From IMG/VR virus record IMGVR_UViG_3300036760_000131, positions 1 to 40,404 of that record: a stretch of 40,404 bases of DNA, one strand, 5' to 3'. Positions within the stretch are counted from its first letter, which is position 1; every line of letters starts with the position of its first letter. Position numbers and translations under genes: made by a program. This stretch comes from a virus. Shown one piece after another: positions 1 to 40,404 of the stretch. Under the pieces are notes generated by a model. It had not been told where the DNA came from, did no database searches, and saw nothing but the letters and a program-made list of their open reading frames with translations.

Positions 1-144
1 AGCAGTTCAATAAGTTTGTCGGCCAAGATTTCGTATGCCCCTGCCCCTGCCCCTCTCCCTGCCCATGTCCCTGCCCATGCCCCTGTCCCTGCCCATGTCC
101 CTGCCCATGCCCATGCCCCTGCCCATCTCCATGCCCCTGCCCAT
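1..144 (+). repeat. Terminal redundancy, left copy
   Basis: Identical to 40261-40404 except base 127 (C here, A at 40387), which changes one codon of the repeat protein (Arg versus Ile on the minus strand). The overlap shows the contig closes into a circle of about 40,260 bp or has short terminal repeats. Confidence 0.95.
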
Positions 145-758
145 GTCCCTGCCCCTGCCCATGTCCTTGCCCCTGCCCATGCCCATGCCCCTGCCCATGT
201 CCCTGCCCATGTCCTTTCCCCTGCCCCTGTCCCTGCGTCAGTTTTTTCCAACAAAACTCTAAACTCTTTTTCGCTCACTGTTTCGTCGTTCAAGATGCGC
301 GTATACAACGCGGTAACTTCTTCACACCACCTGTATACTTTTTTGTCGTCTTTGACTTCTTGGATATTTTTCAATCCATACTTCGTATCCTCCCATTGCC
401 ACATAATTAACTGTGCAGTTATTTTAGTGAGGTCAGTACCAGGTGTGATTGATTTGGTAAATCTCTCCGGCCAGAGCTTTGCTTTGTCATTTGGTAATTC
501 TTCAAAAATCGTATACTCAAGGAGTGCGAGTTGCCATGGGATACCGAGTTCAGTCTGGTACGCATCGTAGTCTCTAGGCGAATAACTTTTATTAAGTTTC
601 ACGTTCAGTGTATGTATGGAACATCCCACCGCACACCCTTTTCCATTGTCCCAGTAAACACCCTTGATAATCTCATCGGCTTTACGATGTTTGGTAAGCT
701 CGGTGAAAAGCATCTTTTTGAGAGCAGGGTCGGATTTGTAGGCAAGTAGTTGGGTCAT
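1..758 (-). CDS. Conserved phage protein with Trp-Ala-Gly repeat tail (5' part; continues past window start)
   Basis: The frame opens at ATG 756-758 and stays open to base 1. Across the circular junction it continues to a TGA at 40233-40235, giving about 261 residues. Residues 1-174 look like an ordinary globular phage protein, with a [11 protein letters not shown] segment and [11 protein letters not shown] and WPERF motifs that I recall from other phage hypotheticals of unknown function. Residues about 175-241 are a low-complexity run of W-A-G, T-W-A-G and G-A-G units. The last 20 residues ([12 protein letters not shown]...) look ordinary again. The start follows the upstream stop (TAA 760-762) by one base. 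The end overlaps the next gene by ATGA. Repeat length may be mis-assembled. Function unknown. Confidence 0.85.
36..236. repeat. Degenerate hexanucleotide tandem repeat inside the coding region
   Basis: About 33 units built from CCCTGC, CCATGC, CCATGT and CCCTGT, all keeping a 6-base phase. On the minus strand in frame they code alternating Gly/Trp/Thr/Arg and Ala residues. Six-base periodicity allows gain or loss of units without frameshift. The contig ends lie in this tract, so its true copy number is uncertain. Confidence 0.9.
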
Positions 759-759
759 A

Positions 760-1245
760 TTATTTCTTTATAGTAGTAAGTGGGGTGGAGAGGGTGGAGA
801 GTAAATCAGTAAACGCAATACAGCCCTGCGTGTGGGCATCTATTCCGTCATCACAGGCAGGACAATAGAATCGTACTTTGGCGATTTCTATTTGAGTGAT
901 GCACTCTTTCCTCCCATCCTCCACACCGGCGTGGTAGAGGGTGGTGAGGGATGATGTAAGCCACGCTTTGATTGCTATCTCGCAATCTTCCTGTGTACTT
1001 TCCTTATAGCAAGTTACACAACCGCTTAGACACCAATCGCCATTATATTTTTTCTCAAACTCCGCTAGTTTAGCTTCTATGAGAGGGTTGGTGTTGGTCA
1101 TACGAGGGGGATGAGTTTGATTTTTCTCATAGTAATCGGTCATGATTTCGATGGTGTTGGGAAGGGAGCGTTTTTCTTTATCCGCGATTTTCTTTATCCG
1201 GGCGTGGACTTTTTCATTGACGAAAATTGCTTTGCGGGTAGTCAT
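760..1245 (-). CDS. Ribbon-helix-helix protein with C-terminal Cys-rich region
   Basis: 161 residues from the ATG at 1243-1245; an in-frame ATG at 1272 would add 9 residues. Residues 3-40 (start TRKAIFVNEKV, then KKIADKEKRSLPNTIEIM) fit a ribbon-helix-helix DNA-binding fold: one beta strand, a helix, then the SLPNT helix start. Downstream are CLSGCVTC and CPACDDGIDAHTQGC, likely metal-binding knuckles. This suggests a transcriptional regulator or antitoxin-like protein, but no toxin partner is adjacent. The first 28 codons share 84 identical bases with the gene at 39958-40236. I chose MTTRK because the paralogue starts at the equivalent position. Confidence 0.8.
   Translation of the reverse strand: MTTRKAIFVNEKVHARIKKIADKEKRSLPNTIEIMTDYYEKNQTHPPRMTNTNPLIEAKLAEFEKKYNGDWCLSGCVTCYKESTQEDCEIAIKAWLTSSLTTLYHAGVEDGRKECITQIEIAKVRFYCPACDDGIDAHTQGCIAFTDLLSTLSTPLTTIKK
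1153..1236 (-). repeat. 84-bp intragenic repeat (RHH N-terminal module), copy A
   Basis: Bases 1153-1236 are identical to 40144-40227 and encode the same N-terminal RHH residues in two genes with unrelated C-termini. The copies are 1,269 bp apart on the circle. Confidence 0.95.
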
Positions 1246-1314
1246 AATGACAATGTAGCACTTACTATACATCTTGCAACTATCTTATCCACTCCTCTCC
1301 CCCTCCATAGGGAG

Positions 1315-1521
1315 CTAAAATTGCCTTTCTTTATCTTTTAAATAGCAGTCACCGGAGCACGTTCGAGCAAGATTTGGTGGCAATTCTTGATTACAGACGA
1401 TACAGTTTTTAAGATATTCAACTCCTTGGATTTGCGGAGCTTTTTTCTCGCCGAAGGTTTTGTTTACCTTGAAATGTTCGGATATTTCTTTAATCTTTTT
1501 TTGTATATCTGCGTTATTCAT
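1315..1521 (-). CDS. Small zinc-finger-like protein
   Basis: 68 residues. The N-terminal half is charged and helical. The C-terminal half carries CIVC...CSGDC, a four-cysteine treble-clef-like arrangement (CxxC then CxxxC). ATG at 1519-1521 overlaps the end of the upstream gene by 8 bp. Probably a small nucleic-acid-binding accessory protein; function unknown. The 69-bp gap to the RHH gene holds no gene. Confidence 0.75.
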   Translation of the reverse strand: MNNADIQKKIKEISEHFKVNKTFGEKKAPQIQGVEYLKNCIVCNQELPPNLARTCSGDCYLKDKERQF

Positions 1522-1837
1522 GAAGTTGTTTTTGTCCTCCCACGAGCTGTTGTTGCACTTCGATTTTTGTGTTCTCTAAGAAGTCTCGATATTCTCGTTG
1601 TTTTTCTGCTCCTATTTCGTAGTAGTCCTCACCAGTGAGGTGATAGTCGGTCGCCCAGCCCATCTCGCGCTGATAGTCTGGCACGATTGCGATAATACTG
1701 TTGCCCGATATTGAAGCATTACCGATCATAGCAACCTTGCCAGTGATTTGCGCCCGTAGTGCAGTCTGTACATCATTCTCATCAACACTCGTAAACTCAT
1801 CGTCCTTGTATCCCCATTTAATGCGGTAGTATTTCAT
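1514..1837 (-). CDS. Hypothetical phage protein (107 aa)
   Basis: Opens MKYYRIKWGYKDDEF and contains ITGKVAMIGN...IIAIVPDY, a pattern I have seen in small phage hypotheticals with one compact alpha/beta domain. Its ATG overlaps the TGA of the replication protein (ATGA, 1834-1837), so it is translationally coupled to it. No catalytic motif is visible. Function unknown. Confidence 0.75.
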   Translation of the reverse strand: MKYYRIKWGYKDDEFTSVDENDVQTALRAQITGKVAMIGNASISGNSIIAIVPDYQREMGWATDYHLTGEDYYEIGAEKQREYRDFLENTKIEVQQQLVGGQKQLHE

Positions 1838-2679
1838 GCTATTCCTCGTCCTTTAGTTGTTAATTCTAGTTTCTTCTTTCGCAGTCCTGCCTCTAACTGC
1901 GCCCACTTATCCTCCAATTGAATTGGGGTGGTGATAGTTGGGATATAAGGCATCGTGTTGGTCTTAGGAAGAATGGCTATAACCTGTAATACCTTCTGAA
2001 GCCCGTGGGTCGAGGCTAGGCGGCCTGCGGCCAAACGTTGCGGTAGTCGTTTGAACCACTGGTCGTAGGAGGTGTTTACTTCCTTGAATGCAGTTATGAG
2101 AGCTACAACATCCGCGCTCGGCGCGGGGTTTGTTTCTTTTTCATTCTTTTCCTTCTTATCATTCTTGTTTGTGTTGCTCTGTTGTTGCTCTGTTGTTGCT
2201 CTGTTGTTGGGTTTGCTGTCGGTTTTTTGGTATTTGTGCCAATTAAGTATAGTAACTACGCGGTATTTTGTCGTTTTTCGTTGTTGGATTTGCTGTTGCT
2301 TTTCGAGGTAGTTTAGAATGTCCTCGACAGTACCTTCTGGGATGCCCGATTCCTCTGCTAGGTGCTTACGCCCAGTAACAAACTGCCCCTTTTTGAGTCT
2401 CATAAGCTCTCCGTTCCAAATGAATTCTGCTTCTTCGTGGTTGGCTTTAAGAAGTAGAACAACCCAAAGCCACCCCCAATGAGGTTTCCGACACAATGGA
2501 TTATCGAGCAGTTTCCTATGGAGGAATATGTATCCGTTGTTCACAATAAAACCCCCTAGGCCGGACGATGAAGCTCCTTGCGGAACCTCCCCGTCGCGGA
2601 CTAGAGGGTCTTTAATCGCGACGTGGTATCCGGCCATGTCGCCTTGTTCAGACGGCATACCCACCATTATATCAGTCAT
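1834..2679 (-). CDS. DnaD-like / winged-helix replication initiation protein
   Basis: 281 residues. After a leader of about 48 residues the core reads GYIFLHRKLLDNPLCRKPHWGWLWVVLLLKAN, then GQFVTGRKHLAEESGIPEGTVEDILNYLEKQ and VVTILNWHKYQ. This is the classic winged-helix pattern of phage replisome organisers, which bind the origin and load the host helicase. A Gln/Asn/Lys-rich linker (about 150-185) leads to a basic helical C-terminal domain. A GACAGGG element lies just upstream of the ATG. This is the only recognisable replication initiator in the genome, and there is no phage DNA polymerase or helicase. The start could be slightly further in. Confidence 0.85.
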   Translation of the reverse strand: MTDIMVGMPSEQGDMAGYHVAIKDPLVRDGEVPQGASSSGLGGFIVNNGYIFLHRKLLDNPLCRKPHWGWLWVVLLLKANHEEAEFIWNGELMRLKKGQFVTGRKHLAEESGIPEGTVEDILNYLEKQQQIQQRKTTKYRVVTILNWHKYQKTDSKPNNRATTEQQQSNTNKNDKKEKNEKETNPAPSADVVALITAFKEVNTSYDQWFKRLPQRLAAGRLASTHGLQKVLQVIAILPKTNTMPYIPTITTPIQLEDKWAQLEAGLRKKKLELTTKGRGIA

Positions 2680-2697
2680 AAAACCCTGTCAAAAGAC

Positions 2698-2871
2698 TTA
2701 TCCCCTTTTAAGAACCTGGTTATCTTTTTCATACTTTCTCCGATAGGTCTTTATGCAGGTATTGCAGTGGCTAGGGTACTTCCGCGCTCCGCCATGCACG
2801 CCGAAGCAGTGTGGGAAACCTGCTAGGACAATTTTGTCTCGTAACTCTTTAGATTCAGGGAGGAGTCTCAT
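2698..2871 (-). CDS. Cys/His-rich miniprotein (57 aa)
   Basis: Reads MRLLPESKELRDK, then CFGVHGG, SHCNTC and a basic tail (KTYRRKYEKDN). The spacing C-x3-H and H-C-x2-C suggests a small zinc knuckle. It ends 18 bp before the replication gene. Function unknown. Confidence 0.65.
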   Translation of the reverse strand: MRLLPESKELRDKIVLAGFPHCFGVHGGARKYPSHCNTCIKTYRRKYEKDNQVLKRG

Positions 2872-2900
2872 ACATTACACTCTAGTGGTGTAGATTATTG

Positions 2901-3065
2901 TTATTTCTGCTTCTTCCATTCCTTCATAACTTTCATCGTGTCGGGTTCAGCAATCATTATGGTCTTTTGGCAATAAGGGCATGGTGTCCAAAAAGCATTA
3001 AAGGCAAATGCCTCGGCTTTTTTCATGGTATCGGCCTGCTTGAACTTTAAGGGTTTTGATTTCAT
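2901..3065 (-). CDS. Small CPYC-motif protein (54 aa)
   Basis: Opens MKSKPLKFKQADTMKKAEAF and has one WTPCPYC motif with lysine-rich flanks. The CPYC pair could be half of a zinc site or a redox-type CxxC, but no thioredoxin fold fits this length. It sits in the early leftward operon. Function unknown. Confidence 0.6.
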   Translation of the reverse strand: MKSKPLKFKQADTMKKAEAFAFNAFWTPCPYCQKTIMIAEPDTMKVMKEWKKQK

Positions 3066-3095
3066 GGTTTAACTAAACACATTTCTGTGTAGCGT

Positions 3096-3380
3096 TTATG
3101 TGATTAAGACTGCGATTGGGCCTTGTGGGGTCTCTTTGACCTGTACGTGGGCTGTAGGGCGGTCTTGGGGCCTTTGTACGAGCCTACGCATCAACAGGCG
3201 GGTGTGGTGGGCCTTCCTACAGCGTCTATCACAAGGTTGGGCCTCGAAGACATACCCGCCTGCATTGAGTTCACTGATTCTTTTACGCTGGTCTCGGATA
3301 AACTCTATCGCAGTAGAACAGACCCACTGACCGTCTTGGTGGATGTAGAGGATTTTGCGGTGTTGGGGAGAAAGTTTCAT
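3096..3380 (-). CDS. Phage helix-turn-helix DNA-binding protein
   Basis: 94 residues. The first half (ILYIHQDGQWVCSTAIEFI, then DQRKRISELNAGGY) matches the winged-helix pattern of small phage proteins in which an HTH is followed by a short wing and a Cys-containing loop (CDRRC). The remainder is basic (RLLMRRLVQRPQDR) then hydrophobic. ATG at 3378-3380 overlaps the upstream gene by ATGA. Likely a DNA-binding regulator. Confidence 0.75.
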   Translation of the reverse strand: MKLSPQHRKILYIHQDGQWVCSTAIEFIRDQRKRISELNAGGYVFEAQPCDRRCRKAHHTRLLMRRLVQRPQDRPTAHVQVKETPQGPIAVLIT

Positions 3381-3718
3381 TGGCTTTTGTATTCTTCCTG
3401 TCCCATCCGAGCGCGTATCTTTGCAAGCCGGACAGTCTCATACACTCGTTCAATTTTTGCTTCTAATTTTTTCATCTGCGTATACATCGGATTGGCTTCG
3501 GTCTTTATCTTTGCGCTTGCGGCGGTATCTCCTGACGCTATCAGTTCAGCACGAAAGATTGCCAACATACCCTGCATCTCGTAGAGCGCATCCTGTTCTG
3601 CCCCCAATAGTGCGACACATTTCATGGCCCCATCGAGCCATAGTTCTGGTGCAATGGGGCTTTTAGATTCGACTTGCTGGGCGAACCAGTCAAGAATTGT
3701 GTCTACGGTTATTGCCAT
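3377..3718 (-). CDS. Hypothetical helical protein (113 aa)
   Basis: Predominantly alpha-helical. The region ELWLDGAMKCVALLGAEQDALYEMQGMLAIF is amphipathic, and the Lys/Glu-rich second half (MKKLEAKIERVYETVRLAKI) is a probable coiled coil. It lies directly downstream of the SSB-like gene with a 2-bp gap, which suggests a replication or recombination accessory role. Function unknown. Confidence 0.75.
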   Translation of the reverse strand: MAITVDTILDWFAQQVESKSPIAPELWLDGAMKCVALLGAEQDALYEMQGMLAIFRAELIASGDTAASAKIKTEANPMYTQMKKLEAKIERVYETVRLAKIRARMGQEEYKSQ

Positions 3719-3720
3719 GT

Positions 3721-4173
3721 TCAGAATGGGATGTCATCAGGGGAGATTTCTGGTGTTCCTGTGTATACACCAGTCGAAACTGGTATCTGACGAACTATCA
3801 TGTACCCGCCATCGTCTTCTCCAACCTCAAAACCCTCTGCAACAAGATAGAGTGCCGTGACCCGCTTTCCTCCGACTATCATTCTTTCGGTTTGGGCGGT
3901 GAGCATCTTGTCTATCCAGGCGGTCGAATCTTCTCCGAAGGCTTCAACAAGACCATCTAAGGTTGCTCGGTTAAGACTCACATTTACTGATTCTATGTTT
4001 CCCTGGAACATAACTTTGGTGACGTTTTGTATCTTCGGAGACCCGTCATCATTTTTGAACTGACTTGGGATTGGTTCTGTTGCTGTTTTTATCTTTGCCC
4101 TAGTACCGTTAATAATTTCTGATGCCTTCGCCCAGTTACCTGATACGCTCACTGATTTTTTGTAGATTGCCAT
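3721..4173 (-). CDS. SSB-like protein with canonical DDIPF tail
   Basis: 150 residues from ATG 4171-4173 (MAIYKKSVSVSG); the frame is open further upstream but overlaps the exonuclease. The core (KVMFQGNIESVNVSLNRATLDGL, then AWIDKMLTAQTERMIVGGKRVTALYLV) looks like an OB-fold-type beta protein. The last residues, EISPDDIPF, reproduce the acidic C-terminal tip by which bacterial SSB recruits exonuclease, polymerase and RecO partners. Its neighbour is a PD-(D/E)XK nuclease. I infer single-strand DNA binding in replication or recombination. The tail is seen directly; the fold is inferred. Confidence 0.75.
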   Translation of the reverse strand: MAIYKKSVSVSGNWAKASEIINGTRAKIKTATEPIPSQFKNDDGSPKIQNVTKVMFQGNIESVNVSLNRATLDGLVEAFGEDSTAWIDKMLTAQTERMIVGGKRVTALYLVAEGFEVGEDDGGYMIVRQIPVSTGVYTGTPEISPDDIPF

Positions 4174-4174
4174 G

Positions 4175-4894
4175 TTATTTTTTGTTAGTTTTTTGTTGGT
4201 TTTTGAACTTAGTAAGTTGTTTGTAAACCTTGAGGAGAGACAGGAATGTCTCCATGTCCTCGCCAAGGTCATCATTCCGGTAGAACTCCTCGAACGTGCC
4301 ATCCTTCCCAAGTCTGATAATAACTGACCCAACGTATCCAGTCTCTCCGGCTTCGCGGAGCATTATCTGGTACGCGGCACATTGGAGGAATGGCGAGAGG
4401 TCATAGATACCCGAAGTAGTCTTGATGTCTCCTACCAATTTTCGTCCGCCTACTGTAGCCGTAAAGTCGCATGTTCCTGCAAACTTATGCTCGACCGAGT
4501 GGAGAACGCGTTCTGAATCGTGGAACACAACTGCATTCGTCATAGCCCAATCCACAAACCTGGAGACTTGGTGGGCTTCGTTGACAGAGTGTGCGTGAGT
4601 GACACCGTCCGCAATACAGGACTTTATATACTTTTCAATCTCTGCGTGAACATCAGTACCCTGTCCTGCCGCCTTGTCGCGCTTTTTAGCGTGAGCAGTG
4701 CGGGCTTCTTTGATTACATCCAAAGTGATTGGCTTACCCTCAATCATCACAGAGTTGATATAATCACACGCCATATTCGCGGCCCATTGAATCAATGCTG
4801 GCTTTGAGAGCGTACCGAGAATGGTGGTAACACCAGGCAATAACTCGTCATCTAACCGATACTCATGCTTCTCATCGTTGTAGGTGAATGTCAT
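4175..4894 (-). CDS. PD-(D/E)XK exonuclease (RecB/Cas4-like nuclease)
   Basis: 239 residues. Motifs in order: GVTTILG, GTDVHAEIEKYI (motif I, His-Ala-Glu), FAGTCDFTATVGG (motif II Asp), KLVGDIKTT (motif III D-x-K) and LQCAAYQIML (motif IV Gln-x-x-x-Tyr). This is the standard RecB-family arrangement used by phage recombination exonucleases, which resect DNA ends. It sits immediately upstream of the SSB-like gene, so the pair may work like an Exo/SSB recombination module, although no annealase is recognisable. ATG overlaps the preceding stop by ATGA. Confidence 0.85.
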   Translation of the reverse strand: MTFTYNDEKHEYRLDDELLPGVTTILGTLSKPALIQWAANMACDYINSVMIEGKPITLDVIKEARTAHAKKRDKAAGQGTDVHAEIEKYIKSCIADGVTHAHSVNEAHQVSRFVDWAMTNAVVFHDSERVLHSVEHKFAGTCDFTATVGGRKLVGDIKTTSGIYDLSPFLQCAAYQIMLREAGETGYVGSVIIRLGKDGTFEEFYRNDDLGEDMETFLSLLKVYKQLTKFKNQQKTNKK

Positions 4895-5067
4895 ATTGTT
4901 TTTTCTCTCTCCCTTTCCCTGTAAGTTTCTATCTCTTGCTCGATGTCGTAGGCGCGGGCCTTGGCGTTTTTTAATCCTCGTGTTCCATCTACCACCACCT
5001 TGTTGAAGTGCTTTACGTCTTCCCTGGCTTCGGCCAGGGCTTCTTCCATTTGGGAGAGGTCAGGCAT
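4891..5067 (-). CDS. Small coiled-coil protein (58 aa)
   Basis: Starts MPDLSQMEEALAEAREDV and ends ETYREREREKTI. It is almost entirely charged heptad sequence. It is coupled to the exonuclease by an ATGA overlap at 4891-4894, and its own start overlaps the previous gene by 8 bp. Possibly a nuclease accessory subunit; function unknown. Confidence 0.7.
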   Translation of the reverse strand: MPDLSQMEEALAEAREDVKHFNKVVVDGTRGLKNAKARAYDIEQEIETYREREREKTI

Positions 5068-5209
5068 AGTCGGGGTTTGATTCTAAGAGGGCGAAGGTGG
5101 CGTGCTGTTTTTGATTGCCTAACCACTCCGGCACTCCATACTCATCTGCGCCGGCAAGGACAAGTCCTGCTCGGCCCGCACTACTAATTGTGTGTGCGTA
5201 GCACTTCAT
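5060..5209 (-). CDS. Hypothetical miniprotein (49 aa)
   Basis: Reads MKCYAHTISSAGRAGLVLAG, then EWLGNQKQHATFALLE. It is part of a chain of overlapping tiny genes between the early promoter and the exonuclease (ATGA with the gene at 5206, 8 bp with the gene at 4891). No recognisable motif. Confidence 0.65.
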   Translation of the reverse strand: MKCYAHTISSAGRAGLVLAGADEYGVPEWLGNQKQHATFALLESNPDYA

Positions 5210-5289
5210 ACAATCATCTTCGCCATGACGTAGACAGCCCCGACTAATAAAACAATCAGGGCGAGTTTAAGGACTTCAGTGAAATACAT
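5206..5289 (-). CDS. Single-span membrane peptide (27 aa)
   Basis: MYFTEVLKLALIVLLVGAVY followed by VMAKMIV: one hydrophobic segment with a basic C-terminus. The start overlaps the upstream stop as TGATG, and the stop overlaps the next start as ATGA. An early inner-membrane peptide, perhaps for exclusion or host takeover; function unknown. Confidence 0.6.
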   Translation of the reverse strand: MYFTEVLKLALIVLLVGAVYVMAKMIV

Positions 5290-5390
5290 CATACATTCGC
5301 GTTATAGATTCTGTCTATGCTCTCGGAGTATGACTCTGTCTCTATTTCGGGCATCTCTCTGATAAACTCTAGGTCGCGTGATTCACTCAT
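5289..5390 (-). CDS. Acidic miniprotein, first gene of the leftward operon (33 aa)
   Basis: MSESRDLEFIREMPEIETES then YSESIDRIYNANV. Strongly acidic, with no fold visible. It is the first reading frame after the promoter at 5439-5466 and is chained to the next gene by TGATG. Small acidic early phage proteins often bind host enzymes or mimic DNA; that is only a possibility here. Confidence 0.6.
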   Translation of the reverse strand: MSESRDLEFIREMPEIETESYSESIDRIYNANV

Positions 5391-5413
5391 AATGTATCGC
5401 CCACTACGCAGGG

Positions 5414-5443
5414 TTCTCGATTAACTTAATATATGTGTATAAT
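5414..5443 (+). promoter_or_regulatory. Possible rightward promoter sharing the -10 with the leftward one
   Basis: A perfect TATAAT lies on the plus strand at 5438-5443, inside the small palindrome GTATA-A-TATAC (5437-5447). The -35 is poor (TTCTCG, 18-bp spacer). The first plus-strand gene begins 28 bp downstream of it. The -10 elements of both directions overlap almost exactly, so the two promoters would compete. Confidence 0.4.
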
Positions 5444-5466
5444 ATACTTGCAAAAAATCCTGTCAA
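5438..5466 (-). promoter_or_regulatory. Leftward early sigma70-type promoter
   Basis: On the minus strand: -35 TTGACA (plus 5461-5466, perfect consensus), a 16-bp spacer and -10 TATTAT (plus 5439-5444). A 17-bp spacer with ATTATA is the alternative. Transcription would start near 5432 and enter the gene starting at 5390. It is the best promoter seen in the window and probably drives the early operon. Confidence 0.75.
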
Positions 5467-5471
5467 GCATT

Positions 5472-5609
5472 ATGATGTGGCGTATGGGGAAAACTCGCAA
5501 CGAATTGATTGTAGAACACTATAAAACGGCTAAAAGCCTAGCCGAAACAGCAAAGGTATTTGACTTAACAAGACAAAGGATACATCAAATAATCGTCAAA
5601 TATGGATGA
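5472..5609 (+). CDS. Sigma70 region 4-like helix-turn-helix miniprotein (45 aa)
   Basis: Starts at 5472; 5475 or 5484 (MGKTRNEL) are alternatives. The segment SLAETAKVFDLTRQRIHQII follows the sigma70 region 4.2 pattern (TLEEIAK.FGVTRERVRQI) residue by residue, with the TR.R..QI recognition helix. There is no room for region 2, so it is not a full sigma factor. It could be a repressor or a competitor for promoter -35 recognition. It is the first gene of the only plus-strand cluster and faces the early promoter, so control of that promoter is likely. Confidence 0.65.
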   Translation: MMWRMGKTRNELIVEHYKTAKSLAETAKVFDLTRQRIHQIIVKYG

Positions 5610-5709
5610 CTTGAAAGACATGCTCGCCGCGCTTGGGACAATCGCTCTAATTGGCTTGGCAATCCTTGCAGTTATCTTTGAAGTACAGGATATAATCAGG
5701 TTTTCATGA
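5602..5709 (+). CDS. Single-span membrane miniprotein (35 aa)
   Basis: MDDLKDMLAALGTIALIGLA then ILAVIFEVQDIIRFS. An acidic N-terminus, about 20 hydrophobic residues and a short charged C-terminus. The start overlaps the previous gene by 8 bp, and its stop overlaps the next start. A membrane peptide of unknown role. Confidence 0.6.
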   Translation: MDDLKDMLAALGTIALIGLAILAVIFEVQDIIRFS

Positions 5710-5789
5710 ATGAGATAAAAGAAACATGCGGAATGAGTTGGGCAGAGTGGTTGCGGTGGCTAGTCAATCATCCGCATAAGCCTCAATGA
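5706..5789 (+). CDS. Tiny Trp-rich protein (27 aa)
   Basis: MNEIKETCGMSWAEWLRWLV then NHPHKPQ. Overlaps the previous stop by ATGA. An amphipathic Trp-rich helix could associate with membranes. No known family. Confidence 0.45.
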   Translation: MNEIKETCGMSWAEWLRWLVNHPHKPQ

Positions 5790-5842
5790 TAATGACTCAA
5801 TGGCACAGAGCATTTACAGATAGGACACCACTTCCAACCTGA
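5786..5842 (+). CDS. Possible leader-sized peptide (18 aa)
   Basis: MIMTQWHRAFTDRTPLPT, coupled by ATGA to the gene before it. Too short to judge from composition. It is supported only by the chain of overlaps. Confidence 0.3.
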   Translation: MIMTQWHRAFTDRTPLPT

Positions 5843-5861
5843 TTCCATGATGGAATAATAC

Positions 5862-5999
5862 ATGAAAATGAGAATAAACCCTGACCTCACCAAAGAAGAA
5901 CTTGAGACCCTGACACGAGTAATGAAGGAGATGAATACGAGACCTGAATCAATCCACAAGGAGAGGCTTGATAGAGACAGCGTAATTTACTATCCTTAG
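5862..5999 (+). CDS. Small charged protein (45 aa), last gene of the rightward cluster
   Basis: MKMRINPDLTKEELETLTRV, then MKEMNTRPESIHKERLDRDS, ending VIYYP. Helical and charged. The TAG stop at 5997-5999 runs directly into a structured element starting at 5999. Function unknown. Confidence 0.6.
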   Translation: MKMRINPDLTKEELETLTRVMKEMNTRPESIHKERLDRDSVIYYP

Positions 6000-6058
6000 G
6001 AGTGCCCGTATCGGGCGGCGTAAGTTTGCGGCAAACAGCGTACGACCGTGCGCTCTCC
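5999..6058 (+). other. Compact RNA-like structured element after the rightward genes
   Basis: Hairpin GCCCG-TAT-CGGGC (6004-6016). A second hairpin has CGTA (6019-6022) pairing TACG (6041-6044), GG/CC outside an A bulge, and an apical GTTTG-CGG-CAAAC (6024-6036). An outer GGAG (5999-6002) can pair with CTCC (6055-6058). Too short for a tRNA. It could be a 3' UTR structure or a processing site. Confidence 0.45.
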
Positions 6059-6116
6059 TATGTAAAACCCCGCCCATGTTCTTCTACCATTGAGTAGAGA
6101 GCCAAGGGCTGGGGAC

Positions 6117-6137
6117 AGTCCCTGCAAAGGGACTTTT
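6117..6137 (+). terminator. Hairpin followed by TTTT (weak terminator candidate)
   Basis: AGTCCC-TGCAAA-GGGACT is a perfect 6-bp stem with four T residues beginning at its last base. It lies 118 bp after the last rightward gene. It may partly terminate the minigene transcript or be a domain of a longer RNA. An additional hairpin TCTAC/GTAGA lies just upstream at 6083-6098. Confidence 0.4.
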
Positions 6138-6166
6138 CTCATGTATTCTGTGAAGGTAGTTCTTTG

Positions 6167-6405
6167 AAATCACTGTACTGTGATGGTGCAAAAGGAGAGA
6201 CACTTAGTCGGGAGGCTAGGCACTGAAGTGCACAATTCCAGTTGCTTCCCGATGATTATACGAGGGTTGATAGTCCCTTGGCTCGTGGTAACTGGCCGCT
6301 GTCTTTAATGACGAAGAACGCCATAAAACCCCTGTGAGGTGACCATACCGGAATAGCTTTTGGCGAAAACCGTAAAGAAATCCTCACTCACAGTACAGTG
6401 TTTTT
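6167..6405 (+). ncRNA. Putative structured noncoding RNA (about 239 nt)
   Basis: Closed by a perfect 12-bp helix, CACTGTACTGTG (6171-6182) with CACAGTACAGTG (6389-6400). Three further A-T pairs lie beyond a T.T mismatch, then TTTTT at 6401-6405, which favours the plus strand. Inside: a 9-bp helix TCGGGAGGC (6208-6216)/GCTTCCCGA (6244-6252) with one G.U pair; a GCAC-TGAA-GTGC hairpin (6220-6231); ACGAG (6260-6264)/CTCGT (6282-6286). CCAGTT (6238-6243) can pair with AACTGG (6290-6295), which would be a pseudoknot. CGCC-AT-AAAA (6319-6328) can pair with TTTTGGCG (6358-6365). No open frame. It does not match RNase P, tmRNA or 6S motifs I know. Confidence 0.6.
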
Positions 6406-6417
6406 AAGCAGATACAC

Positions 6418-6445
6418 AAAAGCCCCCGTTTTTATTAACGGGGGC
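6418..6445 (-). terminator. Intrinsic terminator of the leftward late operon
   Basis: Perfect 7-bp stem GCCCCCG (6422-6428)/CGGGGGC (6439-6445) with a 10-base loop. On the minus strand it is followed by TTTT (plus AAAA 6418-6421). Outer ACACAA (6414-6419) and TTGTGT (6448-6453) can extend the stem. It lies 43 bp after the last lysis gene. The rest of 6000-6488 has no gene and is described by the neighbouring RNA-like entries. Confidence 0.85.
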
Positions 6446-6488
6446 GATTGTGTACTTAGCCACTAGAATTGGTTTCTAATGGTCGTCA

Positions 6489-7115
6489 TCAGGGACTAGC
6501 CGATGACGGGGGGTTCGTCGTATAAAAGCCAATAAGTGTTCTGCTCAATTCTTTCCAAGTAAACAATCGTTCTCGAATGGTACAGGGTGCACCCGATCCG
6601 TTCCCCTCATACCCAATAATTCCATCAACCGTAACCCGTACTTTGTAGGCAAGGTGCCTTTGACCGTTTGGATACTCAAAAATCATCACTTGACCCCAAG
6701 GCATAGGGACGTTTGGGATAAAGGTGTCGGCATCCCCACGGGGCAAGTCGGGGACTTTAAGCCGTACCGTGGCCGTACAAGAGCAAACCGTCCATTCATA
6801 GATATACCCGTCTTTAATGCGTTTAGCAGCCCATTCTAGGGCGCAGGAGGTATCGTAGGCACAGTCGTCTGATACTTCAGGGTGCCATTTCCCTGATATC
6901 TGTACTATCCCCCTATCGTTTGAGCCATTGGCATTGTTAGTAAGTGTAGGGTTCCAATTACTCTCCGAGGTGATGAGGTTGGAGAACGTCGTAGTGCTGA
7001 TTCCATGTGAAACGGCTATCCTATTCGCCATAGCCCTGTAATCAGGCTCTACGGGGCTTGTGGGGGCTTCAGGGGCTACTACAGCCGCCTCCACGACCGA
7101 AACAACCTCTGGCAA
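6489..7115 (-). CDS. Endolysin: lytic transglycosylase with C-terminal domain
   Basis: 208 residues from a TTG start at 7113-7115, chosen because GGGAGGT sits 9 bases upstream. Residues 1-25 are a Val/Pro/Ala-rich lead. Residues 26-105 form an SLT-type lysozyme-like domain: catalytic Glu in ITSESNW (E51), then GIVQIS, then DTSCALEWAAKRIKDG. The C-terminal part (about 130-200: MPWGQVMIFEYPNGQRHLAY... GFY) resembles a CHAP-like or papain-like domain without clear catalytic residues. It cleaves glycan strands of peptidoglycan. No in-frame ATG exists upstream, although a hydrophobic in-frame stretch does. Last gene of the late operon. Confidence 0.85.
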   Translation of the reverse strand: MPEVVSVVEAAVVAPEAPTSPVEPDYRAMANRIAVSHGISTTTFSNLITSESNWNPTLTNNANGSNDRGIVQISGKWHPEVSDDCAYDTSCALEWAAKRIKDGYIYEWTVCSCTATVRLKVPDLPRGDADTFIPNVPMPWGQVMIFEYPNGQRHLAYKVRVTVDGIIGYEGNGSGAPCTIRERLFTWKELSRTLIGFYTTNPPSSASP

Positions 7116-7252
7116 AGGAATATCTACCTCCCAGGTAACTGGGGAGATTATTGAAGATACTGCGACGAGAATAGAGACAAGATAATGCAGATGAGATTAT
7201 TAAGGGAGGACAGACGATTCTCGTAACTCGCGCCGACGACGAGGCGGCGTTG

Positions 7253-7447
7253 TTACTTTGCCGTTCGGAGGCCCGCGATATTCACATCTCCTTTCTTTAC
7301 CCGCTCCTTCCAAATCCACAATCCGGTGCCTATGGCTACTAGAACTTGAATCGTGGTCGTGAGCTGATCGGTGCCGACAGAGATTCCAAGTAGTGGAAGC
7401 ACCATCGCCAAAAGGTTAATGATGACAGATATGATGGTCGTGGACAT
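7253..7447 (-). CDS. Holin-like protein, two membrane spans
   Basis: 64 residues: a first hydrophobic span (IISVIINLLAMVLPLLGISV), a short GTDQ turn, a second span (TIQVLVAIGTGLWIW) and a basic C-terminal tail (KERVKKGD). Length, topology and position directly before the endolysin fit a class II holin that permeabilises the inner membrane. A TATAAT lies 7 bp before the ATG (7455-7460). Confidence 0.8.
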   Translation of the reverse strand: MSTTIISVIINLLAMVLPLLGISVGTDQLTTTIQVLVAIGTGLWIWKERVKKGDVNIAGLRTAK

Positions 7448-7454
7448 AAAGGTT

Positions 7455-7460
7455 ATTATA
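7455..7460 (-). promoter_or_regulatory. Possible -10 element just upstream of the holin
   Basis: Minus-strand TATAAT, with only AACCTTT between it and the ATG. The -35 is weak (TTATTA-like at 17-18 bp). If used, the transcript would be leaderless. Confidence 0.3.
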
Positions 7461-7489
7461 GCTTAGTTTTTAATGGTTAATAAACTTAT

Positions 7490-8026
7490 TCACACCATTG
7501 ACACCGGCTGAAAAAAATAAATCTTCAGCCCTCTTTTGAGCCTAAAGATATTCACCCATTCGTCGAGCGTGTAGTTTTTCTCCCACAGCCCCGTTTTTGA
7601 GTTATTACTGGCGATGTTCTTTTTGTCCATCCATATTCCACAGTGCCCGTGTACTGTTTCTGTTCGGGGACTGATGATGATAGTGCCAGGGGTGATGACG
7701 TTGGTTCCCTTGAACCGCTTATCCTTAGAGAGGTGATTAAACAGGTCTCGGGTCGAAACAAGGATGGGGAAGTCGGGCAGAAGGTCTTTGATAATACGGG
7801 AGACGCACTGGGCGCAGGCGAGGTCATCTGACACTTCATCATTGGGGGTTACATCTTTACCTAGATATTCATTCGAGGTCTCTACTACTCTTTCAGCGAA
7901 GGTGATGAGAGACGGGGGTTCAAGTGGAGGGCGGGGGGTTGACATGGTTGGTGCAGGTTTGATAATTTCAACGAGAAACGTCCACAGTTCTTTGAAGATG
8001 TCGAGTATCCAATTAGATGGTGGCAT
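7490..8026 (-). CDS. CHAP/NlpC-like peptidoglycan endopeptidase
   Basis: 178 residues. N-terminal amphipathic segment (NWILDIFKELWTFLVEII), Pro-rich linker (24-38), then the enzyme: LACAQCVSRII (candidate nucleophile C71), VHGHCGIW (catalytic His, H128) and SNNSKTGLWEKNYTLDEW downstream. The order Cys, His and polar residue plus the 'HxGI' pattern fit CHAP/NlpC-P60 amidases or endopeptidases that cut peptidoglycan cross-links. A TTAGGAAG ribosome-binding site precedes the ATG. The start overlaps the papain-like gene by 14 bp. Confidence 0.75.
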   Translation of the reverse strand: MPPSNWILDIFKELWTFLVEIIKPAPTMSTPRPPLEPPSLITFAERVVETSNEYLGKDVTPNDEVSDDLACAQCVSRIIKDLLPDFPILVSTRDLFNHLSKDKRFKGTNVITPGTIIISPRTETVHGHCGIWMDKKNIASNNSKTGLWEKNYTLDEWVNIFRLKRGLKIYFFQPVSMV

Positions 8027-8816
8027 GTTTTCTTCCTAACGGGAACCCGAAGATTGTCTTTATCAGATTCAAGAACTTCTGCCAGGCATCCTCTACCACC
8101 ACCTGCCGTTTCAAGTGATACCGCATGACGACTGAAGGATTGATATCAGCACGAAGTTCTTTAAGATAGGGATAGTAGGAATCGAATACGAGATAATTTC
8201 CATTTGGTTGCATCCCAAAACACATTACCCAATGTCCGTCAGAGATTCCTTGGGGGCGATAGTACAGTCCCTTATCATCTTGCCACCATGCCGGCACGCT
8301 CATGCCTAGCGGGGAGTATTTTAGAGCCCCGCGCATGTCTGATACCTTGACGAGTTCGTACCCAAACTCGTACTCCGCACCCCGTGCGATTGCGAGTGAA
8401 ATGAGATTGTTAGGAAGGTCTTTATAGAACTCCTCCAGGGTCTTCACTTCCTCGAACGGCCATTCTTGTTCGTAGACAGACCAAGACTTTCTAATGAAGT
8501 CTGCGACTCGTTTAGGTGTATTGCCAAAGAGAGTACCAGAGCCTTTGGCGACAAAGCGGTCGCTAAGATTTTCAGAGTTATCAAATTGCCGTCTTCGTAA
8601 TGTCTCGATGACGTTCAAAGTTCCGAATGAAACGCAACCCGAAGTCTCAAACTCCTGGATGCTCTGTTTTTCGGTGATGGGGAGCCAGTTAGTCCAGTCT
8701 CCGCTTTCTACCAAAACTTCACCAGCAAACTTCTTGCTAAGTGAATTGTCGGCCCCGAAAACAAAGTCTTCTTCAACGGGAGCCTCATAAATAAATCCTT
8801 TTTTAATGTCAGTCAT
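8013..8816 (-). CDS. Papain-like cysteine peptidase domain protein
   Basis: 267 residues. After GDWTNWLPITEKQSI the motif FETSGCVSFGTLNVIETL places a probable nucleophile Cys at position 61, preceded by the E-x-x-S-G context of C1/C39-type peptidases. A His is in SDGHWVMCFG (about 190), followed by YLVFDSYYPY. It may mature a virion protein, cleave peptide stems or act in lysis or entry; its place at the head of the lysis genes favours the wall. No signal peptide. Coupled by ATGA to the gene upstream. Confidence 0.75.
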   Translation of the reverse strand: MTDIKKGFIYEAPVEEDFVFGADNSLSKKFAGEVLVESGDWTNWLPITEKQSIQEFETSGCVSFGTLNVIETLRRRQFDNSENLSDRFVAKGSGTLFGNTPKRVADFIRKSWSVYEQEWPFEEVKTLEEFYKDLPNNLISLAIARGAEYEFGYELVKVSDMRGALKYSPLGMSVPAWWQDDKGLYYRPQGISDGHWVMCFGMQPNGNYLVFDSYYPYLKELRADINPSVVMRYHLKRQVVVEDAWQKFLNLIKTIFGFPLGRKHATI

Positions 8817-9112
8817 GGTGTAGTTGAAGTTGGTAAGGGAGTAAAGTTTTGGATTGTAATCGGGGTTATCTTCACAGGATCAATTCCCCTGTTCTCCAAC
8901 AGTTTATCAAGTTTTGCCTCAAGGTAGGGGATTCTTTCCACCCTGGCGATGGTGGTGGCTATCCGCTCTCCTTGCAAAGCGTCTGTTTCTTTTAATTCAT
9001 ACACCCGCTGATTGAACATGGAGAAGTTGGCTACTGTGAACCCCGCAAAGGCAAGAGAGATGGTGATGGCTCCGGTGATGAGTATGACTGCGGTGTCGAT
9101 GGCTCCTTTCAT
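8813..9112 (-). CDS. Membrane-anchored coiled-coil protein, spanin- or holin-like
   Basis: 99 residues: an N-terminal transmembrane helix (AVILITGAITISLAFAGFTV), then a charged coiled coil (VYELKETDALQGERIATTIARVERI) and a Pro/Thr-rich tail. The topology resembles i-spanins (Rz-like) or a pinholin regulator. It overlaps the peptidase gene by ATGA and opens the lysis group. No lipoprotein partner (o-spanin) is visible. Confidence 0.65.
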   Translation of the reverse strand: MKGAIDTAVILITGAITISLAFAGFTVANFSMFNQRVYELKETDALQGERIATTIARVERIPYLEAKLDKLLENRGIDPVKITPITIQNFTPLPTSTTP

Positions 9113-9139
9113 ATCTATTAAATCATTGAGTAAAGTCTA

Positions 9140-10321
9140 TCACCCTATCCACGATGTACCGTTGAAATACTTAGGTTCTTTAGTTACCCATGTACTACCA
9201 TTAAAATATTTCAATGGTTTAATTGTCCACGTTGTCCCGTCCCAATATTTAACTATCCCTACGGGGGCTGAAGGTGAGGTAGAGGGCGATGTAGAGGGAG
9301 AAGCAGAAGGCGAGGTACTGGCACTGGTACTTGGACTACTTGATGCCGAGGTGGAGGGGCTGGTACTAGGACTCGTGGAAGGAGAAGTACTAGGAGATGT
9401 ACTGGGGCTTGGACTTGAAGATGCACTCGTTGAAGGGGAAGTGGAAGGACTTGTAGAGGGTGACGTTGACGGTGATGTTGAGGGGCTTGGCGAAGAACTA
9501 GCACTGGTACTTGGAGAGGTAGAAGGTGAAGTGCTGGGTGAGGGTGAGGAACTCGGACTCGTAGAAGCACTTGTAGAAGGGCTTTTGCTAGGAGACGTTG
9601 AGGGACTTGTTGAAGGACTAGGCGAGGAGCTTGCGGATGTACTAGGTGAAGTCGATGGTGAAGTTGAAGGAGATGGGCTGGAACTAGGGGATGTGGATGT
9701 ACTAGTAGAGGGGCTTGTGCTTGGGCTTGTAGAGGGTGAGGTACTTGGTGAAGGCGAAGAAGAAGCTGAGGTACTTGGACTCGTTGATCGAGACGTACTT
9801 GGGGAAGGGGAAGATGAGGGTGAAGTAGACGGGGATGTGGATGGAGAGGTACTGGGAGAAGGGCTAGAGCTGGGAGATGTTGAAGTAGAAGCAGAGGGAC
9901 TCGTAGAAGGGGAAGTTGAAACCGATGTACTAGGAGATGTAGAAGGGCTTGTACTTGGGCTAGTTGAAGGCGAAGGACTGCTTGAAGCAGAGGTGGAGGG
10001 GCTGGTAGACGGGGACGTTGAAGGACTGGGTGAACTACTTGGACTTGTGCTAGGAGAGTTAGAAGGGGATGTAGAAGGACTAGGACTAGACGATGCTGAG
10101 GTACTGGGAGAAGTGGAAGGGCTTGTGGAAGGACTAGTGGAAGGCGAGGGAGAAGATGAGGGGGAAGTAGAGGGGGAGGTTGAAGGGCTTGTGCTAGGAC
10201 TGGTTGAAGGGCTAGTACTTGGAGAGGTTGAAGGTGAGGCAGAGGGGGACGAAGAACCTACCGAACCTGTAATTGCACTTTTTATCAGTACCCATCCTGT
10301 TGTACGCTTAAATCGCGCCAT
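9140..10321 (-). CDS. Mucin-like Ser/Thr/Pro repeat fibre protein
   Basis: 393 residues. A short head (MARFKRTTGWVLIKSAITGS) leads to about 320 residues of SPSTSPS/SASPS-type units made almost only of Ser, Pro and Thr. The C-terminal 40 residues contain three copies of a 'KYFNG(T/S)(T/S)W' motif (KYWDGTTWT, KYFNGSTWV, KYFNGTSWI), a putative tip repeat seen in tail-associated phage proteins. The long segment would be extended and is an obvious O-glycosylation substrate. Codons differ between repeats, so the tract is old or under codon diversification. Likely a tail or fibre component. Confidence 0.8.
   Translation of the reverse strand: MARFKRTTGWVLIKSAITGSVGSSSPSASPSTSPSTSPSTSPSTSPSTSPSTSPSSSPSPSTSPSTSPSTSPSTSASSSPSPSTSPSNSPSTSPSSSPSPSTSPSTSPSTSASSSPSPSTSPSTSPSTSPSTSVSTSPSTSPSASTSTSPSSSPSPSTSPSTSPSTSPSSSPSPSTSRSTSPSTSASSSPSPSTSPSTSPSTSPSTSTSTSPSSSPSPSTSPSTSPSTSASSSPSPSTSPSTSPSKSPSTSASTSPSSSPSPSTSPSTSPSTSASSSPSPSTSPSTSPSTSPSTSPSTSASSSPSPSTSPSTSPSTSPSTSPSTSASSSPSTSASTSPSASPSTSPSTSPSAPVGIVKYWDGTTWTIKPLKYFNGSTWVTKEPKYFNGTSWIG
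9259..10250. repeat. Degenerate repeat tract encoding Ser/Pro/Thr units
   Basis: About 1 kb of 6- to 12-base phase-conserved units, with synonymous variation between copies. The same tract produces a spurious long open frame of Glu/Val/Gly/Leu on the plus strand. Confidence 0.85.
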
Positions 10322-10324
10322 ACA

Positions 10325-11971
10325 TTAAAAATACGAAGCTCTCTTTATTGTTTGAACGACCTTGTAGATTTTTTGTATCGTCAGGAAAACGTACGCTACC
10401 AAAATACGGGCAGCTGCTACATCTCCTGCGTTTCCGGTTGCTATCGTGTCAAGGTTTCCATCTGCGGGCATGGTCAAAGCACCTGATATTTGTGCATTGT
10501 CTATGTTGGTCAGGGTAGAGCCTGTTACCAGCGTTCCAGCGGCTGTGTTAAGGGTTACGTCAGAAGTAGACCCGTTAGCAGTTTCTGCTTGGAAAGTATA
10601 GGTTAAAGTTCCACTTCCTTGATCCCATTCAGTAGAATCCCATTTAGTAAGAAAAGTCTGTAATGCTGTTCCTGCGGCAAAGAGAGTGTTGGCGAGGAGG
10701 TATTGGGGTTCTAGTTTGGTGAGACCTGCTTGGCCTGTAAGTTGAAAACTTCTTTGGGGGCTGGTGTTTTCTACACCCCACGTATTATTATTCCTATCAA
10801 TAGACCGATAGTTTGTTGCAGCGTTAAGTTCCGTTCCCCCTTCCCATGAAATGTAGTTAGTAGTGTCCCTACTGTCGGGGCTTCTGGTAACTTGAATGTA
10901 GTAAGCCGTGCTTGCAGATGCAGAATAAGGGGTTCCGAAAGTTAAGGTGTATGCCACATAAGAAGTAGTTAAAGAACTACTAGCTAATGTGGCATTAGCT
11001 AAGGATGAACCACCTAAACTGGATACCAAATCTACACTTATAGTATCAGTCGGGCTGGCCGTTTTTTTAAGTTTTAAGATTACTCCAGTTATTGTCGCAC
11101 TTGCCGACAATTCAAATTTTTGTGCTTCAGCCTGACTTGTTTGACCAGCACCCGCTGTTCCTCCTTGAATAATTGCGTCTTGATTTGCAATGGAGATGTA
11201 TGCTCCTTCTCTTTGCCCAACCACAACCCCCGCCCTATAAATATCGTGGTTATCCATTGAGCCGTTAAGGGAGAAAATCGTGTACCATCTTCCATCTACG
11301 GGAGTGAAAGCGACACGAGACCTAAGGGGGGTTGTAACTCCTGGTGTGCCAGTGAAAATTGTGGCTTTAGCTGACCATGATGGGGCGTCTATGGCGGTGC
11401 TTTCATAAAGATAAACATCCATAGCGTCCATGTTTGATAATGCTGTGGCATAGACCGCTTCTGCATAGAAGGCTGTAGTCCCATCCCATTTTGAAGCGGT
11501 ATATTGCCAGTATTTAGGATTGGTGAGGATAGCGGCGGTTTCCGCAGTGCGATTTGTGTTGTAGTTTCCTATTTCTATCTGTGTTTCAGTGTTGGTGAGG
11601 GTGGTAGCGTTTTGGATGACGATGATACGGGCAGATTTGACTCTTGCCCCAGTTCCACTTGTGTAATCAACAAAAACTCTGTATTCAGTGGCTCCTGCTG
11701 GGGGTGTAAAAGAAGCACTCCTAACTAAACCGAGTGTAGTTCCGATAGAGGCACTAGCAATAGTGGCGTCGTCTGTGCTTGTTCCTGAACGCCTCAAAGA
11801 TATAGTTACACTGTCTCCCGATGTTTTAGAACAAAGCACCTCAAAATAATAAGTAACCGTCCCGTTATATTGGGCGGTGTCTAATTGGACTATCTCATTA
11901 GAGGTAGTATCTGCCGCTGCGGCCGCTATGTTGTGGTCGAGCAGGTTCAATTCCTGTCTTACAATAGCCAT
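10325..11971 (-). CDS. Large beta-rich tail fibre or baseplate-like protein (548 aa)
   Basis: Starts MAIVRQELNLLDHNIAAAAA. The composition is rich in Ser, Thr, Ala and beta-strand patterns (VTYYFEVLCSK, TEYRVFVDYTSG, DTISVDLVSSL, TAYYIQVTRSP), consistent with two or three jelly-roll or carbohydrate-binding modules. The C-terminus (AGDVAAARILVAYVFLTIQK) is helical. It lies between a small structural gene and the mucin-like fibre, so receptor binding is plausible. No enzyme motif. Confidence 0.75.
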   Translation of the reverse strand: MAIVRQELNLLDHNIAAAAADTTSNEIVQLDTAQYNGTVTYYFEVLCSKTSGDSVTISLRRSGTSTDDATIASASIGTTLGLVRSASFTPPAGATEYRVFVDYTSGTGARVKSARIIVIQNATTLTNTETQIEIGNYNTNRTAETAAILTNPKYWQYTASKWDGTTAFYAEAVYATALSNMDAMDVYLYESTAIDAPSWSAKATIFTGTPGVTTPLRSRVAFTPVDGRWYTIFSLNGSMDNHDIYRAGVVVGQREGAYISIANQDAIIQGGTAGAGQTSQAEAQKFELSASATITGVILKLKKTASPTDTISVDLVSSLGGSSLANATLASSSLTTSYVAYTLTFGTPYSASASTAYYIQVTRSPDSRDTTNYISWEGGTELNAATNYRSIDRNNNTWGVENTSPQRSFQLTGQAGLTKLEPQYLLANTLFAAGTALQTFLTKWDSTEWDQGSGTLTYTFQAETANGSTSDVTLNTAAGTLVTGSTLTNIDNAQISGALTMPADGNLDTIATGNAGDVAAARILVAYVFLTIQKIYKVVQTIKRASYF

Positions 11972-11974
11972 AAA

Positions 11975-12394
11975 CTATTTCAGTGTGATGAGCTTCCCGT
12001 ATTCGCTGATTATTTTGTTCCTCTGTGTCGTGGTAAGTGTAGAAGCGAAGTGAATCTGTATTTCATCCACCACGCCAGATCCAGCTACTGATTGCGAGTA
12101 GTAGACTTTGTACGGTAGTCCCATCGCTGTTTCGATAGTGGATTTCTGACTCCAGATGTCTTTGATGACGAACTTGGTATTTACGTTTGTGGGAGGGAGC
12201 GTGGGATTGCTCGCCATGAGAGCGTCGAGGATTGTCTTTTCGCCTACTGTGAGGGGACGACTGAAATTGACAAAGGTCATGCCACTACTGTCGCCTATTA
12301 CGTCTGGTTTCAGTCCGACTTCTTGTTCGATTCTCTGCAAGGCGTTCCATGCGTACCCGACTGTTCTGTCAAGTGGGGGGTATTTGTATTCCAT
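11975..12394 (-). CDS. Structural/tail-associated hypothetical (139 aa)
   Basis: Starts MEYKYPPLDRTVGYAWNALQ, with FSRPLTVGEKTILDALMASN in the middle and a C-terminal STLTTTQRNKIISEYGKL segment. The middle and end resemble each other in pattern (terminal-helix pairs), but I know no family. It lies within the fibre gene block with gaps of 3 and 18 bp. Probably a tail accessory. Confidence 0.7.
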   Translation of the reverse strand: MEYKYPPLDRTVGYAWNALQRIEQEVGLKPDVIGDSSGMTFVNFSRPLTVGEKTILDALMASNPTLPPTNVNTKFVIKDIWSQKSTIETAMGLPYKVYYSQSVAGSGVVDEIQIHFASTLTTTQRNKIISEYGKLITLK

Positions 12395-12412
12395 GGTGGA
12401 ATTGTTTAGACC

Positions 12413-12931
12413 TCACACCTCCACGATAACGTAGCAGTATGCGTTGACTGCTGCTGCTGCGGTAACACGAACCTTCAACAGACCCGAAATAATCATGATA
12501 GGTTCACGACCTAGAGGGAACTGCTTGACGTACTGGTTTGTCGGTGCGACGAATTGCACATCAAACATACGGGTAGTTGTGTTTGTTCCTTCTCCTGATG
12601 CTGTGTAACCTGTAGAAGTCGTACCGACAGGGATTTGGTTTGTGGTCTGGTCGCCAGTCTGTGCTAGAGCGTTACCGTCCATTTTGACGATACCAGCAGC
12701 AACATGAGCTGTAACAGTGCTTCCTGAAGAAGCGTCAGTTTCCATCAATTCACACCTAATAGGGGTCGCGGCTGCCGAGCCGTCGAAGCTGATACCCCAC
12801 TCAACCACTTTAATTGTGTTGGTAGCAGACCCTTTGACTTGAAGCATCGTTTTGACAGCCGTACCCGTAGTCACTGGAACTTGAGCTGCCGATGTTGGCG
12901 ATGGACCGTTTGCGATTAAATATAGAGCCAT
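12413..12931 (-). CDS. Virion structural protein (172 aa)
   Basis: Starts MALYLIANGPSPTSAAQVPV. Mostly beta (KTMLQVKGSATNTIKVVEWG, IRCELMETDASSGSTVTAHV, MIISGLLKVRVTAAAAVNAY). The compact beta-sandwich look and a possible promoter of its own at 12960-12968 suggest an abundant head- or tail-decoration protein. No Shine-Dalgarno; the leader is AT-rich. Confidence 0.7.
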   Translation of the reverse strand: MALYLIANGPSPTSAAQVPVTTGTAVKTMLQVKGSATNTIKVVEWGISFDGSAAATPIRCELMETDASSGSTVTAHVAAGIVKMDGNALAQTGDQTTNQIPVGTTSTGYTASGEGTNTTTRMFDVQFVAPTNQYVKQFPLGREPIMIISGLLKVRVTAAAAVNAYCYVIVEV

Positions 12932-12959
12932 GATTTTTTATAAGTTAATAATTCGACTA

Positions 12960-12968
12960 ATTATACCA
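12960..12968 (-). promoter_or_regulatory. Extended -10 promoter candidate TGGTATAAT
   Basis: Minus-strand TGGTATAAT matches the extended -10 consensus (TGn plus TATAAT). It overlaps the stop of the glycosyltransferase and would give a leader of about 22 nt to the structural gene starting at 12931. No good -35, which extended -10 promoters do not need. Confidence 0.4.
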
Positions 12969-13908
12969 CTTTCTGGAGCGCATCTTCTCCCCAACCTGCT
13001 ACCGGCATGAATTTTTCCACCAGCCATCTCACTGAGTGGATCTGTTTAGGGTGTTTCTTGCCCCAGTATTTCTCCTTAATGTAGTCTTTGGTCTTGTGTA
13101 CATCCTTATCTCTTATCTTATAGGGGAACCCGAAGTCCCCACCTTGAGTGCGAAACATGTGACTTTGCCATGTATCATGACAAATCAAAATCCGCAATCC
13201 TGACAACCACGCCGCACAAGCCACCTCTAAGCCCTGATTACCCCACGAACCTGCCCTCTCGTCACACAACTCGTATTTCCAGTAGTTGTGGCGGGAAGCC
13301 ATAAAAAAACTTCCTTGTAGTGACATAGACTCTGTATAGCCGAACTTCTCTTTCATCTCTGTATATTCTGGTCGGCGAGTGTACTCTTTGTTGTACTGAA
13401 AATGAGGTTCTGTATCAAAACAGTACGAGGTGCTTTGCGGGTTAGTCTTGGATATCCAAACTATCTCTTTTTCAGTTGGCTCCCCGCAGTCTTTGCACAG
13501 CCCCGACGGGCTTTGGTATCTTCTATGCCCGTTTTTGCAAAGCCAATTAAAACAATGCAAGTTTTTCATAATTGGCGCAGCAACTACGTCCTTACCAACT
13601 TTGTCGAAAAACTTAAACATCTTTAAGTCAAAGTCTTGGTCTACGGCGCAGTGTGCATCTATTTTGGCTACAAACTCTGCCTTTGAAAGCCGTACAAGTT
13701 GGTTCTGCATAGCTCGTTGGCCAATAGATTCTGAAACATGGAATATCTTTACTCGTGGATGGTCTTGAATGGGTTGAGCAGGCCAATAGCCGTCCAGCCC
13801 AACCAAAATTTCAGATTGTTCACCTGTATGCTCGAGCAGGTCTTGGATGGTACGTCCCAAAAACTCCTCATTTCTCGCGGGAATGACAAATGAAAGTCTA
13901 TATCGCAT
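12961..13908 (-). CDS. GT2-family glycosyltransferase with inserted zinc ribbon
   Basis: 315 residues. GT-A fold: RLSFVIPARNEEFLGRTIQDLL at the start, EILVGLDGYW, then KIDAHCAVD as the metal-binding D-x-H (DXD equivalent) and an acceptor-side GSWGNQGLEVAC segment, as in GalNAc-transferase-like GT2 enzymes. Between them a Cys-rich insert, LCKNGHRRYQSPSGLCKDCG, forms a likely zinc ribbon. It should move a sugar from a nucleotide donor. Last gene of the glycan island on the transcript. The start overlaps the HNH gene by 11 bp. Confidence 0.85.
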   Translation of the reverse strand: MRYRLSFVIPARNEEFLGRTIQDLLEHTGEQSEILVGLDGYWPAQPIQDHPRVKIFHVSESIGQRAMQNQLVRLSKAEFVAKIDAHCAVDQDFDLKMFKFFDKVGKDVVAAPIMKNLHCFNWLCKNGHRRYQSPSGLCKDCGEPTEKEIVWISKTNPQSTSYCFDTEPHFQYNKEYTRRPEYTEMKEKFGYTESMSLQGSFFMASRHNYWKYELCDERAGSWGNQGLEVACAAWLSGLRILICHDTWQSHMFRTQGGDFGFPYKIRDKDVHKTKDYIKEKYWGKKHPKQIHSVRWLVEKFMPVAGWGEDALQKVV

Positions 13909-14347
13909 GGTATTGTATTTCTGCCTTACTTCTTGCCATTAGAGCATCTTTTAATTCTAAAAATCTCCCCAAGTATATTTTTTTATACTTTAACGTAAAA
14001 GTGGCTACCCATCGATTTTTATACCAAGAAATTCCATTATGACCCGAAGTATTATTTTTAGAGAGTTTGCAATTTAAGGTATTTTGCCTCTGGGAAACAC
14101 TTCTAAGATTAGACTTTCTGTTATCTAGCTTATTGCGGTTGATGTGGTCAGTGACTAATCCAGCGGGGGTTTCATTCAAAAGTCTGTGCATCAAAATTCG
14201 GTGTTTATTCTTTCGTCCTCCAGCATCTCTTACTGCGTATCCCTGTTGGTCACTCCACCACTTCCATTGGCTAAGCAACTCAAAGTCTCCGTCATCCACT
14301 ATCGCAAACTTCCTTTTGGTGAGAGGTATTTTCTTCATAAGTTCCAT
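13898..14347 (-). CDS. HNH homing endonuclease with AP2-like DNA-binding domain
   Basis: 149 residues (ATG at 14338 is an alternative). The HNH core is RILMHRLLN...VTDHINRNKLDNRKSNLR (His-Asn-Asn/His pattern), followed by NNTSGHNGISWYKNRWVATF and KIYLGRF, which is the AP2/NUMOD-type recognition domain. This is a free-standing selfish endonuclease that cuts intron- or endonuclease-minus relatives. It is wedged between two glycan genes with short overlaps on both sides, so it arrived without breaking them. Confidence 0.9.
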   Translation of the reverse strand: MELMKKIPLTKRKFAIVDDGDFELLSQWKWWSDQQGYAVRDAGGRKNKHRILMHRLLNETPAGLVTDHINRNKLDNRKSNLRSVSQRQNTLNCKLSKNNTSGHNGISWYKNRWVATFTLKYKKIYLGRFLELKDALMARSKAEIQYHAI

Positions 14348-14859
14348 TTTGATACATCAATAACATTACTTACCACAGAAGTATAAGGTAGACATTCTTT
14401 CCAGTCATAACGATATTTAAATTTCGCCCACACTTGTTCATATCCGTAGTGGTCTTTTTCCCCAGCTCTGTTTCTAACATCTGGCTCGGTATCGTGGAGG
14501 ATAATAATATCAGCGTTTGTAAACTTAATTGTATCATCCCCCCTGCGGTGAGGATTTTTCCCTCGGTCTGACGTGTGGTCTATAAAAACAACTGACCAGT
14601 GGCGGTTGTAGTCTGCCTCGCTCCAGTCTTCCACTTTCTTTATCTTGTGTGTCCAACTTTGAAACTGACGAGCATAACGATAATATTCAATATCGCTTTC
14701 GTAGGTAACCAAATTTCTTCCTTGACAGAGCCAGTGAAGGATGGGGGTGCTATAAAATCCCGCACCCATTTCACACACATCTCCTGTGGTTAAAGGGATG
14801 ACCTTGAGGAGTGTGGGGATATGTGTACCTGCTTGTTTGTGATTAGGGTTGATTTTCAT
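14335..14859 (-). CDS. Class I SAM-dependent methyltransferase-like protein
   Basis: 174 residues from ATG 14857-14859; the frame has an upstream TTG at 14886. VCEMGAGFYSTPILHWL is the glycine-rich SAM loop, YESD the acidic residue after strand 2 and VFIDHTSD the strand-4 motif. It resembles small FkbM/Methyltransf_24-type enzymes that modify sugars or peptides. Surrounded by sugar enzymes, so sugar O-methylation is likely. The target is not shown by the sequence. Confidence 0.75.
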   Translation of the reverse strand: MKINPNHKQAGTHIPTLLKVIPLTTGDVCEMGAGFYSTPILHWLCQGRNLVTYESDIEYYRYARQFQSWTHKIKKVEDWSEADYNRHWSVVFIDHTSDRGKNPHRRGDDTIKFTNADIIILHDTEPDVRNRAGEKDHYGYEQVWAKFKYRYDWKECLPYTSVVSNVIDVSKWNL

Positions 14860-14875
14860 ACGTCTAGGAATATTC

Positions 14876-15724
14876 TCATAACGCAAAGGGTTTAATATAG
14901 TCCGGTAGATGACGTGTTGATTTCCAACCCAAGAGTCGCGTTTTAGTGGTGTCTACACTGGAGTCCATACGATTGCCTTGTAGCTCTGGTAGCATCACGA
15001 TCTCTCCTCCGAACATCTGTGCTACCTCTAAAATAGAGTACGCTTCGTCGCTACCAATACCAAACTCATCGCCGACCCCCTTCTCCCCCACCAACACTAG
15101 TCCGTCAATAATATCATCAACATGCGTAAAGTTCCTTTTCTGTGTCCCAGGGGTTACGACGCAGATAGGTTCATTTGCGAGCCTTTTCTGTTTGAATATC
15201 TCTATGACAGTTCCGTATGGTGCGGCACGTTCTCCAGGACCGTAGACACTGTAAAAGTAGGTAATCGCATAGGGAAGGTCATACCAGGTGGCGTAGTTGC
15301 GTATTAGCTCCGAGTTAGTCGCCTTCATCCATGTGTAGGGGGCTAGGTTGCGTCCCATGCCTCCATCAGCAAACTTGGTAGAGGAACCAGCATAGACGAG
15401 TTTACACTTCTTCTCTCGCCAATACTCAATGACGCTGAAAGTTCCGGCGACATTCATTTTCCATACGAGCGCAGGTTCTCGGAGGCTTGTCTCGATACGC
15501 GGGTACTCTCCTAGGTGGTAAATCAAGTCAGGTGTCTCTGGGACGAGTGTGGCAATATCTGTGTTGCTACCTTTGCGGTAGTCTACCCCCTCAACGTGGT
15601 TGGACTTCGTTCCAGTAAAGTAGTTGTCGAGTACGATGACCCGATGCCCGTCCTTAACGAGCCTTCTACAGAGATTTGACCCTACGAATCCCGCGCCTCC
15701 TGTGCATAAAATGAGCTTAGACAT
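14876..15724 (-). CDS. NAD-dependent sugar epimerase/dehydratase (extended SDR)
   Basis: 282 residues from the ATG at 15722-15724 (a GTG start at 15742 would add 6). GGAGFVGSN gives the NAD-binding G9-x2-G12-x2-G15. Catalytic Ser is in YAGSST (114-115) and Tyr130-x3-Lys134 is in APYTWMKATNSEL. FTHVDDIIDGLVL is the usual epimerase signature near the end. It acts on a nucleotide sugar (UDP- or GDP/dTDP-hexose), for example as a GalE-like 4-epimerase. It supplies the donor for the neighbouring glycosyltransferases. Confidence 0.88.
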   Translation of the reverse strand: MSKLILCTGGAGFVGSNLCRRLVKDGHRVIVLDNYFTGTKSNHVEGVDYRKGSNTDIATLVPETPDLIYHLGEYPRIETSLREPALVWKMNVAGTFSVIEYWREKKCKLVYAGSSTKFADGGMGRNLAPYTWMKATNSELIRNYATWYDLPYAITYFYSVYGPGERAAPYGTVIEIFKQKRLANEPICVVTPGTQKRNFTHVDDIIDGLVLVGEKGVGDEFGIGSDEAYSILEVAQMFGGEIVMLPELQGNRMDSSVDTTKTRLLGWKSTRHLPDYIKPFAL

Positions 15725-15731
15725 AAGTTGA

Positions 15732-16868
15732 TTATACTTCACGCGGCGGGATGGGGATGAGGTAGCGGTAGGCGTTGCCTGTCTTCTTTTTAATGTCCTC
15801 TATGTACTCGTAGGCAAAGACAACAAGGAGGTCGGGGTGAAACGCCCCAAGATATTCTTTAGGCACGATAGGGATGTGCTTGCCGGGACTTGTGCGACCT
15901 TGCTTCAAGGTGCTGTCGTCAACGATAAAAGGTATGAGGTCGGTGCCAATGTCACCGAAGTTCGTGATGGTCGAAACTCTGGCAGGGCAACTGTAGCCTG
16001 CCACACTGACACCTTCTGCCTTGTATTCCTCTAGCTTCTTCTTGAAATCAGCAACGTAGCGTGCGGATGTATCACGAAACTCCTCAAGAGCTTGGAGTGT
16101 TAGTGTTTCTTCAACGAAACTTTGACCAGTCCCATGCTTCACGGTAACGCGCAGTGAACCGCCGTGAGGTTCGATGTGCTCTACGTCAGCGACGTGCATA
16201 CCATGTCTCTCGAATAGCTTTACCAGTGAAGTGATGGAGTAGTAGAAGGGGCGGTCAAAGTAGAACCTCTCGAACTGGACGTTTTTAATGATGTCCCCAA
16301 GGTACTCAACTTCAATGATGAAGCTCCCGTCCTCACTCATAAGATTCTTCACGTCCTCAATCACTTGGTGAGGGTCTTCTAGGTGCGTGAAGACACTAGA
16401 ACAGACGATGACGTCTGCTTTCCCGTGCTTGGCGACTATCTTCTCAACCGTCGGGGCGTCGAAAAACGAGACAATGGTCATAAGTCCCTCATCGTTTGCG
16501 AGCTTTGAGACGTTCACCGATGGCTCAATGCCTACGGCTGGAACACCCAACTTTTTAAGGGGGCGCAGCAATATGCCGTCGTTGCTTCCAATATCCACAA
16601 CGAGTTTCGCGTTCTTCAAGTCTTCGGCGAGTGCGTCAAAGTGCCGTACAAGCCCTTGGTTGACCGATGAGAGGTAGTAGTAGTCCTCGAACATACGTTC
16701 ACGGGAAACCATTTCTCCGAGCTGTACGTTCTTACAGTCGGGGCAGAAGAACACCTGCATCGGGAAGAAGTCTTCTGGCTCCCCTGGTCTGGGGTACTTA
16801 TTGGCGAGTGGTTGTCGGCCTAAGTCGAGGAATTCTGTGGCGGTTTTGTAGCAGAGACGGCATTTCAT
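15732..16868 (-). CDS. Sugar C-methyltransferase (TylC3/NovU-like)
   Basis: 378 residues from the ATG at 16866-16868; the open frame upstream overlaps another gene. Order: N-terminal zinc-binding domain (MKCRLCYKTATEFLDLG, then FFCPDC), SAM domain with VVDIGSNDGILLRPL and VIVCSSVFTHLEDP, and a C-terminal domain with DLLVVFAYEYI. This three-domain order is that of deoxysugar C-methyltransferases making branched sugars. It probably methylates an NDP-keto sugar made with the adjacent SDR enzymes. Unusual in a phage. Confidence 0.85.
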   Translation of the reverse strand: MKCRLCYKTATEFLDLGRQPLANKYPRPGEPEDFFPMQVFFCPDCKNVQLGEMVSRERMFEDYYYLSSVNQGLVRHFDALAEDLKNAKLVVDIGSNDGILLRPLKKLGVPAVGIEPSVNVSKLANDEGLMTIVSFFDAPTVEKIVAKHGKADVIVCSSVFTHLEDPHQVIEDVKNLMSEDGSFIIEVEYLGDIIKNVQFERFYFDRPFYYSITSLVKLFERHGMHVADVEHIEPHGGSLRVTVKHGTGQSFVEETLTLQALEEFRDTSARYVADFKKKLEEYKAEGVSVAGYSCPARVSTITNFGDIGTDLIPFIVDDSTLKQGRTSPGKHIPIVPKEYLGAFHPDLLVVFAYEYIEDIKKKTGNAYRYLIPIPPREV

Positions 16869-16869
16869 A

Positions 16870-17505
16870 TTACTTAAATTTAGTAATAAGTAAGTCGGCC
16901 TTCCCCCATTTTGGAATATCGTAGGCTTTGACAGGACCCCAGTCTTTCCAGTGAATCCTCTGTCGTTCTTCACTCGCACCATCGTGATTTATTTGTATGA
17001 CCCCAATAGTTGAGTACCACTCGACACACTTTCTTTTAGTTGTCCCCAATACCTTGTCTATTCTCCAACGTCCCAATTCTCCAACATAAGGCCAACCGTC
17101 AGGGTATTTTGTGAATCGTTCCTCTAGGGCCTCGATTGCTAGTTCTCTGGGGGCTATCAGGGTGCAATTAGACACTCTGTTGCGCCAGTTATAGGTTGGT
17201 TTCCACCAAGTAAACAACGCCCACCTATGCTGGTTATAAGCGAACTCATCCATCTTAGGGCGAAACTGGTTGAAGTGTTCAGGTGGATAAAGTACATCGT
17301 CTTCTATGACAGCTATAAACGGTGTGGTGGCCTTCTTGCAACCCTCTAAAAGTCTCCTATAAATCATCTGTTCTCCCATCTTTTTCTCATCAAATAAATC
17401 AATTATAGGATAGGGAAGGTTTCCAATCTGCTCGGTATGAAAATCCACCCATTTGTCTGAGAGCTTGTCGGCGTGGATATACAAAAGCGTGAGGTCGTTC
17501 GTCAT
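16870..17505 (-). CDS. GT-A-type glycosyltransferase (211 aa)
   Basis: LTLLYIHADKLSDKW at the start, EGCKKATTPFIAVIEDDVLYP in the middle (EDD as the metal-binding DXD) and PYVGELGRWRIDKVLGTT as the acceptor side. It looks like a small galactosyl-type or LPS-type transferase. The start is coupled to the SDR gene upstream (ATGA at 17502). Confidence 0.75.
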   Translation of the reverse strand: MTNDLTLLYIHADKLSDKWVDFHTEQIGNLPYPIIDLFDEKKMGEQMIYRRLLEGCKKATTPFIAVIEDDVLYPPEHFNQFRPKMDEFAYNQHRWALFTWWKPTYNWRNRVSNCTLIAPRELAIEALEERFTKYPDGWPYVGELGRWRIDKVLGTTKRKCVEWYSTIGVIQINHDGASEERQRIHWKDWGPVKAYDIPKWGKADLLITKFK

Positions 17506-18005
17506 ACACTCACTACTCCATCGCGTACAGTGATTATACTCCCACTCTTGAACTCCCCCTCCATGATTCGCACCACAGCCTTTGCTACCTCTTCAGGTTT
17601 TTGTGGATTCCCCTCAAGTTCGAGAGATCGCCACATCTTTGTATCAGTTGGCCCAGGGCATAGTGCGTAGAATTGCAGTTCGGGATGCTTTCGTGCCATT
17701 GTTTCTGCGTAAGAATTGAGTGCCGCTTTTGACGCAGAATATATGGGGAATTTAGTATTGCCTTTAATCCCTGAAGTTGAAGATATATAAACCACTCCCA
17801 CCTTTATCCGAGGCAGTAGTTTCAGAGTCGTCTCAATGCACAGAAGTGTATTAGTATCAAAAGTATCTTTCACGCGCATCTCGTCCAATATGCCTTGTGC
17901 AAAAATGAGCCAATCAATCTCTCCGTCTTCGACAAATTCATGTCCCGCAAGCTCTTTAATGGTAGAACCGATTCCTCCGCTCTGGCCAAAGAGTTTCAAA
18001 CGCAT
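17502..18005 (-). CDS. Short-chain dehydrogenase/reductase
   Basis: 167 residues, short for the family (usually about 250). MRLKLFGQSGGIGSTIKELA is the cofactor loop, VVYISSTSG has the catalytic Ser, and FPIYSASKAALNSYAETMAR has Tyr-x3-Lys. The core is complete but strands 2-3 are compressed. Likely a keto-sugar reductase in the nucleotide-sugar pathway of the island. Confidence 0.85.
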   Translation of the reverse strand: MRLKLFGQSGGIGSTIKELAGHEFVEDGEIDWLIFAQGILDEMRVKDTFDTNTLLCIETTLKLLPRIKVGVVYISSTSGIKGNTKFPIYSASKAALNSYAETMARKHPELQFYALCPGPTDTKMWRSLELEGNPQKPEEVAKAVVRIMEGEFKSGSIITVRDGVVSV

Positions 18006-18006
18006 A

Positions 18007-18759
18007 TTACTTCTTATAATACGGGTTTCTTGATGTCTTTCTAGTTAGTGTGTGAAAGAGTCCTTTTGGGTCAGCGTCCACGTCACCGCCCTCACAATAC
18101 TTTCCACTGGGAAACAGAAGAATGTTTGCCCGATGCTTATACCCCACTATATCATCAAAATCTCGTACCTTTCCTGCCTTGTGTAGTTCATCCCATCGCC
18201 TTGAAAAGTTACCATCCTCTCGTTGGGGGTAGGGTTTGGTAAGTATCAACCTCTCGTTATAGCCCTTCATTACATTGATGAAGAAGTCTTTTCGAGTAGC
18301 GTACTGATTTCTATGAGGATTGAGAAAGGTGCCGTACTTCTTGATTCGGTGGTCGGATAAACCATACTCCCTCAGTACCTCTAGGTCTTGGGAGATATTC
18401 CCTTCTTCGTCCAAGATTGCAAACGCTCGGTTGAAGCGCATGAAATCCCCGTTAAAGTTTCGTACAAGTTCAATTATTTCCTTCGTGATGATGTGGTCAA
18501 GGTCAGCAAAGATAATGTATTCTCCCTTGGCTTGAGGAGCGGTGGTGTTGCGGGCTAAGGATGAAGTCCACGGACGCTTATCGTTGGTTTGAATGATACG
18601 AAGCCACGGACGAGGTTCAGCCTCTATTGGCGGGTCGCTCCCGTCATCAACTATGATTACCTCGGTGTCCTCTGGTATTCCTATCTTGTCGTAGTGTAGG
18701 AGCTGTCTGCGAACTATCTCGTGTGAGTTAAGTACAGGATGTATAATTGTGACACGCAT
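18007..18759 (-). CDS. GT2-family glycosyltransferase
   Basis: 250 residues. N-terminal RVTIIHPVLNSHEIV, EVIIVDDGSDPP (first aspartates), SSLARNTTAPQAKGEYIIFADLDHI (DLD as DXD), then a downstream substrate domain (RREDGNFSRRWDELHKAG-like). A complete GT-A fold. First transcribed gene of the glycan island, directly after the collagen-like protein with a 1-bp gap. Confidence 0.85.
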   Translation of the reverse strand: MRVTIIHPVLNSHEIVRRQLLHYDKIGIPEDTEVIIVDDGSDPPIEAEPRPWLRIIQTNDKRPWTSSLARNTTAPQAKGEYIIFADLDHIITKEIIELVRNFNGDFMRFNRAFAILDEEGNISQDLEVLREYGLSDHRIKKYGTFLNPHRNQYATRKDFFINVMKGYNERLILTKPYPQREDGNFSRRWDELHKAGKVRDFDDIVGYKHRANILLFPSGKYCEGGDVDADPKGLFHTLTRKTSRNPYYKK

Positions 18760-18760
18760 T

Positions 18761-19423
18761 TCAGTTTATGTCCACCCAAATATCGTGAAGTGCTGGCTTC
18801 ACTGGAGTAGCTGTCTGCACAAAAAGAGTGTGCATGGTGTTCATGTCCCCGGTGTGCCAGATGTCTTGTCGTGTTCCGTATCCCTTGCCTGCTGGTTTTG
18901 TGTCGATTCTCTTGATGTCTTGTTCGATTCCTTCAATCCCTTTGATAGCTGATTTATCGAGCCTAGCGTCCCCTTCTAGTGATTCAAGCTTATCAGCTAC
19001 CATTTCGGGGGTATCGGGGCTTCCTGGGGCTCCTGGAGGCCCCGCAGGGCCTGCTACAGTCTGCCCCGGGTCTCCTTTGTCTCCTTTTTGGCCTTGTTTG
19101 CCATCTTTGACCCTTCTGAGGGTATCTCGTACAAAATTCATCCCATCTTCTTGTTCTTTGAGAGCCTTAGAAACTGTATCAATCAAAGACTCCTTCAAGG
19201 ACGAAAAGTCTGTCTCATTGTCCATTTCAAGTCTTTTAGAGAGCGATTCCACCTCGGCTTTCATTTCAAGCCACGCCGTATCGGTCTTGTCTATGAGAGA
19301 CTTTTCGACTTTAAGGACAAGGTTGACAACATTCTGAAAAGATTTTACAAAGTCGTCCTTTGTCAGCGAGTTGTGCGCTACTTCAAGGAGGGTTTTAATC
19401 TGTTGGAGTTTAGGGGAGGGCAT
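18761..19423 (-). CDS. Collagen-like virion protein
   Basis: 220 residues. The N-terminal half is a coiled coil (SLSKRLEMDNETDFSSLKES and similar). Residues about 112-135 are Gly-X-Y triplets (GKQGQKGDKGDPGQT, a break at VA, then GPAGPPGAPGSP), a triple-helix stalk. The C-terminus (QDIWHTGDMNTMHTLFVQTA) may be a trimer tip. Trimeric fibres with this order are common in phage tails. Confidence 0.85.
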   Translation of the reverse strand: MPSPKLQQIKTLLEVAHNSLTKDDFVKSFQNVVNLVLKVEKSLIDKTDTAWLEMKAEVESLSKRLEMDNETDFSSLKESLIDTVSKALKEQEDGMNFVRDTLRRVKDGKQGQKGDKGDPGQTVAGPAGPPGAPGSPDTPEMVADKLESLEGDARLDKSAIKGIEGIEQDIKRIDTKPAGKGYGTRQDIWHTGDMNTMHTLFVQTATPVKPALHDIWVDIN

Positions 19424-19425
19424 GG

Positions 19426-22400
19426 TTATTCTTTCTCATTAGGAACCAACAAAGGTAAAATCCCGAACGCTTCCACTGGCAGTCTAGCGGCTCCTTTTGG
19501 GATGGTTATTTCCAACCAGGTAACGCCCTGTGCATCGGTTACAGATTTTGCCCCGTACTTGTTAGTAATATACTTACCTACTTCTTTCTCGTAGAACTTA
19601 TAGATAGGGTTGTTGGTGTCTACTTTGCCGGAGATGTCGAAGGTTTCAGATGCTCTGTTAATAGAAACTGGGGCAGAATATCCTGGCTCTTTATTCTTTA
19701 CTTTATCCCATACATCTTTCGGCATAGCCTTAAACTTCCCATCTCCGAGTACATTAGTTACATACCACTCGTGCTGGTCCATTGAATACGCGGGACGACG
19801 TTCACTAATTTTCATTCCTACTTTTAAGTCTGCGGGTGTCACTTCTGTTGCCCCCATATACCAAGGACGAGATTCTCCCAATCCCTCAATCTTCATAGCC
19901 GTCTCTCCTGTAGGGAATTGCAGTTTTGTCTTTCCGTCTTTGGCGGCTTGTTTTACTTCTTCTCGTATAACTCGTTCGTGCCAAGTGTTGCGGTAGGGTT
20001 CGAGTTTGGATAGTTCACCGCCTCTCTTTGTTAATGTCTCTGTCTTAGTTTTTTCTGCTATCTTCTCTATTTCACGCTGTCTTGTGGCGAGTGAATCTAT
20101 CTCGTCAGTATATTGATTCTTGTTCACCACACCTCTTAAACTCATTTCTCTATTAGCAGCTTTCGCATACTCATTCTTTAATCCTGTCGGTAAGTAATCT
20201 ATAGCAGATGAATACTTGTACTGCTCTCCCTCCAACCTCCCCTTCTGAAAGAGGTCTGATTGGAGTTCGATGACGCGGCGGGTTGAGCCTTGGTACTGTG
20301 GCAATTTATCTTCTCCAGGAAACATTAATCCTCTGCCTTGACCTCGGTCGGTAAGTCTTTTAGGTGTACTTGCTCCTGGTAAATCCTCTATACGAGAGTG
20401 GGCGAAGTAGTTGGGAAAATTGCCTTTTGAGAAATGCACATCACCAGCGGATGTAGAAATTGATGATGTATAGACACGTTCAGAATAATCGGCCACGGGG
20501 CCACGCAACTTACTAGGTAGAGTTATGCTCTCGTAATTTGCCTGTGGCTCTGTCTTCAACGGCAACAACTCTGTCTTTACCTTATTTGCAAACTCTTTAA
20601 CCGGCACCGTAGCTCCCTTATAGTCATTGACGATGTTTCTGATTAAGTCTCGTTCTGCTTGCTTCAGTTCAGGCATGTTCGTAAAGTCAAGGATTTCCTG
20701 CTTAGAGGTTACGGACTTTCCTTTCAGTCTCTCAAGGACTTTCGTGGTGATGTCGGTGAAGCCTTTGAAGTGAGCTAACTGTGTGCTATCATTACCATCT
20801 ATGATGGTCTTATTGGCGGTGGGGGTGTTCTTGTACTGTTTATTTAGGTTGCCTCGGCTATTTGACTGACCACCATCAAGTCGAATAAAGCCACGTTCGG
20901 ATTTGCTTGCAGTTTCTTTGATTGCCTTGATTATCTCTTTTAGCTTTTCCACAAGAGCTTTATAGATTTCTTTGAGTGCGGCGACAAGGGTGTAATCTCC
21001 TTTCGAGATTGCCTTTTTCTGTGCTTCTACATTCTCTGAAATCTGACGTTCGACTTTTAGTATTTCTTTTGTCTTTGGGATATCTTTCGCAGCTCCGACT
21101 TTCACATCTGGTTTGCGTAAATCTACTATTCGCCCTTCTTTGGCTTTTTGCGCGGCCTGCTCAAGAACAGTATTTGGTTTAGCTTTTAATCCTCTAGGTT
21201 CTCCAAACGTCCCAGCCATCTGTTTTCCACGGAGAAACCCGCCCACTTCTCCTCCGACAATCGTTCCAATTGCCATCCCTGTGGGGCCGCCTACAGCGTG
21301 TCCAGCGGCTCCTCCGATAAGGTTTCCTGAAATCTGCGCGAAATATTTTCCAAGCTTACCGCCTTTTGTTTTTCGACCATCCAATCGTTCAAGACGATCT
21401 ATATCTTGATAGTATTTTGCTAACTCGGTGTTTACCTCTTTTACGTTAGTGGCACTGTTCTCCTCGATGACTTGTTTGTAGGTTCGTGCGACGGCCTTGC
21501 GATACGTTTTATCAATAGGTGAGTTGTAGTCAATGTTTTTGTAGGTGTTTATCTTTGCGTCGTGGATTTTTGCCAACTCAACATCTCCGAACTCGTTGGC
21601 ACGGAGTTTCAGTCCTTTTATCTCATTTTTTATTCCTTGGAGTGCTTTCACCAAATCTGCTCCCTCCAAGCCACTACTACCAACTTCTGCAACTAAATCA
21701 CGCTCAACTTTTGCAAGATTCACCTTCTTACCCTCATTGACAAGGTTCTCCCTAACAACTTCCTCTTTCCCTTCAATAGCTAACGCTCGATATTGGTCTA
21801 CTGCGCCATTTGGTTGTTTCGTTCGTATCGTTCCTGTTGAATCAACCGAATCTACAAGGACATCAGTTTGAGCGATACGTTGTCGAGAGGCCGCACCGGA
21901 ATCAATAGCGCGATCATTTGCTGTACGAAGTTTTGAGTAGTTATTCTCGATATTGTAGATTTCGTCAGCAATGTGAGCCGTTGTCTGAACATTTGTTCTC
22001 TCTATGATTGACTGCCGTACTGTTTTTGCCGCACTCACGATTGGAGCAGTAACTGGTTTCAACGGCTGAACAACTGGCCCCGCAGTGGCAAGAGGATTAC
22101 TGACGAGCATTTCTTGTACTGCTTGCACCACCTTGTAGAGATTCGGGTTTGCTTCATTGAGTGCTTGCTTTGCTCGTGTATCACCTAGGTAGTATCCTGT
22201 AGTATCTTTTACAACCTTTTGTATTTGTCCGAGAAATGTATTCCCCATGCCAGAAAGTACATCCACCACAGGCTTCACAAGAGTGCCATAAGCCGTTTCA
22301 GCAAAACCCTGTACGGCCTTCAATGGATGAGCTTGGACTGATGGGTCAGTTACCGTTTTATAGATTTCACCAGGTACTCGTGCTGTAGCCTCTACCGCTC

Positions 22401-22650
22401 TTCCAACCTCACGGGGTATATTTGCTATCGCCTTTGGGATGTTACTCAAACCTGTGTCTTCGGGGTTGTATGAAAAGCCAGGAATAATATCGGCGATTGG
22501 GGTAAGAGATTTCGGCTTGCCATATTCAGCCTCATACTCTGCACGGGTCATCCTTCGCGGAGATGGTTTTATATTTAACGTCGAGGTACTTACAACAGGG
22601 GCGACACCATATTTCGCTTGATATTCAGCCCGTGTCATTTGTACTGCCAT
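19426..22650 (-). CDS. Large internal/polyvalent virion protein (1074 aa)
   Basis: Starts MAVQMTRAEYQAKYG (ATG 22648-22650); a second MTRAEYEAEYGKP copy follows at about residue 36. N-terminal 500 residues are long helices and a Gly/Ala-rich membrane-like stretch (IGGAAGHAVGGPTGMAIGTIV). The C-terminal third holds RRVIELQSDLFQKGRL, WHERVIREEVKQAAKDGKT and FPTGETAMKIEGLG, which resemble the 'large polyvalent protein' domains (LPD-type; 'IEEIQSDWHQ.GR' pattern) found in proteins ejected with phage DNA. Likely packaged and injected to act on the host early. The exact domain family is inferred. Confidence 0.75.
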   Translation of the reverse strand: MAVQMTRAEYQAKYGVAPVVSTSTLNIKPSPRRMTRAEYEAEYGKPKSLTPIADIIPGFSYNPEDTGLSNIPKAIANIPREVGRAVEATARVPGEIYKTVTDPSVQAHPLKAVQGFAETAYGTLVKPVVDVLSGMGNTFLGQIQKVVKDTTGYYLGDTRAKQALNEANPNLYKVVQAVQEMLVSNPLATAGPVVQPLKPVTAPIVSAAKTVRQSIIERTNVQTTAHIADEIYNIENNYSKLRTANDRAIDSGAASRQRIAQTDVLVDSVDSTGTIRTKQPNGAVDQYRALAIEGKEEVVRENLVNEGKKVNLAKVERDLVAEVGSSGLEGADLVKALQGIKNEIKGLKLRANEFGDVELAKIHDAKINTYKNIDYNSPIDKTYRKAVARTYKQVIEENSATNVKEVNTELAKYYQDIDRLERLDGRKTKGGKLGKYFAQISGNLIGGAAGHAVGGPTGMAIGTIVGGEVGGFLRGKQMAGTFGEPRGLKAKPNTVLEQAAQKAKEGRIVDLRKPDVKVGAAKDIPKTKEILKVERQISENVEAQKKAISKGDYTLVAALKEIYKALVEKLKEIIKAIKETASKSERGFIRLDGGQSNSRGNLNKQYKNTPTANKTIIDGNDSTQLAHFKGFTDITTKVLERLKGKSVTSKQEILDFTNMPELKQAERDLIRNIVNDYKGATVPVKEFANKVKTELLPLKTEPQANYESITLPSKLRGPVADYSERVYTSSISTSAGDVHFSKGNFPNYFAHSRIEDLPGASTPKRLTDRGQGRGLMFPGEDKLPQYQGSTRRVIELQSDLFQKGRLEGEQYKYSSAIDYLPTGLKNEYAKAANREMSLRGVVNKNQYTDEIDSLATRQREIEKIAEKTKTETLTKRGGELSKLEPYRNTWHERVIREEVKQAAKDGKTKLQFPTGETAMKIEGLGESRPWYMGATEVTPADLKVGMKISERRPAYSMDQHEWYVTNVLGDGKFKAMPKDVWDKVKNKEPGYSAPVSINRASETFDISGKVDTNNPIYKFYEKEVGKYITNKYGAKSVTDAQGVTWLEITIPKGAARLPVEAFGILPLLVPNEKE

Positions 22651-22651
22651 G

Positions 22652-24106
22652 CTAATCAATAATGATTATTTCATCTCCATTTGGGGCTATAGTTATGGTA
22701 GTGGGAAGAGGGGAATTTATCCCAGACATTCCTTTCACCGCATCATTCCACCGTTGCAGACTAGCCTTTATCTGATTAAGATTTTCCTTGAAACTTTCAA
22801 CCGATTGCCCTTGGTCAAGACCCGCAAGAGCAGAAGTCAAAAGTGCTAGCTCTCTATCGCTCACGTTACCAAGCGCACCACCAGTCTTGCTGGCTTCACG
22901 CATAGCGGTCAGTTCGCCAAAAGCTATATTTGCTTTAAGGCTATCGAGATCAGCCTTAAAGTCCCTCGCAGGCGATGTTGGAATAAATGTAGTAAGAGAG
23001 CCGAATCCGACCACAGCCCCATTTACTCGTCCGAGAAGATTATCAACTTCCTGTGTAATCCGAGTCTGTCGTTCTGCTTGGTAAGGAGACACACCCGTAA
23101 TGCCAGGAATAGTACCCATTAAAGAAATATCAATTTTCAGTTTTTCATTTATCAATCGTTGATTTTCAAGGTCTAGGAGTGATTTCTGTTTAGCTATTGG
23201 GTCAGTGAGGTACTGTCCAAGTAATTGGAGCACCTGTTGTGGTGTCTTCCCTTCGGTTTGTCTGATGAGTTCAATCGGAGCGCCATTTTTTATAGCATCA
23301 ACCTGCCAGCCTTGAAGCAGTTTTGCATCAGCCTCTTGTTGGTTAATTTGTCGTGAGCGTGCATCCTGTATATCCTTCGCTCTTTGTGCCCTGTTTTTGT
23401 CAGCCAAGGAATACGCAGGGCTTTTGAGTATCAAGTCAAGATTTTCTTTAGCAACAGCTATCTGTTCTTTTATGGGGTCGAACTTTTGCGCTACGGCCCT
23501 GTCTACGAGGTCAAGAGCAGTAGTGAGGTTTCCTCTACTTGCTTCGAGTAGGGAGGCCGTGGAGAGGGCCTGAATAGCGTTGTTGCGTAATGCGGCGGTT
23601 TGGTGTGGTCGCAATCCTCCTTCGGTGATGCCTCTACCTGTTGCGTCTTGCTGTAATTGGAGTGGTATAGCAAGGGCTTCGTTTTGTAGTCCTTTAAGTC
23701 GGGCTGAAAGGTCTGATTGGGTTTTGGTGAGGTCGGTTATGCCTTGTGTTTTTTCCTGTTCAGCGCGATAGTCTGATTCACCAATAAGTTGCTTTTCGAG
23801 CGCGGTGATAACATCAAAGCCACCCTGTGCTTGCTGTTCTGGCTCGGTGAGGGTGAGTTCAGCATTCAAACCGGCGACGGGGTAGTTATTATAGGGTTGT
23901 GGACTGCCAAAGTTTGTCGTTGCAGGAGGATTCAGGGTGGCACTTGATATGGTAGGTGGGGTTGCAATAGTTGTGGTGTTGGTACCTCCGATATCGTATT
24001 GGCTCCCATTGTTTTGAATAGATACTCCGCTTCCTAACTGGGCCGCTGACTGAAAGGCGGCTTTTTGTTCAGGGGTGAATCCGCTTATGTCGAGTGGGGT
24101 TACCAT
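22652..24106 (-). CDS. Internal head or tail protein with conserved 'GGALGNVSD' motif (484 aa)
   Basis: Asn/Gln-rich N-terminus, then extended helices (REQ, KENL repeats). The segment AMREASKTGGALGNVSDREL followed by LLTSALAGLDQG is a motif I recall in many phage structural proteins of unknown role. The gene lies next to the polyvalent protein, suggesting a co-packaged or ejection-channel protein. Confidence 0.7.
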   Translation of the reverse strand: MVTPLDISGFTPEQKAAFQSAAQLGSGVSIQNNGSQYDIGGTNTTTIATPPTISSATLNPPATTNFGSPQPYNNYPVAGLNAELTLTEPEQQAQGGFDVITALEKQLIGESDYRAEQEKTQGITDLTKTQSDLSARLKGLQNEALAIPLQLQQDATGRGITEGGLRPHQTAALRNNAIQALSTASLLEASRGNLTTALDLVDRAVAQKFDPIKEQIAVAKENLDLILKSPAYSLADKNRAQRAKDIQDARSRQINQQEADAKLLQGWQVDAIKNGAPIELIRQTEGKTPQQVLQLLGQYLTDPIAKQKSLLDLENQRLINEKLKIDISLMGTIPGITGVSPYQAERQTRITQEVDNLLGRVNGAVVGFGSLTTFIPTSPARDFKADLDSLKANIAFGELTAMREASKTGGALGNVSDRELALLTSALAGLDQGQSVESFKENLNQIKASLQRWNDAVKGMSGINSPLPTTITIAPNGDEIIIID

Positions 24107-24127
24107 AGTTGTGAGTTTAGCATGTTA

Positions 24128-24445
24128 CTAAGCGGTGATTCCGAAGTTTTTAATAGCTGTGCGAATAGAATTGATTGCAGTCCGTGATTCTGCATCTACT
24201 GTTGCTCCACCTGTCGGCGCAGAAATTGCTCCTGCTTGTACGACTGGGGTTACTCCATACACCGATAATTTTTGTGTCGTTTCAGTACCGATTTTCGTAC
24301 CTGTACCAACACCAAACTGTATATTTCTACCATCCAAAAGTTGAACTGTCTTATGAAAAATGTATCTATCAGAAGCCAAAAACTCCTCAAATTCATCATG
24401 AATGATTGAGCGTACTTCGTTTATCTGTTCGTCGGTGAGTGTCAT
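24128..24445 (-). CDS. Small structural protein with conserved tail motif (105 aa)
   Basis: Helical N-terminus (EVRSIIHDEFEEFLAS), then GRNIQFGVGTGTKIGTETTQ, KLSVYGVTPVVQAGAI and SAPTGGATVDAESRTAINSI. This 'GTKIGT..TQKL...TPV.Q...PTGG' pattern occurs in fibre-tip or neck proteins of many metagenomic phages. It overlaps the next gene by ATGA. A virion component; role unknown. Confidence 0.75.
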   Translation of the reverse strand: MTLTDEQINEVRSIIHDEFEEFLASDRYIFHKTVQLLDGRNIQFGVGTGTKIGTETTQKLSVYGVTPVVQAGAISAPTGGATVDAESRTAINSIRTAIKNFGITA

Positions 24446-25953
24446 ATATTTGTTTCTAGTGCTTTATATTTATAGGTCAGTGAAGTGATTGGAGTACCTT
24501 TCGACTCGATTCTAAACTCGTATTCCCGTCCTGAAGTGAATTGCGTCCCGGCATCTAAGGCAGTTCTTTCCAAAAACCTAGAAGCTACGGTGGTATCAGT
24601 TGCTACCGTGGTGTAACTTCCCCCGTCAACCTTATATTTCAATATGACTTGTCCACTAGTGGGGATTGCTTCATAGCCCACCGTAACCGAGATAAGCTGT
24701 TTTTTTCTGAGCCTGTCTAAGGGTTCCATGTTTGGGTTGATGGTGGTCTCTAACGTTGAAGTCGCGGTGTAGGTTTCTGTGTCGTTTGTTTTGGTCATCG
24801 ACTCCGTCCCGTTGTCGTCGTAAGACATGAACAAAAAGTCGCCCGCGTAGAAGAAATTATAGAAAACCCCATTGGTCAGCGCAGTGTCATTATTCGGGGT
24901 TCTCTCATGCACAACCGAGAACGGACTATTTAAACTCGGTCGTCCAACACTCCACACCCCCTGACGCAGGGTGCCATTTATCGTTATTTTCATCATGAAA
25001 TAAATCCGATTGTTTATCTTCTGTTTGGCTATTGGAAGCTGAGTGACAATAGTTTCTCCGACAAGTTCAGAAAACTTTACTGCTTTTGATACTGATAAAT
25101 ATCGAAATATAACCCTATCCTTAAACCTTGTTGTGTTACCGCCCGAAAGAGCTACCCCCACGAGGACACCATCTATCTCCTCTAATACCTTCAGGTTCTC
25201 CTCACCCCAGTCAATGCTATCCGAAAGAGTAGGAAGTGAAGAATCTCTATCCCAAAGAAACACCCGTGAATGTCCAACGCCCGACAGTGGGGCGCATCCT
25301 ATGGCTAGATAGTTTCCATACTCACATATTGACGTTATATATAAATCGGTTGGCAGTGTGAGTGCTGCGTCCACCCATGCACTGCTGTTATAGCTTGCAA
25401 TCTTATTGTCATACGGGATATACATAACATCATCTTTGGAATGTACTATTCCTTGTGCAAGGTTGATATACGCAATCGGACGAGCGGAGTCTACCCAACT
25501 TCCGCCCGCAGGGTTGTAACTCCAAATGGTCGTGTTTGCACGGGCGCCGTATACAAGTCCTGTTTTTTTGTAGTACACGAAAAGATTGTAAGAACCATTA
25601 CCAGCCGATGAGGCTTCGCTCGTAGTGTTTGTCCAATCTGCGTCGTCAAGGTCGTTATCCGCACCAGTCGTCAAGTCTTTATACATAACCTTAGCCAGTG
25701 CGCTCCCCGTTATGTTTCCCAAACCATACAGACTGTAGGTAATAGGCGTTCCAATTCTCAGTGCAATAAGAAAGTTGCGTATCTTGTGGTCTGACACCAA
25801 AGTATCACCAGCCTCACTGTTTCTATAAGGGGTAAGACGGTTACTGTCTGTGAGGTTGTCAAAACTAGAAATCATCCGAGCAATCCCAGACGCTTGTGTC
25901 CTTGGGTCATTCACTATTCCCCCGTCAAACTTGTTAATGATTACTGTTTTCAT
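24442..25953 (-). CDS. Tail hub/nozzle-like protein with beta propeller character (503 aa)
   Basis: ATG 25951-25953 chosen: MKTVIINKFDGGIVNDPRTQ is the podovirus tail-hub-like opening ('FDGG...DPR'). The rest alternates strands with blade-like spacing (VYIPYDNKIASYNSS, RVFLWDRDSSLP, LVGVALSGG). Position after the adaptor fits a tail-tube or nozzle (gp10/gp12-like) role. It overlaps both neighbours by ATGA. Confidence 0.7.
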   Translation of the reverse strand: MKTVIINKFDGGIVNDPRTQASGIARMISSFDNLTDSNRLTPYRNSEAGDTLVSDHKIRNFLIALRIGTPITYSLYGLGNITGSALAKVMYKDLTTGADNDLDDADWTNTTSEASSAGNGSYNLFVYYKKTGLVYGARANTTIWSYNPAGGSWVDSARPIAYINLAQGIVHSKDDVMYIPYDNKIASYNSSAWVDAALTLPTDLYITSICEYGNYLAIGCAPLSGVGHSRVFLWDRDSSLPTLSDSIDWGEENLKVLEEIDGVLVGVALSGGNTTRFKDRVIFRYLSVSKAVKFSELVGETIVTQLPIAKQKINNRIYFMMKITINGTLRQGVWSVGRPSLNSPFSVVHERTPNNDTALTNGVFYNFFYAGDFLFMSYDDNGTESMTKTNDTETYTATSTLETTINPNMEPLDRLRKKQLISVTVGYEAIPTSGQVILKYKVDGGSYTTVATDTTVASRFLERTALDAGTQFTSGREYEFRIESKGTPITSLTYKYKALETNI

Positions 25954-26990
25954 GATTTTGGTAGATTCGTCATCGTAGAGGAAGACTTGCTCGGGTTCGC
26001 CCAACTCGAAGATGACTTAGACTGATTGGAAAGAGAGGATGAGTTTTTTGTAGCGTTATTCCAGCGCAGGGCAAGAACGAATGAGATTGCTTGCCCTGTA
26101 AGTGTGTAGGTACCAGTTACCAATGCCAATACCCAACGAATACCAATATCAACGCCGGTAAGAGTGTATGAACCTACTGCCATAGTAATCGGGGTTGCCA
26201 TATTTACAGTGAAAGTTCCTGAAGATGTGAATGAGTGAATGGTATAGCCTCCTGAGGTTGTTATAGTGCCACCAGTGGTAATGGCTGGGTTTACGTTGTT
26301 ACTGCCGTCAGTGAGATACCGAATGATGACGATTCCTGAACCACCCCGCGAAGTCGCCGTTCCTCCCGCTCCACCCGCTCCCCCGCCACCCCCAGTGTTA
26401 GCCGTACCACTTACGCCATTGCCATTTCCGTTTGCTGCTCCCGCTCCCCCCCCACCTGCTCCACCTGCACCTGTTCCTGTTGCCCCACCATTGTATGAAC
26501 CACCTCCCCCACCACCTGCGTAGGTTACAGAAGCACCTGAGATAGAAGATGCTGTACCTGCCCCACCATCTCCAGCCTTAATATTAGTAGCCGCTCCACC
26601 CGCTCCACCCGCTCCCCCGCCACCCCCACCAGTTCCAATAGTTGATGATGGTCCTTCTCCTGTTCCTCCGTAGCCGCCGTAAGAACCTGTCCCCCCCGCT
26701 TTTTGTGTTCCTGATGGGTTTGCACCACCCCCACCCCCACATCCACCGTTATCTCCTGCCACGCCTCCACCTCCTCCATGTCCGCCACCAGTAGCAGTAA
26801 TTGTTGAAAACACTGAGTCAGCCCCAACACTTCCTGCGGTTGCACCGCCTGTACCGACGGTTATGGAATATGCCTGCGGTGTTACAGTGAATCCTGATGC
26901 TGTACGAAAGCCCCCTGCCCCCGCGCCCCCACCTTGGTCGCTTGGGGAACCTCCCCCGCCAACTACTAGATATTCAACAGTACTTGCCAT
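25950..26990 (-). CDS. Glycine-rich adhesin-like fibre protein
   Basis: 346 residues. About residues 10-220 are glycine-rich loops (GGGGG, GAGGAGG), which in other phage adhesins pack into polyglycine-II sandwich domains that present receptor-binding loops. It has ATSRGGSGIVIIRYLTDGSN, then beta strands (GTFTVNMATPITMAVGSYTL) and a C-terminal Ser/Asn/Lys tail of repeated SKSSS units. Likely a receptor-binding or decoration protein. Confidence 0.8.
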   Translation of the reverse strand: MASTVEYLVVGGGGSPSDQGGGAGAGGFRTASGFTVTPQAYSITVGTGGATAGSVGADSVFSTITATGGGHGGGGGVAGDNGGCGGGGGANPSGTQKAGGTGSYGGYGGTGEGPSSTIGTGGGGGGAGGAGGAATNIKAGDGGAGTASSISGASVTYAGGGGGGSYNGGATGTGAGGAGGGGAGAANGNGNGVSGTANTGGGGGAGGAGGTATSRGGSGIVIIRYLTDGSNNVNPAITTGGTITTSGGYTIHSFTSSGTFTVNMATPITMAVGSYTLTGVDIGIRWVLALVTGTYTLTGQAISFVLALRWNNATKNSSSLSNQSKSSSSWANPSKSSSTMTNLPKS

Positions 26991-27401
26991 TTATACAATA
27001 GTTAAGAGTCCTGCACTTGCGTCAAAGTCCAGTAACAACGCATCTCCGTTTTGGAGTGTCAGAGCAGAGCCATAGTCAAAATAAGCTATCAATTCATCAT
27101 TTGTTGCTGTGTCATCGTACACGACAACGTATCTGAATGGTCCTACCGTTCCGCCTGACGCGGTAAGAGTTAAGTCGGCAATAGTAAGTTTGTAGGTTCC
27201 CGAGCTTTGCGCAGATGCTGAAATGGTAAGTGTTCGTGTGGAACAATTCGTGTACGATACTTCGGTTATATTTGCGAGAACCGTATTAGTGTTTACGGGT
27301 GCGGAATTGGTGAGCGCGACCTTAAGTGTGTCAGAGCCTAAATTAAATGTCTTCTCTGCGAGATATTCAACGAACGAAAGGAACTTTGTATATGATGCCA
27401 T
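26991..27401 (-). CDS. Minor tail/decoration protein (136 aa)
   Basis: MASYTKFLSFVEYLAEKTFN, then DTLKVALTNSAPVNTNTVLA and FRYVVVYDDTATNDELIAYF. This is a familiar phage structural family (KVALTNTAP..., YVVLYDDT pattern) with a beta-sandwich fold. It lies between the adaptor and the glycine-rich fibre. Confidence 0.75.
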   Translation of the reverse strand: MASYTKFLSFVEYLAEKTFNLGSDTLKVALTNSAPVNTNTVLANITEVSYTNCSTRTLTISASAQSSGTYKLTIADLTLTASGGTVGPFRYVVVYDDTATNDELIAYFDYGSALTLQNGDALLLDFDASAGLLTIV

Positions 27402-27409
27402 ATTATCTA

Positions 27410-28087
27410 TTATCTGAAGTTTATCTGTTTACTAGTAATCATCTGACGATCATCTTTGTCTCGTTTAGAGTAGTCGGCTACTATCTGTGTTTCTTTACGC
27501 TGTATTTCTGCCATGTAGCCTGGTGCCATTGGCAGTCCATTTGCTACACAGTAGTCATACGCTACCCAGAGAGGGATAAGGTCGTGGTAGAGAGAGTTGA
27601 AGCCCGGCGAAGTAGAGCCTGTTACCGCCGAGAAGTCTGCGGGTGCGCGTTGGAAGTAAAGTTTAAGCGAAGCGGTTTGTGTGTAGTTCGGGATAGGATA
27701 GAGAAACAGAGAGTTGCCGATTTTATCGTAGTAGACAGGAGTTCCTGTGGCTGTAGCGTTTAGGGCATAGTCTTCATCCGCTTGGTCTACGGGTTCAAGT
27801 CTTGTGAACGTGGTTGCACCGCTTGGTTTAATTTCAGCCCTTAAAAGTCTGATATGAGTTACTGCTATTGAATAATCCTGTTGAGAGGTGGTTATGGTCG
27901 TGGTGGCGATAGGTAAGTCGGTTTGGGTATCATCATCCCACTGCCACCTGCCGTCAGCCTGAAGTATCAAAGAAGCAACACGGCTATATGCCATGTTCAT
28001 TGAAATAAGCATATCCGCAGACGCAAACGAACTACTGTTCGTTTTTGTGAGGAAGTATATTCGGTTGGAAATATCTGCGATGGTCAT
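27410..28087 (-). CDS. Head-to-tail adaptor (P22 gp4 / T7 gp11-like)
   Basis: 225 residues. N-terminal helices (MTIADISNRIYFLTKTNSSSF...ISMNMAYSRVASLILQADGRW) and QQDYSIAVTHIRLL, then LYPIPNYTQTASLKLYFQRA and a C-terminal helix with YDYCVANGLPMAPGYMAEIQ. The pattern and position (after the coat gene) match adaptor proteins that sit under the portal. Confidence 0.75.
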   Translation of the reverse strand: MTIADISNRIYFLTKTNSSSFASADMLISMNMAYSRVASLILQADGRWQWDDDTQTDLPIATTTITTSQQDYSIAVTHIRLLRAEIKPSGATTFTRLEPVDQADEDYALNATATGTPVYYDKIGNSLFLYPIPNYTQTASLKLYFQRAPADFSAVTGSTSPGFNSLYHDLIPLWVAYDYCVANGLPMAPGYMAEIQRKETQIVADYSKRDKDDRQMITSKQINFR

Positions 28088-28090
28088 AAA

Positions 28091-28675
28091 TCAGTATTGA
28101 TATTCTCCTAAATGCTTTACTCCAAGCGTTGGATCTGCCCAAACATCATACCCCACCTTGATGGCTTGCTGGCAAAACCACGCATCTTCTCCATTGATAA
28201 GCAACCCTTCTTTGTCTCTTCCAAAGAGGAACCACGGCTCTGGTATCTTATCGAAAACCGCAGTCTTGACCATAAGGAATCCAGTACCAACTACATGACA
28301 TTTGAAGATTTTAGTGTTATCAACTTTGTCTGGTTCAAGCGGAAATGAGGTTGAGGTAGCAGGGAGTTTCCGGAAGTTATATGCCGCTCCGATAATATCC
28401 TTATCATGGGCAACGAGTCGCGCTATCGGACTGGTCTTTCCTCCGTTACTAGGAAAGAACATGTCGCTATCAATCATCATTAGGTGTGTATTGCCTCGTT
28501 TCTTTGCTTCACGGGCAAGCCACACGCGACTTCCGATAATGTCACAGCTCACATTCATAATCATGTCTATCTCAAAGTCCAATCCTCGTACCGCATGAAC
28601 AAGTGAAAAGGCTGTCTTTGCCTTCACGACATCAGTACAGGCGAGCGCGATACAGACTTTGATTTTGTTTCCCAT
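28091..28675 (-). CDS. Glycosyltransferase inside the head operon
   Basis: 194 residues. MGNKIKVCIALACTDVVKAK, GNTHLMMIDSDMFFPSNGGK (DSD as DXD), YNFRKLP, a long loop, and LLINGEDAWFCQQAIKVGYD. GT-A/Anp1-like. Between adaptor and coat genes, so its substrate may be a virion protein. A GAGG ribosome-binding site 6 bases before the ATG lies at the edge of a hairpin. Confidence 0.8.
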   Translation of the reverse strand: MGNKIKVCIALACTDVVKAKTAFSLVHAVRGLDFEIDMIMNVSCDIIGSRVWLAREAKKRGNTHLMMIDSDMFFPSNGGKTSPIARLVAHDKDIIGAAYNFRKLPATSTSFPLEPDKVDNTKIFKCHVVGTGFLMVKTAVFDKIPEPWFLFGRDKEGLLINGEDAWFCQQAIKVGYDVWADPTLGVKHLGEYQY

Positions 28676-28683
28676 ATCTTGCC

Positions 28684-28700
28684 TCTTTCAAAGTGAAAGA
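28684..28700 (-). promoter_or_regulatory. Hairpin next to the ribosome-binding site of the head-operon glycosyltransferase
   Basis: Minus-strand TCTTTC-ACTTT-GAAAGA (6-bp perfect stem) leads directly into GGCAAGAT-ATG. Part of the GAGG site is in the 3' arm, so translation of the glycosyltransferase may be damped relative to the coat gene upstream. Confidence 0.45.
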
Positions 28701-28728
28701 AGCAAAGATGAGAAGCAACTATGCTACC

Positions 28729-29634
28729 TCAAACGACATTGACATCGAACACGATTGGGGCGACGTTTGTCTGCGTCTTGAACCCATAATCGAGCCGTGT
28801 ATGAATCGCTGTACCAGAGAGGAACCCTGCCGTCGAAGACGATGGTGTCTCCGTAACATAGGTTTTTCCGAAGGTACTCTTGAGCAGACCGAGTTTCTTG
28901 ACCTTTCGCACGCCCGCAAACAAGTGGTTTGCAGTGTGGGAGGTTGAGACATAGTGAAAGAGACCCAAAGCCTCTTTCCCTAAACGTCCGTTTCCTCCAT
29001 CTCGCAGGGCTTCATCAGCAAACGTAAAGCCGTTTGCCTGCATGAAGGTAACGAGTTTCGTCCAGTCAGCTGGTCGCCAGATAACGAACCCTCCGTTGGA
29101 CTTATAGAGGTCGAACCCATTGGCAGTCTGGATTTGCTCTATAACACCTCGACAAATATCATCGATGTTTGATGAGGTGACGGTGAGTTGGGTAGCGGCA
29201 AGGGCCACATTACCCGAACCATCGTCTCCAAGATTCGTATCATTGAGCGCGTCAGCAAGGACTAGAGCCTCGGTACGCTCTTCAATCTTCTTCCCGAGCA
29301 AGTCACCCATATTCACCCACTTGGAGTACTGCGACTGTGCCTGGTCGGCATAATCGAGATATACCGCATCGTACTCGGTAGTAACGATAGAGAGAGTTTC
29401 GGAAGACTGGGTGAGCGCAACGAGTGTAACGACATTCGAGAGCGTCATGCGGGTTGCCGCAGACGAGAATATCGTTGCTACTGCCGGTTCACCAGCTGTT
29501 CCGATGTACGGAAGGTTTGTTACTTGTGTGTCCGTGTACATCACGTCCATCACATCCTTCCAGTTCTGGGGCTTGTCGAGCCTTTCAGCGAGCTTGGTTT
29601 CCCAGGCTGCTTGGTAGATTCTTTCTTGAGCCAT
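28729..29634 (-). CDS. Major capsid protein (301 aa)
   Basis: The gene follows the scaffold directly. N-terminal MAQERIYQAAWETKLAERLD helix, TLSNVVTLVALTQSSETLSI strand region, and a long middle (ADYADQAQSQYSKWVNM-type helix, then FVIWRPADWTKLVTFMQANG). C-terminal SSTAGFLSGTAIHTRLDYGF, as in HK97-fold coat proteins of this size. Exact family uncertain; the call rests mainly on position, length and lack of other coat candidates. No Shine-Dalgarno; a hairpin precedes the start. Confidence 0.8.
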   Translation of the reverse strand: MAQERIYQAAWETKLAERLDKPQNWKDVMDVMYTDTQVTNLPYIGTAGEPAVATIFSSAATRMTLSNVVTLVALTQSSETLSIVTTEYDAVYLDYADQAQSQYSKWVNMGDLLGKKIEERTEALVLADALNDTNLGDDGSGNVALAATQLTVTSSNIDDICRGVIEQIQTANGFDLYKSNGGFVIWRPADWTKLVTFMQANGFTFADEALRDGGNGRLGKEALGLFHYVSTSHTANHLFAGVRKVKKLGLLKSTFGKTYVTETPSSSTAGFLSGTAIHTRLDYGFKTQTNVAPIVFDVNVV

Positions 29635-29643
29635 GATTTCTAA

Positions 29644-29660
29644 CTTGGCTGATAACCAAG
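29644..29660 (-). promoter_or_regulatory. Hairpin just upstream of the coat gene start
   Basis: CTTGG-TTATCAG-CCAAG on the transcript, 9 bases before the ATG. It may protect the 5' end of a processed coat mRNA or set translation level. No T tract, so not a terminator. Confidence 0.35.
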
Positions 29661-29673
29661 CGAAATCAGATGG

Positions 29674-30279
29674 TTACTTCCACGAAGGCTTGTTTGGATT
29701 CTCTTTGTCGAGCCTCGCATTAACAACCTTTTTCCGAAGTTCGAAGTCTTGAGGCAGTTCTCCTGTCCTCTCAAACTTATCGAGTGCGAGGTCGAATCCG
29801 TCGGATTGCGAACCCCCGCGTTTCGTCGAACTTGGTGTGGCGTTCTTAACTTCTCTCGCCGCTTTCAGTTCATTCAACTTTGCCTGGACATAATCATCTT
29901 TGAGAGTCTGACGGACGGTTTGTCCAGTCTTTTTCATGACTTTCTGAATGATATCTACATCCTCTGGCTCTGAAATCCCTTTAAGGTCGAGATAATCAAG
30001 TTGTGTTTCATCTAACTCGCCTGTTTTTTGGGAAGCGGGCTGGGGAGTGATAGCTTTGTCGGCCTCCTTGGCGGCTTCTGCGGCTTTCGCCGCTTCTACC
30101 GCTTTTGTCGCCGCGTCCTTAAACTTCTTCAGTTGAGTGGCGCGACGCTTGGCAATGCCTTTCAATTCCTCTGCTTTCGCTTTCCAGTCGATAGAGTCAT
30201 CGGCGAGTTCTTCAGGTGAGAATTCATCTTCCTGTAAGTCCTCTTCCTTAACATCTATCTGGTCATTAGTGTCAGTCAT
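29674..30279 (-). CDS. Scaffolding protein
   Basis: 201 residues. Acidic start (TNDQIDVKEEDLQEDEFS), Ala/Lys/Glu coiled-coil centre (ATKAVEAAKAAEAAKEADKA), helical C-terminus (KFERTGELPQDFELRKKVVN) and a basic tail (LDKENPNKPSWK). Charge, coiled-coil content and position directly before the coat gene are typical of scaffolds that shape the procapsid. Confidence 0.8.
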   Translation of the reverse strand: MTDTNDQIDVKEEDLQEDEFSPEELADDSIDWKAKAEELKGIAKRRATQLKKFKDAATKAVEAAKAAEAAKEADKAITPQPASQKTGELDETQLDYLDLKGISEPEDVDIIQKVMKKTGQTVRQTLKDDYVQAKLNELKAAREVKNATPSSTKRGGSQSDGFDLALDKFERTGELPQDFELRKKVVNARLDKENPNKPSWK

Positions 30280-30296
30280 AATGAGATGAGAGTTTC

Positions 30297-30343
30297 AATT
30301 TTGAAGATTGAGAACTTGGTTAATTTTGAAGATTAAGAACTTG
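30297..30343. repeat. Two direct repeats of 22 bp between exported-protein and scaffold genes
   Basis: 30297-30318 and 30322-30343 share AATTTTGAAGATT(G/A)AGAACTTG with one mismatch. A weaker third copy (GATTTTGGTAAGGTTCGAGAACC) follows and contains a GGTTC-GA-GAACC palindrome. It fills most of a 98-bp gap with no gene. A possible regulatory site or recombination remnant. Confidence 0.6.
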
Positions 30344-30377
30344 TATCGATTTTGGTAAGGTTCGAGAACCACACTCG

Positions 30378-30890
30378 TCAGTTTATTTTCCTGAAGTCTA
30401 CTGAACAAGAACCGACGAGCAAGTGTCCATTCGCAGGACCGCCAGCCGCTCCAAGAACGAGGAAGATACCAGGTGGCACCACACTTGCCGCAGTCCCGAC
30501 AAAGTTGGTCGAGGCTTGCGTGTTAGCTGACAGCGTGTACGTCACAAGGTTTGTGGTTGTTGCGAATGCAGTGGTAGACGTAGCAAGGTACAACGTTGCG
30601 GCGGTCGAAGATCCTGTGGTCACATTTATTGTAGCTCGCAGAATCGTCGAGGTGGCAGAGGGAGACTTTATCGCGCAGATGGTAGTTGAAGCTGTTGTGG
30701 TAAAGTTTCGCTTAGTCGAAAAAATACACACTCCGTCAATACACGTCGGCGATGTTAGAGTTTCAGAACTCACCACAGCACCAAGACCGGGTATTTCCCT
30801 AATAATCTGCTTTGGAGAAGGAGTAACAACAGAAACAACTATCGTTACCACCAGAGCCACTAATGCCGATAAGATGAGAGTTTTGGTCAT
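30378..30890 (-). CDS. Membrane-anchored or exported structural-like protein (170 aa)
   Basis: N-terminal transmembrane segment (TLILSALVALVVTIVVSVV) with a Lys before it, then a Thr/Ser/Ala-rich beta ectodomain (ATLYLATSTTAFATTTNLVT, TSPTCIDGVCIF). Exported or membrane-attached. It is in line with two smaller related-looking genes upstream but does not share their motifs. Function unknown. Confidence 0.7.
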   Translation of the reverse strand: MTKTLILSALVALVVTIVVSVVTPSPKQIIREIPGLGAVVSSETLTSPTCIDGVCIFSTKRNFTTTASTTICAIKSPSATSTILRATINVTTGSSTAATLYLATSTTAFATTTNLVTYTLSANTQASTNFVGTAASVVPPGIFLVLGAAGGPANGHLLVGSCSVDFRKIN

Positions 30891-30900
30891 ATTCGTTTAG

Positions 30901-31020
30901 TTATTTTTTAATCCTCGCTGGTTTCTTGCTGGACTTTATCTTTGACTCCTCCACTTGCCTCTCGCTAAGTTCTTCCAATTTATCCCCTAGCGATTCCATC
31001 CGAGCTGATTTTAAGGACAT
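30901..31020 (-). CDS. Small charged helical protein (39 aa)
   Basis: MSLKSARMESLGDKLEELSE then RQVEESKIKSSKKPARIKK. Acidic coiled coil with a basic tail. It sits between two exported-protein genes. Function unknown. Confidence 0.5.
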   Translation of the reverse strand: MSLKSARMESLGDKLEELSERQVEESKIKSSKKPARIKK

Positions 31021-31044
31021 AGTTTTGTAATTAACTGATAATTA

Positions 31045-31443
31045 TTATCGAACTTCTGTGGCGGTTATTGTAGTTCCGCCGCCATAGCCGAATGCACTCA
31101 CCTTCCCGCACCCATAGATGCCCGAATCATAACTCACGGTTGTAGAAGCAAGTTGAAGATGTCCGAAAGTCACGCTGGGTGCTTGGCCTGCATAGTCGCT
31201 AAAGATGAGCCGGATATCATTCGTGCCAGTAGTAATGACCCGTGCTGAACAACTGGAAGTCGCAAAGATGGTTGCTACGGCCGTGGGGGCTGATTCGAGC
31301 GTAGTAGAAGCGACATTCGCCTGAAGACCAGAGGGGGCAGATGCCCGTGCAAACAACACAGGGCCTATCACGAACGCAAGGAACAACGCAAGAGCAAGCG
31401 GAGCGAATAGTTTTATGGTCATAATAGTTTTGTTGGTAATCAT
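31045..31443 (-). CDS. Exported small protein, paralogue 1 (132 aa)
   Basis: N-terminal signal/TM (FAPLALALFLAFVIGPVLFA) ending ARASAPSGLQAN, then FATSSCSARVITTGTNDIRL, SVTFGHLQLASTTVSYDSGI and YGCGKVSAFGYGGGTTITAT. About half identical to the following gene in the ectodomain. Two conserved Cys (SCSAR, YGCG) could make a disulfide. It overlaps its partner by ATGA. Function unknown. Confidence 0.75.
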   Translation of the reverse strand: MITNKTIMTIKLFAPLALALFLAFVIGPVLFARASAPSGLQANVASTTLESAPTAVATIFATSSCSARVITTGTNDIRLIFSDYAGQAPSVTFGHLQLASTTVSYDSGIYGCGKVSAFGYGGGTTITATEVR

Positions 31444-31832
31444 CTTGTTTCAGTGACGGTTATTGTGGATGATGCATACACTCCGAAGATTCTCATCAGC
31501 CCGCAACCCACAATACCAGAATCATACGCTACGGTAGTACTTGATAGTTGTAAATGACCGACCGTCGCTGTTGGTATCCGTCCCTCTACATCAGAGAAAA
31601 CTATTCTTACCGGGTTTTCTCTAGTGGTAACGATGCGGGCCGAGCAGGTCGAGGTTGCAAAAATTGAGTTAGCGAGTTGTGGCCCCACTCCCCAATTTGA
31701 GGTCGTAGCTACTGTCGCGGGGAGTCCTATTGGGGCAGATGCCGATGCTAAGTTTGCCTGGTACACCATTACAGAAATTGCAATAAACAAGAAACCGGCT
31801 CCAGCAAGAAAGAAGGTAAGGGTTTTTGTCAT
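31440..31832 (-). CDS. Exported small protein, paralogue 2 (130 aa)
   Basis: N-terminal TM/signal (LTFFLAGAGFLFIAISVMVY), then SAPIGLPATVATTS, FATSTCSARIVTTRENPVRI, TVGHLQLSSTTVAYDSGIVG and CGLMRIFGVYASSTITVTET. Same order as the previous gene, so a tandem duplication. It lies between the portal-linked small gene and the scaffold. TTGACA stands upstream (31858-31863), but no good -10 is at the right spacing. Function unknown; virion decoration or exclusion of other phages are possibilities. Confidence 0.75.
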   Translation of the reverse strand: MTKTLTFFLAGAGFLFIAISVMVYQANLASASAPIGLPATVATTSNWGVGPQLANSIFATSTCSARIVTTRENPVRIVFSDVEGRIPTATVGHLQLSSTTVAYDSGIVGCGLMRIFGVYASSTITVTETR

Positions 31833-31860
31833 GATGTGTATTGTATCATCTAATAATCTG

Positions 31861-32124
31861 TCAACGGGCTGGATTCACCATTTCTGGCTTCTTCCCAGGT
31901 GTTTTGTACAGCTCGATTTCCTTGAACGCTTCTTGCACTGCTCGGTATCCGAGGATTTGTGCCCGCACCTTTTGCCCTACAACTTCATCAGTAAGTCCCT
32001 CAATAGCGGAAAGACCAGTTGTGGTTACGTCAAATTGAGCTTCAACGGTGGATTTTACTGCGTCAAACAATGGCTTATTATCAGCAATAATCGAGAGTAT
32101 TAACTTGTTAGTTTCAGTAAGCAT
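31861..32124 (-). CDS. Small helical protein overlapping the portal gene (87 aa)
   Basis: MLTETNKLILSIIADNKPLF, then EAQFDVTTTGLSAIEGLTDE and RAVQEAFKEIELYKTPGKKP. It overlaps the portal by 11 bp, as small head accessory proteins often do. Function unknown. Confidence 0.7.
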   Translation of the reverse strand: MLTETNKLILSIIADNKPLFDAVKSTVEAQFDVTTTGLSAIEGLTDEVVGQKVRAQILGYRAVQEAFKEIELYKTPGKKPEMVNPAR

Positions 32125-33913
32125 TGGCTGGTTGTTTGGGGGCTAGTGCCGGTTGCAATGGCGATGGTTGTGCTGGCTGTGGTGCAGGAATCTCAAAATC
32201 AGTAAAATCTACTGGGTCGAGTCCCGAACTCTCAATGATTTGGTTGAAGAGTCCGGCCATAGCTTTATTTTGAAGTATGGCTGGGTTTTGCATGATAGTT
32301 CTGAATAGGTTAGTGAGTTTATCCACATACCGCGCCAAGTCTTTCTGTTTCCCCGCAATGGTAGTCCTCACTGAGATTGGTGCATCCTTCATCTCACCCT
32401 TCAAAATCTGAATGAAGTGTTTGTTGCCTTTCTTTTTGAACTGGTCAAGAACTTCTTGTTTATATAAATCTACTTGTTCTTGAGATAGAGCATCCCCTCC
32501 ATGTTCAAGAACATATTCCTTTTTCATTCTTTCTGTCTCGCATTGGACTAAAGATTCTGCAACATACTGTAATTCGTCTAAATCAAGTTCCGCAAGGAAC
32601 TCTTGCTCTTTTGAAATCTCACGAGAAAGATAGGGAACTATCCAGTCCATCTCGACTTCGTCCCAGAATGTAGCAAGTTTTCCTTTCCGATATTCGTGAA
32701 GCGAATGGGATTCTTGCGTTACTAATTCCTGAAGTTTGAAGGGAGTGCCAGCGGTTGGGGGTTCTCCCATGATGGAATCATTGGCGGCACCCATCTGCTG
32801 TGCGTGTGCTTCCCATTCCTTGGTAGACTTTTCAAAAAGGGCCAGGTTGCGAGGGAAGGTATCTATCTGATTTAAATCGGTGTTCGCTTGTAATTCTATG
32901 ATTTCGAGATTATCCATATCTCGAATCTTATTCCGATTCGCAACGGCAGGGTCGGTAGTCTTCAGAATCGTCTTTGATGCCGCATCAAGCATGTCCTGCA
33001 TCCGTATCATGTCGTAGTTCACCCACACTTGCGGTTCAAATAACTCCTCTGCCCCGCCAAATCCTAACGCCCTGCCATACACGGGGTCGCGCTTGACGAG
33101 TTTGAATGGACTCTTTTTTTCCTCTGATTTGTAAAGGGTGATGAGACCCTTATCATAAGAATCTTTTTTCTGGTAGAAACAGACGATATGCAGTTGGCTG
33201 GAGAATAAACCGGAAGTATCATACTCATCTAAGAATCTTTTAGGAAAATTACCGTGAACTTCGTACACTTCAATGTACCTGCCAGGTGTCTTGACTGATT
33301 GCGTATTCTTGTCGTCTCTCTTTTCCTCGCGTGAGAGTAAGATAGTCTCTTCGAGAGTCGCAGTCGCACCCTTGCCCGTATCACCCCATCCCCTGCTTGC
33401 CATATCTAGTAATTGATCGGGAGAATAGAAATGCTTTATACCTATAGGGCCGGAAAGCAAGTCAGTCTGGTCGCAAAAGACTATCGATTGAAGCGGTACG
33501 ACCTCCGGTTTTACATCATTGACATTCTTGAGCAACGCCCCGCCGTAGTCAACGTATGATTCGACCATCTCGTCAATAGTCGTGTCTATGGCATTCTCCC
33601 TTGCCCACTTCTCATGGAACTTTTTGACGAGGAACGATTTAAAGTATTGTTTTGAATCATCGACGAATAAGATAATGTCTTTGACATCAAACCCTTCGGC
33701 GCGGTATTGAAGGTTAAGGATAGGACGGGTGATGTTCTTTACTGGTTTGAAATCAGACCTCCCGCTTTTCAATTGACTATTTTTATAGAGGGTTGATAAC
33801 TTTATATGGTCATACATAGACCAATCCCACGAATCATTGATGGGAATCGGCTTTTTATAGGCAGTCTCTTGAGCCGTAATGTAATCGAAGATTGAATTGT
33901 AAGAATCTGCCAT
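32114..33913 (-). CDS. Portal protein (599 aa)
   Basis: Located right after TerL and its small followers; length is typical. Acidic N-terminal wing (IPINDSWDWSMYDHIKLSTL), TRPILNLQYRAEGFDVKDII, central EVHGNFPKRFLDEYDTSGLF with FFYSPDQLLD-like sections, VNYDMIRMQDMLDAASKTIL helix, LATFWDEVEMDWIVPYLSRE, and a Pro/Gln-rich C-terminus. It forms the dodecameric DNA channel. Recognition is by position and helix pattern; sequence motifs are weak. Confidence 0.8.
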   Translation of the reverse strand: MADSYNSIFDYITAQETAYKKPIPINDSWDWSMYDHIKLSTLYKNSQLKSGRSDFKPVKNITRPILNLQYRAEGFDVKDIILFVDDSKQYFKSFLVKKFHEKWARENAIDTTIDEMVESYVDYGGALLKNVNDVKPEVVPLQSIVFCDQTDLLSGPIGIKHFYSPDQLLDMASRGWGDTGKGATATLEETILLSREEKRDDKNTQSVKTPGRYIEVYEVHGNFPKRFLDEYDTSGLFSSQLHIVCFYQKKDSYDKGLITLYKSEEKKSPFKLVKRDPVYGRALGFGGAEELFEPQVWVNYDMIRMQDMLDAASKTILKTTDPAVANRNKIRDMDNLEIIELQANTDLNQIDTFPRNLALFEKSTKEWEAHAQQMGAANDSIMGEPPTAGTPFKLQELVTQESHSLHEYRKGKLATFWDEVEMDWIVPYLSREISKEQEFLAELDLDELQYVAESLVQCETERMKKEYVLEHGGDALSQEQVDLYKQEVLDQFKKKGNKHFIQILKGEMKDAPISVRTTIAGKQKDLARYVDKLTNLFRTIMQNPAILQNKAMAGLFNQIIESSGLDPVDFTDFEIPAPQPAQPSPLQPALAPKQPANAY

Positions 33914-33914
33914 A

Positions 33915-34106
33915 TCAATAATAGATAACTTTTATCGGTTCTTTCGCATTCTCTAAAACTAAACGGTTTTCAAACTTTCGTTTCTCGTATCCGCTTAAGT
34001 CTCTCAAGATTCTGTTGTTATGCGTAGCCTTGTTAGTGTCAACAGTAAACACCTTTTTCCCTTGTCGGTAGTTAACGGTGATGCCTGTTTGAGTATCTGG
34101 TCGCAT
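33915..34106 (-). CDS. Hypothetical small protein (63 aa)
   Basis: MRPDTQTGITVNYRQGKKVF then THNNRILRDLSGYEKRKFEN. Basic, mixed alpha/beta. Between the portal and the next small gene with 1- to 2-bp gaps. No family known. Confidence 0.65.
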   Translation of the reverse strand: MRPDTQTGITVNYRQGKKVFTVDTNKATHNNRILRDLSGYEKRKFENRLVLENAKEPIKVIYY

Positions 34107-34108
34107 GG

Positions 34109-34390
34109 TTACTTCATCCCTATGATTAAGTTTTTTACCTGAATAGCCTGGAATGTGGGGGAATAAAAAAGTCGTTTCAACCGCACGGGCATGAAAAGCA
34201 TGTCCTTTTTCTTCTCACCATCGGTGATGGTTAAAAATCCTTTCCCGGTTATTTTCTCTGGTCGTGGAAGCGATATAAGAGCGTCTAAGGCGGTATTCCC
34301 ATGACTGGTATAGGTCTTGTCGCCAAGTTTCAAAGAGATAGAAAACTCTTTTGTTTTTATTTTGTTCTTTATACCTTTTGGTCGTGCCAT
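34109..34390 (-). CDS. Hypothetical basic protein (93 aa)
   Basis: MARPKGIKNKIKTKEFSISL, then KITGKGFLTITDGEKKKDML and YSPTFQAIQVKNLIIGMK. An N-terminal basic arm (ARPKG) resembling an AT-hook start, then a small beta domain. It lies between TerL and portal genes. Function unknown. Confidence 0.65.
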   Translation of the reverse strand: MARPKGIKNKIKTKEFSISLKLGDKTYTSHGNTALDALISLPRPEKITGKGFLTITDGEKKKDMLFMPVRLKRLFYSPTFQAIQVKNLIIGMK

Positions 34391-34430
34391 GGTGGGTAGT
34401 GTAGCACCTAAAATTAGTCAAGATAGATAT

Positions 34431-35624
34431 TCACCGAGCTGGATTCACCCGAGGACGTGCTTCGTATCTCGGTCTCTGATTCATCATATCACGCCTCTGT
34501 ATCATGGGAACCAAAGAAGCCATAGCATAGGTGCCAGCATCCATACTGTGGCTCCAGGTGTGTTCGGGTTCGTTAAGTTTCCTCCCGTCTTTATCAATCT
34601 CCCAGAGATAGTTCCTGTATTCCTTGATGATGTTGACCGAGTTCTTCGTAACTGAAATCTGCTGGTCTTGGGCCATCTGAATCCTCTGAAGGACAGAACC
34701 TGGCCCCTTGGTAGTAGGCTGGATGTTGATACCGTACAGCCGTATCTCATCGATTGACTTAGGCTCTGCACTATCGGCTATCACCATGGCTTTCTTTGGT
34801 TGATTCAATATCGTGTCGGCGAGTTGTTTGTTTGAAAGTCCTTTCGCAAATAAGACTTCGTCCCAGATATAGCCGCCGTTGTAATAGTAGATTGCGACGA
34901 TTGCTGATGGGTCGTTGGTATATCCGAAGTCTAGTCCATAGCGTTCTAGCCGGGCTTCATGGGGTATCTCGTCGATGATTTGCCACCCAGTGAAGATTTT
35001 ACCCTCCACTTCTCCGAGTTGTCCCTCTCCATACACTTGCCACCATCCTTTGCGTTCCTTCCGTAGCTCGATGGTCTTTACAATCTCTGGTGAGAGAGCC
35101 TCATTGTCCCGATAGGTTAAGATTATGAAATCTACATCGGGGCGTTTGAGTATCTCGTCTTGAACCCAAAACTGCGCCACGGGGTTGTAGTCGATAAAGA
35201 TGAGTTCCTTGGTGCGAATCTCTAACTGTTCAAAAGTCTCTTTAGAAATGTTGTTGGCTTCATTTAAAAACAGGCGTTCACGGCGCGGGCCGCGGACCTT
35301 CCCCGGTTGGTCAGCAGAGAAAAACTCTATCTTGCTTCCGGTTTCAAAATTATAGACATAGTCAGTTTTATTCCATCGGTCTGGTTTGAAGTACCGCTGG
35401 GTTTCAAGAATGTCCAAGAAGTCTTTAATCGCCCCGCGTTTCAAGTGAGGAAAAGATTCAGAAACTATCGAGGTGAGCGTGGGTGTTTTGTCTCTCTGGG
35501 CTAAATCAATAAGCACTTCCAATATGCCTATAGTCTTACCAGCCGAAGTGCCTCCTTGTACTACGCGGATGCGCTTATTCAGCTGGTGTATCTTCCTGGT
35601 TGCGGTGGTGACGAGGTATGACAT
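34431..35624 (-). CDS. terL: Terminase large subunit
   Basis: 397 residues. VVQGGTSAGKTIGILEV holds the Walker A loop (residues 24-31), and RLFLNEANN (about 117-124, E122) is the Walker B/catalytic Glu. FIDYNPVAQFW and LDFGYTNDPSAIVAIYY supply the nuclease domain's first acidic residues (about 215-235). VIADSAEPKSIDEIRLYG follows. The ATPase drives packaging and the C-terminal RNase-H-like nuclease cuts concatemers. It overlaps the TerS gene by 50 bp. Confidence 0.93.
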   Translation of the reverse strand: MSYLVTTATRKIHQLNKRIRVVQGGTSAGKTIGILEVLIDLAQRDKTPTLTSIVSESFPHLKRGAIKDFLDILETQRYFKPDRWNKTDYVYNFETGSKIEFFSADQPGKVRGPRRERLFLNEANNISKETFEQLEIRTKELIFIDYNPVAQFWVQDEILKRPDVDFIILTYRDNEALSPEIVKTIELRKERKGWWQVYGEGQLGEVEGKIFTGWQIIDEIPHEARLERYGLDFGYTNDPSAIVAIYYYNGGYIWDEVLFAKGLSNKQLADTILNQPKKAMVIADSAEPKSIDEIRLYGINIQPTTKGPGSVLQRIQMAQDQQISVTKNSVNIIKEYRNYLWEIDKDGRKLNEPEHTWSHSMDAGTYAMASLVPMIQRRDMMNQRPRYEARPRVNPAR

Positions 35625-35859
35625 TCAAGAGTGGAATTGGTGCGCCATCGGGGCCGGAGTGTTCAAGTCTTTGTGGAGCCTTGCCCATCAACTGTTCTCC
35701 AACAAACACCATCAGCTTACTATCTTCTTTGTAGTTATCACGAAGAAAATCAAAGTACTCGTCTATCTCCTCTTTCCCCCAATAATCATAAATGGTGACT
35801 TTATTGGTTGAGCCTTTTGGTCGTCCTGCCCCTGGTCGTTTACCTCCGTTCTTTCCCAT
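35575..35859 (-). CDS. Small terminase-like DNA-binding protein
   Basis: 94 residues from ATG 35857-35859; an upstream TTG would add 12. GGKRPGAGRPKGSTNKVTIY has an AT-hook-like RPKGS core, then WGKEEIDEYFDFLRDNYK and KLMVFVGEQLMGKAPQRLEH. The gene directly precedes TerL and overlaps it. Short for a small subunit (usually 100-180), but it fits the group with a basic N-terminus and helical oligomerisation part. Confidence 0.65.
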   Translation of the reverse strand: MGKNGGKRPGAGRPKGSTNKVTIYDYWGKEEIDEYFDFLRDNYKEDSKLMVFVGEQLMGKAPQRLEHSGPDGAPIPLLNVIPRHHRNQEDTPAE

Positions 35860-35865
35860 ACTGAA

Positions 35866-35895
35866 AATATATGATTGTTTTTCAGTTAAAGTCAA
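35866..35895 (-). promoter_or_regulatory. Late promoter candidate upstream of the terminase genes
   Basis: -35 TTGACT (plus 35890-35895), an 18-bp spacer and -10 TATATT (plus 35866-35871). Only six bases (TTCAGT) separate the -10 from the ATG of the terminase gene, so the mRNA would start at or next to the AUG. Confidence 0.5.
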
Positions 35896-35912
35896 GATAC
35901 TTTATCCACAAC

Positions 35913-36056
35913 TCACAACGCGCTTTGCTCATGTTTGATGATTGATTTTATACGGTTGAGTGTGTCAGTAGTGACTGTGGTGAGGTTTTCTTTTATGAAT
36001 CTGACTGCACGGGCGCGGTCTTGTTCGTCAGAGTAGTTGTAGGGGTTGGGTCTCAT
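35913..36056 (-). CDS. Small helical protein (47 aa)
   Basis: MRPNPYNYSDEQDRARAVRF then IKENLTTVTTDTLNRIKSII. Helical, with a mixed charge. Between the nuclease and terminase genes. Function unknown. Confidence 0.6.
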   Translation of the reverse strand: MRPNPYNYSDEQDRARAVRFIKENLTTVTTDTLNRIKSIIKHEQSAL

Positions 36057-36059
36057 AGT

Positions 36060-36416
36060 CTATTTGGCCTCTATTTGCCCCGCCACGAGGCCCAATAGCG
36101 TATCTAAGTAAATGACTACCTTGGTGGCTTCAAGCGGCTCTCCGTAGATTTTAAAGGCCAAAACAGGCTCTCTACCGAGCGACTCAAGCCGTTTGGTCTG
36201 TTTCCACCATTCAGGAATCTTCAAAACAGCTTGATTCTTGCATTCTATACCGGCATTTTGACCTAAAATCATCATTGAGGTCCATATATCGCCTTTTTCG
36301 GTGGTTGAATTGCCCGAGCCATGAGAGGGGTAGGCTTTGAGGTCTATACCCTTAGCTCTGATTTGGTCAGCCACATATTTCTCAAGTATTTTTCCTTTTT
36401 GTACGCTAGTTTTCAT
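36060..36416 (-). CDS. Holliday-junction resolvase-like PD-(D/E)XK nuclease
   Basis: 118 residues from ATG 36414-36416 (an upstream TTG is in frame). Active-site order: Glu12 in KGKILEKYVADQIRAKG, Asp43 in EKGDIW, Glu58-x-Lys60 in GIECKNQ. This is the exact layout of archaeal Hjc and phage Hjc-like nucleases. WWKQTKRLESLGREPVLAFK follows with the strand-helix pair. It should resolve branched DNA before packaging; nearest functional partners are the terminase genes. Confidence 0.82.
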   Translation of the reverse strand: MKTSVQKGKILEKYVADQIRAKGIDLKAYPSHGSGNSTTEKGDIWTSMMILGQNAGIECKNQAVLKIPEWWKQTKRLESLGREPVLAFKIYGEPLEATKVVIYLDTLLGLVAGQIEAK

Positions 36417-36597
36417 GGGGTGATAAGGACACAATCATTTCGTGGTTTTCTGCGAGAACCTTATCCAACTGTCGTCTTGTTATTTGACAGCGTAAGGCAC
36501 CATCAGCCTTTTCCATTGTAACAGCGTTTAGATAGTAAAAAGTGTTTAGTTCGTTTTCCTCTCTTTCTTCGTATGCTTTTTGTGTTTCTTCTTTCAT
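36406..36597 (-). CDS. Hypothetical small protein (63 aa)
   Basis: MKEETQKAYEEREENELNTF then LRCQITRRQLDKVLAENHEM. Acidic start, helical. It overlaps the nuclease start by 11 bp. Function unknown. Confidence 0.65.
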   Translation of the reverse strand: MKEETQKAYEEREENELNTFYYLNAVTMEKADGALRCQITRRQLDKVLAENHEMIVSLSPHEN

Positions 36598-36598
36598 A

Positions 36599-36709
36599 TT
36601 ATTTAATCAACATCTCCACAGTGATACCTGCTTCCCTTTCTTCTTGGGTTATTCCACACTCGTCATAGCCAGCCAAGATGTTTTCTATATCAATGAGGGT
36701 GGGTTTCAT
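36599..36709 (-). CDS. Miniprotein (36 aa)
   Basis: MKPTLIDIENILAGYDECGI then TQEEREAGITVEMLIK. Coupled to the gene upstream by ATGA (36706-36709) and one base from the gene after it. Function unknown. Confidence 0.6.
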   Translation of the reverse strand: MKPTLIDIENILAGYDECGITQEEREAGITVEMLIK

Positions 36710-37104
36710 GGTTTTTTAATAGCGTGGATGATGTCGATGATGATTCTGTTTCGTACATAAACTCCTAACTTCTCGGCGACCTCATCGTAATCAGTTTTAT
36801 CTTGCATCCCCTCAATTATCTTCTCTATCCTCGCACGCTCTTCCGCGACTGCAATTGCCAACTCACTACGAATAAAATCCTGTAAAGAATGAGCAAGGTA
36901 GGTCGCATTATCATTAGCATCTCTAACATTGAACCAATCATTTAGTCTATCCTCCCACTTTCCCTCCGCCGGTTGTGGCACTCCATGACATTCACATGCG
37001 GTATTTTTACACCCACGAAGCGGACTGCTGTGATTATATTCAAGGTATTTACACAGTACGCAACAGTCTGCATTCCCACTCCCTTTGCTTGTAGTGTGGG
37101 TCAT
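36706..37104 (-). CDS. Cys-rich N-terminal, helical C-terminal accessory protein (132 aa)
   Basis: ATG 37102-37104 chosen for its ATGA overlap with the methyltransferase. The Cys cluster CCVLCKYLEY...CKNTACECHG suggests a zinc site. The C-terminal helix (FIRSELAIAVAEERARIEKI, ending IIDIIHAIKKP) is like the C-termini of the MTTPSMKR paralogues at 37710 and 39365. Function unknown. Confidence 0.75.
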   Translation of the reverse strand: MTHTTSKGSGNADCCVLCKYLEYNHSSPLRGCKNTACECHGVPQPAEGKWEDRLNDWFNVRDANDNATYLAHSLQDFIRSELAIAVAEERARIEKIIEGMQDKTDYDEVAEKLGVYVRNRIIIDIIHAIKKP

Positions 37105-37706
37105 GGATTTGCAATAAAGAATGCTTTCGCGAATTTCTGTGAGCAAATTGACCTGAACTCTGCGTCCGTGTCTGGTCGTGGTAAAGTCCAAAACTCTTCA
37201 ATTAAGTCATATGCCGATTTGTGCATGAAGGCGAGACTTGGTTTCCCTCGTCCTGGTCGCTGGTACAGACCGTCAATTTTCGGTACGTCCTCCCACTTAA
37301 AGTATTTGCGCGGCGGAATGTTGAACTTGCCCCACAGTGCCGTTCGTTTCGTCCACGGGCTACCGTACCACCACGGTTCGTACTCGTACTGCGGTTCGCC
37401 CAGATACTGTTTCAGTACACCCCTTGCGGGGTTTTCAATAACCCACCAGACAGGACTTGCTTCGGCAATAATGCGCTGACACTCGCGGACAAGGAACATG
37501 CCGTCGTCGGGATTTCGTGCCTTTCCTGTACTACGTGCAGTAGAAAACTCGGTACAAACAGGGTTAGCGATTATGCCATACACATCATTTGGCGGCGTGT
37601 AGTTTTCTACTCCGATGTCCTTACCGACCAGTATCACTTCATGCCCTGCAACACGCCACGGGTAGGTGTCACTTCCAGTATCGGCGCATAGTTGCAGTAT
37701 TTTCAT
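37101..37706 (-). CDS. Divergent cytosine-C5 methyltransferase-like protein
   Basis: 201 residues. Motif IV-like ANPVCTEFS (Cys51, where PPC/GFPCQ is usual), motif VI-like WWVIENPARG (E90-N91-P92), and WYGSPWTKRTALWGKFN, which is a motif VIII-type 'YG.P..K.T.LW' seen in phage Dcm relatives. The SAM loop (LQLCADTGSDTYPW) is degenerate, lacking F-x-G-x-G. It could protect phage DNA from restriction or be a relic with another role. It is coupled to the next gene by ATGA. Confidence 0.75.
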   Translation of the reverse strand: MKILQLCADTGSDTYPWRVAGHEVILVGKDIGVENYTPPNDVYGIIANPVCTEFSTARSTGKARNPDDGMFLVRECQRIIAEASPVWWVIENPARGVLKQYLGEPQYEYEPWWYGSPWTKRTALWGKFNIPPRKYFKWEDVPKIDGLYQRPGRGKPSLAFMHKSAYDLIEEFWTLPRPDTDAEFRSICSQKFAKAFFIANP

Positions 37707-37709
37707 GTC

Positions 37710-38069
37710 TTATTCCCCCTCCCCTTTAATAGCAGTGATGGCGTGTGTCCTAAACTCCTCACATCGTGCGTCTACCTCCCCTACAAAGAACTCTGCGACT
37801 GTTGGTATTTTGCTGATTGCTCTCTCTCGTTCCTCACTACGTACTGAGGTGATGAGTTCTTTGAAGAAATGCTTTGCTACTGCACGGTCAATCCTCCACT
37901 TGCCATATTCCATGAGTTTGTAGTTATCAAACTCTTTCTCCCACTCACTATCTGGTGTAGGGAGCTGTTTCAGACACTCATGCTTTTCGTCCATATCTCC
38001 ATTGTCGCAACAGCGTACTGAACCGTCAGGACTTGTTTGCTCCATTCTCTTCATGGATGGGGTGGTCAT
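37710..38069 (-). CDS. MTTPSMKR-module paralogue A (119 aa)
   Basis: ATG 38067-38069 overlaps the gene upstream by ATGA; a second ATG at 38075 would add two residues. The N-terminal about 47 residues (MTTPSMKRMEQTSPDGSVRC, CDNGDMDEKHECLKQLPT) are shared at DNA level with the gene at 39365-39823. The remainder (KHFFKELITSVRSEERERAI, then ITAIKGEGE) is similar only in protein pattern. A Cys-Cys-x-Asn-Gly motif plus Cys in HECL may bind zinc. Function unknown. Confidence 0.75.
   Translation of the reverse strand: MTTPSMKRMEQTSPDGSVRCCDNGDMDEKHECLKQLPTPDSEWEKEFDNYKLMEYGKWRIDRAVAKHFFKELITSVRSEERERAISKIPTVAEFFVGEVDARCEEFRTHAITAIKGEGE
37927..38069 (-). repeat. 143-bp repeat covering the MTTPSMKR module, copy A
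   Basis: Matches 39681-39823 with three mismatches; the last 114 bases, up to the start codon, are identical. Unit spacing 1,754 bp. Confidence 0.95.
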
Positions 38070-38272
38070 ATCCATTTAGTAGAGTAGATGTGGTTCTCTA
38101 ACTGGCTCAATCGTGCTTGAAGTGCCTGTTGTCGGTTGGCGTTGTACTGCAAATGTTTGTACTCCTCTCGTATTTTCGTAATAAGCTCTGCGTCTGTACA
38201 CTCGTCCCACTTTTTATTGAGAGTTTGTATCAGGTTAAGGTCTGGTAAGTATGCTTTTAGTGTATCGTCCAT
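38066..38272 (-). CDS. Coiled-coil small protein (68 aa)
   Basis: ATG 38270-38272: MDDTLKAYLPDLNLIQTLNK, then NANRQQALQARLSQLENHIY. A helical pair. The longer upstream frame lacks support because another gene occupies it. Function unknown. Confidence 0.65.
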   Translation of the reverse strand: MDDTLKAYLPDLNLIQTLNKKWDECTDAELITKIREEYKHLQYNANRQQALQARLSQLENHIYSTKWI

Positions 38273-38273
38273 A

Positions 38274-38477
38274 TTATCTAATCTCTTTAATGGGTGAAGA
38301 ATAATATTTAATATAATTATCTTGGTCAAAGTCTGGTATATCTTTAGCGATACCATCAGCGTAATCTTTTTCTAATTTAATTACAGTATTACCCCAATTA
38401 AGCCATATTGCACCATTATTTGATTGATATATGTTTGTTTCAACGAAAAGTTGATTGTCTTTTATTTCTGTTTTCAT
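38274..38477 (-). CDS. Hypothetical protein with ACAGGGATATG start block (67 aa)
   Basis: MKTEIKDNQLFVETNIYQSN then LNWGNTVIKLEKDYADGIAK. Beta-rich start. It has the ACAGGGATATGAAAA sequence at its start, shared with two neighbouring genes. Function unknown. Confidence 0.65.
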   Translation of the reverse strand: MKTEIKDNQLFVETNIYQSNNGAIWLNWGNTVIKLEKDYADGIAKDIPDFDQDNYIKYYSSPIKEIR

Positions 38478-38497
38478 ATCCCTGTATGGTTAGAATT
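38462..38497 (-). repeat. Conserved start block, copy before the gene at 38274
   Basis: The transcript sequence TAACCATACAGGGATATGAAAA recurs at 38910. A shorter form (CTACAGGGATATGAAAAG) occurs at 38756. GGG is only two bases from the AUG, too close for a normal Shine-Dalgarno. Confidence 0.7.
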
Positions 38498-38756
38498 TTT
38501 CTCTATAAACTACATTCTTATACAATTTCCCTTTTTCAGCGAAAACAGAAACATCGTCAATGTTACTTACAAACTCTTTCATCATTTCTCTCAGTAGAAG
38601 TTCGTTCTCGTTTCTATCTTTGAGTAGTGCAAAAAGTTCCAGTGTACTCGTTCGTGGAGTCGTTACCTTAAAACCCTTAAACATCCCGCAAAAGGAGTCG
38701 TACAGATTTTCCCCTTTGTTCCAGTGCTGTTCTATTTTTTTAAGTTTTCTTTTCAT
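38490..38756 (-). CDS. Hypothetical protein (88 aa)
   Basis: MKRKLKKIEQHWNKGENLYD then FALLKDRNENELLLREMMKE. Basic start, helical. It carries the shared start block. Function unknown. Confidence 0.65.
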   Translation of the reverse strand: MKRKLKKIEQHWNKGENLYDSFCGMFKGFKVTTPRTSTLELFALLKDRNENELLLREMMKEFVSNIDDVSVFAEKGKLYKNVVYREKF

Positions 38757-38766
38757 ATCCCTGTAG

Positions 38767-38910
38767 TCATAGAGTTAGTTTAGACGCTAGTTCTATTGCG
38801 TGAGTAATGCCGAGGTTGTACATGGCGGTGAGTGACTTTTCTGTTTGGTCTTGCCCTCCTTCAGGACGAATATGCCGTGCGAGTGATTCTATTAGTTCTT
38901 GTTTTTTCAT
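38767..38910 (-). CDS. Small helical protein (47 aa)
   Basis: MKKQELIESLARHIRPEGGQ then EKSLTAMYNLGITHAIELAS. Coupled to the YopX-like gene upstream by ATGA (38907-38910) and preceded by the same start block as its neighbours. Function unknown. Confidence 0.65.
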   Translation of the reverse strand: MKKQELIESLARHIRPEGGQDQTEKSLTAMYNLGITHAIELASKLTL

Positions 38911-39368
38911 ATCCCTGTATGGTTAGTTAATAATTCAGGGTTCTCATAAATGTTGCCGATGATTTCCATTTGTCTTTTTTCTTGCCAACCATTTTGCTTT
39001 TGCTTTTGTTTATCTCCTATATATTGAAAAGCGAATGCTCCAATAGATGGATTAAATACGACTTGGAGTAATATCTTTTGACCGTTCGGGATATTTGATT
39101 TGTATTCTCGTCCAGAGGTTGATTCAGAAGGTGGAATAGTTATTTCAATCGTTTGTTCTGCCATAAGAATATCCCCCTCATATATCTCCTTCCCATTCTT
39201 GTCCAAGAGTCCTGTGAATTGCATGAGTGGTGCAAGTTTAATTTCATCACCATTTCTATTGCTGAAAGAAAAAGCGTCGTGCCATTCATGGAACTTTCCA
39301 GAACCAATTAAATCGGAATACCGCATTTCTATTCCATTCCACATCCTAAACTTTATTTCTCTATTCAT
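38907..39368 (-). CDS. YopX-family protein
   Basis: 153 residues from ATG 39366-39368: MNREIKFRMWNGIEMRYSDL, then PLMQFTGLLDKNGKEIYEGD and IL, and VVFNPSIGAFAFQYIGDKQK. The 'REIKFR.W' start and 'LMQFTGL.DKNGKEIYEGDI' centre are diagnostic for YopX (PF09643), a barrel protein of unknown function common in phages. Coupled at both ends by ATGA. Confidence 0.88.
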   Translation of the reverse strand: MNREIKFRMWNGIEMRYSDLIGSGKFHEWHDAFSFSNRNGDEIKLAPLMQFTGLLDKNGKEIYEGDILMAEQTIEITIPPSESTSGREYKSNIPNGQKILLQVVFNPSIGAFAFQYIGDKQKQKQNGWQEKRQMEIIGNIYENPELLTNHTGI

Positions 39369-39823
39369 ACTTTTTTCTTCCACTCCCCCTTAATAGCGGT
39401 GATGATGTATTGTTTGAGCGAGTTTTTTGTTGCTGGTGGGTTTGGTATCGCAATAAGGTTAACGAAGTAGTCTTCAATTAAGTTCCCTACCTTTTCGACT
39501 AAATACTCTCGTTCCTCCCTTCTTACTGAGGTGATGAGGGATTTGGTGTATTCGATTGCTTTATCTCGTATTTTGATAGATTGGTCGGGGTACATTCCCT
39601 CAAACTTTGTTCCTTTCATTTCTGCTCCAAACTTTGAAGCTAAGGTAAGAGCATCGAAGAAATACTTAGACATCTTCTCTTCAAACTGTTTCTCCCCCTC
39701 ACTATCTGCTGTAGGGAGCTGTTTCAGACACTCATGCTTTTCGTCCATATCTCCATTGTCGCAACAGCGTACTGAACCGTCAGGACTTGTTTGCTCCATT
39801 CTCTTCATGGATGGGGTGGTCAT
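39365..39823 (-). CDS. MTTPSMKR-module paralogue B (152 aa)
   Basis: ATG 39821-39823 follows the upstream stop by one base. N-terminal module identical to the gene at 37710 except for a few residues, then a different helical middle (EEKMSKYFFDALTLASKFGA) and a C-terminus with LITSVRREEREYLVEKVGNL and ITAIKGEWKKKV, again similar in pattern to paralogue A. Function unknown. Confidence 0.75.
   Translation of the reverse strand: MTTPSMKRMEQTSPDGSVRCCDNGDMDEKHECLKQLPTADSEGEKQFEEKMSKYFFDALTLASKFGAEMKGTKFEGMYPDQSIKIRDKAIEYTKSLITSVRREEREYLVEKVGNLIEDYFVNLIAIPNPPATKNSLKQYIITAIKGEWKKKV
39681..39823 (-). repeat. 143-bp repeat covering the MTTPSMKR module, copy B
   Basis: Partner of 37927-38069; mismatches at 39688, 39697 and 39709. 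Confidence 0.95.
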
Positions 39824-39824
39824 G

Positions 39825-39956
39825 TTAGAAAGCAAAGTTACCGCCAATAGGTCTTTTCTTCGATTCTCTTATCAAGCCACAATCAACACAAAGACTTTCC
39901 CAATGTCCATCAGTTCTTACTTTCCACCACCATCCCCAAATGTGTCGTTTATTCAT
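39825..39956 (-). CDS. Small Trp/Cys protein (43 aa)
   Basis: ATG 39954-39956: MNKRHIWGWWWKVRTDGHWE, then LCVDCGLIRESKKRP. One CVDC motif. The upstream frame (RRLMRWLIMLGILLW) is in the overlap with the gene before it and was not chosen. Function unknown. Confidence 0.55.
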   Translation of the reverse strand: MNKRHIWGWWWKVRTDGHWESLCVDCGLIRESKKRPIGGNFAF

Positions 39957-39957
39957 T

Positions 39958-40236
39958 TTATTTTCGACGACCCATAGCAATATCCCCAACATAATCAGCC
40001 ACCTCATCAACCGCCTCACTAACCTTTTTCGGCATACGCCTAGAATGGGTTGCCCAATCCATCAGAAAATCAAATATATCCTGATGTTTTCTTTGTTTAG
40101 GAGTTTGCTTTTGTTTCTTTCTCATACAGTATCTAGGGGGTTGGGTGTTGGGAAGGGAGCGTTTTTCTTTATCCGCGATTTTCTTTATCCGGGCGTGGAC
40201 TTTTTCATTGACGAAAATTGCTTTGCGAATACTCAT
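39958..40236 (-). CDS. Fused RHH N-terminal fragment plus new C-terminus (92 aa)
   Basis: Residues 3-30 are the RHH start shared with the gene at 760-1245. Then the frame enters a different protein: TQPPRYCMRKKQKQTPKQRK, followed by HQDIFDFLMDWATHSRRMPK and VDEVADYVGDIAMG. The RHH second helix is missing, so DNA binding is doubtful. An internal ATG at 40125 may be the original start of the C-terminal part. ATG overlaps the upstream stop as ATGA. Confidence 0.65.
   Translation of the reverse strand: MSIRKAIFVNEKVHARIKKIADKEKRSLPNTQPPRYCMRKKQKQTPKQRKHQDIFDFLMDWATHSRRMPKKVSEAVDEVADYVGDIAMGRRK
40144..40227 (-). repeat. 84-bp intragenic repeat (RHH module), copy B
   Basis: Identical to 1153-1236. 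Confidence 0.95.
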
Positions 40237-40404
40237 GGTTTGATAACGGGCGCGTTTTCAAGCAGTTCAATAAGTTTGTCGGCCAAGATTTCGTATGCCC
40301 CTGCCCCTGCCCCTCTCCCTGCCCATGTCCCTGCCCATGCCCCTGTCCCTGCCCATGTCCCTGCCCATGCCCATGCCCCTGCCCATATCCATGCCCCTGC
40401 CCAT
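40233..40404 (-). CDS. C-terminal part of the Trp-Ala-Gly repeat protein
   Basis: Continues the protein of 1-758 across the junction: repeat residues from about 206, then [20 protein letters not shown] and TGA at 40233-40235. Residues 206-252 are encoded in both ends of the window and count once. Confidence 0.85.
   Translation of the reverse strand, partial: WAGAWIWAGAWAWAGTWAGTGAWAGTWAGRGAGAGAYEILADKLIELLENAPVIKP
40261..40404 (+). repeat. Terminal redundancy, right copy
   Basis: Repeats 1-144 with one substitution (A at 40387 versus C at 127). Confidence 0.95.

What the first reader, a model, noticed from the sequence alone, without database searches (positions are those of the whole stretch)
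6167..6405. A pseudoknot-capable structured RNA at the end of the rightward transcript
A perfect 12-bp closing helix, internal helices of 9 and 5 bp, a possible 6-bp pseudoknot and a T5 end fall inside a gene-free region between converging operons. The arrangement is unlike common housekeeping RNAs I know. Possible roles: packaging RNA, host RNA mimic, antisense regulator of the lysis genes or riboregulator. This is inference from base pairing read by eye.
Basis: partly seen in the sequence, partly recalled or inferred. Interest (0 to 1): 0.72.

Follow-up and report, generated by a model that had tools for sequence, protein, structure and literature searches.

The report
Orphan structured RNA region in phage
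A phage genome has about 410 bases without genes that, copied into RNA, would fold into two elaborate shapes; the folding is more stable than chance, but no relative was found to prove the RNA is real or say what it does.

Summary
The helices are really there. Arms 6171-6183 and 6388-6400 give a perfect 12-13 bp closing helix. Inside lie a 10-bp hairpin, a 6-bp hairpin and a possible 6-bp pseudoknot, and T5 follows at 6401-6405. No ORF over 48 aa overlaps the stretch. The 239 nt fold better than all 200 shuffles (z -3.4), but nearly all the excess comes from the closing helix (interior z -1.3). The pseudoknot is near chance. The finding is also only half of the structure. Just upstream, 5997-6134 holds a four-way junction, a strong hairpin and a terminator hairpin with TTTT (5990-6140, z -4.4). 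Together, 5990-6410 is among the best-folding gene-free DNA in the genome, better on the + strand, at the 3' end of a short rightward operon facing the lysis operon. Rfam, tRNA/tmRNA, BLAST and two covariance models over about 45 related phage records found no homologue, so covariation is untestable. There is no antisense match of 12 nt or more to leftward mRNAs. No reverse transcriptase, integrase or resolvase was found. Best reading: the structured, noncoding 3' end of a small early transcript, probably serving termination and possibly a stable ncRNA. Packaging RNA, host-RNA mimicry and antisense control of lysis have no support.

The parts
5421..5476 (+). rightward promoter-like sites (TTAACT-16-TATACT; TTGCAA-17-TATGAT), back to back with a strong leftward one
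   Evidence: consensus scan; 6 sites found against 3.1 expected, so individually weak
5439..5466 (-). leftward promoter-like site TTGACA-16-TATTAT (11 of 12), head of the leftward early operon
5484..5609 (+). 41-aa ORF resembling sigma-70 region 4 HTH, first gene of the short rightward operon
   Evidence: Pfam Sigma70_r4 E 4.5e-5, just below the curated cut-off
5602..5999 (+). three further small ORFs (35 aa hydrophobic, 27 aa, 45 aa)
   Evidence: ORF list; no families
5997..6060 (+). RNA A, four-way junction: closing stem 5997-6002/6055-6060, hairpins 6004-6016, about 6017-6036 and 6037-6054
   Evidence: pair probabilities 0.67-0.99 in context; z -2.57
6068..6114 (+). RNA A, long irregular hairpin
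   Evidence: z -4.42, 0 of 200 shuffles; probabilities mostly above 0.9
6117..6138 (+). RNA A, terminator-like hairpin AGUCCCU-GCAA-AGGGACU followed by a U-rich tail
6165..6406 (+). RNA B (the finding): closed multibranch RNA
   Evidence: z -3.38
6171..6183 (+). 5' arm of the closing helix; also a near-palindrome TCACTGTACTGTGA (6170-6183)
6388..6400 (+). 3' arm of the closing helix, followed by TTTTT 6401-6405
6207..6253 (+). 10-bp hairpin (6207-6216/6244-6253) with small inner hairpin 6220-6231
   Evidence: pair probabilities 0.83-1.0 for the main stem, about 0.62 for the inner one
6238..6295 (+). possible H-type pseudoknot 6238-6243/6290-6295, stacking directly on the 10-bp hairpin
   Evidence: duplex -6.0 kcal/mol, cost of freeing the strands 2.3 kcal/mol; abutting run P 0.035
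6261..6280 (+). 6-bp hairpin
   Evidence: pair probabilities 0.88-1.0
6334..6387 (+). 6-bp helix (6334-6339/6382-6387) with weaker inner pairs
   Evidence: pair probability 0.81
6422..6445 (-). terminator-like site of the converging endolysin/late operon (stem plus TTTT on the minus strand)

Best explanation
Bases 5990-6410 are the noncoding, highly structured 3' end of a short rightward (probably early) transcript that starts near 5420-5480 and carries four tiny genes. It has two modules: RNA A (four-way junction, long hairpin, terminator hairpin with U-tract, 5997-6138) and RNA B (a multibranch RNA closed by a 12-13 bp helix and ended by U5, 6165-6406). The best-supported job is to stop rightward transcription before it meets the converging late/lysis operon and to leave a folded, exonuclease-resistant 3' end. 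Because a terminator needs neither a four-way junction nor a 240-nt closed multibranch fold, I infer that one or both modules also persist as a stable ncRNA that binds a protein or RNA partner. Shown: the helices, their better-than-chance stability, the + strand preference, the absence of longer ORFs, the terminator motifs and the operon geometry. Inferred: transcription, stability, and any trans-acting role.
For: 5990-6410 folds with z -4.09 on + and -2.96 on -. 5990-6140 has z -4.37 on + and -2.93 on -. RNA B has z -3.38 on + and -3.24 on -, with MFE -79.3 against -72.5 kcal/mol. In 240-nt windows over the genome RNA B ranks 5th and the 6001 window 8th of 676. No ORF over 48 aa overlaps it. 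Terminator-like sites in 5200-6600 are 5 against 1.0 expected, including 6117-6134 (+) and 6445-6422 (-). Divergent promoter-like sites lie at 5421-5476, and a small sigma-region-4-like gene at 5484.
Against: No homologue by any route, so no covariation. The excess stability of RNA B rests almost wholly on its closing helix. The pseudoknot is near chance. There is no expression evidence. The 6117-6138 terminator would stop most transcription before RNA B unless it leaks or RNA B has its own promoter, and none was seen just upstream of it.
Confidence: 0.48

Rival explanations
1. Only terminators matter. The structure is a stack of intrinsic terminators and fortuitous hairpins between converging operons, and RNA B is untranslated spacer with a chance inverted repeat.
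For: Terminator-like sites 5 against 1.0 expected. RNA B interior is unremarkable (z -1.29). A 13-bp inverted repeat of this spacing is expected 0.18 times per genome. No conservation seen.
Against: The four-way junction and the 6068-6114 hairpin are not terminators and fold better than shuffles. Both modules fold better on the + strand than on the - strand. The chance inverted repeat would have to fall in the one gene-free stretch.
Confidence: 0.25
2. RNA B's arms are DNA sites, not an RNA helix: two copies of a near-palindromic operator (TCACwGTACwGTGA) about 218 bp apart, bound by a phage repressor or bridged by a DNA loop.
For: Each arm is itself a near-palindrome (TCACTGTACTGTGA at 6170-6183; TCACAGTACAGTGT at 6388-6401) and the motif with at most 2 mismatches occurs nowhere else. 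Spacing is close to 21 helical turns.
Against: No copy lies at the divergent promoters 5421-5476 where a repressor should bind. No promoter-like site lies next to either arm. It does not explain the U5 or the neighbouring RNA A.
Confidence: 0.1
3. An invertible or mobile DNA segment bounded by inverted repeats (20-nt arms, 18 matching).
For: Inverted repeat 6164-6183/6388-6407, 90% over 20 nt, 204 bp between, a size range seen in invertible promoters (own knowledge).
Against: No tyrosine integrase or serine resolvase family match in the genome, with controls ringing. No promoter-like site inside on either strand. No target duplication seen and no second copy.
Confidence: 0.03
4. A trans-acting regulator or mimic as first proposed: antisense of lysis genes, packaging RNA, or a host-RNA mimic.
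For: Structured, noncoding, next to the lysis genes.
Against: No complementarity of 12 nt or more to leftward mRNAs; three 11-mers, about 4 expected. Ordinary terminase large subunit. No Rfam, tRNA or tmRNA match.
Confidence: 0.08

Closest known systems
GOLLD and ROOL RNAs (phage/prophage ornate ncRNAs, Rfam)
   Same: Noncoding, elaborately folded RNA in phage genomes with multibranch structure and possible pseudoknots, function unknown (PMC12286853)
   Different: GOLLD members often exceed 800 nt, and both are often near tRNA islands (PMC12286853). Here about 140 and 240 nt, no tRNA, no Rfam match.
Intrinsic (rho-independent) terminators between convergent operons
   Same: GC-rich hairpin plus U-tract at 6117-6138; converging operon has its own at 6445-6422
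   Different: The four-way junction, the long hairpin and the 240-nt closed fold exceed what a terminator needs.
phi29-type packaging RNA (pRNA)
   Same: Small structured phage RNA whose ends pair in a helix (own knowledge)
   Different: About double the length; this phage has an ordinary terminase; no Rfam match.
Retron or DGR noncoding RNAs
   Same: In retrons the ends pair to close a structured RNA (own knowledge)
   Different: No reverse transcriptase in the genome.

Membership tests
any Rfam 15 family | score at or above the family's gathering threshold | tested here: not met
   0 matches in the whole window; in 5300-6520 with lax filters only SNORA44 on the minus strand at E 5.4
tRNA / tmRNA | cloverleaf with consensus arms, or tRNA-like domain with tag | tested here: not met
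   ARAGORN 0 genes; the cloverleaf-like RNA A has 3-4 nt loops
GOLLD / ROOL | match to the family covariance model | tested here: not met
GOLLD / ROOL | neighbourhood of tRNA genes | tested here: not met
   no tRNA in the window
intrinsic terminator (6117-6138, +) | GC-rich stem directly followed by U-tract | tested here: met
   7 bp, 4 GC, 4-nt loop, then UUUCU after a stem ending in U
intrinsic terminator (6117-6138, +) | RNA 3' ends map there | not testable with these tools
   needs Term-seq
structured ncRNA (general) | compensatory changes in homologues | not testable with these tools
   no homologue found
structured ncRNA (general) | folding energy lower than composition-matched shuffles | tested here: met
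   weaker for RNA B interior
antisense regulator of lysis genes | extended complementarity to target mRNA | tested here: not met
   no run of 12 nt or more
phi29 packaging RNA | phi29-type packaging motor and terminal protein | tested here: not met
   ordinary terminase large subunit, phrog_2 E 2.3e-30
retron / DGR RNA | adjacent reverse transcriptase | tested here: not met
   PF00078 absent in the genome, controls ring
invertible DNA segment | site-specific recombinase | tested here: not met
   PF00589 and PF00239 absent

The most novel reading that the evidence does not exclude
RNA A and RNA B are a new class of phage ncRNA (an about 410-nt two-domain RNA, domain B pseudoknotted and closed end to end) made early in infection and acting in trans on a host complex.
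Probability: 0.15. Interest if true: 0.7.

Novelty: new member of a known kind. Interest (0 to 1): 0.33.

Why it matters
Phages carry few well-understood structured RNAs, and several known ones (GOLLD, ROOL) still lack a function. If real, this would be a small, defined, testable RNA locus in an uncultivated phage lineage, one that Rfam and sequence search cannot see because no relatives are available. As it stands it is one sequence with good folding statistics and no comparative proof.

Tried and rejected
Rfam at gathering and at lax thresholds; ARAGORN; blastn against phage and plasmid collections; blastn of the whole region in 34 related records: the best hit (G012) lies in a coding frame that I read as a capsid C-terminus, so chance. 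Searches with TerL, endolysin (single and profile), exonuclease, SSB-like and 267-aa neighbour proteins brought only distant phages (TerL 44-70%), with no conserved neighbourhood. Single-sequence covariance models R1 (RNA A junction) and R2 (RNA B) over about 0.8 Mb of relatives and Flavobacterium phage FpV9 gave nothing; the best weak R1 hit (L044/L012) is inside an ORF. Two exact-motif scans of IMG/VR gave one hit (L072) inside an ORF. The gene-poor stretch near the endolysin of G034 is also structured, but neither model matches it. A 15-nt match of RNA B to gene 22652-24106 is in sense orientation, so not antisense. The first sliding-window run timed out and was replaced. The origin idea was dropped: no sharp GC-skew turn at the locus.

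Full report
WHAT WAS CLAIMED. A pseudoknot-capable structured RNA at 6167-6405, at the end of a rightward transcript between converging operons.

CHECK OF THE OBSERVATION. All named elements exist. The two 13-nt arms 6171-6183 and 6388-6400 are perfectly complementary. The minimum free energy fold of 6167-6405 on the plus strand is -79.3 kcal/mol against -62.7 +/- 4.9 for 200 dinucleotide-preserving shuffles (z -3.38, none as good). Pair probabilities are close to 1 for the closing helix, the 10-bp hairpin 6207-6253 and the hairpin 6261-6280, and lower elsewhere. Two cautions apply. The interior without the closing helix is only slightly better than shuffles (z -1.29). And a 6-bp match between the hairpin loop and its surroundings occurs in 46% of shuffles, though one that directly abuts the hairpin, as here, occurs in 3.5%. 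Keeping the pseudoknot strands free costs 2.3 kcal/mol and the isolated 6-bp duplex gives -6.0, so the pseudoknot is possible but not established. The 13-bp inverted repeat is expected 0.18 times per genome at this spacing and is the only one.

The stretch just upstream folds more convincingly: 5990-6140 has z -4.37. It comprises a four-way junction (5997-6060, z -2.57), a long irregular hairpin (6068-6114, z -4.42) and a seven-pair hairpin followed by a U-rich tail (6117-6138), an intrinsic-terminator motif. The whole 5990-6410 has z -4.09 on the plus strand and -2.96 on the minus strand. In genome-wide comparisons, 150-nt windows starting at 6001 and 6376 are at the top of 1074 (the 6376 window is largely the minus-strand terminator), and among 240-nt windows RNA B ranks 5th and the 6001 window 8th of 676. 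No ORF above 48 aa overlaps the stretch on either strand.

CONTEXT. Most genes of this virus record run leftward: the late operon from the terminase at 35.6 kb to the lysozyme-like gene 6489-7115 (SLT_3, E 5.8e-5, just below its curated cut-off), and an early set that includes a DnaD-like helicase loader and an exonuclease. The only rightward unit I recognise is 5.4-6.4 kb. Back-to-back promoter-like sites at 5421-5476 (+) and 5466-5439 (-) are followed by a 41-aa gene resembling sigma region 4 (E 4.5e-5, also just below cut-off), three smaller ORFs and then the structured stretch. The late operon has its own minus-strand terminator-like site at 6445-6422, so the two transcripts need not overlap. 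The record carries a 126-nt exact repeat at both ends, which suggests a circular assembly.

SEARCH FOR RELATIVES. Rfam gave no match, ARAGORN none, blastn none in 50,697 phage and 72,556 plasmid records. Thirty relatives by large terminase (44-70% identity) and twelve loci by the lysozyme-like protein were fetched. DNA search over the whole records of the first 34 and covariance models built from the single sequence over the loci and larger pieces held found only the window itself. The same models found nothing in Flavobacterium phage FpV9, one of the nearest named phages by terminase at 46.5%. A 17-mer and a 20-mer scan of IMG/VR gave one hit, inside a coding frame. The early and lysis neighbours are themselves not conserved in these phages.

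MECHANISM. Geometry and motifs support termination of rightward transcription ahead of the converging late operon. Two U-tracts (about 6134-6138 and 6401-6405) each follow a stem, though the second stem is long-range. Termination alone does not explain a four-way junction plus a 240-nt closed multibranch fold, so I infer that at least one module is kept as a folded RNA. No step beyond folding and motif presence has been shown. Antisense control of lysis is not supported: there is no run of 12 nt or more complementary to leftward mRNAs, and the three 11-mers found are about what chance gives. A retron/DGR RNA is made very unlikely by the lack of a reverse transcriptase, and an invertible segment by the lack of recombinases. 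The arms are near-palindromic (TCACTGTACTGTGA), so a pair of protein-binding DNA sites is a live minor rival, but the motif is absent from the divergent promoters and the rest of the genome.

COMPARISON. What it resembles in kind: the ornate phage ncRNAs GOLLD and ROOL, whose functions are also unknown and which often sit near tRNA islands (PMC12286853). It is not a member: no model match, no tRNA genes, and much shorter. What it works like with most confidence: an intrinsic terminator (6117-6138).

VERDICT. Observation confirmed and extended upstream; interpretation partly supported. It is an orphan candidate ncRNA with good folding statistics in one sequence and no comparative or expression evidence.

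Noticed in passing
5997-6138: Four-way junction, strong hairpin and terminator hairpin directly upstream of the finding; folds more significantly than the finding itself.
   Followed up: yes
5484-5609 (+): 41-aa protein that is little more than a sigma-70 region-4-like helix-turn-helix (Pfam E 4.5e-5), first gene of the rightward unit.
   Followed up: partly
6099-6108 and 6275-6284: 10-nt perfect complementarity between RNA A (GAGCCAAGGG) and a loop region of RNA B (CCCTTGGCTC), and an 11-nt 91% match beside it: a possible A-B interaction or switch.
   Followed up: no
1-144 and 40261-40404: 126-nt exact repeat at both record ends lying in a 12-18 nt tandem repeat: probably a circular assembly.
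   Followed up: partly
9140-10321 (-): 393-aa ORF consisting largely of SPST-type repeats, next to structural genes.
   Followed up: no
12961-18759 (-): Cluster of glycosyltransferases, a C-methyltransferase and an NAD-dependent epimerase inside the late operon: sugar-modifying genes.
   Followed up: no
leftward genes, whole window: Only 11 of 40 leftward genes have a Shine-Dalgarno-like motif upstream, a hint about the host's translation signals.
   Followed up: no
760-1272 (-) and 39958-40236 (-): Two genes share the same about 30-residue N-terminus (KAIFVNEKVHARIKKIADKEKRSLPN) and then diverge.
   Followed up: no
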